DNA of 64,000 nucleotides from an uncultured bacterium. Lineage in GTDB: Bacteria; Verrucomicrobiota; Kiritimatiellia; RFP12; UBA1067. The position numbers and the translations under genes are program-made. Positions 1 to 64,000 of the stretch are shown here, piece after piece. Under the pieces are notes generated by a model that saw only the letters and a program-made list of their open reading frames with translations, searched no databases and was not told where the DNA came from. The stretch spans positions 1 to 64,000 of the forward strand of contig CADCCQ010000010.1 in the NCBI GenBank assembly GCA_902799955.1. Reading direction: 5' to 3'. How positions within the stretch are numbered: the first letter of the stretch is position 1; each line of letters opens with the position of its first letter.

Positions 1-285
1 GGCGAACATGTCGAACCAGTCGTCGGAGTTGAACTTCAGCGGGCCGGGCGGGATGGCGCATCCGGCGTCGAACATCTGGACGCCGCCGATGCCGGCCTTG
101 GCGAGCGCCTCGAAGTCGCAGGTGATTCCCTCCTTCGTGACGTTGCCGTTCATCATGTGGTACCAGGTATGCGGCTTCGCCGATGCGGGCGGAGCCTTGA
201 AGCCCTCCTCGAGCGTGAGGGCGCAAAGCGGCAGGGCGGCCCCGACGGCGACCGCGAACGCCGCGTTGAACATCAGTCTCTTCAT
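1..285 (-). CDS. Secreted glycoside hydrolase, N-terminal fragment (GH106-like)
   Basis: Only the first 95 codons are visible; the gene runs off the left edge. Residues 1-22 form a signal peptide, so the enzyme is exported. The mature part begins with WYHMMNGNVTKEGIT and then EALAKAGIGGVQMFDAG, the opening seen in large secreted alpha-L-rhamnosidase-type hydrolases (GH106 and relatives): a WxxxNGN segment, then an alpha/beta-barrel strand ending in a 'GGVxxFD' motif. The start is supported by AGGAGG four bases upstream. The gene begins 31 bases beyond the tRNA-Leu, so it may share the upstream transcript. The catalytic domain is outside the window, so the substrate cannot be judged. Confidence 0.6.
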   Translation of the reverse strand, partial: MKRLMFNAAFAVAVGAALPLCALTLEEGFKAPPASAKPHTWYHMMNGNVTKEGITCDFEALAKAGIGGVQMFDAGCAIPPGPLKFNSDDWFDMFA

Positions 286-316
286 GATTCCTCCTTATTT
301 GTTTTCTGTTCCGAAA

Positions 317-398
317 TGGTGCGCCCGGAGGGACTCGAACCCCCACGCCGAAGCAGTGGAACCTAAATCCACCGTGTCTGCCATTCCACCACGAGCGC
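317..398 (-). tRNA. tRNA-Leu (anticodon UAG), CCA encoded
   Basis: The minus strand folds as a class II tRNA. The acceptor stem pairs GCGCTCG with CGGGCGC (one U-G pair), followed by the discriminator A and an encoded CCA. The anticodon stem GTGGA/TCCAC holds the loop TTTAGGT with anticodon TAG, and there is a long variable arm and a TTCGAGT T-loop. Anticodon UAG reads CUN leucine codons. It lies 11 bases after the dnaJ stop, so it may be cut from the argG-grpE-dnaJ transcript. Confidence 0.95.
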
Positions 399-409
399 GT
401 TAATTTCTA

Positions 410-1600
410 CTACTTCTTCCTTTTCTCCAGCTTCTCCTTGTGGGAGAAGAAGATGTTTGTCTTGTTCTTGAAAGTCTGCGCCTCGGGGAAGTTGCTGGGC
501 GAGGCGCACTTCTGGAACGCCTCCAGCGCCTCGCGCTGCCTGCGGTCGAGGTTGGCGGGGACTTCAAGGACGATTCTCGCGTGCAGGTCGCCTGCCGCGC
601 CGCCGCGGAGGGAAGGCACGCCGTTGCCGCGGAGGCGGAACGTCTTGCCGTTTGGGGTGCCCGGCGGGATCTTGAGCCTGGCGGCGCCGTTGGGCGTCGG
701 GACCTCCACCTCGCCGCCGAGCGCGGCAAGGATCGGCGAGACGGGCACGTCGACGCCGAGGTCGAGACCGTCGCGTTCGAAGATCTCGCTCTGGCGGATG
801 TGGACGAGGACGTAGAGGTCGCCGTTGGGTCCGCCGCGAAGTCCGCCGCCGCCCTTGCCGGCGAGGCGCAGGCGCGAGCCGTCGTCGATCCCCGCGGGGA
901 TCTTGAGGGAAATCTTCTGCGGGGTGGGGACGTGTCCGGTGCCCCGGCACTTGTGGCATGGCTTCTCGATGACGGAGCCCTCGCCGCCGCAGGCGGGGCA
1001 TGTCTGGCGGATCTGGAAGATGCCGCCGCCGGCGATCACGACGCCGCGTCCGCCGCATGTGCGGCACGTCACGCGCTTGGAGCCGGGCGCGACGCCCGAG
1101 CCGTGGCAGTCCTGGCATTCGGCGGGAAGGGTGATGTCTATGGTCCGTTCGCTGCCGAAGATCGCCTCGTCGAAGTCGATTTCGAGGCGGAAGGTCATGT
1201 CCTCGCCGCGCGTGGGGGCGTTGGCGTCTCCGCCGCGCTCGCGGCCGCCGCCTCCGCCGAAGAAGTCGCTGAACCCGCCGTGTCCGCCGCGCCCTCCGAA
1301 GAGGTCGCCGAACATGGAGAAGATGTCGTCCATGCTCATGCCGCCTGAACCGAACCCGCCGAAGCCCTGTCCGTTCATGCCGGCGTGTCCGAACTGGTCG
1401 TAGCGCTGGCGCTTCTCGGGGTCGTGTAGGACGTCGTACGCCTCGGCGGCCTCCTTGAACTTCTCCTCAGCGGCCTTGTCGCCCGGGTTGCGGTCCGGGT
1501 GGTACTTCATGGCGAGCTTGCGGTAGGCGGACTTGATTTCGTCCGCCGTGGCCGTCTTGGAGACGCCGAGCACCTCGTAGTAGTCGCGCTTGTCAGCCAT
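410..1600 (-). CDS. dnaJ: Chaperone protein DnaJ (Hsp40)
   Basis: Co-chaperone that hands unfolded proteins to DnaK and stimulates its ATPase in the cytoplasm. The 396 residues show the full type I layout: J-domain at residues 5-70 with YHPDRN, a Gly/Phe-rich segment (about 75-125), and four zinc-binding repeats (CQDCHGSG, CRTCGGRG, CPACGGEG, CHKCRGTG) at about 160-225, followed by the substrate-binding C-terminal domains. The last 30 residues form a basic tail (ending HKEKLEKRKK) that I do not recall from other DnaJ proteins. It starts one base after the grpE stop, so the two are translationally coupled. dnaK is not in the window. Confidence 0.97.
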   Translation of the reverse strand: MADKRDYYEVLGVSKTATADEIKSAYRKLAMKYHPDRNPGDKAAEEKFKEAAEAYDVLHDPEKRQRYDQFGHAGMNGQGFGGFGSGGMSMDDIFSMFGDLFGGRGGHGGFSDFFGGGGGRERGGDANAPTRGEDMTFRLEIDFDEAIFGSERTIDITLPAECQDCHGSGVAPGSKRVTCRTCGGRGVVIAGGGIFQIRQTCPACGGEGSVIEKPCHKCRGTGHVPTPQKISLKIPAGIDDGSRLRLAGKGGGGLRGGPNGDLYVLVHIRQSEIFERDGLDLGVDVPVSPILAALGGEVEVPTPNGAARLKIPPGTPNGKTFRLRGNGVPSLRGGAAGDLHARIVLEVPANLDRRQREALEAFQKCASPSNFPEAQTFKNKTNIFFSHKEKLEKRKK

Positions 1601-1601
1601 T

Positions 1602-2414
1602 TTAGCTCCCCTGCGCGGCGTCTGAATCCGCCGGCTTGTTGAGAGGCCCCGCGCTCATCACGACCTGCGCGGCGCGCAGCACCTTGTCCTTCAGCATCCA
1701 GCCGCGCTTCACCTCGTTGGAGACGAGTCCCTCGGCGACGGTTTCGCTGGGAATCTGGGCGATGGCCTCCATCCTCTCCGTGTCGAGGGGCTTGCCGATG
1801 GAGTCGAACGGCTCCGCGCCGTGCTCCTTGAGGGCGGAGAGGAAGGTGTCGTAGACGAGCCACACGCCCTTGACGAACGGGTCCTTGTTGTTCTTCGTGT
1901 TGGAGAGCGCGAGGGCTAGGTTGTCGACGGCGGGCAGGATGTCCTTGAGGATTTCTGCCTCGGCGTAGCGGTAGGTGTCCTCGCGGTCACGCGCCGTGCG
2001 CTTCTTGAAGTTGTCGAAGTCGGCGAGAAGCCTGGCGTAGAGGTCCTTCCAGTCGGGCTCCTGCGGCTTTGCGGGCTCGGGCTTCTTCTCGGGCTCCTGG
2101 GGCTTTGGAGGTTCCTGGGTTTTTGGCGGTTCCGGGACCTTCGGAGGTTCCTCGGGCTTCTTTGGCGGTTCTGGATCCTTGGCGGGCCCTGCCGGCGTTT
2201 CCGTCTTCGGGGGCTCCTTTGGAGGTTCTGGGGCCTTTGGAGGCTCCACGGGCTTCTGTGCCTTCGGAGGCTCCTGCGGAGCGGGCTTTTCGGGGGCGGC
2301 GGCAGGCCTGGCGCCCGGCACTGCTGTCTGCCTGGCCCCTCCCGGAAGCGTGTTGGCGGTCCTTGGATCCCTGTTGTCGTTCGCTGAAACGGGCACGCGC
2401 GCCCCGTTTTCCAT
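1602..2414 (-). CDS. grpE: Nucleotide exchange factor GrpE with long proline-rich N-terminal region
   Basis: Exchange factor that releases ADP from DnaK. The C-terminal 150 residues carry the GrpE fold: a coiled coil (DWKDLYARLLADFDNFKKRT) and the beta domain with VKRGWMLKDKVLRAAQVVMS. The N-terminal part is unusual: about 100 residues made of EPPK/PEPPK repeats with many prolines and lysines, probably a flexible spacer. I place the start at the ATG for MENGARVPVS, preceded by a purine-rich GAGAGAGAA; an upstream ATG 20 codons earlier has no visible ribosome site. It sits 66 bases after argG and touches dnaJ. Confidence 0.93.
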   Translation of the reverse strand: MENGARVPVSANDNRDPRTANTLPGGARQTAVPGARPAAAPEKPAPQEPPKAQKPVEPPKAPEPPKEPPKTETPAGPAKDPEPPKKPEEPPKVPEPPKTQEPPKPQEPEKKPEPAKPQEPDWKDLYARLLADFDNFKKRTARDREDTYRYAEAEILKDILPAVDNLALALSNTKNNKDPFVKGVWLVYDTFLSALKEHGAEPFDSIGKPLDTERMEAIAQIPSETVAEGLVSNEVKRGWMLKDKVLRAAQVVMSAGPLNKPADSDAAQGS

Positions 2415-2480
2415 TTCTCTCTCTTCCAACTTCCTGAACCTTCCGTGTCTTCTTCTGTCTCTTCCGAAGAGCATTGTCTG

Positions 2481-3713
2481 TTATGCCTTTATCTGGCCGG
2501 ACTTCGCGAGCATCTTGGCCTCGACGGACTGGATCTCGGCGAATCCCTGCGAGCTGTGGGGGTTGAGTCCGTTGGACGCCTCCATGGAGCTGTCGGCCTC
2601 GTTGTAGATCGTCGCCTTGAGGCCCTTGAGGGACTCGAAGAAGATGTTGCCCTTGTAGAGGCCGAGGGTGACTTCGGCGGTGGCCTTGTCGGCCCAGACC
2701 TGGATCGCGGCGCGCGCGGCCTGGGTGGCGGGGTCGAACCAGCGTCCGTCGTAGATCTGGTCGGCGACGAGCTTGGAGAGCTGCTGGAAGAGAAGGGTGG
2801 AGCGGCGGTCCATGATGCCTTCGTAGATGTACTTGAGGCCCCAGCTCAGCACCTCCATCCCGGGCGCCTCGTAGACGCCGCGGCTCTTGGTGCCGATGAT
2901 GCGGTTCTCGAGCGCGTGCTTCATGCCGATGCCGTTGCGTCCGCCGATCTTGTTGGCCTCGAGCATGACCTCGTAGGGCGTCATCTTCTTGCCGTTGACG
3001 GCGACGCAGCGTCCCTTGACGAAGGAGAGAGTGATCTTCTCGATCTTGTTGGGGGCCTTTTCGGGCCACACGCCCATCGTGGGCTTCACGATGCGCATGG
3101 AGGTCTCCATGGACTCGAGGTCCTCAGCCTCGTGGGAGAGGCCGGCGAGGTTGGCGTCCGTCGAATACTTCTTCTTCGTGCCGACGAAGGCGACGATGCC
3201 GCGCTTGGCGAGGAACTCGACCATCTGGGTGCGGCCGGGGAACTTCTTGAGGAGGTCCGCGTCGCGCCAGGGGGCGTAGACGCCGAACTTCGGGTCGAGG
3301 ACGTTCGTGTAGCGCTCGAAGCGCATCTGGTCGTTGCCGCGGCCAGTAGCGCCGTGGACGAGCGCGACGCACCCGGCCTTCTTCATGGCGGGGAGGAGCT
3401 TCTGGACGGTCACCGCGCGGGCGATGCCCGTGGAGTTCCAGTAGCCGCCGTCGTACATGGCCTGGCACTTGACCGTCTCGAAGCAGATGTCGGCCATTTC
3501 CTTCGTGACGTCGATGATAGTGGTCTCGACGCCTGTCGGGGCCATCTTCTTCTTGATGTCGTTGATGTCCTTCTCGTCGGGCTGCCCGACGTTCGCGGAG
3601 AACGCCTTCACCTTCACGCCCGCGTCCTTGAGGACGCAGCAAATCGTCTTCGAGTCGAGTCCGCCGGAGACGCACACCCCGACCGTCTTGCCTTTGAGTT
3701 CTTCGAGTTTCAT
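2481..3713 (-). CDS. argG: Argininosuccinate synthase
   Basis: Joins citrulline and aspartate with ATP to form argininosuccinate, the penultimate step of arginine synthesis. At 410 residues it has the expected length. The PP-loop ATP site (VSGGLDSK) lies at residues 15-22, and the family signatures HGATGRGNDQMRFE (about 120) and SDE/tetramer regions follow. AAAGGA lies ahead of the ATG and a strong promoter lies 30 bases further upstream. It heads a transcript that continues into grpE and dnaJ, an uncommon pairing of arginine synthesis with chaperones. argH is not in the window. Confidence 0.96.
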   Translation of the reverse strand: MKLEELKGKTVGVCVSGGLDSKTICCVLKDAGVKVKAFSANVGQPDEKDINDIKKKMAPTGVETTIIDVTKEMADICFETVKCQAMYDGGYWNSTGIARAVTVQKLLPAMKKAGCVALVHGATGRGNDQMRFERYTNVLDPKFGVYAPWRDADLLKKFPGRTQMVEFLAKRGIVAFVGTKKKYSTDANLAGLSHEAEDLESMETSMRIVKPTMGVWPEKAPNKIEKITLSFVKGRCVAVNGKKMTPYEVMLEANKIGGRNGIGMKHALENRIIGTKSRGVYEAPGMEVLSWGLKYIYEGIMDRRSTLLFQQLSKLVADQIYDGRWFDPATQAARAAIQVWADKATAEVTLGLYKGNIFFESLKGLKATIYNEADSSMEASNGLNPHSSQGFAEIQSVEAKMLAKSGQIKA

Positions 3714-3742
3714 CTTTTCTTCCTTTCGAAATTTGAGGCAAT

Positions 3743-3771
3743 ATTATACCACAACAAAACAAGGATGTCCA
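3743..3771 (-). promoter_or_regulatory. Promoter of argG-grpE-dnaJ
   Basis: On the minus strand TGGACA is separated by exactly 17 bases from TATAAT. The spacer ends in TTTTGTTGTGG, and the 17-base string TTTTGTTGTGGTATAAT recurs exactly at two other promoter sites in this window. It is 30 bases from the argG start codon. Confidence 0.8.
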
Positions 3772-4055
3772 TACTTCCGTTTGTCCAGCGCCTTGTTGCG
3801 ATTGTGCAATTGTGGGATTATGCAATCAGCCATGTCAAACAAGTTGAAAGGTTGAAAAGTTGAAAGGTTGAAAAGTTCCGATCCTCCTGACTCGGCATTC
3901 GACACGCGACATGCGACACGGCAAGATCGTGCACAGCAATTCCATAATTCCACAATCTCCCTCATGCAGAAGGGCCGGATTCTTTTGCTTTTATGTTTCG
4001 GCAGGGCGCGCCATCCAGATGCACCGCGGCCGGGCGGGCCGACCTTCGTGTCGGC
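3772..4055. other. Intergenic stretch between argG and the LamG protein gene
   Basis: No gene is visible here. It holds short-word repeats (GCAATTGTGG-type words near 3800-3830, GTTGAAA words at 3843-3877, GACACGCGACATGCGACACG near 3901, TTCCATAATTCCACAAT near 3940) and a short hairpin (GGCCGAC / GTCGGCC, about 4037-4056). The words recur elsewhere in the window, so this looks like a landing zone for dispersed repeats. Confidence 0.6.
3843..3877. repeat. GTTGAAAG/GTTGAAAA tandem array (8-bp period)
   Basis: Four consecutive 8-base units alternate between GTTGAAAG and GTTGAAAA and end in GTTCC. It is one of several short-period arrays in the window. Confidence 0.85.
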
Positions 4056-4133
4056 CATGGGCGGGACGTATCCCCAGCCAAAGGTTGTCCGTGAAGCGGA
4101 TGCCTTGGCAGGGGTGAGCTCGGCCCGCCCATG
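4056..4133. repeat. 78-bp palindromic element, diverged relative of the 67-bp element
   Basis: The ends are a perfect 10-base inverted repeat, CATGGGCGGG and CCCGCCCATG. The interior shares GACGTATCCCC at the left and GATGCC, then GCAGGGGTG at the right, with the identical elements at 42245-42311 and 51379-51445. This copy lies between genes, directly behind the stop codon of the LamG protein. Confidence 0.65.
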
Positions 4134-4141
4134 ACGGTGCC

Positions 4142-7100
4142 TTACCAGACTGTGATAATCAAGCCCGGCTTGTATCTGAGCCGGAGGCCTCGAACCGTGG
4201 TGGTCGTTTCGCCGTCCGTTGTTTCTATCGCGCACTTGACGAGTTTGAATCTCTTCGCCGTTTCGGGGTCGAGGGTGAAGGTCGCGTTCGGCTCCGTCGC
4301 CCACTGCACTACGAGCGGCAAATCGGACTTCGCGATGGCGCCGAGATCCGTGCGCCCTGCGAGATTCACGGTGATCGCCGCGCCCGACGCGAAACCGAGC
4401 GAACAATACGCATCGAGGACGTGTCCGCTCCCCTTCGTGTTGAAGCAGCCGGTGCGAGCGCTCAAATCGAGCGTCGCGCCGTTCTGGAGCGTCGCGCCGT
4501 AGAAGCGGTCGGTGTTCGGCGCGAACCTCCCGTAAACATGCATTTGGCCTTTATATCCGTCATTTGACACATAGTATGTCGAATTGCACTCGTATGCGCC
4601 GACTTTGAACGGGCTCGCGAGCACGAGCACGGCTGAATGCCCGTTCATCACCAGTTCCGCCGCAGACAGATCGGAAGCGGGGGATGTGTGGCAGTTTATG
4701 CGCGTGCCGCCGGTGCCGCTCGCATAGGTTTCACCGGTCAAGACGATGCGTCCTTGCGTCGCCTTGACGTTCGTCATGTAAAGAGCCGCACCGCCGTGAA
4801 GCGTGAGAGTATGCCCGCCAAGATCCAAGTTGACTTGCGCTTTGTTGCTGTTGTACAGTCCGATATGTTGATCGAGGATAATCGAGGAGTCGGCGACAAG
4901 AGTGATGGACGCTATGCCGACTACCTCATGGACGCTGGCAATGGCCACGTCGTTTTTCAGCGCTCCTCCGTCCAGGACGAAACGGTAATCCTGAAAAGCA
5001 TTGCGGCCGTTGAGGTTGAACACGCCGTCTGCGCCGACGGTTATCTGCGAGCCGCTTGCGCCGGTCGTGCGGCTCGTGCCGATCGCGCCGGGGATGAACG
5101 TGCCGCCGGAAACGACCGTGCCGCCGGTGTAGGTCTGGCTGGCTTTGGAAGCGGTGAACGTTCCTTCGCCCGTCTTCTCAAGCTGCAACGCGCCGGAAAG
5201 CGTCAGCGAACCGTTCGTAACTGTATTGCCCCCGGCGACATCGACGACGAGCTTGCCCTCGCCCGTTATCGTGCCGGACCCCTTCGTGTCCGCAAGCGTC
5301 AGCGTGTGTCCGCCGAGCGCGGCGGTTCCCGAGATTTCAACGCTGCCAAGCCCGCGCCAGTCGCAATCCGCGCCCAGCGTGCAGTTTATCGCAAGGGTCG
5401 CATACTGCAGCGTAGTGCCGGAGGGTGCCTGCATATCGACCGCGCCGCCCGAAACCGTGACGGCCGTATCCACCGTGGGAAGCGCGTCTTCGATGACATT
5501 GCCGGCGACGTTCTTGCACAGCCAGTTTCCGGCGTCGGCGACAGAACCGTTCCCGGCCTGGCCGGTCCACTCGGCTGTTGCAACTCTGTCGGGATTTGTG
5601 AAGAACTCCGTCGGCGTATTCATCGTGTCGTAGTCGGCCTTCACGCGATCGGCGGATATCGCGCCGTTGTACATGCGGATCTCGTCGTATCTGCCGATGA
5701 ACGGGTTGCCTCGATTGCCGAACCTGCCTATCCAGAAGCCGTTGTCGTTTGCCGTAAGCAGCTGGGCATCGGGTATCGTGCCCTCGGTCGCCAGCGCGCC
5801 ATCGACATACGCTTTCACCGACGTGCCGTTGAACACAATACAGTAGTTGACCCACCTTCCGACAACGCTTTCCACAACAGTCGTCGGCTTGAATATGTTT
5901 TCTTTTGTCTTCCCCGTAACCACTCTCGCCACATAGCAGTCGGCGTAAACATCAGCGCTGCTTACGTCGGAAGGTTTCTCGGATTGCTGATATGGCGAAG
6001 TCAACTCCCAGCCATTATACACGCCGGAAACCGTTGTTGTCGCGGCGCGTGAAGAGAGGAAGCGGTTCCGGCCCGGATGGCGCAACGTCTGGTAGAACCA
6101 GCCGCCGACGGTGAACGTGTTGAAATCGCTCAGTTGGTTCTTGTAGCTCGGCACCTTCAACGCATTGCCGATAGTGTTCGCCGTCGTATTCACGCGGCTG
6201 CCGCCGGCGACTCCGTCCGTCACGGCGACCATCAGGGAAGTGTCGCCCACGCTGCTGGAGAAAGACGAGGCGCTGGCCGTTGCCTCAAGTCCGTGGCCGG
6301 TCGCGTCAGGCTCGGTCTCCGCGCCGCTCGCCTTGCCCATGTGCCAGACGCCGGCGAAGCCCGTCCACACTGCCGTGTTCGCCGCGGGCTGCGCCTTTGA
6401 CGCGTCGCCCCAGTGCATCGTAATCTCCGTGCCGGCGGCGAGAGACGGAATCTTCACCCAGATGTAGGAACTGCCGTCTGGATTCCACGTGTCTATCTCG
6501 CGCTCAAGCACGTTGTTTCCCGCCGCCTGGTCGGCGCACTCGGCGTAGCTGAAGCCGTAGCGGCCTTCGTCCAGCTTGATCAGCGCCTGGAAGTTCGCCA
6601 GCGTCTCGCTCCCGGTGTAGCCCGTGCATTGCAGCGTGACGGACTTCGGCTCGGACAGGCTGAAGAACATCGTCGGCGTCTTCATCGTGTCGTAGTCGGC
6701 CTTCACGCGATCCGCCGACATCGCGCCGTTGTACATGCGCAGTTCGTCGTATCTGCCGATGAACGTGTTTCCTCGGTCGCCATACCTGCCCACCCAGAAA
6801 CCGTTGTCTGCCGTGGGCAGACAATCGCTGGGTATTGTCCCTGCGTTCACCTGCACGCCATCGGCATACGCTTTCATCGACGTGTCGTCGAACACCACGC
6901 AATAGTAAACCCATCTACCCACGACGCTCTCCACCTTTGCCGTCGGCAGGAACTTTGTCGATTTGGAGGCGCCACCCGAATACACTCTTCCCACGTAGCA
7001 GTCCAAGTACTCGTTTCCATCCACACCGGAGGGTATTTCATTGTTGACGGGATCGTTATTGGGAGATGTCAGCTCCCAGCCGTTGGACACGCCGCCAGTC

Positions 7101-7758
7101 GGCGTAGCGGCTCGCGAACTGAAGAAGCGGTTCCAGCCCGGATGGCGCAGCGTCTGGAAAAACCAGCCGCCAATGGTGAACGTGTTGAAGTTGTCCAGTT
7201 GGTTCTTGTAGCTCGGCACTTTCAAAGCGTTGCAGATGCTGGCCTCCGTCGTATGCACGCGGCTGCCGCCGGCGACTCCGTCCGAGGCGGCGACCATCAG
7301 CGCCGTGTTGCCTATGCTGCCGGAGAACGACGAGGCGTGGGGAGTTGCGTGCAACTCGTGGCCGGTCGCGTCAGGCTCGGTCTCCGCGCCGCTCGCCTTG
7401 CCCATGTGCCAGACGCCGGCAAAGCCGGTCCACACCGCCGTGTTCGCCGCGGGCTGCGCCTTCGCCGCGTCGCCCCAGTGCATGGTAATCTCCGTGCCGG
7501 CGGCGAGAGACGGAATCTTCACCCAGATGTAGGAACTGCCGTCTGGATTCCACGTGTCTATCTCGCGCTCAAGCACGTTGTTTGGAAGTCAGTCAACGTT
7601 TCGGTTCCCGTGTAGCCGGAACACTTGAGCGTGGCCGACCCCGCCGATGCAGCAAACGGCGCTAATACCGCCGCCGTCAATACTGCCGCCAGCGCGAACG
7701 CCGACGCATAACTACGGGTTTCTCCCCCCCCCCTACGGAAATATTCGGTTATAGACAT
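4142..7758 (-). pseudogene. Secreted DUF2341/LamG surface protein with beta-strand repeat region, frameshifted
   Basis: The reading starts at the ATG at 7758 (AGGAG seven bases upstream) with a signal peptide at about residues 16-40. It then enters a DUF2341-type domain and breaks at about 7580. From there a 1144-codon frame continues to 4142: LamG (concanavalin-like) domain, a second DUF2341 plus LamG unit, and a passenger-like region rich in 'GGTVVSGGTFIPG' type strands, as in autotransporter-associated beta-strand repeat proteins. Copy 1 lacks exactly 70 bases that copy 2 has, which shifts the frame. The two units repeat at 1065 bases. It is probably a cell-surface carbohydrate-binding or adhesion protein. 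It could be a true pseudogene, an off-phase allele or an assembly error. Confidence 0.7.
7724..7733 (-). repeat. Poly-G(10) tract in the start region of the LamG protein
   Basis: Ten consecutive C on the plus strand, thus G10 in the coding strand, fall at codons 9-12, just after the start and before the signal peptide. At this length the downstream signal peptide is in frame with the ATG. Homopolymers of this length slip during replication. Confidence 0.9.
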
Positions 7759-7790
7759 GTATTTTCTCCTATGTTTTCCTTTTGACCGCT

Positions 7791-7819
7791 ATCTTATCAC
7801 ACGGTCAGTTGCCTGTCAA
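7791..7819 (-). promoter_or_regulatory. Sigma-70 promoter of the LamG protein gene
   Basis: TTGACA, a 17-base spacer and TAAGAT on the minus strand, 33 bases ahead of the start codon. This is a near-consensus housekeeping promoter. Confidence 0.75.
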
Positions 7820-7923
7820 CCATTTTCTTATAAAAAAAATTCTTATAAAGAAGGCAAGCGATTATTTGTCAGTGTTATTGCATGTATCAATTTGTTTGTG
7901 ATTAATCCCACTTGCACCGTGAG

Positions 7924-7940
7924 GGGGAATGTGGTATCAT
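7924..7940 (+). promoter_or_regulatory. Probable promoter of the EEP lipoprotein gene
   Basis: AATGTGGTATCAT resembles the recurring TGTGGTATAAT promoter core, with -10 TATCAT 44 bases before the ATG. No clear -35 is visible. Confidence 0.45.
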
Positions 7941-7984
7941 TATTTATCATCTGCAAATCAAAAGAAGGCAAAGGAGAAACGAAT

Positions 7985-9022
7985 ATGAGAAGTCTGCAAA
8001 CCTTGAAACTGTTCGCGTTCGCGCCGCTGATGGCGCTGGCGCTGGTATGCACGTCGTGCGACAAGGCCCCGGCGCCCGGGCGGAGCGGAGGCGGCGCGGG
8101 GGCCGCGAAGGCGGAGACCGCCGCGGCGACGGTGCGCGTGGGGTCGTACAACATCAGGACGCAGGGGGCGGACATCGACACGCCGAACGCCTGGGACGAG
8201 CGCAAGGCGGACATGGTGGAGCTGATGCGCAGAATCGACTTCGACGTCGTGGGACTGCAGGAGGTCTGCCCCGACCAGGCGGCCTACATCACGAACGCCC
8301 TGCCACAGTTCATGATGGTAGGCGAGTTTCGCAACGCTGACAGGAAGAGCGGCGAGGCGTCGCCGGTCTGCTACCGCGCCGACAGGTTCGAGGTCCTGAA
8401 GTCCGGGACGTTCTGGCTTTCCGAGACGCCGGAAGTTCCGGGGTCGAAGTCCTGGGGCACCGCCTGTACCCGCATCTGCACATGGGCAATCTTGAAGGAC
8501 CGCCGCACCGGGTCGTCGTTCTGTTTCGCCAACACCCACACGGACCACATAAGCGAGCTTGCGCGAAAGGAGGGGATGCTGCTGATCATCCGCAGGATGC
8601 GCGAGTTCGCGCCGGCCGGGACGCCGGTGGTGTTCACGGGCGACCACAACTGCCGCGAGACGGAGGCGCCGTCCATCGCCGTCTCCAAGCTGCTGAAGAA
8701 CGCGCTGTACATCTCCGAGACGCCGCCCGCCGGAGCATGGCGCTCGTTCAGCGGGTGGGAATGGCGCGACAGGGAATACTCCGCCGTTGATGCGCTGAAG
8801 CTGCCGCTGAACGTTCGCAACGCGCGTAAGGGGTCGCCGGACGCCACGAAGAAGAACGGCAAGCACGTCTGGGAGGACTGCGGCGGACGAATCGACTACA
8901 TATACGTGTCGGACGGTGTGAGGGTGAAATCGTACGCGACGCATACCGACGCTCGTCCCGGCAAGAAGCTCTATCCCTCCGACCACTTCCCGCTGTCGGC
9001 GGTCGTGCAGTTCGCGAAGTGA
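7985..9022 (+). CDS. Secreted endonuclease/exonuclease/phosphatase-family lipoprotein
   Basis: The 345-residue protein has a lipoprotein signal ending in LVCTSC (lipid on Cys about 21) and a low-complexity linker rich in Gly/Ala. The EEP fold follows: RVGSYNIRTQ (metal-site Asn), GLQEVCP (catalytic Glu), NTHTDH, FTGDHNC and the closing SDHFPLSA with the catalytic Asp-His pair. Members hydrolyse phosphodiesters of nucleic acids, lipids or sugars; the substrate cannot be read here. I chose the ATG at 7985 because AAAGGAG lies eight bases upstream; the longer open frame to 7757 lacks a ribosome site. A nine-unit GGAATTRT array starts just behind the stop. Confidence 0.85.
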   Translation: MRSLQTLKLFAFAPLMALALVCTSCDKAPAPGRSGGGAGAAKAETAAATVRVGSYNIRTQGADIDTPNAWDERKADMVELMRRIDFDVVGLQEVCPDQAAYITNALPQFMMVGEFRNADRKSGEASPVCYRADRFEVLKSGTFWLSETPEVPGSKSWGTACTRICTWAILKDRRTGSSFCFANTHTDHISELARKEGMLLIIRRMREFAPAGTPVVFTGDHNCRETEAPSIAVSKLLKNALYISETPPAGAWRSFSGWEWRDREYSAVDALKLPLNVRNARKGSPDATKKNGKHVWEDCGGRIDYIYVSDGVRVKSYATHTDARPGKKLYPSDHFPLSAVVQFAK

Positions 9023-9026
9023 GGGT

Positions 9027-9083
9027 GGGAATTGTGGAATTATGGAATTATGGAATTGTGGAATTATGGGATAGCGGAATTAC
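9027..9083. repeat. GGAATTRT 8-bp tandem array
   Basis: About seven units of TGGAATTA/TGGAATTG with decay at the right end (GGGATAGC). It is the reverse complement of the words at 15381-15540 and of those inside two coding genes. Confidence 0.9.
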
Positions 9084-9253
9084 TCATTGCATGGCGACAG
9101 AGATGAAGTCGCTTCCGTATGGATAAATGACAATTGACACAAATGTTAACAATGGAGCTATAGGCAAAAAGGTAAAAGGTGCGAGTGTTTAAGTTGGAGA
9201 AATAGCCGTATAGAATTTTTTAGTCAATTGAGGATGGACAATGTGGCGAGAAG

Positions 9254-9718
9254 CCCGTTATGGACGGGGGCGGACCACGCACGGCTGCGTATAATGCGGC
9301 GCAAGTGCGAAGGCGTGGCGGGGGCATGAGGAGCGAGCGTTGCGAATGAGACGAGCCCGGTTCGTGTCGGACGCGCCAAGACGCAAGCCCGGCAAGGAGC
9401 GAGCGGCGGAAGCGAAACGGACGCCGGAAGCGACGCCGCAGGGCGACGCGGATTGGCGATGGCCGGCGCGGGAGGGAATGGCGAATGAGCAGAAGGGAGA
9501 GACGAGCGCCCCCGCCATGGTTTCGCACGTTGTCGAAAATGCCAACCGCGGCTTTGACTTGGGCCGACAGCGGGACGGATGCCTTTCAGATGAGCCGAGT
9601 TGCGCAGGACTGCACCCCGAAGACAATCTGGTGATTGTCGAGCGGGTGCAAGGACGCGCAAATCGGCCATATCAAAGGCGGAGTACCGTTGCCCGAGTCA
9701 AAGCCGCATGTCGACAAT
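9254..9718 (+). ncRNA. Candidate large structured noncoding RNA, family not recognised
   Basis: The stretch has no convincing gene but nested complementary segments. The outer arm 9316-9325 pairs perfectly with 9508-9517. A second domain closes with 9529-9536/9711-9718, then 9548-9564/9691-9707 (17 bp), 9581-9592/9668-9679, 9594-9605/9656-9667, 9611-9617/9644-9650 and 9622-9628/9633-9639 with a TGGT loop. The last stems are separated by a symmetric AGGAC/AGGAC bubble and a CGAA/GAGC bubble. Small hairpins lie at 9254-9268, 9278-9309 and 9284-9300. Each imperfect base pair that could be a wobble (9286/9298, 9315/9518, 9529/9718, 9560/9695) is G-U on the plus strand and A-C on the minus strand, so I read the RNA from the plus strand. 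Ends are approximate. Confidence 0.6.
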
Positions 9719-9737
9719 GGACAATGGAAAGGGGAAG

Positions 9738-9786
9738 TGTTTGCGTGTTTGGGTTTTTGGGTGTTTGGGTTGGGGCTGGGGACTAG
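9738..9786. repeat. GTGTTTGGGT-type word array
   Basis: Words of the form GTGTTTG, GTGTTTGGG and GGTGTTTGGGTTGGG follow each other and end in GGGGACTAGGG. The same words recur at about 38750-38780. It runs up to the stop codon of the hydrolase gene. Confidence 0.65.
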
Positions 9787-10715
9787 GGTTGCTGCTGCAG
9801 CTGCCGCTTGACCTTCGCGAAGGACTCGCGCATCCTCGCCTCTGAGCCCCAGGCGATGCGGCGCTTTGACGGATTCAGTATGCGGCAGTGTCCGGTGAGG
9901 ATGTTGCGCTCGAGCTTCCAGCCGCGCGAGTAGTCGAGGACGTCCCACCAGACGCCGGCGTCGACTACCTTGCTCTCTATGTTGACGTTCCCCTGGGGGA
10001 CGACCATCTGCACGTTCTTCGAAGGCTTGCCGTCGAGGATGCGCCCTAGCTCCGCGAAGTAGAACGAGGCATGGTGGTTCGCGATGCGCTTTATGGTGTC
10101 GTTGGATCCCCAGGCGTCGTGGATCGCCGTCGTGTCGGTGATGTCCGAGGGGACGGAGAACTCCCTGACGTTGGCGACCGGCGCGGGGGTGCCGTTCGCG
10201 CCGAGGGGCTGTCCGCTCTCTCCGCCCGCGGCGGCGTAGACGTACTTGAGGGTGATGTCCTGTGGATTGACGACGAGGATGACCGGGGACTTGGAGCCTG
10301 CGCCCATCTTGGCGACGTCGGGGTCGTTCGCCGGGATCGCAGGGGCGAGAAGGGCGGCGGCGGCTATCCTGTCGCCGGTGGCGCCGAGGTCGGCGAGGGC
10401 GTGGGCGATGACGCGCCCGCCGAGGGAGTGTCCGACGAGGACGAGGGAGTCGCGGCGGCCGGCGGGGAGGGACCGGACGTCCCGCGCGAGCCGCCGCCCG
10501 GCGGCGTCCGCGTTCCTCACGGCCTTCTGCCAGAGCTCGTCGCCGTCCCATTGCCAGAACGCGCACTCCGACGACGAGAACACGTTGGTGAAGCTGGACC
10601 ACGCGCCGCCTTCGGGCGTCTGCGTGCGCATCCAGCCTGGGACGTACCATGCCTCGGAGAACGCGCACTTCGCAAGCGACGCGCACACCGCGATTGCCAT
10701 TGCCTCCTTCATCAT
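9783..10715 (-). CDS. Secreted alpha/beta hydrolase
   Basis: A 310-residue protein with a signal peptide (residues 1-20). It shows an alpha/beta-hydrolase core: LVLVGHSLGGRV at about residues 92-103, with the nucleophile Ser inside GHSLGG, then LLAPAIP and VILVVNPQD, the usual position of the acid residue, and IANHH near residue 215, which may supply the His. Esterase, lipase or amidase activity is likely; the substrate cannot be told. AAGGAGG lies 11 bases before the first of two adjacent ATGs. It is transcribed away from the V-ATPase genes from its own promoter, which carries the recurring TTTTGTTGTGG spacer. Confidence 0.75.
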   Translation of the reverse strand: MMKEAMAIAVCASLAKCAFSEAWYVPGWMRTQTPEGGAWSSFTNVFSSSECAFWQWDGDELWQKAVRNADAAGRRLARDVRSLPAGRRDSLVLVGHSLGGRVIAHALADLGATGDRIAAAALLAPAIPANDPDVAKMGAGSKSPVILVVNPQDITLKYVYAAAGGESGQPLGANGTPAPVANVREFSVPSDITDTTAIHDAWGSNDTIKRIANHHASFYFAELGRILDGKPSKNVQMVVPQGNVNIESKVVDAGVWWDVLDYSRGWKLERNILTGHCRILNPSKRRIAWGSEARMRESFAKVKRQLQQQP

Positions 10716-10743
10716 CTTCTACTTTGCCTCCTTCATGCAGCAC

Positions 10744-10760
10744 ATTATACCACAACAAAA
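10744..10760 (-). promoter_or_regulatory. Promoter of the alpha/beta hydrolase gene
   Basis: Exact copy of TTTTGTTGTGGTATAAT on the minus strand, 28 bases before the start codon. The -35 box is weak (AAGCAC at 17 bases), so the conserved spacer may matter for recognition. Confidence 0.75.
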
Positions 10761-10770
10761 CTATTTGTGC

Positions 10771-10799
10771 TTGAAACGAAGGGAAGAAAAGGGTATAAT
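10771..10799 (+). promoter_or_regulatory. Promoter of the V-ATPase D-I-K operon, leaderless
   Basis: TTGAAA, 17 bases, TATAAT. The start codon of subunit D is only 11 bases after the -10 box, so transcription should begin within about five bases of the ATG, leaving no room for a ribosome binding site. It is divergent from the hydrolase promoter, whose -10 box ends 50 bases away. Confidence 0.7.
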
Positions 10800-10810
10800 A
10801 TCTGGATTAA

Positions 10811-11428
10811 ATGACACGGATAAAACTGACAAAGACAGAACTGAAGGCGCAGACCGACGCCCTGCGGCGGTTTCAGCGCTTTCTCCCCATGCTGCAGCTG
10901 AAGAAGCAGCAGCTTCAGGGGGAGATCGCGCAGATCGTCGCCAAGGCGGAGGCCGTCGCCGAAAGGGAGCGGGCGCTGCGCGCCTCCCTCTCGGGCTGGA
11001 CCGGCCTTCTCGCGACGGACGCCGCGCTGGTGGACGGGCTTGTCAAGGTGAAGTCCGTGAACACCGGCACCGCCAACATCGCCGGCGTGGCGATACCGAC
11101 CTTCGACTCCATTGACACGGAAGTGCGCGAGATCGACGCGTGGGCGACGCCCGCGTGGCTGGACGACGCGGCGGAGGCGGCGAAGTCGATTCTCTCGCTC
11201 CAGTGCGAGCGCGCCGTCTACGACGAGCAGCGCCGCCTCGTCACCATAGAGCTTCAGCAGACGTCGCAGCGCGTAAACCTCTTCGAGAAGGTGAAGATCC
11301 CCGAGTGCAAGGAGGCGATCCGCGTCATCAAGATCGCACTGGGCGACGAGCAGACCGCCGCGGTCACGAGAGGCAAGATCGCGAAGTCCAGGACACCGGA
11401 AGCCTCGGGCGGGGAGGACGCGGCATGA
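10811..11428 (+). CDS. atpD: V-type ATP synthase subunit D
   Basis: Central stalk subunit that couples the catalytic head of the V/A-type ATPase to the membrane rotor. It has 205 residues, near the usual length, is mostly helical, and begins with LTKTELKAQTDALRRFQRFLPMLQLKKQQLQ, the typical N-terminal coiled-coil helix, with the partner helix at about 140-185. No ribosome binding site precedes the ATG and the promoter is only 11 bases away. The catalytic subunits A and B that normally precede D are absent here, so they must be encoded elsewhere. It overlaps the next gene by ATGA. Confidence 0.9.
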   Translation: MTRIKLTKTELKAQTDALRRFQRFLPMLQLKKQQLQGEIAQIVAKAEAVAERERALRASLSGWTGLLATDAALVDGLVKVKSVNTGTANIAGVAIPTFDSIDTEVREIDAWATPAWLDDAAEAAKSILSLQCERAVYDEQRRLVTIELQQTSQRVNLFEKVKIPECKEAIRVIKIALGDEQTAAVTRGKIAKSRTPEASGGEDAA

Positions 11429-13062
11429 TAGTCAAGATGAAGCACCTGGACCTCGTATGCGTCGCGGAGGACCGCGAGGCCACGCTCGACAGGCTCCGCT
11501 CGCTCGGCGCAGTCCACCTTGACCTCGCCGCCGCCTCCGGCGCGGAGGTCGCCGCCGCCAAGGGCGACGCGTCCGAAGCGGAGGCCGCGGTGCGCTTCAT
11601 AATGAAGGCCCGCGACGGGAAGACGCCCGCCGCGCTCGAGAAAATCCCGGTCTCCGAAGTCCTGTCGATCCAGGCGGAGATAGAGGACAAGACCGCGCAG
11701 GCGTCCGCGCTCTCGCGCGAGATAGCCAGGTGCGAGCCCTACGGCGACTTCGACCCGGGCCTCGCGAGGAAGCTGATCGCGGACGGCGTCGACATCCGCG
11801 CCGTCGCGGAGTTCCCGGACCCACTGCCGGAGAAGGGGCTTTCCGCCATGCGCGGCGAGCTTTCCGCGCTGGAGGGGGAGATCGCCGCGTCGGCCTCGCG
11901 CCTCGCCCGTGCGGACGACAAGGCGATCGTCGCCGAGTTCCCGGAGCTGGCGGACAGAATCGCCTTCGCCGCGGCGAAGGAGCTGATGCAGAGCGAGGGC
12001 GCTGTCGCATACGTCTCCGGCTGGCTTCCCGAGACGCAGGTCGAGCGACTGAAGGCCTGCGCGCGCGAATCTTCCTGGGGGTATCTCCTCCGCGACCCGG
12101 CCGCCGGCGAGGTGCCGCCGACGCTCGTCGAGCCGCCGAAGATGTTCCGTCCAATGAAGGCCCTCTTCGCCGGCCTGGGGATTGCTCCGGCGTACACGGA
12201 GGCGGACGTCTCGGTGCCGTTCATGTGCTATTTCTCGCTCTTCTTCGCGATGCTCGTCGGCGACGGCGCGTACGGGGCGATATTCCTCGCCGGGACGCTC
12301 GCGATGAGGAAGAAGCTGCCGCGCAGCTGGTTTGTGCTCCTGACGGTGTTCTCTTCTGCTACCATCCTCTGGGGGCTTCTCTCGAACACATGGTTCGGCG
12401 CGGGCATCCCGTGGTGCGCGTCCTGGCCGACGGTGAAGTGGCTCGCGGACCCGAGCTACCACCACATGATGCTGCTGTGCTTCACGATAGGCGCGAGCCA
12501 CCTCATGCTCGCGCGCCTGTGGAACGGCGTTTGCAAGGCGCCGGACTCCACGTGCGTCGCGGAGTTCGGATGGGCGGGGATCGTGCTGTTCATGTACCTC
12601 GTCACGAACTCCATCGTCGGGATATTCCCCGCGATACCGAAATGGGGCTTCATCGTGTTCTACGTCTCGCTCGCGGCGGTCGCGCTGTTCTCGGTGAAGC
12701 CGTCGGAGCTGAAGACGCGCGGGGCGGAGCTGGGGATGCTGCCGCTGAACATCATGAGCGCCCTCGGCGACATAATCAGCTACGTGAGGCTCTTCGCCGT
12801 CGGGCTGGCGTCCGTCAAGGTCGCCGAGAACTTCAACGGGATGGCGACCGGGCTTGTGGCGGGCGATGGCTCGCTGTGGGCGAAGGCGCTTCTTTCCGTC
12901 GCGATGGTGGCGATACTCCTAATCGGGCACGCGCTCAACATCGCGATGGCCGGGCTTTCGGTCCTCGTCCACGCCGTGCGTCTCAACACGCTGGAGTTCT
13001 CGAACCACAAGGGCGTGAGCTGGTCCGGCTACGCCTTCAGTCCGTTCAGGAAGGGCAAGTAG
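11425..13062 (+). CDS. atpI: V-type ATP synthase subunit I
   Basis: Membrane stator subunit (a/I type) that forms the ion half-channels against the K ring. The 545 residues comprise a cytoplasmic helical arm (1-245) and about seven membrane segments, including FMCYFSLFFAMLVGDGAYG at about 265 and ISYVRLFAVGLASVKVAENFNGMA at about 450, the conserved rotor-facing helix with its Arg. It is shorter than most members (600-670), mainly in the arm. The start overlaps the D stop. Whether it carries H+ or Na+ cannot be decided from this chain; the Na+-pumping decarboxylase at 60-64 kb makes Na+ plausible. Confidence 0.92.
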   Translation: MIVKMKHLDLVCVAEDREATLDRLRSLGAVHLDLAAASGAEVAAAKGDASEAEAAVRFIMKARDGKTPAALEKIPVSEVLSIQAEIEDKTAQASALSREIARCEPYGDFDPGLARKLIADGVDIRAVAEFPDPLPEKGLSAMRGELSALEGEIAASASRLARADDKAIVAEFPELADRIAFAAAKELMQSEGAVAYVSGWLPETQVERLKACARESSWGYLLRDPAAGEVPPTLVEPPKMFRPMKALFAGLGIAPAYTEADVSVPFMCYFSLFFAMLVGDGAYGAIFLAGTLAMRKKLPRSWFVLLTVFSSATILWGLLSNTWFGAGIPWCASWPTVKWLADPSYHHMMLLCFTIGASHLMLARLWNGVCKAPDSTCVAEFGWAGIVLFMYLVTNSIVGIFPAIPKWGFIVFYVSLAAVALFSVKPSELKTRGAELGMLPLNIMSALGDIISYVRLFAVGLASVKVAENFNGMATGLVAGDGSLWAKALLSVAMVAILLIGHALNIAMAGLSVLVHAVRLNTLEFSNHKGVSWSGYAFSPFRKGK

Positions 13063-13077
13063 CCACGGGGCCACATG

Positions 13078-13112
13078 GCAAACCAACCACCAACAATCAA
13101 CCACTAACCACA
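13078..13112. repeat. Degenerate CAACCACTAACCA word array
   Basis: Words AACCAACCACCAAC, AATCAACCACTAACCAC precede the AAGGAGG of subunit K. The same words lie directly ahead of oadG at 60318-60360. Confidence 0.6.
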
Positions 13113-13125
13113 ACAAGGAGGAACA

Positions 13126-13578
13126 ATGAGTGATGCAGCAATGATAGTGGCGGGCGCGATCGCCTGCCTGGGTCTCGCCGGCGCCGGAAGCGCGTTCGGC
13201 ACTGGTTTCGCCGCGGCCGCGGCCGTGGGGGCATGGAAGAAGTGCTACGCCGCCAACAAGCCGGCGCCGTTCCTCCTGCTCTCGTTCGTCGGCGCGCCGA
13301 TAACGCAGACGCTGTACGGGATGATCCTCATGTTCATCATGCTCGGCAAGACGAACGTCCCTGGCGCAGGCGTTCCGGTCCTCGTCTCCGGCGTGTTCGC
13401 CGGCCTTGCGATCGGGCTCTCCGCGCTCTTCCAGGGCCGCGCCGGCGCCGCCGCGTGCGACGCGCAGGCCGAGACGAACCAGGGCTTCACCAACTACCTC
13501 GCCGCGCTCGGCATCGTCGAGACCGTCGCCATCTTCGCGATGGTGTTCGCGCTCATCGCGCTCGGCTCGATCGGCTAA
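13126..13578 (+). CDS. atpK: V-type ATP synthase subunit K (proteolipid)
   Basis: Rotor-ring subunit of 150 residues with four membrane helices in two repeats, each starting with Gly/Ala-rich helices (GLAGAGSAFGTGFAAAAAVG; GVFAGLAIGLSALFQGRAGAA). The ion-binding Glu should be the one in NYLAALGIVETVAIFAMVFALI of the last helix. This double-hairpin form is the V-type arrangement. AAGGAGG stands seven bases before the ATG. The next gene starts directly behind its stop. Confidence 0.93.
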   Translation: MSDAAMIVAGAIACLGLAGAGSAFGTGFAAAAAVGAWKKCYAANKPAPFLLLSFVGAPITQTLYGMILMFIMLGKTNVPGAGVPVLVSGVFAGLAIGLSALFQGRAGAAACDAQAETNQGFTNYLAALGIVETVAIFAMVFALIALGSIG

Positions 13579-15354
13579 ATGCGCATAGGGAAGTCGCAGA
13601 TCTGGTTCCTGGCGTTCACCGCGGTCTTCGCGGTGCTGGCGGGAGTCGTGTTCTGGGGTTCGTGGGCCCTGGACATGGTCCCCGTCATGCCCGACTGTGC
13701 GACTTCCTTCTCCGACAAGTACATACGCGACGCCTACTTCGCGTGGCGCGAGAGCGGCAAGTTCGTCCCGGGCGATTTGACCGTTCTTCTGGGCGGGCCG
13801 TACCTCTGGGTCGAGCTACGGTATGCGTTCGCCGCGTACTGCGCGGCGCTCGGCATGGCCTACTTCCTCCGGGGGCGCGGACTGTGCCGGCTCGCCGCAT
13901 ACGGAGCGGGCCTGCTGCTCGCGTTCTCCGGCTACTGGCTCACGCTGTTCTCCGCCGGACACCTCGGCTGGTTCCAGTGGATGACGTACGGCGTATTCGC
14001 GTTCGGGCTGATCGACCGGGCGATTGAGAAGGGGCGCATCCGCCATTGGCTCCTCCTTGGCGCGGTGATGGCGTGGGGCAGCTTCTACCAGCCCGATCTC
14101 TGGCTTCTCTTCACTCTCTTCACCGGCGCGTATTTCATCTTTCGCCTTGTGGCGTGTGTCATTGTCGCTCGCCGCTCGTCATCGCCTGCAGCCCATTCCG
14201 TTCCCCGTTCCCCGTTCCCCGTTCCCTTCCAATGGCCAAGGTTCGCAATTGGCGCGGCGGCTTCGCTTGCCGTGTTCGTAGCTGTGGGCCTGCCCAGCTT
14301 CAGAAGTGCGTTCGTGAACGACCTGTCGGGACGCGAAAAGCAGATCGAGGAGGGGCAGACGCTCTCCGACAAGTCGGCCGACGACCCCGAGAAGCGCTGG
14401 ATATTCGCGACCAACTGGTCCATGCCGCCGGAGGATACGCTTGAGTTCCTTGTCCCCGGTGTCCATGGCGACACCAGCTGCAAGATGACGCTTGCGATAG
14501 GCGAGCGGAGGGGAAATGGCATCAAGGAGTACACCGGACGCCTTGGACGCCCCATCGACGCAAAGGCCGGCAACTACCGTCAGCATTCGCTTTACGTAGG
14601 TTTTGTTACTTGCCTTCTTGCGCTTGCCGGGCTGGTCCTGGCTTTCGCAGTGAAGCGCAATCCCGCAATCCCGCAATCCCATAATTCCACAATTCCACAA
14701 TTCCATAGTTCTTCAGACAAGGCCACGGTCATCTTCTTCACGGTCGCCACCGTTGTGTTTTGCGTGTTTTCCATGGGGCGTTACTGCGAGCCGGTCTACA
14801 GGATGGTGTTCAAGCTGCCGTTTGGCGATATGCTCCGGGCGCCCGTAAAATGGCATCACCTCACGGAGTTCTGCATCGTCGTGCTTGCGGGGTTCGGAAT
14901 CGACCGCCTTTGCGCCCTTGCGTCGAAGAAGGGGACTGTGCTCGTTTGTGTCGTTGGCGCGGTGGTCTTCGCGGGCGCGGTGAACCTTGCGGTCGAAGAC
15001 AGCAAGTTCTGTGCGCCCCACAGGGCCGACACGCAGCTTGCCCCGGTGCCGCAGCCCATACCGCAGGACCCGGCACAGGCCAGGCAGTTCGAGCGCGCCG
15101 TGCGCAAACATGGATTTACTCCGGTGGGCCGCATGAAGCTTCCGTTCCAGGTGCAGCCGGGCGTGGTACGCGACTTTGACGTGTTTCTGGTCGAGCAGAA
15201 GATCACGCGCCCCGCGCCGAGGAAGGCGGAGGACGTCAAGCCGCTGAAGGGCTTTGCGTTCTTTGCCGCGATCCTTTCCGTTGCCGCGACGCTCGCCGTC
15301 GCAGTGTTCACAATCCTCTCCGTGTCCATGCCACGGCGTGCGCGGCAGTCGTAA
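13579..15354 (+). CDS. Polytopic membrane protein, GT-C glycosyltransferase-like, with repeat insertions
   Basis: A 591-residue protein with about ten membrane helices, an early periplasmic loop with acidic residues (DCATSFSDKYIRDAYF) and a soluble C-terminal stretch between two late helices. This resembles YfhO-like or other GT-C lipid-linked sugar transferases; the assignment is tentative. Two segments are repeat-derived: residues 206-218 (VPRSPFPVPF, from a GTTCCCC array) and 360-376 (IPQSHNSTIPQFH, from ACAATTCC words). Both keep the frame and lie in loops between helices. The ATG follows the subunit K stop directly, so it may be translated by re-initiation. Confidence 0.6.
   Translation: MRIGKSQIWFLAFTAVFAVLAGVVFWGSWALDMVPVMPDCATSFSDKYIRDAYFAWRESGKFVPGDLTVLLGGPYLWVELRYAFAAYCAALGMAYFLRGRGLCRLAAYGAGLLLAFSGYWLTLFSAGHLGWFQWMTYGVFAFGLIDRAIEKGRIRHWLLLGAVMAWGSFYQPDLWLLFTLFTGAYFIFRLVACVIVARRSSSPAAHSVPRSPFPVPFQWPRFAIGAAASLAVFVAVGLPSFRSAFVNDLSGREKQIEEGQTLSDKSADDPEKRWIFATNWSMPPEDTLEFLVPGVHGDTSCKMTLAIGERRGNGIKEYTGRLGRPIDAKAGNYRQHSLYVGFVTCLLALAGLVLAFAVKRNPAIPQSHNSTIPQFHSSSDKATVIFFTVATVVFCVFSMGRYCEPVYRMVFKLPFGDMLRAPVKWHHLTEFCIVVLAGFGIDRLCALASKKGTVLVCVVGAVVFAGAVNLAVEDSKFCAPHRADTQLAPVPQPIPQDPAQARQFERAVRKHGFTPVGRMKLPFQVQPGVVRDFDVFLVEQKITRPAPRKAEDVKPLKGFAFFAAILSVAATLAVAVFTILSVSMPRRARQS
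14196..14232. repeat. In-frame GTTCCCC array inside the membrane protein gene
   Basis: Five units of 7 bases (GTTCCCC) in succession. The same unit flanks the 67-bp element in purF. Confidence 0.85.
14658..14708. repeat. In-frame ATAATTCC/ACAATTCC array inside the membrane protein gene
   Basis: Six 8-base words (GCAATCCC, ATAATTCC, ACAATTCC) read as Pro-Ala-Ile-Pro-Gln-Ser-His-Asn-Ser-Thr. They are the words of the large array at 15381-15540. Confidence 0.9.
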
Positions 15355-15380
15355 TGAGTGCGCTGCACCGCGGCCAATGA

Positions 15381-15540
15381 ATAATTCCTCAATTCCGCTA
15401 TCCCTCAATTCCATAATTCCATAATCCCTCAATCCCTCAATCCCCCAATCCCGCAATCCCCCAATTCCACAATTCCATAATTCCACAATTCCACAATCCC
15501 CCAATCCCCCAATCCCCCAATTCCATAATTCCATAATACT
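15381..15540. repeat. Large 8-bp-period array (ATAATTCC, CTCAATCC, CCCAATCC)
   Basis: About twenty degenerate 8-base units fill the 188-base gap between two genes. Sub-words change along the array in blocks, as in a recombining satellite. No promoter or ribosome site for the next gene is visible inside it. Confidence 0.92.
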
Positions 15541-15542
15541 CC

Positions 15543-16976
15543 ATGATGTATCGTAATGTAATGAAGGCAGGCGTAGTGGCGGCAATGATGTTCGCTTCGG
15601 CGGCCTTTGCGCCGGCTGGCGCCGCGCAGAGCGCAAAGCCTTGCCCGAGCAAGGTGGAGGTGTCGGCCGGGAAGAAGGTCGCGTGCGGACAGGACGTGCG
15701 CAACTTCATGTTCAGAGGCGAGGCGTGGCTCTCGAAGGGCGCCGAGGCGTCGCTCTGGTTCCACGCCGACTCGTCCGGCAAGGGCTATGAAGTGCTTTTC
15801 CACAACGGCCCCGTCGACGGAACGCGCAAGACAGGTTCGCTCTCGCACATACGCAACATCTACCGCTCAGCGGTACAGGACGAGGAGTGGTTCACGTTCG
15901 TGGTAAAGGTCCGCGAGAAGAACGTGGAGGTGAATGTGTGGGCCGGCGGCTATTCTATGTGGCCGTGTGTGGTTCGCTACACGGAGGGAGAGCGCCCCTA
16001 CCGCCTTCCGCAGTACGCGAAGATGGTCTTCTCCCGTGGCGACTTCGTGTTCGAGGGGCGCAAGGGCAAGGCGAAGTTCCGCGACGTCGTGCTGACCCCG
16101 TTGAAGGACGGCGTCACAAACGCAGATGACATTTTCCCGTATGCCGACGAGGCCACCGACCCAGTGATCCGCCTGCAGCAGGAGGATTTCCCCGTCATAA
16201 ACTACCACGCCCACGCAAAGGGCGGCTTCTCGCCGAAAATGGCGTACGACAAGAGCATGGTGGACGGCATCAACTACGGAATCGCCGTGAACATCTACGG
16301 CAAGCTCGTGCACAAGGGCGACGGCGGCGTGGGGCGGATGATCGAGACGGACGGCGAGGCACTTGAGTATCTCGGACAGATGATCTCTGCGTTTCCGTGC
16401 CTGCATGGCTTCCAGGGCGAGGGGCGCAAATGGACGATGTCGTTTACGGAGAAGTCGCTCGCCAAGTGCGACTACCTCTTCACCGACTCGATGACCGTGG
16501 TGGATCGCAACCGCCAGATCCGGCTGTACCGTCCGGACGAGATGACGTACAACGGACGCGCCCCGGAGGAGTGGATGGAGTTCTACGTCGACCAGATCGA
16601 GAAGATACTGACGAACGAGCCGGCGGACATCTACGTGAACCCGCTCTATCTGCCGCGGGAGCTTGCGCCGCGCTTCGACGAGCTGTGGACCGACGCACGC
16701 GTCGGCCGCGTCCTCGACGTTCTGGCAAAATACAGAATCGCCCTCGAGATCAACTCGCTGAGCCGCCTCCCGGGGCACAGGGTGATACGAATGGCAAAGG
16801 CGCGCGGGATAAAGTTTACCTTCGGCACGAACAACCAGGACGCGAACATCGGCCGCCTTGAATGGGCGCTAGAGGCGGTTAAGGAGTGCGGAATCACGAA
16901 GGAGGACATGTGGTTCCCGTCGGACAGCATCAGACTGTCCAGAAAGCCGGTGATCTACAACAAGATCGACGAATGA
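15543..16976 (+). CDS. Secreted protein with 3-keto-disaccharide-hydrolase-like domain and PHP-like domain
   Basis: 477 residues. A signal peptide covers residues 1-28. Residues 30-195 look like the beta-sandwich of the DUF1080/3-keto-disaccharide hydrolase group (RGEAWLSKGAEASLWFHADS, later KAKFRDVVLTPL). Residues 215-475 resemble a PHP metal-dependent phosphoesterase: NYHAHAKGG near the domain start, ALEINSLSRLPGHRVIRMAK, and FGTNNQDANIGRLEWALEA. That combination suggests a secreted enzyme acting on sugars or sugar phosphates. Three in-frame ATGs lie at the start (15543, 15546, 15561) and none has a ribosome site, so the start is uncertain. Confidence 0.6.
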   Translation: MMYRNVMKAGVVAAMMFASAAFAPAGAAQSAKPCPSKVEVSAGKKVACGQDVRNFMFRGEAWLSKGAEASLWFHADSSGKGYEVLFHNGPVDGTRKTGSLSHIRNIYRSAVQDEEWFTFVVKVREKNVEVNVWAGGYSMWPCVVRYTEGERPYRLPQYAKMVFSRGDFVFEGRKGKAKFRDVVLTPLKDGVTNADDIFPYADEATDPVIRLQQEDFPVINYHAHAKGGFSPKMAYDKSMVDGINYGIAVNIYGKLVHKGDGGVGRMIETDGEALEYLGQMISAFPCLHGFQGEGRKWTMSFTEKSLAKCDYLFTDSMTVVDRNRQIRLYRPDEMTYNGRAPEEWMEFYVDQIEKILTNEPADIYVNPLYLPRELAPRFDELWTDARVGRVLDVLAKYRIALEINSLSRLPGHRVIRMAKARGIKFTFGTNNQDANIGRLEWALEAVKECGITKEDMWFPSDSIRLSRKPVIYNKIDE

Positions 16977-16994
16977 AGAACATGAACATGGTGC

Positions 16995-17022
16995 TTGACA
17001 ACTGTCCGCAAAGTGTGATAAT
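16995..17022 (+). promoter_or_regulatory. Promoter of the envelope operon
   Basis: TTGACA, 16 bases, GATAAT, 25 bases before the first ATG of the YcfL-like gene. No comparable promoter is seen before the following genes, which are closely spaced. Confidence 0.7.
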
Positions 17023-17047
17023 ATTCTCTTCGTAAAGGAAGAAAACA

Positions 17048-17431
17048 ATGAAAAAAAGAATGCTCTATCTGTTGTCCGCGCTCGTTGTGTGCGCTGGATG
17101 CGTTTCGTACCACACGCCTCCCGAAGATCGCCGCGTTACGGTGTCGCCGGATCTCGGCACATGCGTCTGGGTGACGGATGTGCGACTCACAAAGGCGCAG
17201 TCGCAGCACTACACGCTCCAGGCAAATGTCGCGAACAACACGGATGGCGTGGTGCGCATGGAGTACAAGGTCGTCTGGCTGGATTCCAACGGCGCGGAGA
17301 TTCCGTCCGTCGTCTCCACTTGGCAGCCGATGTCGGCCGCCGTGCGCAACGTGGTGGGCCTCACGGCCACGGCCCCTGCGCCGGAGGCGGTTGACTTCCG
17401 CCTGTACATTCAGGGCGCACAGGGGTATTGA
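17048..17431 (+). CDS. YcfL-family lipoprotein
   Basis: A 127-residue lipoprotein with lipobox VVCAGC (Cys at 17). The mature part is a small beta-sandwich with VTDVRLTKAQSQHYTLQANVANNT and FRLYIQGAQGY, matching the YcfL/DUF1425 group. In Enterobacteria ycfL sits next to lpoB, and here an LpoB-like gene follows after 26 bases, which supports both calls. AAAGGAAG precedes the ATG. The function of YcfL is not known; a part in envelope maintenance is inferred. Confidence 0.75.
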   Translation: MKKRMLYLLSALVVCAGCVSYHTPPEDRRVTVSPDLGTCVWVTDVRLTKAQSQHYTLQANVANNTDGVVRMEYKVVWLDSNGAEIPSVVSTWQPMSAAVRNVVGLTATAPAPEAVDFRLYIQGAQGY

Positions 17432-17457
17432 GATTTGTCAACGAAAGGAAAAGAGAG

Positions 17458-18072
17458 ATGAAAAGAGCAGTCCCAGTCATAATCGCCGCCGCGATCGCGG
17501 CGGCATTCACCGGATGCCGCACGCCCACGACGCGGATCGACATGCACAACGACCACGGCCCGCAGGTTGCGGGACTCGACTACCGCGACCTGCAGGAGGC
17601 GGCATCCGCCACGCTCCAGTCCCTGTTTGCCAGCGGGCGCCTTGACCGCAAGGACGGGCAGGCGTACGTGCTGACCGTCGGCAGGGTCACTAACGACACG
17701 CCGCAGCATTTCGACACGGACACGCTCACCTCGTACATCACCGAGGAGCTGATGAACAGCGGCAAGGTCATGGTGACGTCCGCCATGGCGGCGAGCGCTG
17801 CCAACCGCGACGAGATGGTGCAGGCCGCCCGCTCCGTGCGCGGAGACGCCGAGTTCAACCAGGCGACGGTCGCGAAGACCGGGCAGCTGGTCGCGCCGAC
17901 GCACAGCCTATACGGCAAGATCATCCAGCGCGAGGTCCGCATGGACAACGGGGACAAGCAGATCGAGTACTACTTCCAGCTGCGTGTCACCGAGATCGCG
18001 ACCGGCCTCCAGTGGTGGCAGAAGCAGTACGTAATAGGCAAGCGGGCCGACGCCAAGACGCCGACCTGGTGA
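17458..18072 (+). CDS. lpoB: LpoB-like penicillin-binding protein activator lipoprotein
   Basis: A 204-residue lipoprotein (AAFTGC; lipid on Cys 19). The body shows the LpoB fold signature: a low-complexity linker, then DLQEAASATLQSLFASG and repeated beta-alpha units, including NSGKVMVTSA, ending in YYFQLRVTEIATGLQWWQKQYVIGK. LpoB proteins stand in the outer membrane and activate class A penicillin-binding proteins through the periplasm. No such synthase is in the window. I start at the ATG at 17458, where AAAGGAAAAGAG precedes it; the frame is open 10 codons further upstream. Confidence 0.8.
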   Translation: MKRAVPVIIAAAIAAAFTGCRTPTTRIDMHNDHGPQVAGLDYRDLQEAASATLQSLFASGRLDRKDGQAYVLTVGRVTNDTPQHFDTDTLTSYITEELMNSGKVMVTSAMAASAANRDEMVQAARSVRGDAEFNQATVAKTGQLVAPTHSLYGKIIQREVRMDNGDKQIEYYFQLRVTEIATGLQWWQKQYVIGKRADAKTPTW

Positions 18073-18110
18073 TTCCGCGTATCGTAAACGGACATACCGG
18101 AGGAGACAAT

Positions 18111-19394
18111 ATGAAGAAGGTGATAATGTCGTTCGTCGCGGCCTTGTGCGCGGCGGCGTTCGCGCAGCAGCCTCAGCAGGGAAGCGTGCAGACCGTGGTC
18201 GGCAGCGGACGCAACGCCGACTACCGCACGGCCATCTACGAGGCGCTCGTCCAGGCGGCTTCGCAGGTGCAGGGCGTTTCGCTTCAGGACGCCCGCGACG
18301 CATTCATGGACTCCAGTCTGCAAGCGAAGACCAACAAGGGCGAGAAGACGGACACGAGCGAGGTGCGCGAATCCCTGCGCCAGTCCGTAAGCGCCGTAAC
18401 GAAGGGACGGGTGCTCAATTTCCGCATCACTGCGGAGAAGTACAACGCCGAAATGGCCATGTGGTTCATCGAACTTGAGGCGAAGGTCCCCGGCCAGTAC
18501 ACTGTCGGCCTTCCCGAGAACATGCGTCGGCGTATGACCGTCATGCCGTTCAGGGTCGTGAACACGCCTGTCACCATCGACGGGGTGAAGACCGAATTGG
18601 GCGCGGAGTGCACGGAGCTGGCCGAGAGGCTCAACCAGTATCTGGTGCAGTCCAGGCGCTTTACGATGCTCGACAGGGCCAATCTTGGCCTCGTCGCGGC
18701 GGAACTTGCGCGTCTCAACGACCCCAACGCATTCGCAGGGGATGCGGGGCGGGCGCAGCAGCTGCTGGTAACCGACTACCTCGTCACCGGGACGGTGAAG
18801 TTCTTCGAGCGTCCGGCCGCAAGTACCAATCCGTATACGGGGACGGTAACGGCCGGTGACGGTCCCGCCATAGAGGTCAACTACCGCGTCATACTTGCGC
18901 CGACGGCGCAGCTCAAGTGGGCCGGGTCGGTCGTGGTCCCGTACTCCCAATGCGCCTCCGGTTCGCCGGATGCCATGCTGGGCTCTGCATACGCGGCCGC
19001 CGCGATGCGCGTGGGCTCAGAGGTCGTGGAAAGCATATATCCGATGCGCGTCACAGGGAGGACGACGTACGAGTTGATTATCAATCAGGGCGGCGTGACC
19101 GTCGAAGAGGGCGGCGTCTACGATGTGATGCGCGCGGGGGAGACCGTCATGGATGTCGTTAGCGGCGAGCCGCTGGGATCGCCCGAGGAGATGGTTGCGC
19201 GAATCCGCGTCACCCGCGTCGACCCGAAGATGAGCTATGCGGTTGTCGTTGAGGGGACTCCGATTGACAAGATCGAGGTGGGTTCGATTGTTCGTGAACC
19301 GCGCGTTGGCGCGTTTGCCGCGCCACAGCCAGGCGCGACGTCGCCGGTGCAAGTTTCGCCGACGGGAACGGTCACTACCCCTTGGAAGAGGTGA
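18111..19394 (+). CDS. CsgG-like outer-membrane assembly protein
   Basis: 427 residues with a signal peptide (1-19). The N-terminal domain (about 25-140, GSGRNADYRTAIYEALVQAA) resembles the FlgT-like/LPP20-type fold often placed before CsgG domains. The second part (about 145-330) has CsgG-like elements: MTVMPFRVVNTPV, ERLNQYLVQSRRFTMLDR, QQLLVTDYLVTGTVKFFE. CsgG proteins form secretion or assembly pores for curli-like fibres, but many relatives only bind penicillin-binding-protein partners, and no curli genes are here. GGAGGAGACA stands before the ATG. It follows lpoB by 38 bases. Confidence 0.7.
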   Translation: MKKVIMSFVAALCAAAFAQQPQQGSVQTVVGSGRNADYRTAIYEALVQAASQVQGVSLQDARDAFMDSSLQAKTNKGEKTDTSEVRESLRQSVSAVTKGRVLNFRITAEKYNAEMAMWFIELEAKVPGQYTVGLPENMRRRMTVMPFRVVNTPVTIDGVKTELGAECTELAERLNQYLVQSRRFTMLDRANLGLVAAELARLNDPNAFAGDAGRAQQLLVTDYLVTGTVKFFERPAASTNPYTGTVTAGDGPAIEVNYRVILAPTAQLKWAGSVVVPYSQCASGSPDAMLGSAYAAAAMRVGSEVVESIYPMRVTGRTTYELIINQGGVTVEEGGVYDVMRAGETVMDVVSGEPLGSPEEMVARIRVTRVDPKMSYAVVVEGTPIDKIEVGSIVREPRVGAFAAPQPGATSPVQVSPTGTVTTPWKR

Positions 19395-19478
19395 CGGAAG
19401 ACATCGGCACGGATCCCGGCCGACAGCACTGTAGAAAGAAAAGCAACAAAGCAACGAAAACCCAAAAGGAGAAAACAA

Positions 19479-21179
19479 ATGGCAATGAAGACAATGAAGT
19501 TCGCCCTGGCGGCCACCGCCGCTCTTGGCGCGGGCGCCGTGATGGCGCAGGAGTTTGGAAAGGCTTCCCCCGAGGCGGTGGCTGCAGAAGTGGTAGTTCA
19601 GCAGCCCAACGGGGCGATTGCGCAGGACCAGGCTCAGAAAGACGCAGAGACGTCGGCGGCACAGTTCTCCGACAAGCCGGAAGACGTTCTGGCGGAGTAC
19701 ATGAGAACAAAGAAGATCCAGCCTTATGACAAGAAGACGGGGCGCATTGTCGTGCAGTCCACGGTGACGTTCGGCGTGCGCAATCCAGAGGTCTCGACCG
19801 ATTTCATAGAGGAGCGCAATGCCAGGTCCATGGAACTCCTCCTGAACGCCAAGGGCGAGATAGTTAAGTCGATCTGCTCCAGCATGAGCGCTGAACGACT
19901 GCTTGAGCTTCCGGCGAATCCGATTCGCAAGCAGCTGGCGAAGGAGGAGAAGGAGATCAGGAGGCACGTTGAAGACGTCAAGAAGCAACTCGACGAGGCA
20001 GGCGTTGCATTTGACGATGCAAAGCTGGACACTAAGTCGCTTTCCGCTCCTGAACTCATGGCCGCCGTGGCCGATGTCTACAAGGGGGATTATGCCGCCA
20101 AGCTGGACGCCGGGAAAAAGGCGAAACTGGAGGCGGCAAGGAACGACTACAATTCGCTCAAGGCGGAATACGACGCGCTGCTGAAGAAGGCGGAGATGGT
20201 GCAGGGCCAGTTCAAGGACAGCGTCAGGAAAAGCACTCGATCCTCGATCAGCCTATCGGCGGATATGCAGATACACGGATGTTCCATTCTTGAGCAGTGC
20301 GAGGGAGCGTTCATCCAGAACGGGAAATGGATGTACCAGATATCTGCGCTCTATTCCTGGAGCGACGAATCGCAGAAGGCCGCGTCGGCGATACTTGACG
20401 CCAAGCCGGTAAAGTTCGCCAAGCACGGCAAGAAGACCATCACGGAATGGGTCGACAATCTTGCGAAGAACAAGGCTCTCACATATTGGACGGGACCGCG
20501 TACGTATATCGACAAGAACGGCGACATGTGGTACCTTGGAATATACGCCACACCTGTCTACGAGGACGCAATAACGGATGAAAAGGCCCAGAAAGCCGCC
20601 GCCTTGCGTGCCAGGGCGGAGGTTGGCTACGCCCTGTATGCGCAGCTGACCACGACAAACGCCCTGGAGGAGACTCAGATAGACTTTGACGTCGATGGAG
20701 CCACCATTACGAAGAAGCTCTCGGACTACAACGAGAAGACCATGGAGAAGTTCTCTGATCTGACGCTCTTTGGACTTGGAAAGATTGGCCCTACCTACAA
20801 TCTCAAGCACGATTCCGGACATGACATCCATGTCGTCGTGTACGGAATAAACGCATCAAACGCCCGGTCTATGAAGTCCATTCAGGATGCTGCGCACAAG
20901 CTCGGCATCAAGATCAACACGGCGCAGCAAGTCGAATGGGGCCGTCAGGAACAGATGAGACGGCTTACGGAGATGTCCCGCGACAACGACGCCGCGCGTG
21001 GAGCTGGCGCACAGCAGGCGCTTGGAGAGGCGGCGGACGCGCTCTTGCCGAAGAAGGAGGCGCCTAAGCCCCGGGTGACGCCGCCTGTGCCTCCTAAAGT
21101 CGTTCCCCCTGCTCCCGAGCCGCAACGCAAGGGACTGAGACCTGGCGTGAAGTTCATACAGTCCACTGACGACTACTGA
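19479..21179 (+). CDS. Secreted protein of unknown function with coiled-coil segment (family A, first copy)
   Basis: 566 residues, signal peptide 1-23. A domain starting at about 65 (DVLAEYMRTKKIQPYDKK) is also visible in the gene at 22513, so the two are distant paralogs. Residues 150-240 are charged and helical (KQLAKEEKEIRRHVEDVKKQ), consistent with a coiled coil. The tail is proline-rich (about 515-550). It may match a family labelled DUF6844 in Kiritimatiellota, but that is from memory and unchecked. AAAAGGAG precedes the ATG. It lies inside the envelope run and probably works at the cell surface or in the periplasm. Confidence 0.65.
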   Translation: MAMKTMKFALAATAALGAGAVMAQEFGKASPEAVAAEVVVQQPNGAIAQDQAQKDAETSAAQFSDKPEDVLAEYMRTKKIQPYDKKTGRIVVQSTVTFGVRNPEVSTDFIEERNARSMELLLNAKGEIVKSICSSMSAERLLELPANPIRKQLAKEEKEIRRHVEDVKKQLDEAGVAFDDAKLDTKSLSAPELMAAVADVYKGDYAAKLDAGKKAKLEAARNDYNSLKAEYDALLKKAEMVQGQFKDSVRKSTRSSISLSADMQIHGCSILEQCEGAFIQNGKWMYQISALYSWSDESQKAASAILDAKPVKFAKHGKKTITEWVDNLAKNKALTYWTGPRTYIDKNGDMWYLGIYATPVYEDAITDEKAQKAAALRARAEVGYALYAQLTTTNALEETQIDFDVDGATITKKLSDYNEKTMEKFSDLTLFGLGKIGPTYNLKHDSGHDIHVVVYGINASNARSMKSIQDAAHKLGIKINTAQQVEWGRQEQMRRLTEMSRDNDAARGAGAQQALGEAADALLPKKEAPKPRVTPPVPPKVVPPAPEPQRKGLRPGVKFIQSTDDY

Positions 21180-21181
21180 TC

Positions 21182-22516
21182 ATGGTGCGCCTCTTCACAC
21201 TTGCGGCCGTCGCCGGCGCAACCTGTGGCGTATATGCCTTTTCGTATGAAGAGGCGCGTTTGCTCTACGTCAAAAACCTCACAGAGTCGCCGCCCTCCAT
21301 CCAGGAGTGCGGCGACTATGTGTTCGTCATACAGGAGGGGCGCATCGACTATGATGATCCGTCGGGAATAAAGGCTACCGTCCTGAAGGGACAGCTAGAG
21401 GCGATTGAGAAGTATGTTGGCAAGAGCGCAGGAGGGGTCGATTCGCCTTTCCCGAAGGGGCTTACGGAGAAGCTTCTGCCTCTTGTTTCCTTCAGGATAC
21501 CTGAATGCAAGTCCTGGAAAGTAGACGAATTGCGGATGGTCGGGAAGTTTCGGCATGTAAGCGCATTCGAGGCCGCTCCATTGCGCGAGGCGCGCAAGCA
21601 GGCGTCTTCTGGTCGTCCGACAAGTCTGTCAAATGGCGAATGGGCGGATTTGATAGCGGAGAAGATCAAGACTTGCGAAAGGGAACGTGACAAGGATGCG
21701 CTATGGGCGGAACTTGGAGCGGCGCCCGTACTTGTCTCGCGGCTGGGGGGAGTTCGCTGGCTGGTGGACCGTGTTGATGGAATTGCGCTTTGCGATGCCA
21801 TCGCCAGCTGGCGTCCTGAATCGACTGCCAAGGAATGCCATGCCATTCTCAGGCTGAACCCCGCTTTCCCGCAGGCGCATGTCAGGCTTGCCTCGCTGGC
21901 GGAAGGCGAAGGGGACTTGATTGCCGCGTTGAGCCGTCAATTCAAGGGCGCGTTGCCGGCGCCGCGCCAAGAGGCCGTCTCTGCCGTGGCCGTCAGGATC
22001 GCGGAACGTTATGCGTCGTCGGCATGGACGGAGTATGCGGCGCTCTATGCGCGCGTCTTGAAGGAGTCCACGTTGGCGCCGGAAGGCTCTTCCTCGATGT
22101 GGAGGTATCTGGTGCATTCTTTCGGCCATCTAGGTCCGCTGGCTGCCGCGCCGGCGGAAGCCGCGCAGGCATCGTCTCTTTTCAAAGACGGTCGAGTTCT
22201 TTTTGCGGAGGGAAGGGAATTGGAAAGGCTGACCGACCTTTTCAGGAAGTCAATTGAGATGGATCCGTCGTCATCCGACCGGTGGCGTTACTATGCCGCG
22301 GCCCTTCGCGAGGCCGGCAGGCATGTCGATGCCGTAGTGGTGTACAACCAGGTCCTTTCAATGAATCCCAAAGACGAGCTGGCGATTGCTGATGTGGGTG
22401 TGTTATACGGCAAACTTGGATATAACGAGTTGGCCAAAGGGTGCGCATGGTATGTGTTGGCGACGTCGTCCGATGCTGATGCGCGCAGAAAAGCTGAACA
22501 GGTCCTTGCGAAATGA
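21182..22516 (+). CDS. Secreted TPR-containing protein
   Basis: 444 residues with a signal peptide (1-19). The C-terminal third carries tetratricopeptide units (SSDRWRYYAAALREAGRHVDAVVVYNQVLSMNPKDELAIADVGVLYGKLG, with the N-terminal half of the sequence unrecognised). It begins two bases after the preceding stop and overlaps the next gene by ATGA, so it is translated together with its neighbours. TPR units bind proteins, so a scaffold role between the two related family A proteins is possible, but this is inference only. Confidence 0.65.
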   Translation: MVRLFTLAAVAGATCGVYAFSYEEARLLYVKNLTESPPSIQECGDYVFVIQEGRIDYDDPSGIKATVLKGQLEAIEKYVGKSAGGVDSPFPKGLTEKLLPLVSFRIPECKSWKVDELRMVGKFRHVSAFEAAPLREARKQASSGRPTSLSNGEWADLIAEKIKTCERERDKDALWAELGAAPVLVSRLGGVRWLVDRVDGIALCDAIASWRPESTAKECHAILRLNPAFPQAHVRLASLAEGEGDLIAALSRQFKGALPAPRQEAVSAVAVRIAERYASSAWTEYAALYARVLKESTLAPEGSSSMWRYLVHSFGHLGPLAAAPAEAAQASSLFKDGRVLFAEGRELERLTDLFRKSIEMDPSSSDRWRYYAAALREAGRHVDAVVVYNQVLSMNPKDELAIADVGVLYGKLGYNELAKGCAWYVLATSSDADARRKAEQVLAK

Positions 22517-23568
22517 ATCGATTTGTCGGAACAGTCTGCCTTGCCGTGCTGTGCAGCGTGGCATCCCGCGTGTCGGCGGATGTGGCGGAAGATCTCGTGA
22601 TGGCCTATCTGCATGAGCGGGGGATCGCCTTGGGATGCAATTCGCAAGCAGGCGAGATAGTGGCGATTGGCCGCGCGCATTGCCTGCCTGGTTCGCCTGG
22701 CGGTGATTTCGCGTCATTGCGCGACAAATGCCACAAGATTGCCTCGCTCAAGGCTCGGTCGGAAATACTGCAGTCGATTCTTGTAACCTCATCCGCGGCG
22801 CGGGAAGCCGGACTTGGGCATGACGGGGTCGTCGGCGAGCGCACCGCCGCTTCGGCTTGCAGGGCTTTTTCCGAAAGACGACTTTCAGGCTGGTGGGTTC
22901 TCGTTTCGCGCGAACACGTGGAAGGGGGCGGGCTCTCTGTTTGCGTTGCGGTCGCGTGGAGCCCGTCCAGCGAGCGCCGGTTTTGCGATCTCAAGGCCAG
23001 GCGTCTTGTGCCGGCCGGGGACTGGAAAGATGAATTGCTTGCCTACATCAAGGGGCAGGATCTGACCTCCTGGGCGGACGTCCGGCTTTTTGTGGACTCT
23101 GCCGGGTTCCCCCATCTTATGGGGATAGGCACTGCAGACTGGGAGGGACATCCTTCTTTTCGAAACGCGGCGCTGCGGCGTGCCGACATGTTGGCGCAGA
23201 AGAATCTGCTCCTCGGGCTGTATGGCGACTCTGCTGTCATGGAGGCGGCTGGCAAGCGGAGACGAGACGCCAGCTCCGGCTCGGCAACCAGTGCAGAGTT
23301 GTCAGATTTCTATGAATCGTTGTCTGAGGTCGGAGTCACGATGCCATTGCCAGAGGGGTGCAGGCCAATTTACATGACCGAGACCGACGTCGGGGGAAAT
23401 GGTCGGAGGAAAGTGCTTTCCGTCTTTAGTTACGAGCCGTCGGTCGTTGCCAGTGCAGGCGGGGCAGGTGTCGGCAAGGGAGGCCGGGGTACTGCTTCTG
23501 AGACAAGTCCATCAGGCGTCATGATCTTCAACCCAAACACCGGCAAGTTCGAGGGGAGGGCGCCATGA
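22513..23568 (+). CDS. Secreted protein of unknown function (family A, second copy)
   Basis: 351 residues with a signal peptide (1-22). The beginning of the mature protein, EDLVMAYLHERGIALGCNSQAGEIVAIGRA, aligns with the corresponding segment of the 19479 gene, and both continue with a run of Ser/Lys-rich 'ARSEIL' type helices, so they appear to be one family. The middle (about 130-300) has no feature I recognise. It overlaps the TPR gene by four bases. A 129-base gap with two hairpins (GTCCCG/CGGGAC near 23598 and TTGCGAGAAGAT/ATCTTCGCAA near 23642) separates it from the next gene. Confidence 0.6.
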   Translation: MNRFVGTVCLAVLCSVASRVSADVAEDLVMAYLHERGIALGCNSQAGEIVAIGRAHCLPGSPGGDFASLRDKCHKIASLKARSEILQSILVTSSAAREAGLGHDGVVGERTAASACRAFSERRLSGWWVLVSREHVEGGGLSVCVAVAWSPSSERRFCDLKARRLVPAGDWKDELLAYIKGQDLTSWADVRLFVDSAGFPHLMGIGTADWEGHPSFRNAALRRADMLAQKNLLLGLYGDSAVMEAAGKRRRDASSGSATSAELSDFYESLSEVGVTMPLPEGCRPIYMTETDVGGNGRRKVLSVFSYEPSVVASAGGAGVGKGGRGTASETSPSGVMIFNPNTGKFEGRAP

Positions 23569-23697
23569 CGCGGATGCAAAAGACAGTCTGTCGCCGTCCC
23601 GTGCGCGGGCGGGACCGTCCGGGCTACGAAGGGATTTCGCGTTGCGAGAAGATCGTTACGAAATCTTCGCAATGCATTTGACAACTAGAAAGGAGAA

Positions 23698-24231
23698 ATG
23701 AAGATGAAGAAGATCACTATGATGGCGGCGATTGCCGCGGCGATGGCGGCCACGGCGCAGCCGGTCACGCCCGAGACGGGCGTTGCGAACGACCACACCG
23801 GAACCGCAGGGGGCGCCACGGGCGTGGTGTTCGTCCCGCGCTCGGCGGAGACCGGATACGGCTACGACGACGGCGTGACCGTCATCGGGTTCACGTTCCT
23901 CCCTTGGGCGGCGCCGAACTCCTCGTGGGACGTCACGGGCGTGCGCATGAACCTCGGCTGGGGCGCGTACCGCGACACGGCGGCGTTCGACTTCGGAGTG
24001 TTCTCCGCGAGCCGCAGCGCAAGCGGGCTCTTCGTCAACGTCTTCGGGAACTACACGGCGTCCGGCGCGGCGGGCTGGCAGACGGGGCTCGTCAACGTGG
24101 TCGGCGACCAGATGCGCGGACTCCAGGTCGGCCTCGTGAACTACGCGGAACGGCTGAGCGGCGTGCAGATCGGCCTGCTGAACTTCGCGCGTTCGCAGCA
24201 TTTCTTCCCGATCATCAACATAGCCTGGTAA
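23698..24231 (+). CDS. LA_2272-type surface repeat protein
   Basis: 177 residues with a signal peptide (1-20). The C-terminal half is a run of short repeats of the form 'GLQVGLVNYAERLSGVQIGLLNFA', the pattern of the LA_2272 surface repeat family. The protein probably forms a repetitive beta structure at the outer surface. A paralog lies at 43839. GAAAGGAGAAATG is a good ribosome site, and the start is at 23698 (MKMKK). It belongs to the envelope run, 130 bases after the preceding gene. Confidence 0.7.
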   Translation: MKMKKITMMAAIAAAMAATAQPVTPETGVANDHTGTAGGATGVVFVPRSAETGYGYDDGVTVIGFTFLPWAAPNSSWDVTGVRMNLGWGAYRDTAAFDFGVFSASRSASGLFVNVFGNYTASGAAGWQTGLVNVVGDQMRGLQVGLVNYAERLSGVQIGLLNFARSQHFFPIINIAW

Positions 24232-24241
24232 GGTCTTGCCG

Positions 24242-25687
24242 ATGAAGGCCTGGGGAATCTCCGCGGCGGCGCTCGCGCTTGCGTGCGCAACCGGGTGCCG
24301 CACTGTGAAGGAGGTGATGGACGACTACGAGGTCGCCATCACGACCGGCGACTACGCCAAGCCGATTGCCGAGACGTCGGAGCTGGCGGGGGAGAGCGGC
24401 GACACGCAGCTGCTGTGGCAGCTCCTCGCCGGCTCCGCCATGTACATGGCCGACGACAAGGCTGGCGCCCGTCAGATGTTCGACGCGGCGGAGGCGTCCT
24501 TCGCCAGGAACGACACCACCTCGGTGTTCGCCCAGGGCGCCGAGGGGGCGTTCGCGATGATGACGAACGACCGGGTGTTCTCGTACGACGGCGGCGGACA
24601 GGACCGCATATTCACCTGCCTGTACAAGTCGATCGACATGATGGCCTCCGGGGACGTCGCCGGCGCGCGCGTGGAGCTCAACCGCGCGTCGCGATACCAG
24701 GCGAACTGGCTGTACGACCGCCGAAGGGACGTCGACGCCGCCGCAAAGAAGATGGAGGCGGACGCCAACGCATACGCAAAGCGGGAGAAGGCGGCGTCGC
24801 AGGGCAATCGTTCGCAGCATGTGGCAAAGGCGATGAGGGACTCGTCCTTCGGAGCCAGCATCAGGGCGAAGTGCAACTTCGACCCCGCGACGTCCGGCGA
24901 CCTGAGCATCCTCGCGCCCAAGGACTACATGAACGTCTACGCCACGCACCTGACGGGGGTGTTCCGGTGGCTGAACGGCGACGGCGACATGAACCACCTC
25001 CGCGACGCCGCGGCGCTGGCGCCCGGCTGCGCGGTGGCCGTGCGCGACTACCAGGAGCAGGCCCGCGGCGGCCGCCCGTCAAACCAGGTCTGGATATACG
25101 TCGAGGACGGCCTGTGCCCGTGCCGCGAGGAATGGCGGCTGGACCTGCCTCTGATCCTTATCCCGTACCTGAACAGATACATAATGTACGCCGGGATGGC
25201 GCTGCCGTATCTGCGCTACCGCACGCAGGGCGCGATCTCATGGTCGGTGCAGACCCCCGTGGGGATCGTGCAGATGGAGCAGCTGGCGAACGTCGATGCC
25301 TTGATGAAGACCGAATACGACGTCTACATGCGCGGAGCGCTGGCCCGCGAGATAACGCGTGTCATAGTCAAGGCCAGCGCCCAGGTGGCCCTCGGAGTGA
25401 CGGCGGAGAACGTGTCCGACGATTACACCAAGATCGCCCTCAAGGCCTCGCAGATAGGCGCGGCGGCATGGGCGGCGTCGGTGACGGCGGCGGATATGCG
25501 CTGCTGGACGGCTCTTCCAAAGACAGTCAAGGTGGCTCGCGTGGACCGCCCGGACAACGGGCACCTGGAGGTGGTCGCCGACGCGCAGCGCATCCAGCTG
25601 GACATCCCGGCCGGCAATGCGATTGTGTTCATCCGCAAGCCCGGCCCCTCTGCGATGCCGGTGGTAAAGGTGGCGACGTTTCGGTAA
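24242..25687 (+). CDS. COG3014-like lipoprotein
   Basis: 481 residues; the N-terminal signal ends in LACATGC (lipid on Cys about 20). The helical body has TPR-like pairs (ETSELAGESGDTQLLWQLLAGSAMY; DMMASGDVAGARVELNRAS) and a C-terminal domain ending in HLEVVADAQRIQLDIPAGNAIVFIRKP. This matches what I recall of the COG3014 proteins that stand beside lpoB and ycfL in Proteobacteria. I use the ATG at 24242 because TAAGG is eight bases before it; an upstream TTG has no proper spacing. The exact role is unknown; peptidoglycan synthesis or lipoprotein traffic is inferred from context. Confidence 0.65.
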   Translation: MKAWGISAAALALACATGCRTVKEVMDDYEVAITTGDYAKPIAETSELAGESGDTQLLWQLLAGSAMYMADDKAGARQMFDAAEASFARNDTTSVFAQGAEGAFAMMTNDRVFSYDGGGQDRIFTCLYKSIDMMASGDVAGARVELNRASRYQANWLYDRRRDVDAAAKKMEADANAYAKREKAASQGNRSQHVAKAMRDSSFGASIRAKCNFDPATSGDLSILAPKDYMNVYATHLTGVFRWLNGDGDMNHLRDAAALAPGCAVAVRDYQEQARGGRPSNQVWIYVEDGLCPCREEWRLDLPLILIPYLNRYIMYAGMALPYLRYRTQGAISWSVQTPVGIVQMEQLANVDALMKTEYDVYMRGALAREITRVIVKASAQVALGVTAENVSDDYTKIALKASQIGAAAWAASVTAADMRCWTALPKTVKVARVDRPDNGHLEVVADAQRIQLDIPAGNAIVFIRKPGPSAMPVVKVATFR

Positions 25688-25764
25688 GTCTTGTGATTTC
25701 CTTCGCGGCGTGCCTTTGACGGAATGCGTTGTTGAATCATCATGGCGAAAAATGAGAAAGACTG

Positions 25765-27165
25765 ATGGGCGTGGCATTTCAGGCGGGAAACGACGAATCC
25801 GGCGGGCGTGAAGCCCGGTGCGGCAGTTGGCGGCTTCTGAACGAGGTGGGACGCGGCGCATACGGTTCCGTCCATCTCGCGGAAGGGCCGGACGGCCGGC
25901 GCGCGGCGGTGAAGGTCTGCCGCCGCGACGCCGTCGGCGACGAGCGCTACGAGCGCGAACTGCGCGGCGCCAAGCTGTACAGGGCGATCCCTCCGCAGGA
26001 GGGGCTTGTCCGCATGATGGACCTTGCCGAGGCGGACTGGGGCTTCTACACGGTGATGGATCTCGCGGACGACGAATTTGGCGGGCCGCAGGATTCGAAG
26101 TCGGGCTATCGTCCGAAGACGCTCGCGCGCGTAATCGAGGGCGAGAAGGCGCTGCCGCTCAAGGAGTGCGTCAAGCTTGCCCTGTCGCTCGCGAACGGAC
26201 TCGCCGCGCTTCAGCGCCACCACCTCCTACACCGCGACATAAAGCCCGCGAACGTGCTGTATGTCGGCGGCAGGCCCGTCCTTTCCGACCCGGGGCTTCT
26301 CGTCGAGGAATCTGCGGCGGCATCGCTCGTCGGCACGCCGGGGTACGTCCCGCCGGAGAGGTTCACCGACGCCTCCAGCGACATCTACAGCCTGGGCCTC
26401 ACGCTCAAGGCGGCGAGTTTCGGGAGGCGCGTCGAGGACCTCGACAAGGGACCGTCTGTAGAGGCCGATACTGGGGCTGCCTTCTTCCCCGCATGGTGGC
26501 GCATCCTCAACAAGGCTACGGACCAGACGCCATCGCGCCGCTACCAGTCCGCCAAGGCGCTGCTGAAGGACTTGAGGATTTTGAGAATGAGGATTGCGCT
26601 GGCGGCGACTGTCTGGTCATGGGGCGGGAAAATCGCAATAGCGCTGCTTGTGCTTGCGCTCATTGTGACTTCAACTATGAGTAGTGTGCGACAACTTGCC
26701 TTGAAGAGGGAGATTGTCCAGCAGAAGGAGCAGATTGCGCCACTCAAGAAGTTCAAGACTGACACTGAGGAGATGATGGAGAGATCGCGCCAGGAGGCTC
26801 TTTGGGGCATTTATTGCACCGATTTCACAAAAATAGGTGGAATAGAATCTCCGCTGACGAGGCATAAGCGTAATCTTGCCACAATCGAGGCCGTTGATAA
26901 GGTCAAGGCTGCGAAATTCCGATCACTGCTAGACAAGTTGGAAGAACTTGTCGCAAAAGAGAACGCACTACATCAGTCTATTGTTCAATTGCGCAAGGTT
27001 GCTGAAGAAAAGAAAAAGAAAGGCATTTACATTACGGAAGAGTTTTATCAGGCCGAAGAAATCTACAAAGAGAAATCCCAACTCAATAAAACGAAGGCGA
27101 AACCTCTTGAAGACGAACTGAAGGCCATGTGGGAAGATTTTAAGGCGGGGGGAAAAAGTAAGTGA
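25765..27165 (+). CDS. Membrane-anchored Ser/Thr protein kinase
   Basis: Hanks-type kinase of 466 residues. The kinase domain (about 20-270) has the glycine loop VGRGAYGSV, AVKVC (Lys), HRDIKPANVL (catalytic loop) and PGYVPPERF. The metal-binding motif reads DPG instead of DFG. One membrane helix (about 290-310) follows, then an extracytoplasmic coiled coil to the end with no known sensor domain. The base composition falls toward A+T in the last 600 bases. It is followed by an ECF sigma gene that overlaps by four bases. Kinase and sigma pairs of this kind are frequent in Planctomycetes and Verrucomicrobia. No strong ribosome site precedes the ATG. Confidence 0.85.
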   Translation: MGVAFQAGNDESGGREARCGSWRLLNEVGRGAYGSVHLAEGPDGRRAAVKVCRRDAVGDERYERELRGAKLYRAIPPQEGLVRMMDLAEADWGFYTVMDLADDEFGGPQDSKSGYRPKTLARVIEGEKALPLKECVKLALSLANGLAALQRHHLLHRDIKPANVLYVGGRPVLSDPGLLVEESAAASLVGTPGYVPPERFTDASSDIYSLGLTLKAASFGRRVEDLDKGPSVEADTGAAFFPAWWRILNKATDQTPSRRYQSAKALLKDLRILRMRIALAATVWSWGGKIAIALLVLALIVTSTMSSVRQLALKREIVQQKEQIAPLKKFKTDTEEMMERSRQEALWGIYCTDFTKIGGIESPLTRHKRNLATIEAVDKVKAAKFRSLLDKLEELVAKENALHQSIVQLRKVAEEKKKKGIYITEEFYQAEEIYKEKSQLNKTKAKPLEDELKAMWEDFKAGGKSK

Positions 27166-27794
27166 CATACAGATACTTCAACAACGAATCGACGCGCTCC
27201 AGCGTGCTGAGGGCGGTAGCGGATACGCAGAACGAGGCCGCGTGGCGGCGGTTCTTCGACCTATATGCGGGGTTCATCTACTCGATTGCGCGCTCGAAGT
27301 GCATGGGCGACACGGATGCGGACGACATCGTCCAGGTAGTGTTCGCCGACCTCGTGCGGACTCTTCCGACGTTCAAGTATGACAGAACGAAGGGTAAGTT
27401 CAGGTCGTACCTCTCCGGACTCGTCCACTGGCGCGTCATGGACAGGCTGAAAGCGGGCAAGCGCGATGCGGACATAAAGGCGGCTTTCTGTGACGAATCG
27501 AAGACTGCGGCATCTTCCCCTGGCGACGACGGTTTTGCCGAACGCGAATGGCAGGCCGCCGCGCTGGAGGAGGCGCTTCGCCGAATCAAGCCCGATGTCC
27601 GCCCCGAGCATTACGCGGCGTTCGTCGCGAGCGCGGTGGAAGGGCAGGATACGGAATCCGTCATGCGGCTCTACGGCCTCACCAGCGACAACCTGTACCA
27701 GATCCGCAAACGCCTCACAGAGAGGCTTCGCGAGACTGTGGCGGCGGTCCTTGCAGAAATGGACGCGCCCGATGCGCCTGGTCCTCGGCCTTGA
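27162..27794 (+). CDS. ECF-type RNA polymerase sigma factor
   Basis: 210 residues with region 2 at about 30-95 (FFDLYAGFIYSIARSKCMGDTDADDIVQVVFADLVRTLPTFKYD) and region 4 at about 145-200 (SVMRLYGLTSDNLYQIRKRLTERL). The GTG start overlaps the stop of the kinase gene (GTGA), so the two proteins are made together. The likely partner is that kinase, which may act on the sigma factor or its anti-sigma factor; the target promoters are not visible. Its last 80 bases overlap the convergent ATP-grasp gene. Confidence 0.85.
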   Translation: MTYRYFNNESTRSSVLRAVADTQNEAAWRRFFDLYAGFIYSIARSKCMGDTDADDIVQVVFADLVRTLPTFKYDRTKGKFRSYLSGLVHWRVMDRLKAGKRDADIKAAFCDESKTAASSPGDDGFAEREWQAAALEEALRRIKPDVRPEHYAAFVASAVEGQDTESVMRLYGLTSDNLYQIRKRLTERLRETVAAVLAEMDAPDAPGPRP

Positions 27795-28683
27795 TCGCAT
27801 TTGCGACCATTGACACAAGGCCGTGCTCGTTCTTCTCGTCGAGCCACGCCCACTGTCCGTTGGGATTCAGTTCTAGGAACCAAAGCTCTCCGTCCTTGCG
27901 GATGAAGTCGAAGCGTCCGAATCTGTAGCCGGTTTCGTCCATGAAACCCTTAATGGCGCGTTCGTCGGCGGTAGAGAGTTCGCATCGCGGCCAGGGTGCC
28001 GAGTTTGAGAAGATCGACTTGCGGGAATCTTCTCCGTCGAACGAGTCGCGCGGCGCACTCGCCGCGTAGGTTTTGCCGTCGATGTAGACGACGGTCATTT
28101 CTTCCTCTCCGTCTATGCGCTTTTGCAGGAACCATGGATAACTGAGGTCGAGCGCGGAGGGATCAACCTCTTTGACGAAGAATATCTTGTCTTGTCCAAT
28201 TGGCGTCGCGGTCATTGATTTGGCGACCCATCTGCCGAGTTTGAGTTCTTCTGGAAGTTCGCCATGGAAGAAGTGCCATGGCGCGACGCGAAAGTATTTC
28301 TCGGCAGCAAGCAATTGGCGCAGTTTGCCGTACTTGTTGTCCTGGCAACGGACGAGCGCGACCAATCCCCGGTGCTGGCATTCGCGGAAAAGATCTTTGA
28401 ACAATTCATTTGTTTCCTCACGTCGCCAATTTTCAAGGCATCCGAATCTGGGTACGTCGATGAAGGTTGTATACAAGGGTTTACGAAGATAAAACGCCGT
28501 GAGGGACTTGTCGGAAATCTCCTTGTCGGCAACTTTGTTGGAGATGCGGAACCCACCACGGTGAAAGTCCCATGTGAAGTCACCGGGTTCGTCGATGTTG
28601 AATCTCAGAACATCGCCTTTATTCAATTCCCTCATGACGATATCGGTAGTTGCGTCTTGGCTGCAGGTGGCGATGAGTATCAT
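27715..28683 (-). CDS. ATP-grasp peptide ligase, graspetide (MvdD/GwsG-like) type
   Basis: 322 residues. The N-terminus (MILIATCSQDATTDIVMREL, then VLRFNIDEPGDFTWDFHRGGFRISN) matches the pre-ATP-grasp domain of microviridin-type ligases. The central part has the ATP-binding Lys pair (WVAKSM) and FLQKRIDGEEEMTVVYIDGKTYAAS, and the C-terminal end has the metal-binding motif LWFLELNPNGQW (E and N). Such ligases form ester or amide bonds between Thr/Ser/Lys and Asp/Glu side chains of a precursor. A 45-residue precursor and an exporter lie upstream. AGGA stands eight bases before the ATG. The last 20 codons run into the sigma factor gene. Confidence 0.8.
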   Translation of the reverse strand: MILIATCSQDATTDIVMRELNKGDVLRFNIDEPGDFTWDFHRGGFRISNKVADKEISDKSLTAFYLRKPLYTTFIDVPRFGCLENWRREETNELFKDLFRECQHRGLVALVRCQDNKYGKLRQLLAAEKYFRVAPWHFFHGELPEELKLGRWVAKSMTATPIGQDKIFFVKEVDPSALDLSYPWFLQKRIDGEEEMTVVYIDGKTYAASAPRDSFDGEDSRKSIFSNSAPWPRCELSTADERAIKGFMDETGYRFGRFDFIRKDGELWFLELNPNGQWAWLDEKNEHGLVSMVANAIKAEDQAHRARPFLQGPPPQSREASL

Positions 28684-28720
28684 GGTAACAATCCTGTCGG
28701 ATTCGCTGGTTTAAGGACTA

Positions 28721-28740
28721 GGGGCTAGCGAACTAGCCCC
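28721..28740 (-). promoter_or_regulatory. Hairpin between precursor and ligase genes
   Basis: A perfect 8-base stem GGGGCTAG/CTAGCCCC encloses a TTCG loop on the minus strand. No T-run follows, so it is not a normal terminator; partial read-through or mRNA protection would favour precursor over ligase. Confidence 0.6.
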
Positions 28741-28765
28741 CAGCGCTGTTGGAATGATTTTTGAC

Positions 28766-28903
28766 TCAGCCCCAGGAGGACCAGTCATCTATGGTCAAAG
28801 TCCCACCGACGTAGCTTTGCGTGCCTGTCATTGTAGACGTGATGTCTCCGCTGTTCGATGGTTGCAGGCCTGCGATGTCGGTCGCTATATCATTTGGTGT
28901 CAT
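28766..28903 (-). CDS. Putative RiPP precursor peptide with double-glycine leader
   Basis: A 45-residue peptide: leader MTPNDIATDIAGLQPSNSGD continuing to SYVGG, core TLTIDDWSSWG. The leader has the double-Gly type ending and the core has Thr, Ser and Asp residues suited for side-chain ester formation, plus two Trp. AAAGGAA lies 11 bases before the ATG. It sits between an ATP-grasp ligase and an ABC transporter on the same strand. No database family is recognised; the cleavage site and the modified residues are inference. The gene is easy to miss because of its size. Confidence 0.7.
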   Translation of the reverse strand: MTPNDIATDIAGLQPSNSGDITSTMTGTQSYVGGTLTIDDWSSWG

Positions 28904-28927
28904 TTTTCTGTTTTTCCTTTCTTGTTT

Positions 28928-28939
28928 TTGGTTAACCAA
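28928..28939. promoter_or_regulatory. 12-bp palindrome TTGGTTAACCAA upstream of the precursor
   Basis: A perfect palindrome 25 bases before the precursor start. It could bind a regulator or be chance; the local sequence is A+T-rich. Confidence 0.35.
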
Positions 28940-28980
28940 ATGCAACGGACACCCGTCCGATGCACAATCGTATACGACGG

Positions 28981-30654
28981 TCAATTCATAATCTGACAAA
29001 ATATTTTCTCGTCGCAGAGGTCTATCATCGCCGGGTCGTGGCTGACTACGAGGACGATGCGTCCTGGAGCAAGTTTGCGGATTAGTTTCCCGAAGGCGGT
29101 GCGGGCGTCCGCGTCGAGATGGTTCGTGACCTCGTCCAGCACGAGGAGGCCAGGTCTGCGCACGAGCGCGCGGGCGATTGCAAGACGCTGCATTTCCCCG
29201 CCCGAAAGGGACTGTCCCCACAGCCCTACGCGCGTGTCGAGCCCGTCCGGCAGCCTCTTTACGACTTCGTCAAGTCCGCTTAGCGCAATGGCCTCGTCTA
29301 TGTCGTCTTTGGTGAACATTGGGTCGCGCAGGGTTATGTTGTCGCGCACCGTGCCTGTGACGAGGAGGCTGTCCTGGAATACGATCCCGATTTCGCGCCT
29401 GAAGAACGCGGCGTCAAGCGCCGACATCGGCGTCCCGTTGACGAGGATTTCGCCGGACTGCGGTTCAAGCGTGTTTGTGGCCAGCCTTAGGAGCGTCGTC
29501 TTCCCGGTGCCGTTGGCCCCGACCAGTGCGACGACCCTGCCGGCCAGGAAGGTCGCTGAGAAGCCGTTTACCACTGGTTTCCCGGCGTTTGCGCCTGGAT
29601 AGGCGAAAGAAACGTCACGGAACTCTATGCGCTCTATGGCCTTGATTTTGCATTCGCCTCGTTCTGGCGGCGCATACGAGAGTATCTCGCCGAGCGAATC
29701 GACTCCTTCGCGCAAGGTCGCCGCCTCTGGAAGGAGTGCCACAACCCCCTGTACGGACTGCATTGCCGTCATGAACAGCATCTGGTAGACGACCACGTCG
29801 CCGACGGGAATCGCGCCTTTCGCTGCGAGGGAACCGGCGACGCCGAGAACCGCGATTTCCCCGACGACAAGTATTGCGCCGAGGAGTGCGCCGAAGACGA
29901 CCATGAGGCGGTCCAGTGCGCAGTTGCCGTCCTTGAGGTTGCGCATAGACTGCCGGGGGGCGTCGGCAAAGCGCCGCTCCGCGTCGAGTGCGCGGAGGAA
30001 GGGCAGGGTGCGGAAGAAGTCGAAGAGGGAGGCGAAGGCTCCGTCGCTTTGCTTGCGTACGGCATGGGAGTTGTCTGCGAAGCGTCTGGCGAAGGGGATG
30101 AAGAGGGCGATGCAGAGCGGGATGAACGCCATGAAGGAGAAGCATAGCGCGGACGAGCGCGAATGCAGGGCGAATCCTGCGGCGACCATCGTGACGACGG
30201 CGACGACAATGCGCGGGTAGAGTCCGCCCACGAACCCGCCGACCGCGTAGATGTCCCGCGTCAGCTTGGCGACTAGCGACCCGTCGGCTAGGGTCGATAG
30301 CCTTGAAGGGGGGAAGCCCATGACGGCGTCCAGGACCTTCTCTTGCAGGCCCAGCTCGATTTTCCTTTCGCAGACCTGGATCAGCCGTTGCAGGCAGGGC
30401 GTCATCGCGGCTCGGACGAGCAGCAGCGCGGCGAGCGCAAAGAAGGGGTGTGTCGCAGGCTGTTCCGCGACAAGAGCGTCGATGAAACGCCCCGTTGCGA
30501 ACGGCACTGCTATGCCGGCGGCGGTCTGCACGACAAGAAGCGGGGCGTGTACGAAAGCGATGACAGGGGTGGAAAGGAGCAACGAGGCGAGAAACCGTAT
30601 CCGCCCGATCTCCGCCCCCTGTTTTCCGATGTTCAACTTTGAGATTCTGTCCAT
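28981..30654 (-). CDS. ABC transporter, fused membrane and ATPase domains
   Basis: 557 residues: six membrane helices in the first 330, then an ATPase domain with Walker A GANGTGKTT, signature LSGGEMQRLAIARAL, Walker B LLVLDE and switch VVSHD. This is a half-transporter exporter that works as a homodimer. It lacks the C39 peptidase domain, so another protease must cut the double-Gly leader if it exports the adjacent precursor. Position and orientation (78 bases ahead of the precursor gene) suggest it exports the finished peptide. The ATG at 30654 has only a weak purine site. Confidence 0.85.
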   Translation of the reverse strand: MDRISKLNIGKQGAEIGRIRFLASLLLSTPVIAFVHAPLLVVQTAAGIAVPFATGRFIDALVAEQPATHPFFALAALLLVRAAMTPCLQRLIQVCERKIELGLQEKVLDAVMGFPPSRLSTLADGSLVAKLTRDIYAVGGFVGGLYPRIVVAVVTMVAAGFALHSRSSALCFSFMAFIPLCIALFIPFARRFADNSHAVRKQSDGAFASLFDFFRTLPFLRALDAERRFADAPRQSMRNLKDGNCALDRLMVVFGALLGAILVVGEIAVLGVAGSLAAKGAIPVGDVVVYQMLFMTAMQSVQGVVALLPEAATLREGVDSLGEILSYAPPERGECKIKAIERIEFRDVSFAYPGANAGKPVVNGFSATFLAGRVVALVGANGTGKTTLLRLATNTLEPQSGEILVNGTPMSALDAAFFRREIGIVFQDSLLVTGTVRDNITLRDPMFTKDDIDEAIALSGLDEVVKRLPDGLDTRVGLWGQSLSGGEMQRLAIARALVRRPGLLVLDEVTNHLDADARTAFGKLIRKLAPGRIVLVVSHDPAMIDLCDEKIFCQIMN

Positions 30655-30744
30655 ATTCTACTTCTAACATACGACGAGTTTTCGGAAATCTGACAAACGG
30701 AGCCCGACAAGAATCGCGCCTTGCTGCCCTTGAGAGTATATTTG

Positions 30745-30838
30745 CTTGAAAATCGCATTTGTCATTTTCAAGTAAGTTTTACTGCATTGTATGGCTGAAA
30801 AATTTACTTGAAAATCGCATTTGTCATTTTCAAGTAAA
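30745..30838. repeat. Two copies of a palindromic 31-bp repeat
   Basis: CTTGAAAATCGCATTTGTC followed by ATTTTCAAGTAA occurs twice, 61 bases apart. The second copy is a 13-base perfect inverted repeat (30803-30815 with 30826-30838) around CGCATTTGTC. The function is unknown; it precedes the ATPase remnant. Confidence 0.8.
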
Positions 30839-30855
30839 TTTGCGATTGCATCTAA

Positions 30856-31209
30856 AACGATCTGTTCCCGTATCTGGGAATAGACAAGTCACTTGTCCTA
30901 TCGGCGTTTCCATACGTTCAAACGCCAACGAAGCGTCATCGCGGATGCCAGATTGACCTCCTCGTCCAGACCCAGCGCACGCTTATTGTAGTTGAAATCA
31001 AGCGATGCAAGGAGATTGGATACGAAGTTGTAGACGACGTTTCCGAGAAGATCAAACGCCTTGACTACGACAAGACGCTGTCCGTACGCACCGCGCTGGT
31101 ATATGATGGGCGGCTTTCGCCGCGCGTGGAGGCGGACCACTTCTTCGACTTTGTAATTCCCGCCGACTGGCTCTTTGGTGTGAACTGCATTAGTGTCCGC
31201 AGAGGTTGA
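30856..31209 (+). pseudogene. C-terminal remnant of an AAA-family ATPase with nuclease-like domain
   Basis: The frame lacks a start codon (a stop lies just before it at 30853). It translates to LFPYLGIDKSLVLS, then RHRGCQIDLLVQTQRTLIVV and EIKRCKEIGYEVVDDVSEKI, ending at 31209. This is the well-known C-terminal part of the 'AAA ATPase, PD-(D/E)XK nuclease-like' proteins of gut bacteria, with the motif QIDLLVQT...VVEIKR. The ATPase part and the N-terminus are missing, so it is a degraded copy. It lies between the RiPP exporter and the sugar kinase genes. Confidence 0.75.
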
Positions 31210-31297
31210 TGGCAGAAGTGCGTTTACTTCTGTAATCGGATTGCAAGGGCAGATGAATGTTCATGGAACGGGAGATGCATTAGCCTTCCGTTTATGG

Positions 31298-31303
31298 TAT
31301 AAT
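31298..31303 (+). promoter_or_regulatory. Upstream TATAAT box of a tandem promoter pair
   Basis: TTTATGGTATAAT, 41 bases before the second box at 31339. It gives a possible second start site for the sugar kinase transcript. Confidence 0.5.
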
Positions 31304-31327
31304 ACCTGTATGTGCGCGACAACAATA

Positions 31328-31344
31328 TTTTGTTGTGGTATAAT
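31328..31344 (+). promoter_or_regulatory. Promoter of the xylB-like gene
   Basis: Exact TTTTGTTGTGGTATAAT, with GCGACA 17 bases before the -10 box as the likely -35. The gene starts 36 bases after the -10 box. Confidence 0.75.
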
Positions 31345-31379
31345 TTATAGGCAACCCGATGACGGGGAAGGAGAGGCGA

Positions 31380-32840
31380 ATGTACACACTTGGAATAGAC
31401 TCCAGCACGCAGGGGGTGAAGGCCCTCGTATACGACGCCGAGGCCGGCAAGGCCGTGGCGTCGGCTTCCGTCAACTTCGGCAGGGACCTGCCGGAATACG
31501 GCTGCCCCGACGGCTTTCTGACGAACGCCGACGCGGCGGTGCGCCAGGCCGACCCTGTGATGTGGGCCGCCGCGCTCGACATGGTCCTCGCAAGGCTCCA
31601 GTCGCAGTTCGACACGTCGAAGATCGACGCCATCGGCGGCGACGGGCAGCAGCACGGCTCCGTCTACCTGAACGGCAAGTGGGAGGCTGCCCTCGCGGGC
31701 CTCGCGTCGGCCGCGCAGGCGCCCGCCAGCCTCCCCGAGGCGCTCGCCGGCGCGCTGGCGCGTCCGGTCGCGCCGATATGGATGGACTCCTCCACCCACG
31801 CGCAGGTCGCGGCGCTCGACGCCAGGTTCGGCGACGCGCTCCGTGCCCGCACCGGTTCCCCTGCGATCGAGCGCTTCACGGGCCCGCAGATCATGAAGTT
31901 CGCCGCGGACGACCCCGACGCGTTCGCCGCCACCAGGCGCATCCACCTCGTTAGCTCCTTCATCTGTTCGCTCCTCATTGGCGCGGACGCGCCGATCGAC
32001 GTGGGCGACGGCGCGGGGATGAACCTCCTCGACCTCTCCAGCTGCCGCTGGGACGAGGAGATATGCGGCTTCATATCGCCGGCTCTCGCCGCGAAGCTCC
32101 CCGCCGTCGGCAACGGCCGCGCAGGCGCCCTCGCCCCGTACTTCGCGAAGTACGGACTGAGGCCGGGGATCCCCGTCGCCGCGTTCACCGGCGACAACCC
32201 CGCGTCCCTCGTCGGCGTCGGCGCGGACAGGCCCGGGGTCGCGGTCATGTCGCTCGGCACTAGCGACACGTTCTTCGCCGCCATGCCGACGTTCAGGACC
32301 GACCCCGACGGCTTCGGCCACGTATTCGGGAATCCGTCAGGCGGCTTCATGTCGCTCGCCTGCTTCAAGAACGGCTCTCTCGCCCGCGAGAAGGTGCGCG
32401 CCATGGTCGGCTGCGGATACGACTTCTTCGACGAAGGAGCGTTTGAGCAGGCCGGCGGCTGCGGCCTCAGGGCGTTCCCGTACTTCGAGGAGGAGATAAC
32501 CCCGATCCACCCGGCGACGGGCATCGAGGCGGACTTCGACTGGAACGCGGCGAGCGACGCGGAGAAGGTCGTGTCGGTCGTGCGCGGACAGATCCTCAAC
32601 ATGTTCGAGCGCACGCGCTGGATCGGCGCGTTCGACGTCATCCGCGTCACGGGCGGCGCCAGCCGCTCGAAGGGGATCCGCGACACGATAGCGTCGGTCT
32701 TCGGCGCGAAGGTGGAGACGCTGGAGGTGCCGGACTCCGCCGCGATGGGCGGAGCCATCCTCGCGTCGAGGCTGCTGGCGTATTCAAGGAAGATCGAATC
32801 ACAGATAGGCCCAATGCCCGCGCTTCGCACGGGAATGTAA
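31380..32840 (+). CDS. xylB: Xylulokinase-like FGGY carbohydrate kinase
   Basis: Phosphorylates a pentulose, most likely D-xylulose, using ATP. The 486 residues show the FGGY layout: GIDSSTQGVKALVYD (phosphate loop), GGDGQQHGSVYL, VGTSDTFFAAMP-like adenosine-side motif VMSLGTSDT, and RVTGGASRSKGIRDTIASVFG with the C-terminal Ala-rich helix. The length agrees with XylB. I start at 31380 since GGAGAGG precedes it; an ATG seven codons upstream lacks a ribosome site. Xylose isomerase is not present. It is first of a local group of pentose genes. Confidence 0.8.
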   Translation: MYTLGIDSSTQGVKALVYDAEAGKAVASASVNFGRDLPEYGCPDGFLTNADAAVRQADPVMWAAALDMVLARLQSQFDTSKIDAIGGDGQQHGSVYLNGKWEAALAGLASAAQAPASLPEALAGALARPVAPIWMDSSTHAQVAALDARFGDALRARTGSPAIERFTGPQIMKFAADDPDAFAATRRIHLVSSFICSLLIGADAPIDVGDGAGMNLLDLSSCRWDEEICGFISPALAAKLPAVGNGRAGALAPYFAKYGLRPGIPVAAFTGDNPASLVGVGADRPGVAVMSLGTSDTFFAAMPTFRTDPDGFGHVFGNPSGGFMSLACFKNGSLAREKVRAMVGCGYDFFDEGAFEQAGGCGLRAFPYFEEEITPIHPATGIEADFDWNAASDAEKVVSVVRGQILNMFERTRWIGAFDVIRVTGGASRSKGIRDTIASVFGAKVETLEVPDSAAMGGAILASRLLAYSRKIESQIGPMPALRTGM

Positions 32841-32999
32841 ATGAAGATAAGTTCTGCTGGATTGGCATGAAAACAACATTGACAACTTTTTACGGCGGAC
32901 AACATGCCCGCCGAATCAAGAACGCCGCGAGGTTTCGCGGCGGGAAAGAGGATGTTGTCTTTGTTGTTTCCAATAAAATAGGCAAGGAGGGATGAAGAC

Positions 33000-34547
33000 A
33001 TGGAGAATGCAGAGGAGATGAAGGCGTTCGTGGAGTCCGGCAATGCAGTGATGGGAATCGAGCTTGGTTCGACGCGCATCAAGGCCGTGGTGATAGACGA
33101 CCGCTTCCGCGTGGTGGCGCAGGGCGCCCACGACTGGGAGAACAGCCTGGTGGACGGCGTGTGGAGCTATTCGCTCGACGACGTTGGCGAGGGCGTGCGC
33201 GACGCGTTCGCGAAATGCGCGGCGGACGTGGAGGCGAAGTGCGGCGTGAAGCTCGAGAGGCTCGCCGCGCTTGGCGTCTCCGGCATGATGCACGGATACC
33301 TGCCGTTCGACGGCGATGACAGGCTGCTTGTTCCGTTCCGCACCTGGCGCAACGTTATGACCGCGGACGCGGCGGCGGAGCTGACGGACCTCTTCAAGTT
33401 CAACATCCCGCAGCGCTGGAGCATCGCGCACTACTATCAGGCGATCCTGCGCGGCGAGTCGCACGTCGGCGCGGTGCGCCGTCTGACGACGCTGGCCGGA
33501 TATGTCCACAAGTGCCTTTCCGGGGAGGACGTCCTCGGCGTGGGCGAGGCGAGCGGGATGTTCCCCGTCGACCCGGCGACGTGCGACTACAATGCGGGGA
33601 TGCTTGCCGCGTTCGACGCTAAGGCAGGCGTGTCGCTGAAGGGGATGCTCCCGAGGGTGCTGAAGGCGGGCGAGGGCGCGGGCGTCCTCACCGAGGAGGG
33701 CGCGAAGTGGCTTGACCCGACGGGGACGCTGAAACCCGGCGCTCTGATGGCCCCGCCGGAGGGCGACGCGGGCACCGGCATGGTCGCGACGAACGCCGTC
33801 GCGCCCGGCACGGGCAACGTCTCCGCAGGCACCTCCGTCTTTGCGATGGTCGTCCTCGACAGGCCGATGAAGGGGTTCTATCCTGAGATCGACGTCGTGA
33901 CGACGCCGACGGGACGCGAGGTCGCGATGGTCCACTGCAACAACTGCACGAACGAGATCAACGCATGGGTCCGGCTGATGGAGGAGGCGGGCGCGGGCCG
34001 CGAGGGCGAAAGCCTGTACGCCAGGCTCTTCGAGGAGTCTCTTAGGGGCGACGCGGACTGCGACGGTGTGGTCGTCGTGCCGTTCCTCTCCGGCGAGCCG
34101 GTGGCGGGGGTGCCGGACGCGATGCTGCGCGTCGTCAGGCGCCCGGATAGCGCGTTCACGCTCGCGAACTTCTTCCGCGCGCAGATATACTCCGCGTTCG
34201 TCTCACTCAGGATCGGGATGGAGATTCTGCTGCGCGAAGGCGTGGACATGAAGTCGCTTGTCGCGCACAGTGGGATCTTCAAGACAAGGGGCGTGGCGCA
34301 GAGGTATCTCGCGGACGCGCTGCGCACTCCCGTCACGTGCCTCGCGACGGCATCCGAGGGCGGCCCGTGGGGCATGGCGGTGCTGGCGGCGTACGCGGCG
34401 TCGGGCGCGGGCGTCGCGCTGGAGGACTACCTCGCCGCAAAGGTGTTCGCGGACGCGGCGGGCGAGACGGTTCCGCCGTCGGAGGACGGCGCGGTCGGAT
34501 TCGACCGCTACCTCGAGAATTTCAAGACGGCCATTGTGGACAAATGA
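33000..34547 (+). CDS. FGGY carbohydrate kinase, ribulokinase-like
   Basis: 515 residues with FGGY signatures: GIELGSTRIKAVVID, LAALGVSGMMHGYL and, near 275, VAPGTGNVSAGTSVFAM. The C-terminal half has LVAHSGIFKTRGVAQRYLADAL, where the kinase grips ATP. Proteins of this type (annotated as ATPase in Bacteroides) sit beside L-arabinose isomerase and AraD; an AraD gene lies 3.5 kb downstream, so L-ribulose is a likely substrate. That assignment is inference. GGAGGG precedes the ATG. The preceding gap holds the hairpin CGCCGCGA/TCGCGGCG. Confidence 0.7.
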   Translation: MENAEEMKAFVESGNAVMGIELGSTRIKAVVIDDRFRVVAQGAHDWENSLVDGVWSYSLDDVGEGVRDAFAKCAADVEAKCGVKLERLAALGVSGMMHGYLPFDGDDRLLVPFRTWRNVMTADAAAELTDLFKFNIPQRWSIAHYYQAILRGESHVGAVRRLTTLAGYVHKCLSGEDVLGVGEASGMFPVDPATCDYNAGMLAAFDAKAGVSLKGMLPRVLKAGEGAGVLTEEGAKWLDPTGTLKPGALMAPPEGDAGTGMVATNAVAPGTGNVSAGTSVFAMVVLDRPMKGFYPEIDVVTTPTGREVAMVHCNNCTNEINAWVRLMEEAGAGREGESLYARLFEESLRGDADCDGVVVVPFLSGEPVAGVPDAMLRVVRRPDSAFTLANFFRAQIYSAFVSLRIGMEILLREGVDMKSLVAHSGIFKTRGVAQRYLADALRTPVTCLATASEGGPWGMAVLAAYAASGAGVALEDYLAAKVFADAAGETVPPSEDGAVGFDRYLENFKTAIVDK

Positions 34548-34552
34548 CACAT

Positions 34553-34576
34553 AATCCCACAATTTCATAATCCACA
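34553..34576. repeat. Short ATAATCCC/ACAATTTC word cluster
   Basis: Three words (CATAATCCC, ACAATTTC, ATAATCC) of the 8-base family lie between the sugar kinase stop and the next ATG. Confidence 0.6.
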
Positions 34577-34582
34577 GTCCCA

Positions 34583-37216
34583 ATGAAACGCCTGTGCGAC
34601 AGTCTGCGCCCGTGCCAGAAGGAGGAGGAGGTCAAGGCCGAGTTTTGCAAGTTCTTCAAGATGAAGATCTTTGCCCTGCGCGGCATCGACCACTATACCG
34701 AACACGTTCTCTTCGAGTTCAAGTACGATCGCAACCTGAAGAACCCCGAGAATGTGGCGCGCGTGTTGGCGCAGACGATGTACTACGCAAGATTGCTGAA
34801 GTACGGAGCGGGGCTGACGAAGTATCCGCTTCCGCCTGTCATCTGCGTGGTGGACAAGAACGAGGCGTTCTTCGCCGACACGAAGGACTACGTGAAGTTC
34901 TACGCTGCGAAAGGCGACCGCTACGATTGGGACCGCGCCCCCTCGACCCCCTGTCCGAAGCTCGTGGGGGACGTGTTGGATTATCTCATGCGGAGGCGCG
35001 GAGACGCGGAGGGTGTTTCGGGGTCTGGGGGCATTGCCCACAGAGATAAAAATCTCTGCGACTCTGCGTCTCTGCGCGAGACAAACCTCCCGTACATCTA
35101 CGACCTCGCGAATCCGGCTGAGGAAGAGCAGTTCGTCGCGAAGTGCCGCGAAAATTTTGCGGCGCAGATGACGTTCTTCGAGTTCCTTGACAAGAAGGCC
35201 ATCACGGAAGAAAACTTCCTTGACGTCTTCGACTACTGGGACGGGCTCTTCGGTGCGTATGTCCGCAACGGGCGCAAGTCGTCGGAATACTTCCTCTCCG
35301 ACATCGAGCAGGGCAAGTCCATCGTCGCGCAGGGTGGACAGGTTCTCTTTTCCGTCCCCGGCGCCGAGGGCTACATTCCGAAGATGCTCCAGCCGGAGAA
35401 GTACCGGCACTTCTGGCAGAGTTACGAGAAGGTGCCGCCGCTGGGTATGACGCGCATCCGCCAGAAGGCCGACCGCCTCACCGAGGACTTCCGCCGCCGC
35501 TTCACCGGCGAGTTCTACACGCCCGTCGAGTTCGCCGCCAAGGGACTCGACTACCTCGAACGCACGATTGGCCGCGAGTGGTGGAAATCGGGCGAGTACC
35601 GCTTCTGGGACATGGCCGCCGGAACGGGCAACCTCGAATTCGAGCTTCCGTCCTCCGCGCTCCCATACTGCTACATCTCAACGCTCGAGGCCGAGGAGGC
35701 CCGCTATTGCCAGAAGATATTTCCTTCGGCGACTTGTTTCCAGTACAACTACCTCGCGGACGACGTTGCCGCGCTTGGCGACACGCTTCCTCTCGGCTAT
35801 GTCCGCAAGATGCCGCCCAAGCTCGTCGCCGACCTCGCGAACCCCAAGTTGAAGTGGATTATCTTCATCAATCCGCCGTTCGCTACGGCGAACAACGTGG
35901 GCGACAGCCTTGGCAAGAAATCGAAGGACGCGGTTTCGATGACGCCCGTGAGACTGTTGATGAACGCCGAGAACTACGGCGAGGCGAGCCGCGAGCTCTA
36001 CACGCAGTTTCTCTTCCGCATATCAAAGGAGTTCAAGAACAGGCAGGCGCATCTCTGCATGTTCTCGCCTCTCAAGTATCTCAACTCCAACAACGACCAG
36101 AAGATACGCGATGGGTTCTTCCAGTGCCAGTACGAACGCGGCTTCATCTTCCCGAGCAAGGCGTTTGCGGGCACGACAGCGCAGTTTCCCGTCGGGTTTC
36201 TCGTCTGGGACCTCGCAAAACGGAAGCATCTTTCGGAGCAGGAGATAACGCTAGATGTGTTCAACCTCGATGTCGAGAAGGAAGGCACAAAGCGAGTTCC
36301 CTCCGTCAGCCGCGACAAGATGCTCAACAAATGGTGTCCGCGCCCGAAATGGGACGGCAAGTCCATCATGCCGACGCTCTCCAGCGGCATCAAGGTGATG
36401 GACGCCAACAAGGACAAGCGCAACCACGTCGCGTCAGGCTTCCTCTGCTCCGTGTCGAGCAATGGCGACGATTTCCAGCACCAGAACAGCGTGTTCATTC
36501 TCTCCGCGCCGTACGCGAACGCGGGCGCGTTCTCGGTGACGCCGGAGAACTTCGAGCGGGCGATGGTGCTCTACACGGTAAAGAAGATTCCAGAGAAATC
36601 CTGGTCGAACGACAAGGACATGTTCTACGCGCCCACGGGAGGGCCGGCCTCCGTGCCGGCCATGGACGGGACAGAGCCCGTCCCTCCCGATGCCGCGACA
36701 GGCCTCCCCTCTGAATTCGTCACGGACTGCGTCGTGTGGGCTGCGTTCTCCAGCAAAAACAACTGCACAGCATTGAAGGATGTGAAGTATCAAGGCGACA
36801 TTTGGCAGATTGCGAACCAGATGTTTCCGTTTTTGCTGGAGGATGTACGCCGATGGCCGTGTGCGCATGGCGACATCGCGGCGCAATTGGCGGCGGCGAA
36901 CGAAGACAGGTTCCTGGCGACATGGCTTGACGCGCACAAGCTGTCGCCCGAGGCGCGATCCGTCATGAGCGCAGCTCGCACGCTCTATCGCGACTTCTAC
37001 GCCAACATCACGCGCACGCCGTGGATGGATTGGAAGATCGAGACCTGGGATGTCGGCTACTATCAGGTTCGCAACGCGATGAAGAACCTCCGCGCCTCCG
37101 CGTCTCCGCGTGAGGAAGATTCTCTTCGCGATGCCCATGACGCGCTTCGCGCCAAGCTTCTGCCGCAGATATACTCCCTTGGATTTCTCAACCCCGACGT
37201 GGAGTATTTCAAATGA
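34583..37216 (+). CDS. Type IIG-like restriction-modification enzyme (N6-adenine methyltransferase with N-terminal nuclease motif)
   Basis: 877 residues. The MTase core carries motif I FWDMAAGTGNLEFE (about 345-358) and motif IV FINPPFATANN (about 430), as in Eco57I-type N6-adenine methylases. The N-terminus (residues 33-48, GIDHYTEHVLFEFKYD) has a D...ExK pattern that could be a PD-(D/E)XK nuclease, so cutting and methylation may be in one chain. At least two segments look repeat-derived and in frame (about residues 134-169 and 686-710), with a third possible at 834-842. It has no partner specificity gene and overlaps the next gene by ATGA. It splits the pentose genes, consistent with an insertion. 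Confidence 0.75.
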   Translation: MKRLCDSLRPCQKEEEVKAEFCKFFKMKIFALRGIDHYTEHVLFEFKYDRNLKNPENVARVLAQTMYYARLLKYGAGLTKYPLPPVICVVDKNEAFFADTKDYVKFYAAKGDRYDWDRAPSTPCPKLVGDVLDYLMRRRGDAEGVSGSGGIAHRDKNLCDSASLRETNLPYIYDLANPAEEEQFVAKCRENFAAQMTFFEFLDKKAITEENFLDVFDYWDGLFGAYVRNGRKSSEYFLSDIEQGKSIVAQGGQVLFSVPGAEGYIPKMLQPEKYRHFWQSYEKVPPLGMTRIRQKADRLTEDFRRRFTGEFYTPVEFAAKGLDYLERTIGREWWKSGEYRFWDMAAGTGNLEFELPSSALPYCYISTLEAEEARYCQKIFPSATCFQYNYLADDVAALGDTLPLGYVRKMPPKLVADLANPKLKWIIFINPPFATANNVGDSLGKKSKDAVSMTPVRLLMNAENYGEASRELYTQFLFRISKEFKNRQAHLCMFSPLKYLNSNNDQKIRDGFFQCQYERGFIFPSKAFAGTTAQFPVGFLVWDLAKRKHLSEQEITLDVFNLDVEKEGTKRVPSVSRDKMLNKWCPRPKWDGKSIMPTLSSGIKVMDANKDKRNHVASGFLCSVSSNGDDFQHQNSVFILSAPYANAGAFSVTPENFERAMVLYTVKKIPEKSWSNDKDMFYAPTGGPASVPAMDGTEPVPPDAATGLPSEFVTDCVVWAAFSSKNNCTALKDVKYQGDIWQIANQMFPFLLEDVRRWPCAHGDIAAQLAAANEDRFLATWLDAHKLSPEARSVMSAARTLYRDFYANITRTPWMDWKIETWDVGYYQVRNAMKNLRASASPREEDSLRDAHDALRAKLLPQIYSLGFLNPDVEYFK
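34985..35090. repeat. In-frame CTCTGCG/GCGGAGA array inside the type IIG gene
   Basis: The left part has GCGGAGACGCGGAG, the right part CTCTGCGTCTCTGCG, i.e. words of 7 bases in opposite sense, an imperfect palindrome. No stop codon falls in the coding frame. Confidence 0.75.
36640..36712. repeat. In-frame GGCCGGCCTCCGTGCCGGCC element inside the type IIG gene
   Basis: The element has the palindromic core GGCCGGCCTCCGTGCCGGCC and the pair GGGACAG/CCCGTCCC-like words. It encodes a Pro/Gly-rich loop (GGPASVPAMDGTEPVPPDA). Confidence 0.6.
37085..37110. repeat. Short CTCCGCG word cluster in the type IIG gene
   Basis: CTCCGCGCCTCCGCGTCTCC, three 7-base words matching the right half of the 35.0-kb element. 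It encodes LRASASPRE. Confidence 0.55.
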
Positions 37217-37887
37217 GTGGCTTGAGAATGCCATTTCTTGTTTTATTTGGATGTTGTTATGGGCAAGCAGAGGCCATGACTATTGAAGAGGCGGAGTCGC
37301 AAGTGTTGTCGTCTACAAATTTCTTTGGCGTTTCATTTGCTGAATACCGTTCTCGGGTCGCTGATGCAGTGCCGTTTCTTGCGACAAATGGAACGATGGC
37401 GGCCCGTCAGGCACTTTGCGTCTGGTATGTGGCGGTCGCAGGTTTTTCATCGCCAACAAATTCAGTGGCAGAGCATGATCTTTGGCTTGAAGAACAATCA
37501 ACGAGCTTGTCTGCATATTCACGGTTTCTTCTTGATCCGCAGTTTACAAATGCATGGATGGCTGCTGCTTGCCGAATGGGAGAGTTGCGAAATGAAGCGC
37601 AGTCCTTTGTGAGCCTTCGCAGGAACATGAAAGAACGCTTTTCTGAAAATGGCTTTGCCGCAGACCCAGATGTAATGCGTGCATGGCTTATGCGAGAACA
37701 GGATATTGTATTTGCGCGACAACGTGCATCAGATGTTCTCATTCGTCCTGTTGTAGATGTGTTTGGGAGTCGTGGCATTCCAATGCTTCCGCAAGGGGAA
37801 AGGTTTGCGTTCGCTTCAAACTATGTTTCGCGAGCGCGGCTTTCAGAGAATGAATCGGCCATTGTCCTAAAGGGATTGAACAAATAA
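37213..37887 (+). CDS. Secreted protein of unknown function
   Basis: 224 residues; the first 22 look like a signal peptide ending AEA. The rest is helical, with FFGVSFAEYRSRVADAVPFL and FSENGFAADPDVMRAWLMREQDIVFARQRASD. No family is recognised. The sequence is clearly more A+T-rich than its neighbours. It overlaps the type IIG gene by four bases and so may have entered with it. The next gene begins 159 bases later behind a promoter. Confidence 0.55.
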   Translation: MSGLRMPFLVLFGCCYGQAEAMTIEEAESQVLSSTNFFGVSFAEYRSRVADAVPFLATNGTMAARQALCVWYVAVAGFSSPTNSVAEHDLWLEEQSTSLSAYSRFLLDPQFTNAWMAAACRMGELRNEAQSFVSLRRNMKERFSENGFAADPDVMRAWLMREQDIVFARQRASDVLIRPVVDVFGSRGIPMLPQGERFAFASNYVSRARLSENESAIVLKGLNK

Positions 37888-38007
37888 CAATGTCAACATT
37901 CATTCAGCTGGCATTGATACGCGTTATAAGCACCCCTCCAACCACAAGGAGAGTGGATGGGTGGTTCTTCGCCAATTTTCCCAGGTATTTGTATTTGTGA
38001 TATTGGT

Positions 38008-38024
38008 GGTGTTTGTGGTAAAAT
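38008..38024 (+). promoter_or_regulatory. Promoter of araD
   Basis: GGTGTTTGTGGTAAAAT matches 12 of 17 positions of the TTTTGTTGTGGTATAAT promoter core. The -10 variant is TAAAAT, 22 bases before the start codon. Confidence 0.55.
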
Positions 38025-38046
38025 GTAGGGGAAGGAGAGATTGTGG

Positions 38047-38754
38047 ATGCTTGAGAAACTGAAGGAAGAAGTCTATGCCGCCAACCAGAGGCTCGTAGCC
38101 TCCGGGCTTGTCGTGCTGACGTGGGGGAACGCGTCGGGGTTCGACCCCGATTCGGGGCTCATGGTCATAAAGCCGTCGGGCGTCGACTACGGAAGCATGA
38201 CGGTGGACGACATGGTCGTCGTAGACCTCGACGGGAACGTCGTAGAGGGGCGGCTGCGCCCGTCGTCCGACACTCCGACGCACCTTGAGCTGTACCGTTG
38301 CTTCGAAGGCGTAAAGGGCGTCGTCCACACTCATTCCGTGGAGGCGACGGCATGGGCGCAGGCTTACCAGGAGATTCCGTGCTACGGGACGACGCACGCC
38401 GACACCTTTCGAGGGCCGGTGCCCCTCACCCGCATCCTGACCAAGGAGGAGGTCGCCTCCGCCTACGAGCTGAACACCGGGCGCGCAATCGTCGAGCGCT
38501 TCCGCGGCCTCGAGCCGCTGGCGACGCCGGGGGTCCTCGTCGCCGGACACGCCCCGTTCACCTGGGGGAAGAGCGCGGCGGACGCCGTGGACCACGCAAT
38601 CGCGCTGGAGGCGATAGCGAAGATGGCGCGGCTGACGGAGGAGGTTAGCCCCATCACGCCAGCCGCCGAGCTCCCGGCCTACGTGGCGGACAAGCACTAC
38701 CAGCGAAAGCACGGGCGCAACGCATATTACGGGCAGGAGAACGGAAGGGTTTGA
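38047..38754 (+). CDS. araD: L-ribulose-5-phosphate 4-epimerase
   Basis: Interconverts L-ribulose 5-phosphate and D-xylulose 5-phosphate, the last step of L-arabinose use. The 235 residues have the class II aldolase/AraD fold: GNASGFD, KPSGVDYGSM, TPTHLELYRCF, VHTHSVEATAWAQ (metal-binding His), YGTTHAD, and near the end YQRKHGRNAYYGQ. I start at the ATG at 38047, where AAGGAGA lies nine bases upstream. It links to the two FGGY kinases at 31.4-34.5 kb; arabinose isomerase is not present. It has its own promoter and is separated from the kinases by the type IIG gene. Confidence 0.93.
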   Translation: MLEKLKEEVYAANQRLVASGLVVLTWGNASGFDPDSGLMVIKPSGVDYGSMTVDDMVVVDLDGNVVEGRLRPSSDTPTHLELYRCFEGVKGVVHTHSVEATAWAQAYQEIPCYGTTHADTFRGPVPLTRILTKEEVASAYELNTGRAIVERFRGLEPLATPGVLVAGHAPFTWGKSAADAVDHAIALEAIAKMARLTEEVSPITPAAELPAYVADKHYQRKHGRNAYYGQENGRV

Positions 38755-38880
38755 GTGTTTGGGTTGGGAGTGTGATTGGCGAATGCCGACCATAGCGTGT
38801 CGCGTGTCGCCTGTCGCGTGAAGAACGACGAATTGAGAATGAAGAACAGAAGAATGTAAGCGAAAACAAGAAGGGATAAA
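38755..38880. repeat. Intergenic repeat words behind araD
   Basis: GAGTGTTTGGGTTGGGAGTG (compare 9738-9786), then GCGTGTCGCGTGTCGCCTGTCGCG words with TCGGCATTCG-like flanks (compare 3890-3920, opposite sense) and GAATTGAGAATGAAGAACAG. No gene is visible. Confidence 0.65.
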
Positions 38881-38883
38881 AGT

Positions 38884-40089
38884 ATGGGAATGACATGCAT
38901 CGCCCTCGCGGCCATAACGCTGGTCTCGCCGAGGAGCGGAGAGGTGATGACCACGATCACCGACGAGCAGATCAAGGTGTTCGCCGGCTCGAACACGGTG
39001 CAGAGGGCGCAGATCCTCAAGGAGGTGAACAAGAAGCCCAACAGGCTGGCGTGGCGCCGGCAGCGTCCGCTCGTCATGAGATGGCGCACGACCGAGCACG
39101 AGAAGGGGCCGTGGCGCATCCGCATCGGCACGAAGGACGACCTCTCCGACGCGAGGGACATCTGGCTTGACACCGAGACCGCAAAGCGCGTGAAGGCCAA
39201 GGACGGCAAGTCCTCGACCTGGACGTATTCCATTGCGAACCCCAACCTTGAGCTCGGTCGGACGTACTACTGGCAGGTGTGGAGCAGGGTGAAATGCTCG
39301 AAGCACTCGTGCGGCTTCACATACCCCGACAAGTGCAAGTGCGGCAGGACGAAGCACGGCAACATATCGCCGGTGTCGTCGTTCTCGACGGACGACACGC
39401 CGCCGCGCTGGATACGCCTCGAAGGACGCGTCAGCAACTTCCGCGACCTCGGCGGATGGAAGACCTCCGACGGGGGCCGCGTCCGCCTCGGCCTCGTCTA
39501 CCGCGGACAGGGGCTTAACGACAACAGCGTCGCCGGGTTCGAGCCCGGCCGCAACCGCCTGATGGTCGAGGACGTCCTGTACATGAAGAAGGTGCTAGGG
39601 ATAAAGACGGACCTTGACCTGCGCAGCCCGCGCGAGGTCGCGGGCATGACCGAGTCCCCGCTCGGCGAGGGCGTCCAGTTCGTGAACCGTTCGTCGTCCG
39701 CCTACAGGCACATAGTGGAGAAGGACGCGAAGAAGACGATGGCCGAGAACTTCCGCTTGTTCTGCGACAGGGCGAACTACCCGGTGTACTTCCACTGCAT
39801 CGCGGGGGCGGACAGGACCGGTTCGCTCGCGTACGTCCTGAACGGGCTTCTCGGCGTCGCGAAGGAGGACCTGGAACGCGACTGGGAGTCGACGTTCTAC
39901 CCGGGCACATACGCGGACAAGCCGCTCGGCAGCCGTTCGTGCAGCCATTTCGACAGGGCGTTCGCGAAGTACGGCAAGAAGGGCGACTCCCTCCAGAAGC
40001 GGATTGAGCTCTACCTCCTCGACTGCGGCGTGACGCCCGAGGAGATCGAGAAGTTCAAGGGCATAATGCTTGAGCGGGACGTGAAATGA
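38884..40089 (+). CDS. Secreted tyrosine-protein phosphatase with fibronectin-like domain
   Basis: 401 residues. A short hydrophobic stretch (3-15) suggests export. Residues 55-135 resemble a fibronectin type III fold (LVMRWRTTEHEKGPWRIRIG...ELGRTYYWQVWSRVKC). The C-terminal half is a Tyr_phosphatase3 enzyme: NFRDLGGW, LVYRGQGL and the P-loop HCIAGADRTG with catalytic Cys and Arg. Acting outside the cell, it may remove phosphate from sugars, lipids or proteins. An alternative ATG at 38947 follows GGAGAGG and would lose the export signal. Its stop overlaps the rsgA start (ATGA). Confidence 0.8.
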   Translation: MGMTCIALAAITLVSPRSGEVMTTITDEQIKVFAGSNTVQRAQILKEVNKKPNRLAWRRQRPLVMRWRTTEHEKGPWRIRIGTKDDLSDARDIWLDTETAKRVKAKDGKSSTWTYSIANPNLELGRTYYWQVWSRVKCSKHSCGFTYPDKCKCGRTKHGNISPVSSFSTDDTPPRWIRLEGRVSNFRDLGGWKTSDGGRVRLGLVYRGQGLNDNSVAGFEPGRNRLMVEDVLYMKKVLGIKTDLDLRSPREVAGMTESPLGEGVQFVNRSSSAYRHIVEKDAKKTMAENFRLFCDRANYPVYFHCIAGADRTGSLAYVLNGLLGVAKEDLERDWESTFYPGTYADKPLGSRSCSHFDRAFAKYGKKGDSLQKRIELYLLDCGVTPEEIEKFKGIMLERDVK

Positions 40090-40961
40090 CGCTGCTGGAG
40101 CGATACGGCTGGCGCGGGGCGGTGGAGCCCGGGATCGCGCGCGTTACGAGCGCCCACGGCGACTACTACCGCATAGTCTGCAACGAATCCGCCGAGCCGA
40201 TCCTGGCGAGGAAGAAGAAGAGCGCGTTCGCGAGGCGCGTGCGCCAGGAGGGCGGCGAGGGCCCGTTCCGCCGCGTCGAGCGCGTCGAGGAGGGCGACGA
40301 GCGTCTTACGCCGATAACGGGCGACTTCGTTACGATACGCCACAACGAGCAGGGCGAGTCGTTCATCACCGGCATCCTGCCGCGCATCTCGCGCTTCGAG
40401 CGGAGGGACCCGACGGCGCGCCGGAAGTCGCAGACTCTCGCAGTCAACTTCAACGTCCTCTTCATCATGATGTCCCTCACCGAGAACTTCTCGCTGCCGA
40501 GGCTCCGCCGCTACCTCGCCCTCTGCGACACGCTGGGCGAGGCGAAGGCGGTCGTGGTGCTGACGAAGCGCGACCTCGCGGACGCCGAGACGGCCGCGGC
40601 GCGCCTCGGGGAGGTGCGCTCGCTCGGATGCGAGGCCGTCGCCGTGTCGGCGGCGACTGGCGAGGGGATGGACGACATCCGCGCGTACGAGAGTCCGGGC
40701 GCGACGCTCGCGTTCATCGGCAGTTCCGGCGTCGGGAAGTCCACGCTCCTCAACGCGCTCGCCGGCGAGGAGCTGGCCGCGACCCAGGAGGTGCAGGAGT
40801 GGAACGGCAAGGGCCGCCACACGACGACGGTGCGCAGCCTCGTGATGCTGCCGTCAGGCGCGATGGTCGTGGACACCCCCGGCATCAGGGAGATAGGCAT
40901 GGTCGGCGAGGACGACGCGGTGCTTGTCAAGGGCGAGTCAACCCACAGGTGGAGGAAGTGA
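40086..40961 (+). CDS. rsgA: Ribosome small-subunit GTPase RsgA, lacking the zinc domain
   Basis: Circularly permuted GTPase that helps mature the 30S subunit. Of the 291 residues, the N-terminal OB fold (1-95) includes PITGDFVTI, and the GTPase has G4 LTKRDLAD, G5 VAVSAATGEGMDDI, G1 GSSGVGKSTLLNAL and G3 DTPGIREIG in permuted order. The usual Cys/His-rich zinc module that follows G3 is missing: the chain ends 18 residues later with KGESTHRWRK. The next frame starts immediately, with no shifted Cys-rich remnant, so this looks like a real short form. The upstream gene overlaps by four bases. Confidence 0.85.
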   Translation: MTLLERYGWRGAVEPGIARVTSAHGDYYRIVCNESAEPILARKKKSAFARRVRQEGGEGPFRRVERVEEGDERLTPITGDFVTIRHNEQGESFITGILPRISRFERRDPTARRKSQTLAVNFNVLFIMMSLTENFSLPRLRRYLALCDTLGEAKAVVVLTKRDLADAETAAARLGEVRSLGCEAVAVSAATGEGMDDIRAYESPGATLAFIGSSGVGKSTLLNALAGEELAATQEVQEWNGKGRHTTTVRSLVMLPSGAMVVDTPGIREIGMVGEDDAVLVKGESTHRWRK

Positions 40962-40962
40962 A

Positions 40963-42108
40963 GTGATTAAGACGATTTTCACGGTGATCCCGTTTGTGTT
41001 TGCGGCGCTTGTGTTCGCCGCGTTCGTCGTGCCCGCCAAGGTCCGGGTTCGGGTCCAGGCGATCATGGCGATGTTCCTCCTGTTCTGCTCGTCGAAGTTC
41101 CTGTGCTTTAGCGCCTTCGGGGGCGATGCGTTCGCGCCGGAACTCCCGGAGCGCATGATATGGTTCTGGGGATGGGCGTATTCCGGGATGTGCTTCCTCG
41201 CGGCGTTCTCCGTCGTGCTCGGGCCCGTCCGCCGCTTTCTCGAGCGGCGCTCCGTCGCGCCGCGCACTGTGCGGTGGCTGTGGCTCGCGGGGCTTCCCGC
41301 CCTGTCGTGGACGCTGTCCGCCGTCGGCGTGTGGAACGGCGTAAAGCCCCCCGAGGTGCATACGGTCGAGGTCGAGTTCGAGAACCTCCCGGAGTCGCTG
41401 GACGGCTATCGCGTCCTACAGATCTCCGACATCCACGCCAGCGCCTCCGCGCGGCGCTGGCGCACGAAGGCGATAGTCGACGCGGCGAACGCCGCCGGCG
41501 CGGACATGATCTGCCTCACGGGCGACAACGCCGACGGCCTATCGCAGGTCCGCAAATACGACATTGAGCCGATAAGGAACCTCAAGGCCCGCGACGGTGT
41601 CTACGCGGTCACGGGCAACCACGAATACTACTTCGACACCTTCGGGTGGATGGCGTTCTACGACTCTATCGGCATCAAGTTCCTCGTGAACGAATGCGTG
41701 TTCCCGCGCCCCGGCCTCGCCGTCGCCGGCGTGAACGACCTCGTGTGCGAACGCGCCTGGGAGCCGCTGCCAGATCCGGACGCCGCGCTGGCCTCCGCTA
41801 CGAACGGGGAGTTCCGCATCCTCCTCCAGCACAGGCCGTACATGAAGTACGAGCACATCGTCGGAAGGGAGATGAAGGAGCACGTAGACTTCCAGCTGTC
41901 GGGACACTCGCACGGCGGGATATGCCCCGTTGCGGACAGGCTCATCGCGATGTTCAACGGCGGCTATGTGCGCGGCCTCTACCGCAATGCCGGGAACGCC
42001 GAGGTGCTGTGCGTCTCGCCGGGCGCGGGGCAGTGGGCCGGATTCCCGGTCAGGTTCTTCAACGACCCGGAGATCACACTCTACATCCTCAGGAGAAAGG
42101 CAAAGTGA
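40963..42108 (+). CDS. Membrane-anchored metallophosphoesterase (YkuE-like)
   Basis: 381 residues from GTG at 40963, with GGAGG eight bases upstream and one base after the rsgA stop. The first 140 residues have four or five membrane helices. The calcineurin-like phosphoesterase domain follows: LQISDIHAS (first metal site), MICLTGDNADG, VTGNHEYYFD (GNHE) and LSGHSHGGI (GHSHGG). This matches YkuE-type membrane metallophosphatases, which act at the outer face of the membrane; the natural substrate is unknown. It is followed by the aminoacylase gene six bases later. Confidence 0.85.
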   Translation: MIKTIFTVIPFVFAALVFAAFVVPAKVRVRVQAIMAMFLLFCSSKFLCFSAFGGDAFAPELPERMIWFWGWAYSGMCFLAAFSVVLGPVRRFLERRSVAPRTVRWLWLAGLPALSWTLSAVGVWNGVKPPEVHTVEVEFENLPESLDGYRVLQISDIHASASARRWRTKAIVDAANAAGADMICLTGDNADGLSQVRKYDIEPIRNLKARDGVYAVTGNHEYYFDTFGWMAFYDSIGIKFLVNECVFPRPGLAVAGVNDLVCERAWEPLPDPDAALASATNGEFRILLQHRPYMKYEHIVGREMKEHVDFQLSGHSHGGICPVADRLIAMFNGGYVRGLYRNAGNAEVLCVSPGAGQWAGFPVRFFNDPEITLYILRRKAK

Positions 42109-42114
42109 CAAGCC

Positions 42115-43809
42115 ATGGAGAAAACCGTTCTCATTGAAAACGGAATTGTGGTCGACGGCAGCGGCGCACCCGCCTTCGCGGGCGACGTGCTCGTGCGCGG
42201 CGACAGAATCGAGGCGGTGTTTCGCAGGATGGGGAATGGGGAATGGGGAACGTATCCCCCGAGCGAAGCGAGTCGCCGAAGGCGATGCCCTAGCAGGGGT
42301 GGGAACGGGGAGTCTGTCGGTGCGGACGAGACGGTTGACGCGACGGGATGCGTCGTCTCGCCCGGCTTCATCGACTCCCACACGCACTCCGACGCATATC
42401 TCGTGATCGAACCCGACGCGCCGTCTAAGATCGCGCAGGGGATCACGACGGAGGTCAACGGGCAGTGCGGCGGCTCCGCCGCGCCGCGCTACGGCGAGGC
42501 GAGGCTTTCGTCCGACTGGGCGGCGCTCCTCGGCGAAAGGCTTACGTGGCATTCGATGGCGGAGTACCGCGAGGCGCTCGAGCAGGCGCGCCCCGCCGTG
42601 AACACGGTGCAGTTCGTCGGGCACAACACGCTGCGCTCGTCCGTCGTCGGCTACGCGGGGCGCGCCGCCACGCCCGACGAGCTCGCCAGGATGCAGACGC
42701 TTCTCGCGCAGTCGATGGACGAAGGCGCATGGGGGCTCACGACGGGCCTCATCTACCAGCCTGGCAGGTATTCCACGCCCGACGAGGTCGCCGCCCTGGC
42801 GCGCGTCGCCGCGGAGCGCGGCGGAATCTACGCAACCCACATGCGCTCGGAAGGGGACAGGATACTGGAGGCGATCGACGAAGTCGTCGACCTCGCAAGA
42901 ACCACCGGCATCCGCGCCGAGATATCGCACCTCAAGACTGGCGGCAGGGCGAACTGGGGAAAGATCGACGCGGTGCTGGAAAAGGTGCAGTCGGCAATCG
43001 ACGAAGGCGTCGTCCTCGGCAGCGACCGCTATCCATACTGCGCCGCCGGGACGGACCTCGACATCGTCCTTCCCGACTGGGCCCAGGAGGGCGCGGCGAA
43101 GGCCGAGGTGGAGCGGCTTGCGGACCCGGCGCTTCGCAGTCGGATCGTCGACGAGATCAACGCCTCCGGACGCGACTGGTCAGAGGTGATGATCGGCGGC
43201 ACGTGGTCGCCCGAGACCCGCCCCTGCAGCGGCAGGACAATTGCCGAAATCCTGGCTTCTCCCATCCTCCACTCCTCCACTCCTCCACTCCTCCAATCCC
43301 ACAATTCCACAATTCTCCTCTCCCCCGGAGAGCTGGTCTGCCGCATTCTAGAGCTTGACGGATGCAAGACCGGCGCGTTCTTCTTCACGATGTGCGAGGA
43401 GAATCTTGATAAGATACTCTCCCGCCCGTGGATCGTCCCGGGGTCCGACGCGTCGCTTCGCGCGCCGTGGGGTCCGCTGGGCAAGGACCATCCGCATCCG
43501 CGTGCATACGCCACAATGCCCGTCTTCCTCGCAAGGCTCAGGAGACTTGGCGTTTCGCTGGAGGAGGCCGTCGCGAGGATGACTTCCGTTCCGGCGCGGC
43601 GGTTCGGTCTCGTCGGGCGAGGCGTCGTCGAGAAGGGGGCGTTTGCGGACATTGCGGTGTGGCGGGACGGGGAGTTCGCCTCCGATTCCACGTACAAGGA
43701 TCCGCATAGATTCGCGCGCGGCGTGGAGTGCGTCATGGTGAACGGCGCCGTCACGTACCGCGCCGGACGTTTCACCGGCGCGAGGGCCGGCAGGTTCCTG
43801 GAACGCTGA
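42115..43809 (+). CDS. D-aminoacylase / N-acyl-D-amino-acid deacylase, with repeat insertions
   Basis: Amidohydrolase that removes acyl groups from N-acyl-D-amino acids. The 564 residues show the family features: LIENGIVVDGSGAPAFAGDVLV, GFIDSHTHSD (metal site), GITTEVNGQCGGS, THMRSEGDRILEAIDE, AEISHLKTGG and PGSDASLRAPWG. The usual length is about 480-530. Two segments are extra: residues 37-67 (derived from the 67-bp element) and about 381-402 (from ACTCCTCC/ACAATTCC words). Both fall where the family has loops. AGGAGAAAGG is 15 bases upstream of the ATG. Confidence 0.8.
   Translation: MEKTVLIENGIVVDGSGAPAFAGDVLVRGDRIEAVFRRMGNGEWGTYPPSEASRRRRCPSRGGNGESVGADETVDATGCVVSPGFIDSHTHSDAYLVIEPDAPSKIAQGITTEVNGQCGGSAAPRYGEARLSSDWAALLGERLTWHSMAEYREALEQARPAVNTVQFVGHNTLRSSVVGYAGRAATPDELARMQTLLAQSMDEGAWGLTTGLIYQPGRYSTPDEVAALARVAAERGGIYATHMRSEGDRILEAIDEVVDLARTTGIRAEISHLKTGGRANWGKIDAVLEKVQSAIDEGVVLGSDRYPYCAAGTDLDIVLPDWAQEGAAKAEVERLADPALRSRIVDEINASGRDWSEVMIGGTWSPETRPCSGRTIAEILASPILHSSTPPLLQSHNSTILLSPGELVCRILELDGCKTGAFFFTMCEENLDKILSRPWIVPGSDASLRAPWGPLGKDHPHPRAYATMPVFLARLRRLGVSLEEAVARMTSVPARRFGLVGRGVVEKGAFADIAVWRDGEFASDSTYKDPHRFARGVECVMVNGAVTYRAGRFTGARAGRFLER
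42245..42311 (+). repeat. 67-bp dispersed element, copy in the D-aminoacylase gene
   Basis: Identical over 67 bases to 51379-51445 (opposite strand). It begins GGGGAACGTATCCCC and ends GCAGGGGTGGGAACGGGGA. Here it is read as NGEWGTYPPSEASRRRRC. GGGGAAT words flank it on both sides. Confidence 0.9.
43258..43322. repeat. In-frame ACTCCTCC / ACAATTCC array inside the D-aminoacylase gene
   Basis: Four 8-base ACTCCTCC words followed by ATCCCACAATTCCACAATTC, read as SSTPPLLQSHNSTI. The QSHNST segment is the same peptide as in the membrane protein at 14.7 kb. Confidence 0.85.
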
Positions 43810-43838
43810 ATTTGTTGTGACAAGGCAAAAGGAGGAAA

Positions 43839-44488
43839 ATGGCCAAGACAATTCCGAGGATGGCTTTGCTGGCATTCGCCGTGCTCGCGGCGGTGTCCGC
43901 GGCCGCGGACTACACGCCGGTAATGGTGTCGCTTGTCACGCCCGTGCAGGCGCCGTACAGCTCGTACGACGTCAAGGGGTTCCGCCTGTCGCTGCTCTAC
44001 GGAGACTGCCAGGACTTCACCGGGCTGGACGTCGGGGTGATCGACCACACGAGCGGGGATTTCACCGGGCTTGCCATCGGCGGGATCAACATCGCGGACG
44101 ATAGCCTCTGCGGCGTGCAGCTTGGGCTGATCAACTGGAACGGTAACGGCAACACTGCGCCGGGACGCCGTTCCGTGGGCGTCCAGTTCGGGGCCGTGAA
44201 CTACGCCGATTCGTTCTACGGCCTGCAGGATGGATATTTGAACGTCTCGAGCGGGGCGTTTCGGGGAATGCAGTATGGGTTTGTCAACTGCGCGCACGAC
44301 ATATTCGGCGCGCAGAGCGGATGCTATTTCGTCCTGGGCGTAAACGTCGTGTACGGCGTCATGAACGGCTGCCAGATAGGCATCGTGAACTATGCGCACA
44401 GGGTCGACAAAGGCTGCCAGATAGGCCTTCTCAACATCATCGCCAACAACGGCTGGCTGCCGGTGCTGCCCATATTGAACGGCGGGTT

Positions 44489-44492
<4 letters not shown>
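43839..44492 (+). CDS. LA_2272-type surface repeat protein, second copy
   Basis: 217 residues with a signal peptide (1-22), followed by repeats such as [13 protein letters not shown] and [11 protein letters not shown], with Gly-x-x-x-Gly-hydrophobic patterns also seen in the gene at 23698. Probably a repetitive surface-exposed beta structure. GGAGGAAAATG is a good ribosome site. It converges with carB; the palindrome CTAG at 44489-44492 supplies the stop codon of both genes. Confidence 0.7.
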
Positions 44493-47817
<3,325 letters not shown>

Positions 47818-47821
<4 letters not shown>

Positions 47822-49560
47822 TTTGCCTTGCCTTTCAATGCCGCGTCGACCAGTCCGAGGAAGAGCGGGTGTGGGGCCGTTGGACGGCTCTTGAACTCGG
47901 GATGGAACTGGCAGGCGATGAAGAAGGGGTGTTTCGCCTGCGGGAGTTCCACGATTTCGGCCAGCTCTCCGTCGGGAGAGACGCCGCTCACCTTGAGCCC
48001 CGCCTCTTCCAGCCGTTTCCGCGCATCGCCTTCGTACGCAAGCTCGTAGCGGTGGCGGTGCCGTTCGGAGATTTTAACCACGGAAGACACGGAATTACAC
48101 TGAACTTTTCGCCTCGTTTTTTCCGTGTGTTCTGTGTATTCCGTGGTTCCATAAAGCTTCGCGGCGAGGGAGCCTTTCTTCAAAACGCACGGATACGCGC
48201 CGAGGCGCATGGTGCCGCCTTTCTGCGTTATGCCGCGCTGCTCCTCCATGAGGTCGATGACGGGATGCGCGGTCTTTTCGTCGAACTCCGTGGAGTTGGC
48301 GTCCGCCCAGCCGACTACGTCGCGGGCGTACTCGATCACCGTGCACTGCATTCCGAGGCAGATGCCGAGGAAGGGGATCCTGTGTTCGCGCGCGTATTTT
48401 ATCGCCGCGATCTTGCCCTCGACGCCGCGCGACCCGAACCCGCCCGGTACCAGGATGCCGTCGAAGAGGGCGCTCTGGGCGTGAGACGTTAGACGGGAGA
48501 CGCGTTTCTTGCCCCGCGTCTCGTGTCCGTTGGCCTTGACGGTCTTCTCGAATTCCTCGGCCTCTATGGGCACGACTTCGACCTTGCAGTCCTTCGCCAT
48601 GCCCGCGTGCTGCAAAGCTTCGTGGATAGACTTGTAGGCGTCGCGGATCGTGATGTACTTGCCCACGAGCGCGATGCGACAGCGCCGCTTCGACTGCGTC
48701 GCCTTCCTGACGAGCGTGTCCCACACCGTGTGCTTCACGGGCCAGATGTCGAGGTGAAGCTGGTGCAGCACCTGTTCGTCAAGGCCCTGGAGGCGCAGCT
48801 CGCGGGGGACTGCGTACACGCTGTCCGTGACGTCCTGCTCCTCTATCACGCACTCGCGCCTGACGTTGCAGAACATGGCGAGCTTCTGCTTGTGCTCCTC
48901 GGGTATGGGCATCTCCGTGCGGCAGACGAGGATGTCCGGGATTATGCCGATGTTGCGGAGCATTCCGACGGAATGCTGTGAGGGCTTTGTCTTCAGCTCG
49001 CCTGCCGCCTTGAGGTATGGGACGAGCGTGAGATGGACGAAGCACGTGTTCTCCACGCCCTCCTCGAATCGGAACTGCCGCGCCGCCTCCAGGAAGGGGA
49101 GCGACTCGATGTCGCCCGAGACGCCGCCGATCTCGCACAGGACGATGTCGCAGTCGTGCTCGCCGGCGGAGCGGATCGCGGCCTTTATCTCGTCCGTGAT
49201 GTGCGGGACCACCTGCACCGTGCCGCCGAGGTACCCGCCCGCGCGTTCGCGGGCGAGGACCGCGGAGTAGATGCGCCCGGACGTGTAGTTGCTCGCCTTT
49301 GTGCACGTGACGCCCGCGAAGCGCTCGTAGTGCCCGAGGTCGAGGTCGGTCTCCGCGCCGTCGTCCGTCACGAACACCTCGCCGTGCTGGTACGGCGACA
49401 TCGTGCCCGGGTCGACGTTGAGGTACGGGTCCAGCTTCTGCATGAAGACGCTGTAGCCCCGTGACTTCAGAAGGAGCGCAAGTGACGCGCTCGTCACGCC
49501 CTTGCCGAGGGAGCTCACCACGCCGCCTGTGATGAATACATATTTGACTTGCTTTTTCAT
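47818..49560 (-). CDS. pyrG: CTP synthase, with one repeat insertion
   Basis: Converts UTP to CTP using ATP and glutamine. The 580 residues comprise the synthase domain (1-265, [17 protein letters not shown]) and the glutamine amidotransferase domain with catalytic Cys in [12 protein letters not shown], and the end motif [15 protein letters not shown]. The usual length is about 535-545. The surplus matches residues 469-498, which read [19 protein letters not shown] and come from a repeat element. It overlaps carA by four bases at its start and carB by four at its end. Confidence 0.95.
48066..48155. repeat. AACCACGGAA / TTCCGTGGTT palindromic element inside pyrG
   Basis: The ends are a perfect 10-base inverted repeat (AACCACGGAA and TTCCGTGGTT). 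Words of the form ACACGGAA repeat on both arms. It keeps the coding frame of pyrG. Confidence 0.85.
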
Positions 49561-50921
49561 GGACAGAGAGTTTGTTTTGTCTTGCGCGAGATAAGGTTCT
49601 TGAATTGGTTGAAGAGGTAGTTCGAATCGTGCGGGCCTGGGCAGGATTCGGGATGGTACTGAACCGAGAACGCGGGGAGCGTCTTGTGGCGGACGCCCTC
49701 GATCGACCCGTCGTTGAGGTTGACGTGCGTCACCTCAAGACAGTCGGGGACGGATTCCGGGACGACCGCGAAGTTGTGGTTCTGGCTCGTTATCTCCACC
49801 TTGCCGGTCGTCAGGTTCATGACGGGATGGTTGCAGCCGTGGTGCCCGAACTTGAGCCGCGCAGTCTTCGCTCCGCAGGCGAGCGAAAGCAGCTGGTGCC
49901 CAAGGCAAATGCCCATGATGGGAAGTGGGTGAGTGGGTGAGTTGTGAGTGGGTGAGTTGTCAACTCCTCCACTCCTCCACTCTAAACTCATCAACTTTCT
50001 GATGTTCTCGATGGCGTAGGTGACCGCCGCGGGGTCGGCGGGGCCGTTTGAGAGGAACACGCCGTCGGGCTGCATCGCAAGCACTTCTTCGGCGGACGTC
50101 TTCGCGGGGACGACCGTCACGTGCGCCCATGCGGCAAGCGAGCGCAGGATGTTCGTCTTCACGCCAAAGTCGTAGCAGACGATGTGGAATGTTGCCAGTG
50201 TGGAAATATTGCCAATTCCATTGTTGCCAATTTTCAATGAGTGAGCGGAGCCATTGGAACTGGGAATTGGGCTTGGCAACACTTTCGCATTGGCAACATT
50301 AAACTCATACGGTTTATCGCAGGTTACCTTTGCGGCGTAGTCCTGTCCGTCGAGGCCTGGCCATTCGCGGGCTTTGGCGATGGCTGCGTTTTCTAGAGAT
50401 TCTAGAGATTCTAGAGGTTCTAGATGCTCTAGATGATCTAGAGATTCTAGAGATTCTAGTTGTTTTGGTTGCTCTTGGGCTTCTAGGCCTCCTACGCAAA
50501 GATAGGCTTTCCTGTTGCCGTGTTCGCGGATATGCAATGTGAGCGCGCGCGTGTCGACGCCGCAGATACCCGGCACGCCGTTCTCTTTGAGATACTCGTC
50601 AAGGCTCTTTTCGCTGCGCCAGTTGCTGGGTTCTGTCAGGTCGCCGATGACGAGTCCCGAGAGGAACAAGCCCCGGCTTTCGGTGTCGTCGCGGTTGACG
50701 CCGTAGTTGCCGACCTCGGCGGTGGTGAGGGTGACGAACTGTCCGGCGTAGGAGGGATCGGTGAGTATCTCCTGGTAGCCGCTCATGCCGGTGTTGAACA
50801 CGACTTCGCCGAGGGCGTCCTTCTTCGCTCCGAACGCGACGCCGTGGAACACGGCGCCGTCGTCCAGCGCCAGGAACGCCTTCCGCTCCCGTTCAGCTTT
50901 CCACTTCTCTTCGTAGTTCAT
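49557..50921 (-). CDS. carA: Carbamoyl-phosphate synthase small subunit, with three repeat insertions
   Basis: Glutaminase subunit that delivers ammonia to CarB. The C-terminal amidotransferase has the nucleophile region [16 protein letters not shown] and [15 protein letters not shown], and the N-terminal part has [17 protein letters not shown]. It has 454 residues where 360-385 are normal. Three extra segments explain this: about 149-178 ([18 protein letters not shown]), 207-244 and 313-334 ([12 protein letters not shown]). I start at the ATG for [12 protein letters not shown] (AAAGGAA upstream); the open frame reaches 62 codons further but into the purF intergenic zone. It overlaps pyrG by four bases. 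Confidence 0.93.
49920..49983. repeat. GAGTGGGT / ACTCCTCC array inside carA
   Basis: GAGTGGGT 8-base words on one side and ACTCCTCC words on the other. It reads [12 protein letters not shown] in CarA. Confidence 0.75.
50188..50300. repeat. Element with AATGTTGCCA inverted ends, inside carA
   Basis: The ends are AATGTTGCCA and TGGCAACATT as in carB. The interior contains TTGCCAATT and AATTGGG words. The CarA residues around 207-244 stem from it. Confidence 0.85.
50388..50475. repeat. TCTAGAGAT 9-bp array inside carA
   Basis: Eight words TCTAGAGAT or TCTAGATGC in a row; TCTAGA is itself palindromic. It encodes repeated LES/LEH triplets. Related CTAG words lie at 60612-60648. Confidence 0.85.
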
Positions 50922-50944
50922 TTCCTTTGCTCCATATTGGCTCC

Positions 50945-52993
50945 TTAGTAAGATCTTTCGTTTTTCCTCTGAAGGTAGTTTTCGATCGCCTTGTGCAGAA
51001 CCTTGTAGCCGCCTGGAGTGGGGTATTCGCCCGTGAAGTACCAGTCGCCGATTGCGGGTTCTGGGTTCCTGGTCTCGAGCTTCGAGTTGGAAGAAGGAAG
51101 GCGACATTCCGAAGTCTGATCTCCGGAGTCAGAAGTCAGACACTTCCTCAGATTCTCGACGGTCTGGTACACGACTTTCACCTCCGCTTTCATGCCGGGA
51201 GGGGTCAGCAGGCGCGCGATCTCGGCGCAGTGCTGTTCGTCGGAGAAGCGGGCGTAGAGGGAGGCGAGAGGGTTGTATGATTCTGTCCGGGTAGAACATG
51301 TAGAATCATGTAGTTGCCTAGATTCGTAGAGTGCGTCGCGCAATCCCTGTTCCCCGTTCCCCGTTCCCCATTCCCCATTCCCCGTTCCCACCCCTGCTAG
51401 GGCATCGCCTTCGGCGACTCGCTTCGCTCGGGGGATACGTTCCCCATCCAGCAGATTCACGAGCGCGCGGAAGGCGACGAGCTCGCCGAGGGTGGACATG
51501 TCGATGCCGTAGCAGTCGGGATAGCGGATGGGCGGCGCGGACGATGCGATGACGATGCGCTTCGGGCCAAGCCGGTCGAGCATGGGGAGGATGGCGTTCT
51601 TCATCGTATTGCCGCGCACGATGGAGTCGTCGAGGACGACGAGCGTGTCGCGGCCGGGGCGCACCAGCCCGTAGGTGACGTCGTAGACGTGCTTGTAGAA
51701 CTCGCGCCGCGCGGCGGCGTCGGCGATGAACGTGCGGAACTTTGCGTCCTTCACCGCGATCTCTCCGAAACGGGGGAAAGATTGCAGGACTTCAGACTTC
51801 GGACTTCTGACTTCAGTCTCAGAAGTCTGATGCCCGAAGTCAGAAGTCCTTTCTTCGGCGTAATGGAAAGCATCTTTGATCAGTTCTTCCAGCAGCCCGT
51901 GGAAGGCGATGCGGGCGGAGTTTGGGATGTAGCTGAAGAAGATGTCTTCAAGCGGGGCGTCCGCCGCCTTGAGGATCTGCGGAAGAAGCGCCGCGCCGAG
52001 TGCCTTGCGCTCGCGGTGGATGGCGGCGTCGTTGGCGCGCGAGAAGTAGATGCGCTCGAAGGAGCAGGGCTTAGCCAAGATGGCCGAACTGAGTTCGGCC
52101 ATCTGGACTTCTCCGTCGGGAGAGACGACGAGCGCCGCGCCTGGCGGCAGCTCCTTCACGGCCTCGGGCGGGACGTCGAACGCCGCCTGGATCGCTGGGC
52201 GTTCGCTCGCGACGACCGCCACGTCGTTGTCGACGTAGTAGAAGCCAGGGCGTATGCCGTGCGGGTCGCGCGTCGCGAACGCCCAGCCGTCGCCCGTCGC
52301 GCCGCATAGCGTCCACGCGCCGTCGGCGTTGGCAAGGGCCTTGGAAAGGGCGGCGGCAAGCGGGAGATTTCTGACTTCCGACTTCTGACTTCCGACTTCG
52401 TCATTGCCCTGAAGTCTGAAGTCAGAAGTCTTAAGTCCTTCCCTTGCCAGCTCGTGGGCGACCAGCTCGCAGATGAGGTAGCCGTCGGCCTTGCTCGTGG
52501 GGAACGAGCCGTGCCTGCTGTAGTCGTCGAAGAGCTCGCGGGCGTTCGTCAGGTTGAAGTTCCCGGCGAGGAGAAGAGTGTGTTCAAGCTCGCTCGCCTC
52601 GTGCACGAATGGATGACAGAACGCCACCTCGTTCTTTCCGAAGGTGGCGTAGCGAAGGTGGCCGAGGAAGATACGTTCGACTTCGGACTTCTGGCTTTTG
52701 ACTTCCGAAGTCTGAGGTCCGAGGTCCGAAGTCCTATTCCAGTTTCTCCTTGCTATCGCGCCGAGCACGTCCACGAGGGGAGTCTCCGAGGCGGACTTGG
52801 CGATCCAGTACGGCGTCTCGCCGGGGACGGGACGGGCGCGAAGGATCGCCGCGCCCGCCCCGTCCTGGCCCCTGTTGTGCTGTTTCTCAAGTAGCAGCGA
52901 GAGCTTCGTTCCGCCGAAGTCGCCAGTGGCGGATGGGGGTCTGCGCAGGACCACCATCGCCACGGCGCATTCATGCTTCAGTTCGTCGGACAT
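50945..52993 (-). CDS. purF: Amidophosphoribosyltransferase, with about six repeat insertions
   Basis: First committed step of purine synthesis: glutamine plus PRPP to 5-phosphoribosylamine. I start at MSDELKHECAVAMV, which puts Cys 9 as the N-terminal nucleophile after a short propeptide, as in the Bacteroides-type enzyme. Glutaminase domain about 9-280 (QHNRGQDGAGA); phosphoribosyltransferase domain with LVVLDDSIVRGNTM and SSAPPIRYPDCYGIDM. The 682 residues exceed the roughly 620 of that type. Extra pieces lie at about 84-106, 184-208, 378-404, 514-551, 554-572 and 616-646, often reading as SDFR/SEVR words. It is 23 bases ahead of carA. Confidence 0.93.
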   Translation of the reverse strand: MSDELKHECAVAMVVLRRPPSATGDFGGTKLSLLLEKQHNRGQDGAGAAILRARPVPGETPYWIAKSASETPLVDVLGAIARRNWNRTSDLGPQTSEVKSQKSEVERIFLGHLRYATFGKNEVAFCHPFVHEASELEHTLLLAGNFNLTNARELFDDYSRHGSFPTSKADGYLICELVAHELAREGLKTSDFRLQGNDEVGSQKSEVRNLPLAAALSKALANADGAWTLCGATGDGWAFATRDPHGIRPGFYYVDNDVAVVASERPAIQAAFDVPPEAVKELPPGAALVVSPDGEVQMAELSSAILAKPCSFERIYFSRANDAAIHRERKALGAALLPQILKAADAPLEDIFFSYIPNSARIAFHGLLEELIKDAFHYAEERTSDFGHQTSETEVRSPKSEVLQSFPRFGEIAVKDAKFRTFIADAAARREFYKHVYDVTYGLVRPGRDTLVVLDDSIVRGNTMKNAILPMLDRLGPKRIVIASSAPPIRYPDCYGIDMSTLGELVAFRALVNLLDGERIPRAKRVAEGDALAGVGTGNGEWGTGNGEQGLRDALYESRQLHDSTCSTRTESYNPLASLYARFSDEQHCAEIARLLTPPGMKAEVKVVYQTVENLRKCLTSDSGDQTSECRLPSSNSKLETRNPEPAIGDWYFTGEYPTPGGYKVLHKAIENYLQRKNERSY
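51056..51145. repeat. CTGGGTTC and GAAGTCTG words inside purF, C-terminal region
   Basis: GGGTTCTGGGTTCCTGGTCTCG followed by GAAGTCTGATCTCCGGAGTC, then GAAGTCAGAC. It is an inverted-word zone read as SDSGDQTSECRLPSSNSKLE. Confidence 0.75.
51276..51330. repeat. TGTAGAATCATGTAG word cluster inside purF
   Basis: TGTAGAATCATGTAGTTGCC and ATTCGTAGAG form short similar words, read as YESRQLHDSTCSTRTESY. Confidence 0.55.
51379..51445 (-). repeat. 67-bp dispersed element, copy in purF
   Basis: Reverse complement of 42245-42311, identical over 67 bases. Here the frame gives GERIPRAKRVAEGDALAGVG. GTTCCCC words extend it on one side to 51346. Confidence 0.9.
51780..51860. repeat. GACTTCN / GAAGTCN palindromic array inside purF
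   Basis: Left arm AGGACTTCAGACTTCGG, right arm CCCGAAGTCAGAAGTCCT. The arms are complementary at 16 of 17 positions. Confidence 0.9.
52368..52440. repeat. GACTTCN / GAAGTCN palindromic array inside purF, N-terminal domain
   Basis: Four GACTTCN words face three GAAGTCN words across TCATTGCCCT. It is read as TSDFRLQGNDEVGSQKSEVR. Confidence 0.9.
52674..52740. repeat. GACTTCN / GAAGTCN palindromic array inside purF, first copy
   Basis: GACTTCGGACTTCTGGC and GAGGTCCGAAGTCC arms around TTTTGACTTCCGAAGTCTG. It is read as RTSDLGPQTSEVKSQKSEVE. Confidence 0.88.
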
Positions 52994-53018
52994 TCCCTGT
53001 TCCCGGTTTCCTCTTCCC

Positions 53019-55121
53019 TCAATACAAGAACAGCATGTCGCGGTACTTCGGCAGCGGCCAGCGCGAGGCGGAGACCCTCTTCTCCAGCGCGTCCACCGTC
53101 GTTCGGAGGGAAAGCATCGAGGAGAGGATCGCCTTGTCGTCCTTTCCGGCAAGCGCGTCTTCGAGTTCGATGATCCCGGTCCTGAGCGCGTCAAGCCTCG
53201 ACCCCAGCTCCACGGCGCTTTCGCGCAGCGCGGTCGTGCCTGCGGAGACCACGGCCTTCTCGGCGGAGTTGAACGCCTCCATTGTCTCGAGGTACTCTGC
53301 CTTGACGGCGGGGAAGACCATCTCCGAGGCGATGTCCCTTGCGCAGGTGCCCTCGATGCGGATCCTCTTCGAGTATTCCTCGAGGAAGATCTCGTGGCGG
53401 CTCGTGAGCTCGCGCTTTGTCATCACGCCGTACTTCTCGAACAGCGCGGCGTTCTTCGGGTCCATGAGCGCGGCGAGTGCGGAGGGCGTGTCGGGCGCGT
53501 TGGGGAGGCCTCTCTTCGCGGCCTCCGCCGGCCATTCCGCCTCGTAGCCGTTGCCGTTGAAGACGACGCGCCTGTGCTCCTTGAGCGAGGACTGCAGGAT
53601 CTTCTGGAGCGCGTTGTGGAACGCGGCGGTGTGTTCGCCCGGCTTCGCCTTGCCGGCGACCTTCGCCGCCTCCAGCTCCCCGGCTATGCGGTCCACGGCC
53701 TCGGCGACGATCGTGTTGAGGACTGTCATCGGGCCCGAGCAGCAGATGCTCGACCCCGGGGCGCGGAACTCGAACTTGTTGCCGGTGAACGCGAACGGCG
53801 AGGTGCGGTTGCGGTCCGTCGCGTCCTTGGGGAGCGGCGGCAGGGTGTCGACTCCGATCTGGAGGGTGTCGGCCTTCTTCGCCTTGCCGCCGACGCCGCG
53901 CTCGATCCTGTCCACGACCTCCGCGAGCTGGTCGCCGAGGTAGATGGAAATCACGGCGGGCGGCGCCTCGTTCGCGCCGAGGCGGTGGTCGTTGCCCGCG
54001 CCGGCGACGGACGCCCGCAGGAGGTCGGCGTGCTTGTCCACGGCCTCGATCACGGCGCATAGCATCGTGAGGAACACCGCGTTCTCCTGCGGGTTGGTGC
54101 CGGGGTCGAGCAGGTTGCGTCCGCCGTAGGCGACGGACCAGTTGTTGTGCTTGCCGGAGCCGTTCACGCCGGCGTATGGCTTTTCGTGGAGGAGGCACTT
54201 GAGGCCGTGCCTCTCGGCGACGTTCCTGAGGGTGTCCATCACGAGCATGTTGTGGTCGCTGGCGAGGTTGAGCTCCTCGAACTGCGGCGCGAGCTCGAAC
54301 TGCGCGGGCGCGACCTCGTTGTGGCGCGTCTTCGCGGGGATGCCGAGCTTCCAGAGCTCGCGCTCCACGTCGTTCATGAAGGAGAGGACGCGGTCGGGGA
54401 TCGTGCCGAAGTAGTGGTCCTCGAGCTGCTGCCCCTTGGCGGACGGCGCGCCGAAGAGCGTGCGCCCGGTGAGTATGAGGTCGGGGCGCCTCTTCCAGTA
54501 CTCCTTGTCCACCAGGAAGTACTCCTGTTCCGCGCCGAGCGTGCAGCCGGTGTGCGCCTCCTCGCGCCCGAAGAGGCGCATCAGGCGCTTCAGCGACTTG
54601 TCGAGCGCCTGCATGGAGCGGAGGAGGGGCGTCTTCTTGTCGAGAGACTCGCCGGTGTAGGCGCAGAACGCGGTGGGGATGCAGAGCGTCGCGCCGTTGG
54701 AGTGGCGCTTGATGAACGCCGGGGAGGTCGGGTCCCACGCCGTGTAGCCGCGGGCCTCGAAGGTGGAGCGGATGCCGCCCGAGGGGAACGACGAGGCGTC
54801 GGGTTCGCCGACGATGAGGTTCTTGCCGGAGAAGAGCATTATCGGCTCGCCGTCCTTCAGCTCCAGGAAGGAGTCGTGCTTCTCGGCGGTGGAGCCGGTC
54901 ATTGGGAGGAACCAGTGGGTGTAGTGCGTGGCGCCGCGATCCATCGCCCAGTGGCGGATGCCGTGCGCGACCTCGCCCGCGATCGACGGGTCGAGGGGCT
55001 TGCCCTCGCGGATCGTCGCCTGGAGCTTCTTCGCGGTCTCCTTGCTGAGGTAGGTTCGTATCGCCTCTTCGCCGAAAACGTCTTCGCCGAAGTGCGTTGC
55101 GTTCTTTGTCTCTTCCGTCAT
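53019..55121 (-). CDS. glnA: Glutamine synthetase type III
   Basis: Forms glutamine from glutamate, ammonia and ATP. The 700 residues fit GSIII, with the signatures LGAEQEYFLVDKEYW, FNAP-type ATP region NEVAPAQFELAPQFEE, NGSGKHNNWSV and FRAPGSSICCSGPMTVLN. I begin at MTEETKNATHFG (AAAGGA upstream), 28 codons inside the open frame. The next gene, purF, starts 25 bases after its stop, so ammonia assimilation is transcribed with three glutamine-using enzymes. A promoter-like TTGGCA lies at about 55180-55200 on this strand. Confidence 0.96.
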   Translation of the reverse strand: MTEETKNATHFGEDVFGEEAIRTYLSKETAKKLQATIREGKPLDPSIAGEVAHGIRHWAMDRGATHYTHWFLPMTGSTAEKHDSFLELKDGEPIMLFSGKNLIVGEPDASSFPSGGIRSTFEARGYTAWDPTSPAFIKRHSNGATLCIPTAFCAYTGESLDKKTPLLRSMQALDKSLKRLMRLFGREEAHTGCTLGAEQEYFLVDKEYWKRRPDLILTGRTLFGAPSAKGQQLEDHYFGTIPDRVLSFMNDVERELWKLGIPAKTRHNEVAPAQFELAPQFEELNLASDHNMLVMDTLRNVAERHGLKCLLHEKPYAGVNGSGKHNNWSVAYGGRNLLDPGTNPQENAVFLTMLCAVIEAVDKHADLLRASVAGAGNDHRLGANEAPPAVISIYLGDQLAEVVDRIERGVGGKAKKADTLQIGVDTLPPLPKDATDRNRTSPFAFTGNKFEFRAPGSSICCSGPMTVLNTIVAEAVDRIAGELEAAKVAGKAKPGEHTAAFHNALQKILQSSLKEHRRVVFNGNGYEAEWPAEAAKRGLPNAPDTPSALAALMDPKNAALFEKYGVMTKRELTSRHEIFLEEYSKRIRIEGTCARDIASEMVFPAVKAEYLETMEAFNSAEKAVVSAGTTALRESAVELGSRLDALRTGIIELEDALAGKDDKAILSSMLSLRTTVDALEKRVSASRWPLPKYRDMLFLY

Positions 55122-55303
55122 TGCTAGTTTTCCTTTCCGGGAGGGCTTGCGTCTTCGCGCGCCGCTTTGATGTCCCGCAAGGAAAGGTAGCACAACCCAT
55201 GCCAACGCAAAACAGCCGTAGTCGGAGGAGAATCCTTACATCGGGTGTCTGCGCCCAGGTACCGGCATTACACAGGATGTAAAAACCTCAGTTGTGTGTA
55301 AGA

Positions 55304-55658
55304 TGGTGGAGGTGAGGGGAGTCGAACCCCTGTCCGAAACGGCGTCACCCGAGCTTCTACGCGTGTATCCGGCCTTTGATCTCGGAAGGGGTACGCCAAC
55401 CGGCGGGCTTATCCCCAACCATCCGTTCGGTTCGGCACCCTGCGGCGGGCGAGCGGAGCCCCCCGCAGCGTGGCCTGCTAAATTATGCCTAGGCGCTCAG
55501 CAGACATCGGCGCTTCGACATCGCGGCCGTTATGTTAGGCGGCGAGAGCGTAATCGTTGTTCGCAATTACTTTTTTTTCCCGTTTTTTTACGTGGCCAAC
55601 GAGAATCCACGACGCGCAACCCGACCTCAACACGTCCCGTCGAAACCGGATCACCCCC
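55304..55658 (-). ncRNA. ssrA: tmRNA (SsrA), tag (A)ANNDYALAA
   Basis: The minus strand begins GGGGGTGATCCGGTTTCGAC and ends GTTCGACTCCCCTCACCTCC plus ACCA, and the two ends pair as a tRNA-like acceptor. Positions 55564-55535 encode ANNDYALAA then a TAA stop. Pseudoknot-forming G/C-rich segments follow. The product rescues stalled ribosomes and adds the tag for degradation. It faces nusA across a shared promoter region. Confidence 0.96.
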
Positions 55659-55681
55659 GATGGGATGTTTAAGTTGCATAT

Positions 55682-55710
55682 ATTATCGCGCATTTTCCCC
55701 GAAAAGTCAA
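55682..55710 (-). promoter_or_regulatory. Promoter of ssrA
   Basis: TTGACT, 17 bases, GATAAT on the minus strand. The -10 box is 23 bases before the 5' end of tmRNA; some processing of the 5' end is expected. Confidence 0.8.
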
Positions 55711-55744
55711 CCACCCAAAATTAAAAATTTACAAACCTTTTCTA

Positions 55745-55774
55745 TTGACCTCAAGCGGTGTTTTTTGATAGACT
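55745..55774 (+). promoter_or_regulatory. Promoter of nusA-infB
   Basis: TTGACC with TAGACT 18 bases later (or GATAGA at 16). The leader of about 70 bases contains the small hairpin CCACG/CGTGG. Confidence 0.6.
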
Positions 55775-55848
55775 ATTAGACAATAGCGGCGATCCACGGG
55801 CGTGGACCGACGGGTGGCTATTGATTTCGAAAGGAGCGCAGGACAGAC

Positions 55849-57144
55849 ATGGCGATGAACAACCAGCTGCTGGCGGTGGTCCAGCACATCGAGGCGGAGC
55901 GCGGCGTGAGCCGCGAGATCGTCCTTACTGCCATTGAGCAGGCGATATGCCAGGCGGCACGGCGCAATCGCGAGGTAACGGAGGACCTCCGCGTTGTGAT
56001 CGACCGCAAGAACCTGGCGCTGCACGTCTACGACACCCTCGTGTGCTCCGAGGACAAGAGGGGCGGCGGGTTCATACCGCTGGCGCGGGCTCGCGCCATG
56101 TTCAAGGACAGGGACCTCAAGGCCGGCGACACCGTGGAGGTGGAGATGCCCGCGTCGAGGCTCGGCCGCATCGCGGCGCAGACGTCGCGCCAGATGATAA
56201 TGCAGAAGATCCGCGACGCGGAGCGCACCAACACATTCTCCGAATACAAGGACAGGATCGGCGACATCGTGTCCGGCACGGTCTCCGCGATCTCCCACCG
56301 CGACCTGTTCGTGACGGTCGGCAAGACGGAGATGATCCTCCCGGCGAAGGAGCGCATCCCGTCGGAGGACTTCGGCGTGGGCGACACGATAAGGGCGCTG
56401 GTGCTGCGCGTGGACACGGACGAGCGCGGGCGCGGGCCGAGCGTGGTGTTGAGCCGGTCGAACGGGAAGTTCCTCGAGGCGCTTTTCCGGCTGGAGGTGA
56501 GCGAGATCTCCGACGGCGTGGTCGAGATCATGGGCGTCGCGCGCGACCCCGGGTACCGCGCCAAGATAGCGGTCAGGACCGCGAACGAGAACGTCGACCC
56601 CGTCGGGGCGTGCGTCGGGCAGCGCGGCAACCGTGTGAGGAACATCGTGAACGAGCTGAACGGGGAGAAGATCGACATCGTCCGCTGGAGCGACGACATC
56701 CGCGAGTACGTGAAGCAGGCGCTCGCGCCGGCGAAGCTCGAGTCGGTGGAGGTCGACCCGTCGTCCCCGAACACGGTCCACATAGTCGTGGCGTCCGACC
56801 AGTATTCGCTCGCGATAGGCAAGCGCGGGCAGAACGTGAGGCTCTCGACGAAGCTGACGGGCTGGCACATCGAGGTCAAGAAGTCGATGGCTACGGCGTC
56901 CTACGCCGACCAGAAGGCCGAGGCGATCAAGGAGCTGGCGGAGACGCTCTCCATCTCGACGGCGGTCGCGACGAAGCTCGTGGACACCGGCTTCCTCACG
57001 GTCGACGTCATCGTGGACTCCGACGAGACGAGCTTCATCGCCTCGACCGGCCTCGACGAGGTCAAGGGCAAGGGCATCTACGCCGCGGCGAAGGCCGTGG
57101 CCGAGCTTATGAGGGCGGAAAAGTCCGAAGAGGACGGGGAGTAG
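55849..57144 (+). CDS. nusA: Transcription termination/antitermination protein NusA
   Basis: RNA-polymerase-associated elongation and termination factor. In 431 residues: N-terminal domain (1-130), S1 domain (about 135-200, GDIVSGTVSAISHRDLFVTVG), KH1 and KH2 (about 235-345, VGACVGQRGNRVRNIVNEL and SLAIGKRGQNVRLSTKLTGW), then a single C-terminal helix-hairpin-helix region instead of the two acidic repeats of E. coli. rimP is not upstream; the tmRNA gene stands there. AGGA lies five bases before the ATG. infB follows after 44 bases. Confidence 0.95.
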   Translation: MAMNNQLLAVVQHIEAERGVSREIVLTAIEQAICQAARRNREVTEDLRVVIDRKNLALHVYDTLVCSEDKRGGGFIPLARARAMFKDRDLKAGDTVEVEMPASRLGRIAAQTSRQMIMQKIRDAERTNTFSEYKDRIGDIVSGTVSAISHRDLFVTVGKTEMILPAKERIPSEDFGVGDTIRALVLRVDTDERGRGPSVVLSRSNGKFLEALFRLEVSEISDGVVEIMGVARDPGYRAKIAVRTANENVDPVGACVGQRGNRVRNIVNELNGEKIDIVRWSDDIREYVKQALAPAKLESVEVDPSSPNTVHIVVASDQYSLAIGKRGQNVRLSTKLTGWHIEVKKSMATASYADQKAEAIKELAETLSISTAVATKLVDTGFLTVDVIVDSDETSFIASTGLDEVKGKGIYAAAKAVAELMRAEKSEEDGE

Positions 57145-57188
57145 CGGACGTCGTCAGGTGGTCCTGCAGTCTGTAAGGTGCGACTTGT

Positions 57189-59807
57189 ATGAGAGTATAT
57201 GAACTAGCCAGGGAGGCGGGGGTCTCCAGCGCGGACGTGCTGAGCGCCGCAGAGAAGTGCGGCGCGGACGTGTCGAGCGCCATCAGCACGATAGACGAGG
57301 GCGACGTCGCGGCGTTGAAGCTCGCGGTGTCGCAGCTTGACAGGCGCGACGCCGAGGCGAAGCGGGCGGCGAAGCGCGCCCGTTCGTCGGAGATCAGGAA
57401 GGCGGCGGTGGACTCGGAGTCCGACGCGCTGTCCAGGCACCTTGAGCTTGCCAAGGCCGCCGCGAGGAAGCCCGGCGACGCCGCGAAGGGCGCGGGCGAG
57501 GCGGAGCAGCCGAAGCCGGAGCAGCCTGCGGAGCCCCAGCCGCCGCCCGCGGAGCCGCCGAAGCCGGAGGAGGCCGCCCCTGCGCAGACGCCTGCGCTAA
57601 AGCCTATTTCCATAAGGCCGAACGCGAAGGCCGCGCCGGTGCGGCCGCCGCGCCCGGCGCCGAAGATCGCGGTGTCCGCCGCGCCGGCCCAGAGGCCGCC
57701 GCTGCGCATGGCGCCCGGCGTGAAGCCGCAGAAGCCGCAGCAGACCCAGAGGCCGCTGCAGCCGTCGACGAAGGTCGGCCTTTCGTCTGCGGGGTTCAAG
57801 CCGCTCGCGCACGCGGCGCCGACGCCGACGGTCAAGATAACCGTGGCCGCGAAGCCGAAGGAGCGTCCGCCGAAGGTCGTGGACTACGACGACGGCGAGC
57901 GCGGCAACCGCAAGGACAAGAAGGGTCGCGAGGGGCAGAAGGCGTTCGACAAGCGCGTGCCGAAGGCCGCCGTCGCGGCCGGGCCGGTCCCGCCGCCCAC
58001 GAGCCGCATCAGCGTCAACGAGGCCGACCGCGAGATCTCCATACGCGGCGCGGTGGTCGTCAAGGACCTCGCCGCCAAGCTCAACATCAAGCCGAACAGG
58101 CTGATCGCCGACCTGATGGCGCTCAAGATCCTGGCGTCCATCAACCAGCGCGTCGAGCCCGACGTCGCGACGAAGATCGCGGAGAAGTACGGCTTCAAGG
58201 TCACCATCGAACACTCCCGCGACAAGTCGGCCGCGAAGCCGGTCCTGAAGGCGATCGACGCGGACGACCTGATCCCGGAGGATCCGCCGGAGTCGCTCAA
58301 GCCGCGTCCGCCGGTCATCACGTTCCTCGGCCACGTCGACCACGGCAAGACGACGCTCATGGACTGGATCCGCAAGGAGCACGTCGCCGCCGGCGAGGCT
58401 GGCGGCATAACCCAGCAGATCAGCGCCTACCAGGTGGAGGTCGCGGGGAAGAAGATCACCTTCCTGGACACTCCCGGCCACGCGGCGTTCAGCGCGATGC
58501 GCGCGAGGGGCGCGCAGATCACGGACATCGCGGTCCTGATCATCGCCGCCGACGACGGCATCATGCCGCAGACCGAGGAGTGCATCACCGTCGCGCGCCA
58601 GGCAGGCGTGCAGATCATGGTCGCCATAACGAAGGCCGACAAGCCGACGGCGAACGTCGACAGGGTGAAGCAGCAGCTCCAGAAGCGCGGCCTGACCCCC
58701 GAGGACTGGGGCGGCGACATAATCTGCTGCCCGGTCTCCGGCATAACGGGGCAGGGCGTCGACGAGCTACTCGAGAACATCCTCGTCCAGGCGGAGGTCC
58801 TCGAGCTCACGGCGAACCCCAACCGCCGCGCGAACGGCTACGTCATCGAGGCGGAGCTCCAGCAGGGCCTCGGCCCGTGCGCCACGCTGCTCGTGACGGG
58901 CGGCACGCTCAAGGTCGGCGACGCGATCCTCATCGGGGAGCATTTCGGAAAGGTCAGGGCGCTCATCGACGACCACGGCCGCCGCATCAAGGAGGCCCCG
59001 CCGGCGATGCCGGTCAAGGCGACGGGCCTCTCGGGCGTGCCGGACGCCGGCGCGGAGTTCCGCGTCATGCTCGACGAGAAGCGCGCCAGGACCCTCGCCG
59101 AGGAGGCCGCGCGCGAGCGCAAGGAGCAGGAGCTCTCCACCTCCAAGGCCGCCACGCTCGACGCCCTCATGAGCCGCATGGCGGCGGAGGGCAGGCGCGA
59201 GCTGAACGTCGTCGTCAAGTCGGACACCCAGGGCTCCCTCGAGGCGATTGTCGAGGCGCTGGGCCAGATCAAGAGCGAGAAGGTCTCGCTGCGCGTCATC
59301 GGCACCGGCACGGGCAACGTGTCGCTCACGGACGTCAAGTCCGCCGCCGCCGGCAACGCCATCATCGTCGGCTTCGACATATCGAACGACGCGGGCGTCC
59401 AGGGCCAGGCAAGGCACGACGGCGTGAAGATCAACTCCTTCAGGATCATCTACGAGCTGATCGACCACGTCAAGAACTGCATGCTCGACCTCCTGCCGCC
59501 GGAGTACAAGGAGGTCGTCCTCGGACACGCGGAGATCAAGGCGATCTACGACATCGGCAAGCTCGGCAAGATCGCCGGCTCCCAGATGCTCGACGGCAAG
59601 CTCGTCGCGAAGGAGCGCTTCCGCATCCTCCGGAAGGGCGAGCCGATCTGGGACGGCAAGGTGCAGACGCTGCGCCACTTCAAGGACGAGGTCAAGGAAG
59701 TCACCGGGCAGCAGGAGTGCGGCGTGTGCTTCGCGGGATACGAGCAGTTCGCGGAGGGCGACGTCATCGAATGCTACCAGATGGAGCAGCTGCCGAGGAG
59801 CCTGTGA
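57189..59807 (+). CDS. infB: Translation initiation factor IF-2
   Basis: GTPase that places initiator tRNA on the 30S subunit. Of 872 residues, the first 270 are a variable Ala/Pro/Lys-rich arm; an IF2_N motif sits at about 290-340. The GTPase begins at about 380: GHVDHGKTTLMDWIR (G1), DTPGHAAFSAMRARG (G3), TKADKP (G4), then domains II-IV ending ECYQMEQLPRSL. The N-terminal tip (1-50, MRVYELAREAGVSSADVLSA) is the usual N1 head. It follows nusA as in most bacteria. Confidence 0.96.
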   Translation: MRVYELAREAGVSSADVLSAAEKCGADVSSAISTIDEGDVAALKLAVSQLDRRDAEAKRAAKRARSSEIRKAAVDSESDALSRHLELAKAAARKPGDAAKGAGEAEQPKPEQPAEPQPPPAEPPKPEEAAPAQTPALKPISIRPNAKAAPVRPPRPAPKIAVSAAPAQRPPLRMAPGVKPQKPQQTQRPLQPSTKVGLSSAGFKPLAHAAPTPTVKITVAAKPKERPPKVVDYDDGERGNRKDKKGREGQKAFDKRVPKAAVAAGPVPPPTSRISVNEADREISIRGAVVVKDLAAKLNIKPNRLIADLMALKILASINQRVEPDVATKIAEKYGFKVTIEHSRDKSAAKPVLKAIDADDLIPEDPPESLKPRPPVITFLGHVDHGKTTLMDWIRKEHVAAGEAGGITQQISAYQVEVAGKKITFLDTPGHAAFSAMRARGAQITDIAVLIIAADDGIMPQTEECITVARQAGVQIMVAITKADKPTANVDRVKQQLQKRGLTPEDWGGDIICCPVSGITGQGVDELLENILVQAEVLELTANPNRRANGYVIEAELQQGLGPCATLLVTGGTLKVGDAILIGEHFGKVRALIDDHGRRIKEAPPAMPVKATGLSGVPDAGAEFRVMLDEKRARTLAEEAARERKEQELSTSKAATLDALMSRMAAEGRRELNVVVKSDTQGSLEAIVEALGQIKSEKVSLRVIGTGTGNVSLTDVKSAAAGNAIIVGFDISNDAGVQGQARHDGVKINSFRIIYELIDHVKNCMLDLLPPEYKEVVLGHAEIKAIYDIGKLGKIAGSQMLDGKLVAKERFRILRKGEPIWDGKVQTLRHFKDEVKEVTGQQECGVCFAGYEQFAEGDVIECYQMEQLPRSL

Positions 59808-59850
59808 CGGGAATCTTCAGGCAAGGGCACATTCACAACAAGGAGAATAG

Positions 59851-60297
59851 ATGGGAGAGTTGGAGGAATCGTCGAGGCTCACGCTCGACTTCACAAAGCT
59901 GGAGAAGGTCGGCGCGCAGGTCGCCGCCACCAGGGCGCAGGGAGGCGCGGAGCACGACCCCGGCGTCATCCCCGTGGCGGTGCAGAACGCCGACACGAAG
60001 GAGGTCATCCTCGTCGCGTACACGAACGAGTTCGCGATGAGGGAGAGCTTCGCGAAGAGGAAGCTGGTCCTCTGGTCCACGAGCCGCAACAAGCTGTGGT
60101 TCAAGGGCGAGACGAGCGGGGAGACGTTCGACCTCCTGGAGGCGTACGTCAACTGCGAGCAGAATTCGCTTCTGTACGTCGTGAGGCCCTGCCGTGGCGG
60201 AATCTGCCACACAAAGAACAAGTCCGGCGCCCCGCGCAACTGCTACTACAGGAAGATTGATTTCGAGACGCTCGCGCTTACAAACGTAGACCCGTGA
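59851..60297 (+). CDS. hisI: Phosphoribosyl-AMP cyclohydrolase, variant metal site
   Basis: Opens the purine ring of phosphoribosyl-AMP in histidine synthesis. In 148 residues it shows LWSTSRNKLWFKGETSG, the substrate motif, and the zinc ligands Cys in VNCEQN, CHT and NCYYR. The DCDxD block that binds magnesium in E. coli HisI reads NCEQN here, so all three Asp are replaced by Asn, Glu and Asn. I recall similar variants in related phyla but cannot check. No other his gene is near; the gene has moved or is recruited here. Its start follows AAGGAG. Confidence 0.85.
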   Translation: MGELEESSRLTLDFTKLEKVGAQVAATRAQGGAEHDPGVIPVAVQNADTKEVILVAYTNEFAMRESFAKRKLVLWSTSRNKLWFKGETSGETFDLLEAYVNCEQNSLLYVVRPCRGGICHTKNKSGAPRNCYYRKIDFETLALTNVDP

Positions 60298-60317
60298 GAA
60301 ACCCAGTCAAAGATTTC

Positions 60318-60360
60318 TAACGACTAACCACTAATCACCAACAACTAACAACAAACCACT
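60318..60360. repeat. ACTAACCACTAATCACC word array before oadG
   Basis: Words AACGACTAACCACTAATCAC and CAACAACTAACAACAAACC run up to the oadG ATG; no ribosome site is visible. Related words lie before the V-ATPase K gene. Confidence 0.7.
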
Positions 60361-60579
60361 ATGATAGGTCAAGGCATAGTTCTGATGCTCGCGGGAATGG
60401 GCATCGTATACATGTTTCTCGTGGTGCTGATCGCAGTCACGAAGTTCTCGATGAAGGGCATTTCGAGGTTCGACTCGATCCTTCCGCAGGACGCCCCCAA
60501 GAAGAAGCCCGCCGCCGCCAAGGCGGCCGACGACGACGCCAACATCGCGCTGGCGATAGCCGTCGCCATGAACGGCTAG
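60361..60579 (+). CDS. oadG: Oxaloacetate decarboxylase gamma-type small subunit
   Basis: A 72-residue membrane protein with one N-terminal helix (GIVLMLAGMGIVYMFLVVLIAV) and an Ala/Lys-rich cytoplasmic tail, the form of OadG. It joins the alpha subunit to the beta subunit in the Na+-pumping decarboxylase. The gene lies ahead of oadA and oadB, as in other operons. No ribosome site precedes the ATG; the array words fill that place. The call depends on context because the chain is short. Confidence 0.75.
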   Translation: MIGQGIVLMLAGMGIVYMFLVVLIAVTKFSMKGISRFDSILPQDAPKKKPAAAKAADDDANIALAIAVAMNG

Positions 60580-60611
60580 TGCCAGGGGGTGCGCCAGTTG
60601 ACCCTGCAGTC

Positions 60612-60648
60612 TAGAAACCTAGGAACCTAGAATACTAGAAGCGTGGAA
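60612..60648. repeat. CTAGAA / CCTAGGAA word cluster before oadA
   Basis: CAGTCTAGAAACCTAGGAAC and CTAGAATACTAGAAGC: four CTAG words spaced by 8 or 9 bases. It shares words with the array in carA (50388-50475). Confidence 0.75.
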
Positions 60649-60724
60649 AACCAGAGCGGTCGATGGCTGCACCCAGGACAGTAATTTCCGACAATCAACG
60701 AAAACAAACAAGGATCAAACGAAA

Positions 60725-62548
60725 ATGGCAAAGAAAACGGTAAAGTACATGCTAACGGCGTTTCGTGACGGCTTCCAGTCCGTCATCGGCGCGCGCGTTC
60801 TGTCAAAGGATTTCCTCCCCTGCGTGGAGGAGGCATACGCGGCGGGCGTCCGCTGGTTCGAGGCGGGCGGCGGCGCCAGGTTCCAGAGCTGCTACTTCTA
60901 CTGCCAGGAGGATGCCTTCGACGTGATGGACGCCTTCCGCAAGGCGGCCCCCGACGCGGACCTCCAGACGCTCTCGCGCGGCGTGAACGTCGTCGGCCTC
61001 GAGTCCCAGTCGAGCGACATGATCAAGCTCCACGCCCAGATGTTCAAGAAGCACGGCATGAGCTCGATCCGCAACTTCGACGCGCTCAACGACGTCAACA
61101 ACCTCAAGTGGTCCGGCCAGTGCATCCACGACGCCGGGCTCAACCACGAGGTCGTCGTGACGATGATGGGCCTGCCGCCCGGCATCGACAACAAGGGCAC
61201 GCATACGCCGGAGTTCTACCGCGACCGCCTGAAGATGATCATGGACGCGGGCATCCCGTTTGACCGCGTGGCGTTCAAGGACGCTTCCGGCACCTCCACG
61301 CCCGCGACCGTCTACAACACGATGAAGCTCGCCCGCAAGCTCCTCGGCGACAAGGTGCACATCCAGTTCCACTCGCACGAGACGGCAGGCAACGGCGTCG
61401 CGTGCTACCTCGCGGCACTCAGGGGCGGCGCTGACGGCATCGACCTCTCGATGGCGCCGATGAGCGGCGGCACCTGCCAGCCCGACATCATCACGATGTG
61501 GCACTGCCTCGACGGCGACCCCGACTTCTGCTTCGACTTCGACATCAACAAGATCAAGAAGGCCGAGGACTCCTTCAAGAACGCCATGTCGAAGTACTTC
61601 CTCCCGCCGGAGGCGATGAGCGTCAACCCGCAGATCGTGTGGTCCCCGATGCCCGGCGGCGCCTTGACGGCGAACACGCAGATGCTTCGCGACAACAACA
61701 TGATGGACAAGTACGACGACATGATCGCGGAGATGTACGACTGCGTCAGGCTCGGTGGCTTCGGCACGTCGGTGACGCCCGTCTCGCAGTTCTACGCGCA
61801 GCAGGCGATCCAGAACGTCATGTTCGGCAAGTTCAAGAAGTTCGCCCCGGGCTACGCCAAGATGGTTCTCGGCTACTTCGGCAAGACCCCCGTCCCGCCG
61901 GACCCCGAGATCGTCAAGAAGGCGAGCGAGTTCATGGCGTCGAGCGACCTCAACAAGGCGTACTCCACGCCCACCACCAAGACGGTGCTCGAGATGAACG
62001 ACGCCGACCCGAAGAAGGGCGGCGCGGTCGCGAAGAAGATGCTCGAGGATGCGGGGCTTCCGATCACCGACGAGAACGTCTTCATCGCCGCGAGCTGCAA
62101 GGAGAAGGGCATCCTCTTCCTCAAGGATCCGTCCAAGGCGCCGATGGGCTGCCGCTTCGCCGAGGAGGCAAAGCCCGCCGCCGGCAAGGGCGGCCCCGTC
62201 ACCGTCACGATCAACGGCAAGGCGTACGGCGTCGAGATCAAGGGCGACGGCAAGGCGGTCGTCAACGGCAAGCCGGTCGACTTCAAGGCCGAAGCGGGCC
62301 TCAAGGCCGCTGCGCCTGCAGCCGCGGCGCCCGCAGGCGGGCAGGAGGTCAAGGCGCCTGTTCCCGGAACGGTTCTCCGCGTCACCGCGTCGAGCGGCAC
62401 GAAGGTCTCGAAGGGCGACGAAATCCTCGTCATGGACGTCATGAAGATGGAGACCCCCGTCACCGCTCCGTGCGACGGCACCGTGACGGTCCTCGTCAAC
62501 GCGACGGACAAGGTTGCTACCGGCGACGTGCTCGCCACCATCGGTTGA
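60725..62548 (+). CDS. oadA: Oxaloacetate decarboxylase alpha subunit (biotin-containing)
   Basis: Carboxyltransferase subunit that moves CO2 from oxaloacetate to biotin. Residues 1-470 form the TIM-barrel ([20 protein letters not shown] with the catalytic Lys, [10 protein letters not shown] metal-binding His pair). The C-terminal 80 residues are a biotinyl domain with the attachment site [11 protein letters not shown] (Lys within MKM; the usual residue before is Ala, here Val). An Ala/Pro linker connects them. AAGGA precedes the ATG. Pairing with OadG and OadB indicates a membrane sodium pump rather than a soluble pyruvate carboxylase subunit B. Confidence 0.92.
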
Positions 62549-62559
62549 GGAGCGGAACG

Positions 62560-64000
62560 ATGAAGAAATTCCTATTGGCGCTGCTGGTCCTGTCCGCCGG
62601 ATTCGGCGTCCGGGCCGAGGGCGACTGGCGCACCACGCTCGGCAAGGTGCAGGACTTCTGCAAGGACTTCGGGTTCATGGGGTTCGCGAAGAAGGAGGCG
62701 CCGGCCTACATTACCGGCAACTTCGTCGAGGCGGACCGCCCGGCGAAGCCCGACTTCACGCAGGCGCTCAAACCTGCGGCGGAGTATGCGAACCGCAACG
62801 GATTCTGGGTCGTCAACGAGGATCAGGCGAAGGCCTACTCCACCGAGAAGCATGCCTTCAAGGTGGGCGACTGGGTCGGCGGCTACTTCGACGACAAGGG
62901 CGCCTTCGTCCCCGGCCACGAGGTGAAGACCCTGTTCGACATGCCCTACGGCATCGGGCAGCTCATCATGATCCCGATCTGCCTCGTCCTCATGTACCTC
63001 GCGATCGTGAAGGGGTTCGAGCCCCTGCTGCTGCTGCCGATCGGCTTCGGCGGGCTTCTGGCGAACTGCCCGATGGCGGGCGTGACCGCGCCGGCGATGA
63101 TGCACGACGGCGTGATCACGTTCATGTCCAGCGGGGTGGCAGCGATGTCCGGCGGCATCGTCGAGCCGGGCGGCTTCCTCCATTACTTCTTCAGCTTCGG
63201 AATCGACACCGGCATCTTCCCGACTTCGGTCCGCTGATCGCCAACCCCAAGACGGCGCTCCTCGGCGGCGCCGCGCAGTTCGGCATCTTCTTCGCGCTCT
63301 TCGGGGCGCTCGGCCTCGCGGCCGTGTTCGGACAGGACTTCTTCGGGGTCGATCCCCTCAAGGCGGCCGCCTCGATCGGCATCATCGGCGGCGCGGACGG
63401 TCCGACGGCCATCTGGCTCACCTCGCGCCTCGCACCGAACCTGCTTGGCGCGATCGCGGTGGCGGCGTATTCCTACATGGCGCTGGTGCCGATCATCCAG
63501 CCGCCGATCATGAAGGCGCTGACCACCAAAGAGGAGCGCGCGATCGCCATGCCGCCGCTCCGCGAGGTCAAGAAGATCGAGAAGATCTGCTTCCCGCTCA
63601 TCGTGCTGCTCCTGTGCGCGTTCCTCCTCAAGGACGCGGTCCCGCTGATCGGCGCGCTCATGCTCGGCAACCTCGCGAAGGAAGTGGGGCCCTCGGTCGC
63701 CCGTATCGCGGACACGATGTCCAACGCGCTCATCAACATCGTGACGATCATGCTCGGTCTTTCCGTCGGCTCGAAGCTCGCGTGCGAGAAGTTCCTCTCC
63801 GGGACGACTCTCGGCATCCTCGCGCTCGGACTCGTCGCCTTCTGCGTGGGCACGGCGGCGGGCGTCATCATGGCGAAGATCATGAACCTCGTCTCGAAGG
63901 AGAAGGTGAATCCGCTCATCGGCTCGGCGGGCGTCTCGGCGGTTCCGATGGCGGCGCGCGTCTCGAACAAGGTGTCGCTTTCGGAGAATCCGACCAACTT
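62560..64000 (+). pseudogene. oadB: Oxaloacetate decarboxylase beta subunit, interrupted by a frameshift (or assembly error)
   Basis: Integral membrane subunit that decarboxylates carboxybiotin and pumps Na+. The first frame (62560-63236) carries an export-like N-terminus and helices including [16 protein letters not shown] and [18 protein letters not shown]. It then ends at a stop. The second frame (from about 63222, continuing beyond the window) has the rest: [31 protein letters not shown] and later helices. The family sequence between the two pieces, about 11-12 codons with the conserved FMGVGAMTD block, is missing and the frame shifts. Either the gene is broken or a short piece was lost in assembly; GAGGAG precedes the ATG. 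Confidence 0.85.

What the first reader, a model, noticed from the sequence alone, without database searches (positions are those of the whole stretch)
27715..30654. Probable undescribed graspetide-type RiPP cluster: ABC exporter, double-Gly precursor, ATP-grasp ligase
The precursor (45 residues) was not in any obvious gene call: it ends YVGG then TLTIDDWSSWG. The core has Thr, Ser and paired Asp, the residues joined by graspetide ligases, plus two Trp. The ligase has an N-terminal pre-ATP-grasp domain like MvdD/GwsG. The exporter lacks a peptidase domain. I know no graspetide class with core TxTxDDWSSWG. Order ABC-A-B on one strand supports a functional unit.
Basis: partly seen in the sequence, partly recalled or inferred. 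Interest (0 to 1): 0.85.

Follow-up and report, generated by a model that had tools for sequence, protein, structure and literature searches.

The report
Stress-controlled ring-peptide cluster in rumen bacteria
A small gene cluster in gut Kiritimatiellae bacteria very probably makes and exports a ring-closed peptide of the graspetide kind, sits beside its own predicted sigma-factor/kinase switch, and swaps the peptide part together with half of the ring-closing enzyme between strains, although the chemistry itself is untested.

Summary
In detail: an ABC exporter (30654-28981), a 45-residue precursor (28903-28766) and an ATP-grasp ligase (28683-27715) lie in that order on the minus strand. The ligase is graspetide-type: its best structural matches are MdnC, AMdnB, MdnB, PruB, CdnC and PsnB. 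A precursor lies upstream of all 24 relatives of the ligase that could be checked; in 96 related genomes it occurs in 16 of 17 with the ligase and in none of the others.

The double-glycine reading fails. GG is present in 10 of 24 precursors, no C39 peptidase is found in the genome, and invariant Thr28 lies before the GG. Invariant core residues are Thr28, Asp39 and Asp40; I predict two Thr-Asp esters (-36 Da).

A TGTCAGAT-N14-CGTA promoter-like element precedes the precursor in 24/24 loci and, in other genomes, DegP-like, MreB, M16 and DUF445 genes. Near-identical loci differ by a swapped core plus ligase N-terminal half.

Verdict: graspetide cluster, a new variant of a known kind; ring chemistry, regulation and target are untested.

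The parts
28981..30654 (-). ABC exporter (permease + ATPase, 557 aa, no peptidase domain)
   Evidence: upstream of the precursor in 20 of 24 loci
28766..28903 (-). graspetide precursor, 45 aa; leader about residues 1-19, core about 20-45; invariant T28, D39, D40
27715..28683 (-). ATP-grasp ligase (graspetide-synthetase type, 322 aa)
27162..27794 (+). ECF-type sigma factor (210 aa), convergent with the ligase and overlapping its 3' end by 80 bp
25765..27165 (+). Ser/Thr protein kinase with one predicted membrane segment, same operon as the sigma factor
28972..28999 (-). promoter-like element TTGTCAGAT-N14-CGTAT before the precursor
30669..30696 (-). the same promoter-like element before the ABC exporter
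28942..28963 (-). 5' leader hairpin GCATCGGAC-GGGT-GTCCGTTGC
   Evidence: 9-bp stem kept in 19 aligned loci, both-sided changes at three pairs
28928..28939 (-). palindrome TTGGTTAACCAA just before the ribosome-binding region
28717..28744 (-). hairpin between precursor and ligase (likely attenuator or processing stem)
   Evidence: stem in every locus; MFE at or below all 100 shuffles in 22 of 24

Best explanation
This is a graspetide (omega-ester peptide) biosynthesis and export locus. The ATP-grasp ligase recognises the conserved leader (MTPN[DE]IAT.I.GL), activates the two adjacent aspartates (Asp39, Asp40) and joins them to two upstream threonines (Thr28, and Thr26 or Thr24). This gives a nested, hairpin-like bicyclic peptide with two ester bonds (-36 Da) and a variable loop, in which the GG of this member lies. 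The ABC transporter exports it; the leader is cut by a protease outside the cluster. An ECF-like sigma factor under a membrane Ser/Thr kinase switches on the exporter and the precursor-ligase transcript through TGTCAGAT-N14-CGTA promoters, probably as part of an envelope-stress response. A hairpin after the precursor gene keeps precursor in excess over ligase. Strains exchange the core together with the first half of the ligase while keeping exporter and leader. Shown here: gene order, conservation, co-occurrence, ligase fold and conserved catalytic-site residues, conserved element and hairpins, cassette pattern. Inferred: ring number and connectivity, leader cleavage, sigma-promoter pairing, stress trigger, biological target.
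For: Ligase: graspetide synthetases are the top 31 chains by Foldseek and the top 9 entries by VIA-align, Z 18.7-21.3 against 17.1 for RimK; K155, K166, E195, D219, R221, D259, E271, N273 invariant; D219-x-R221 aligns with DWR of AMdnB and MdnB. Precursor: 24/24 loci; co-occurrence 16/17 against 0/79; invariant T28, D39, D40; T-x(1,2)-T-x(6,14)-DD in 24/24. Regulation: element at -80 to -101 in 24/24 loci, reversed-pattern control 0 of 96 genomes, sigma orthologue within reach in 19 of 24 loci, sigma-element association p 3.5e-6, and p 6e-4 in ligase-free genomes; other genes behind the element are DegP-like, M16, MreB, DUF445. Cassette.
Against: No mass or activity data. Curated family cut-offs are not reached. 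Model confidence is moderate (pLDDT 72, residues 69-90 below 50). RimK and other ATP-grasp ligases have the same overall fold. The genomes compared are related and incomplete, so p values are optimistic. No protease for the leader is identified. Three of the six genomes shown without a nearby sigma gene or with the element but no sigma may be due to missing contigs; this cannot be checked.
Confidence: 0.75

Rival explanations
1. One reading: a double-glycine leader is cut after Gly34 and the core is TLTIDDWSSWG, with rings between Thr35/Thr37/Ser and the aspartates.
For: GG is present in this member and in 9 relatives; Thr37 is shared by the closest cores.
Against: GG absent in 14 of 24, and the stretch is missing altogether in six; no C39 peptidase in exporter or genome; invariant Thr28 lies before GG.
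Confidence: 0.06
2. The ATP-grasp enzyme does not close rings but adds amino acids to, or ligates something onto, the small peptide, in the manner of RimK.
For: RimK has the next best fold match (Z 17.1).
Against: All graspetide synthetases rank above it; the invariant residues of the peptide are internal Thr and Asp-Asp while its C-terminus is variable in length and sequence.
Confidence: 0.08
3. The ring peptide is right, but the promoter-like element belongs to another sigma factor, and the neighbouring sigma/kinase pair is only a frequent neighbour.
For: Seven related sigma factors in this genome; the sigma-kinase operon itself lacks the element; G014 and G016 have the strict element but no close sigma orthologue.
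Against: The sigma gene stays with the cluster in several different placements and orientations; the element goes with the sigma orthologue even in ligase-free genomes (p 6e-4).
Confidence: 0.35

Closest known systems
Microviridin/chryseoviridin synthetases MdnB, MdnC, AMdnB, CdnC and their precursors (graspetide group 1)
   Same: Fold over residues 1-300 (Z 19.5-21.3); the D-x-R and E-x-N positions; precursor gene beside the ligase; exporter nearby
   Different: About 20% identity; no PFFARFL leader; adjacent DD acceptors instead of the SDWE type of core; one ligase, not a pair; sigma/kinase neighbours
Plesiocin (PsnB/PsnA2, group 2)
   Same: Fold (Z 18.7-19.3); two adjacent acidic acceptors; two esters per unit in plesiocin (PMC12291112), two predicted here
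   Different: Asp-Asp instead of Glu-Glu (plesiocin core from general knowledge), single unit instead of repeats, different leader, donors one or two residues apart
Fuscimiditide/graspimiditides and TIGR04187 maturases of actinobacteria (including PruB)
   Same: Best NCBIfam score (TIGR04187, 80.5 bits); nested Thr-Asp esters with a loop (PMC12291112) is the arrangement predicted here
   Different: Far under the cut-off of 350 bits; no methyltransferase gene in the cluster; adjacent acceptors
CPR graspetides, branch 1 of PMC8939145, signature TxxxTx(6-10)Dx(1-4)D
   Same: Two Thr followed at similar distance by two Asp
   Different: Adjacent DD here; no Phhx(1,2)h leader motif (0 of 24); different phylum
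ECF41-type sigma factors and promoters (PMC3426412)
   Same: TGTCACA / CGTC promoter resembles TGTCAGAT / CGTA; sigma gene beside its target genes
   Different: -35 and -10 letters differ; this sigma is paired with a membrane Ser/Thr kinase

Membership tests
Graspetides (class) | ATP-grasp ligase of the macrocyclase type | tested here: met
   Fold and sequence relatives; conserved residues
Graspetides (class) | Short precursor next to the ligase with conserved leader and Ser/Thr/Lys plus Asp/Glu in the core | tested here: met
   24/24 loci, invariant T28, D39, D40
Graspetides (class) | Side-chain ester or amide rings in the product | not testable with these tools
   Needs mass spectrometry
TIGR04187 (GRASP_SAV_5884), TIGR04185 (MvdC), TIGR04184 (MvdD) | Score over the curated cut-off | tested here: not met
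   80.5 against 350, 57.2 against 425, 32.6 against 475 bits
Microviridins (group 1) | PFFARFL leader | tested here: not met
   Absent in all 24 precursors
Graspetides with the Phhx(1,2)h leader motif (PMC8939145) | Pro-hydrophobic-hydrophobic-x(1,2)-hydrophobic in the precursor | tested here: not met
   0 of 24; PMC8939145 reports it in about half of precursors, so it is not required for the class
Double-glycine leader peptides | Conserved GG and a C39 peptidase | tested here: not met
   GG in 10 of 24; no PF03412 in exporter or in the genome (92% complete)
Numbered graspetide groups (43 in PMC13097080) | Placement in the synthetase network | not tested
ECF sigma factors | sigma70-ECF superfamily score over cut-off | tested here: met
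   TIGR02937 55.2 bits against 42.9

The most novel reading that the evidence does not exclude
A graspetide family in Kiritimatiellae that belongs to an envelope-stress regulon: a membrane Ser/Thr kinase and its ECF sigma factor switch on the peptide, its exporter, a small terminated RNA and DegP-like proteases from one promoter type, and the peptide core is exchanged between strains as a cassette together with the N-terminal half of the ligase, which would make core-enzyme specificity directly mappable.
Probability: 0.4. Interest if true: 0.75.

Novelty: new variant of a known kind. Interest (0 to 1): 0.6.

Why it matters
Graspetides are known as protease inhibitors, but why bacteria make them and what turns them on are mostly open. 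Here a candidate regulator can be named and tested, and other genes behind the same promoter-like element (DegP-like protease, M16 peptidase, MreB) point to envelope stress. The natural exchange of core plus ligase N-terminal half between near-identical loci gives ready-made matched and mismatched enzyme-substrate pairs to find which part of a graspetide synthetase reads the core. I found no paper in the library searched that reports graspetides from Kiritimatiellae, but supplementary tables were out of reach.

Tried and rejected
Double-Gly processing: rejected. Pfam for ligase and precursor: nothing usable. NCBIfam for the precursor: no hit. Rfam on the cluster and on eight related loci: nothing credible; the hits at 30741-30838 are to microRNA models and reflect an inverted repeat. 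The palindrome TTGGTTAACCAA(AA) as a genome-wide regulatory site: rejected, it occurs once in this genome. A second ligase in the genome: none. A base-pairing match between the small RNA and the 5' leader of the precursor was seen by eye in some genomes and not in others (L028, L038), so not pursued. Mobile or viral origin: viral contigs and plasmids hold only distant relatives, 21-43% identical, the higher figures over short segments. Correlation of leader distance with ligase or core distance: no clear signal.
Full report
What is there. On the minus strand lie an ABC exporter (30654-28981, 557 aa), a 45-residue ORF (28903-28766) and an ATP-grasp protein (28683-27715, 322 aa), in that order. 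The exporter has a permease and an ATPase domain and no peptidase domain. The ATP-grasp protein matches curated peptide-maturase models only in part (TIGR04187 80.5 bits against 350; MvdC 57; MvdD 33). Its nearest solved relatives by sequence are AMdnB, MdnB, PruB and CdnC (names also).

Fold of the ligase. An AlphaFold2 model from 22 relatives has mean pLDDT 72. Foldseek ranks 31 chains of graspetide synthetases (AMdnB, MdnC, CdnC, PruB, MdnB, PsnB) above the first RimK. VIA-align gives Z 21.3 (rmsd 2.9, 260 aligned) for MdnC and 18.7-20.2 for the others, against 17.1 for RimK, over residues 1-300, so the N-terminal domain is included. K155, K166, E195, D219, R221, D259, E271 and N273 are invariant in 22 sequences. 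D219-x-R221 aligns with the DWR of AMdnB and MdnB.

The family. Of 96 related genomes 17 have the ligase. A scan of named genomes gives 20 loci, mostly bins named Kiritimatiellae or Verrucomicrobia; those whose names give a source are from ruminant gut (goat, sheep, yak). One of them (L038) has an in-frame TGA in the core. A profile of the precursor finds exactly one copy in 16 of the 17 ligase genomes and none in the other 79; the missing one has its ligase cut by a contig end. The precursor is under purifying selection (pN/pS 0.48 in the leader, 0.59 in the rest).

The core. Only M1, T2, P3, T28, D39 and D40 are invariant in the 20-row alignment. T-x(1,2)-T-x(6,14)-DD occurs in 24 of 24; GG after residue 24 in 10 of 24; a Trp after DD in 15 of 24; the Phhx(1,2)h leader motif of about half of known graspetides (PMC8939145) in none. 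In six relatives the loop where GG sits is absent. The genome shows no C39 peptidase, whereas 8 of 14 control genomes do. I conclude that GG is part of a variable loop and not a cleavage site, and that the conserved donors lie upstream of it. Two Thr-Asp esters in nested order are the simplest reading; this is inference. Nested cross-links are known from OEP6-1 and fuscimiditide, and two esters per unit from plesiocin (PMC12291112). More distant ligases in the phylum (36-39% identical) also have a small upstream peptide, ending VDDWNIC, IDDWHLC, VDDWHLA or IDDWHLA.

The neighbours. Downstream and convergent lie a predicted ECF-type sigma factor (27162-27794; TIGR02937 over cut-off) and a Ser/Thr kinase with one strongly hydrophobic stretch (25765-27165). 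Protein clustering around the loci shows only four widely shared families: ligase, exporter, kinase, sigma. The sigma relative (40-81% identical) is within the fetched DNA in 19 of 24 loci, in several placements and orientations; two of the other five are cut by contig ends close by. Across 96 genomes a close sigma orthologue (E up to 1e-40) and the ligase co-occur (14 of 17 ligase genomes, Fisher p 7e-9).

The promoter-like element. TTGTCAGAT-N14-CGTAT occurs twice in the window, before the precursor and before the exporter; none is expected by chance. TGTCAGA[TA]-N14,15-CGTA lies 80-101 nt before the precursor ATG in 24 of 24 loci, including L029, L031 and L032 where the upstream DNA is not the exporter gene. 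The strict form is in 17 of 96 genomes, the reversed control in none. It goes with the sigma orthologue (p 3.5e-6), also among ligase-free genomes (p 6e-4); the genomes are related, so these values are optimistic. In other genomes it precedes DegP-like trypsin-PDZ proteases, an M16 peptidase, an MreB protein and a DUF445 protein, and a small structured RNA. The form resembles ECF promoters; ECF41 reads TGTCACA/CGTC (PMC3426412), and control of ECF factors by Ser/Thr kinases is known (PMC8103513). That this sigma reads this element is inference.

Hairpins. The spacer between precursor and ligase holds a stem in every locus, with unlike sequences; the fold is at or below all 100 shuffles in 22 of 24. 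A stem-loop in this place is usual in RiPP operons, where it lowers enzyme relative to precursor (general knowledge). Before the precursor, a 9-bp stem is kept in 19 aligned loci with changes on both sides at three pairs.

Cassette exchange. In pairs of loci with 93-95% identical exporters, the core is 21-28% and the ligase N-half 69-77% identical (L020/L022, L020/L023, L024/L027, L035/L040, L035/L051), while the DNA on both sides of the exchanged stretch is mostly 84-100% identical; in other pairs (L022/L023, L040/L051) core and N-half are alike together. Conversely L025 and L034 share core, spacer and ligase start almost letter for letter (98-100%) with exporter DNA that is about 50-73% identical over most of its length. 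Over 19 loci core distance follows ligase N-half distance (r 0.23, permutation p 0.006; partial 0.32 given the exporter) and not exporter distance (r 0.00). The unit that moves is the core with the part of the ligase that may read it.

How it most likely works. Stress at the envelope acts on the kinase; the sigma factor turns on the exporter and precursor-ligase transcripts; the ligase binds the leader and closes two rings on the core; the exporter passes the peptide out; a general protease removes the leader. Shown: the parts, their conservation and co-occurrence. Inferred: ring chemistry, trigger, cleavage, target. Known graspetides such as microviridins and plesiocin inhibit serine proteases (PMC13097080); DegP-like genes behind the same element make a protease target worth testing, no more.

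Novelty. The kind is known (graspetides: 43 groups in PMC13097080; 174 families in PMC8939145). The variant parts are the leader, the Thr...Asp-Asp core without a cleavage GG, the lineage, the sigma/kinase neighbourhood and the cassette exchange. Diversity of cores beside similar ligases is already reported as a general trait (PMC8939145). I could not read the supplementary tables, so an existing group number is not excluded.

Noticed in passing
L060 (this genome, contig C56, about 3232, minus strand); L063 (contig C60); also L019, L020, L024, L027, L028, L034, L038, L113, L114, L115, L116: A small RNA-like element of about 100 nt, (A/G)TGCCATTAGGC...CCGGCTGAGAGAGCCCGG..., ending in a long stem followed by T's, with the same TGTCAGAT-N14-CGTA element in front in most copies; no Rfam match; 8 of 23 predicted pairs have both-sided changes. 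It lies beside the sigma gene in L113 and L114 and divergent from the exporter in several loci.
   Followed up: partly
27715-27794: The 3' ends of the ligase and sigma genes overlap on opposite strands; a similar convergent overlap recurs in most loci where the two are neighbours.
   Followed up: no
30745-30834: Two copies of an inverted repeat (ttacttgaaaatcgcatttgtcattttcaagtaa) upstream of the exporter, which draws spurious microRNA matches in Rfam.
   Followed up: no
30900-31210: Remnant of a coding frame...CQIDLLVQTQRTLIVVEIKRCKEIGYEVVDDVSEKI...VIPADWLFGVN, with no good start; looks like the nuclease-like end of an AAA-ATPase gene (by eye only).
   Followed up: no
L038, about 3910-3990: The precursor of this relative has an in-frame TGA between the conserved Thr pair and DD (LSTNYTYCSG*NGQRLDDSHTWD); decay or a sequence error.
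   Followed up: no
L131 and L132: Distant ligases (25-29% identical) in other families of the phylum also have an ECF sigma and a Ser/Thr kinase relative within about 2-6 kb and an upstream peptide with an Asp-rich end; whether this is more than chance was not tested.
   Followed up: partly
L036: One copy is on a contig of a bin named Selenomonadaceae; at 78% ligase identity it is probably a wrongly binned Kiritimatiellae contig.
   Followed up: no
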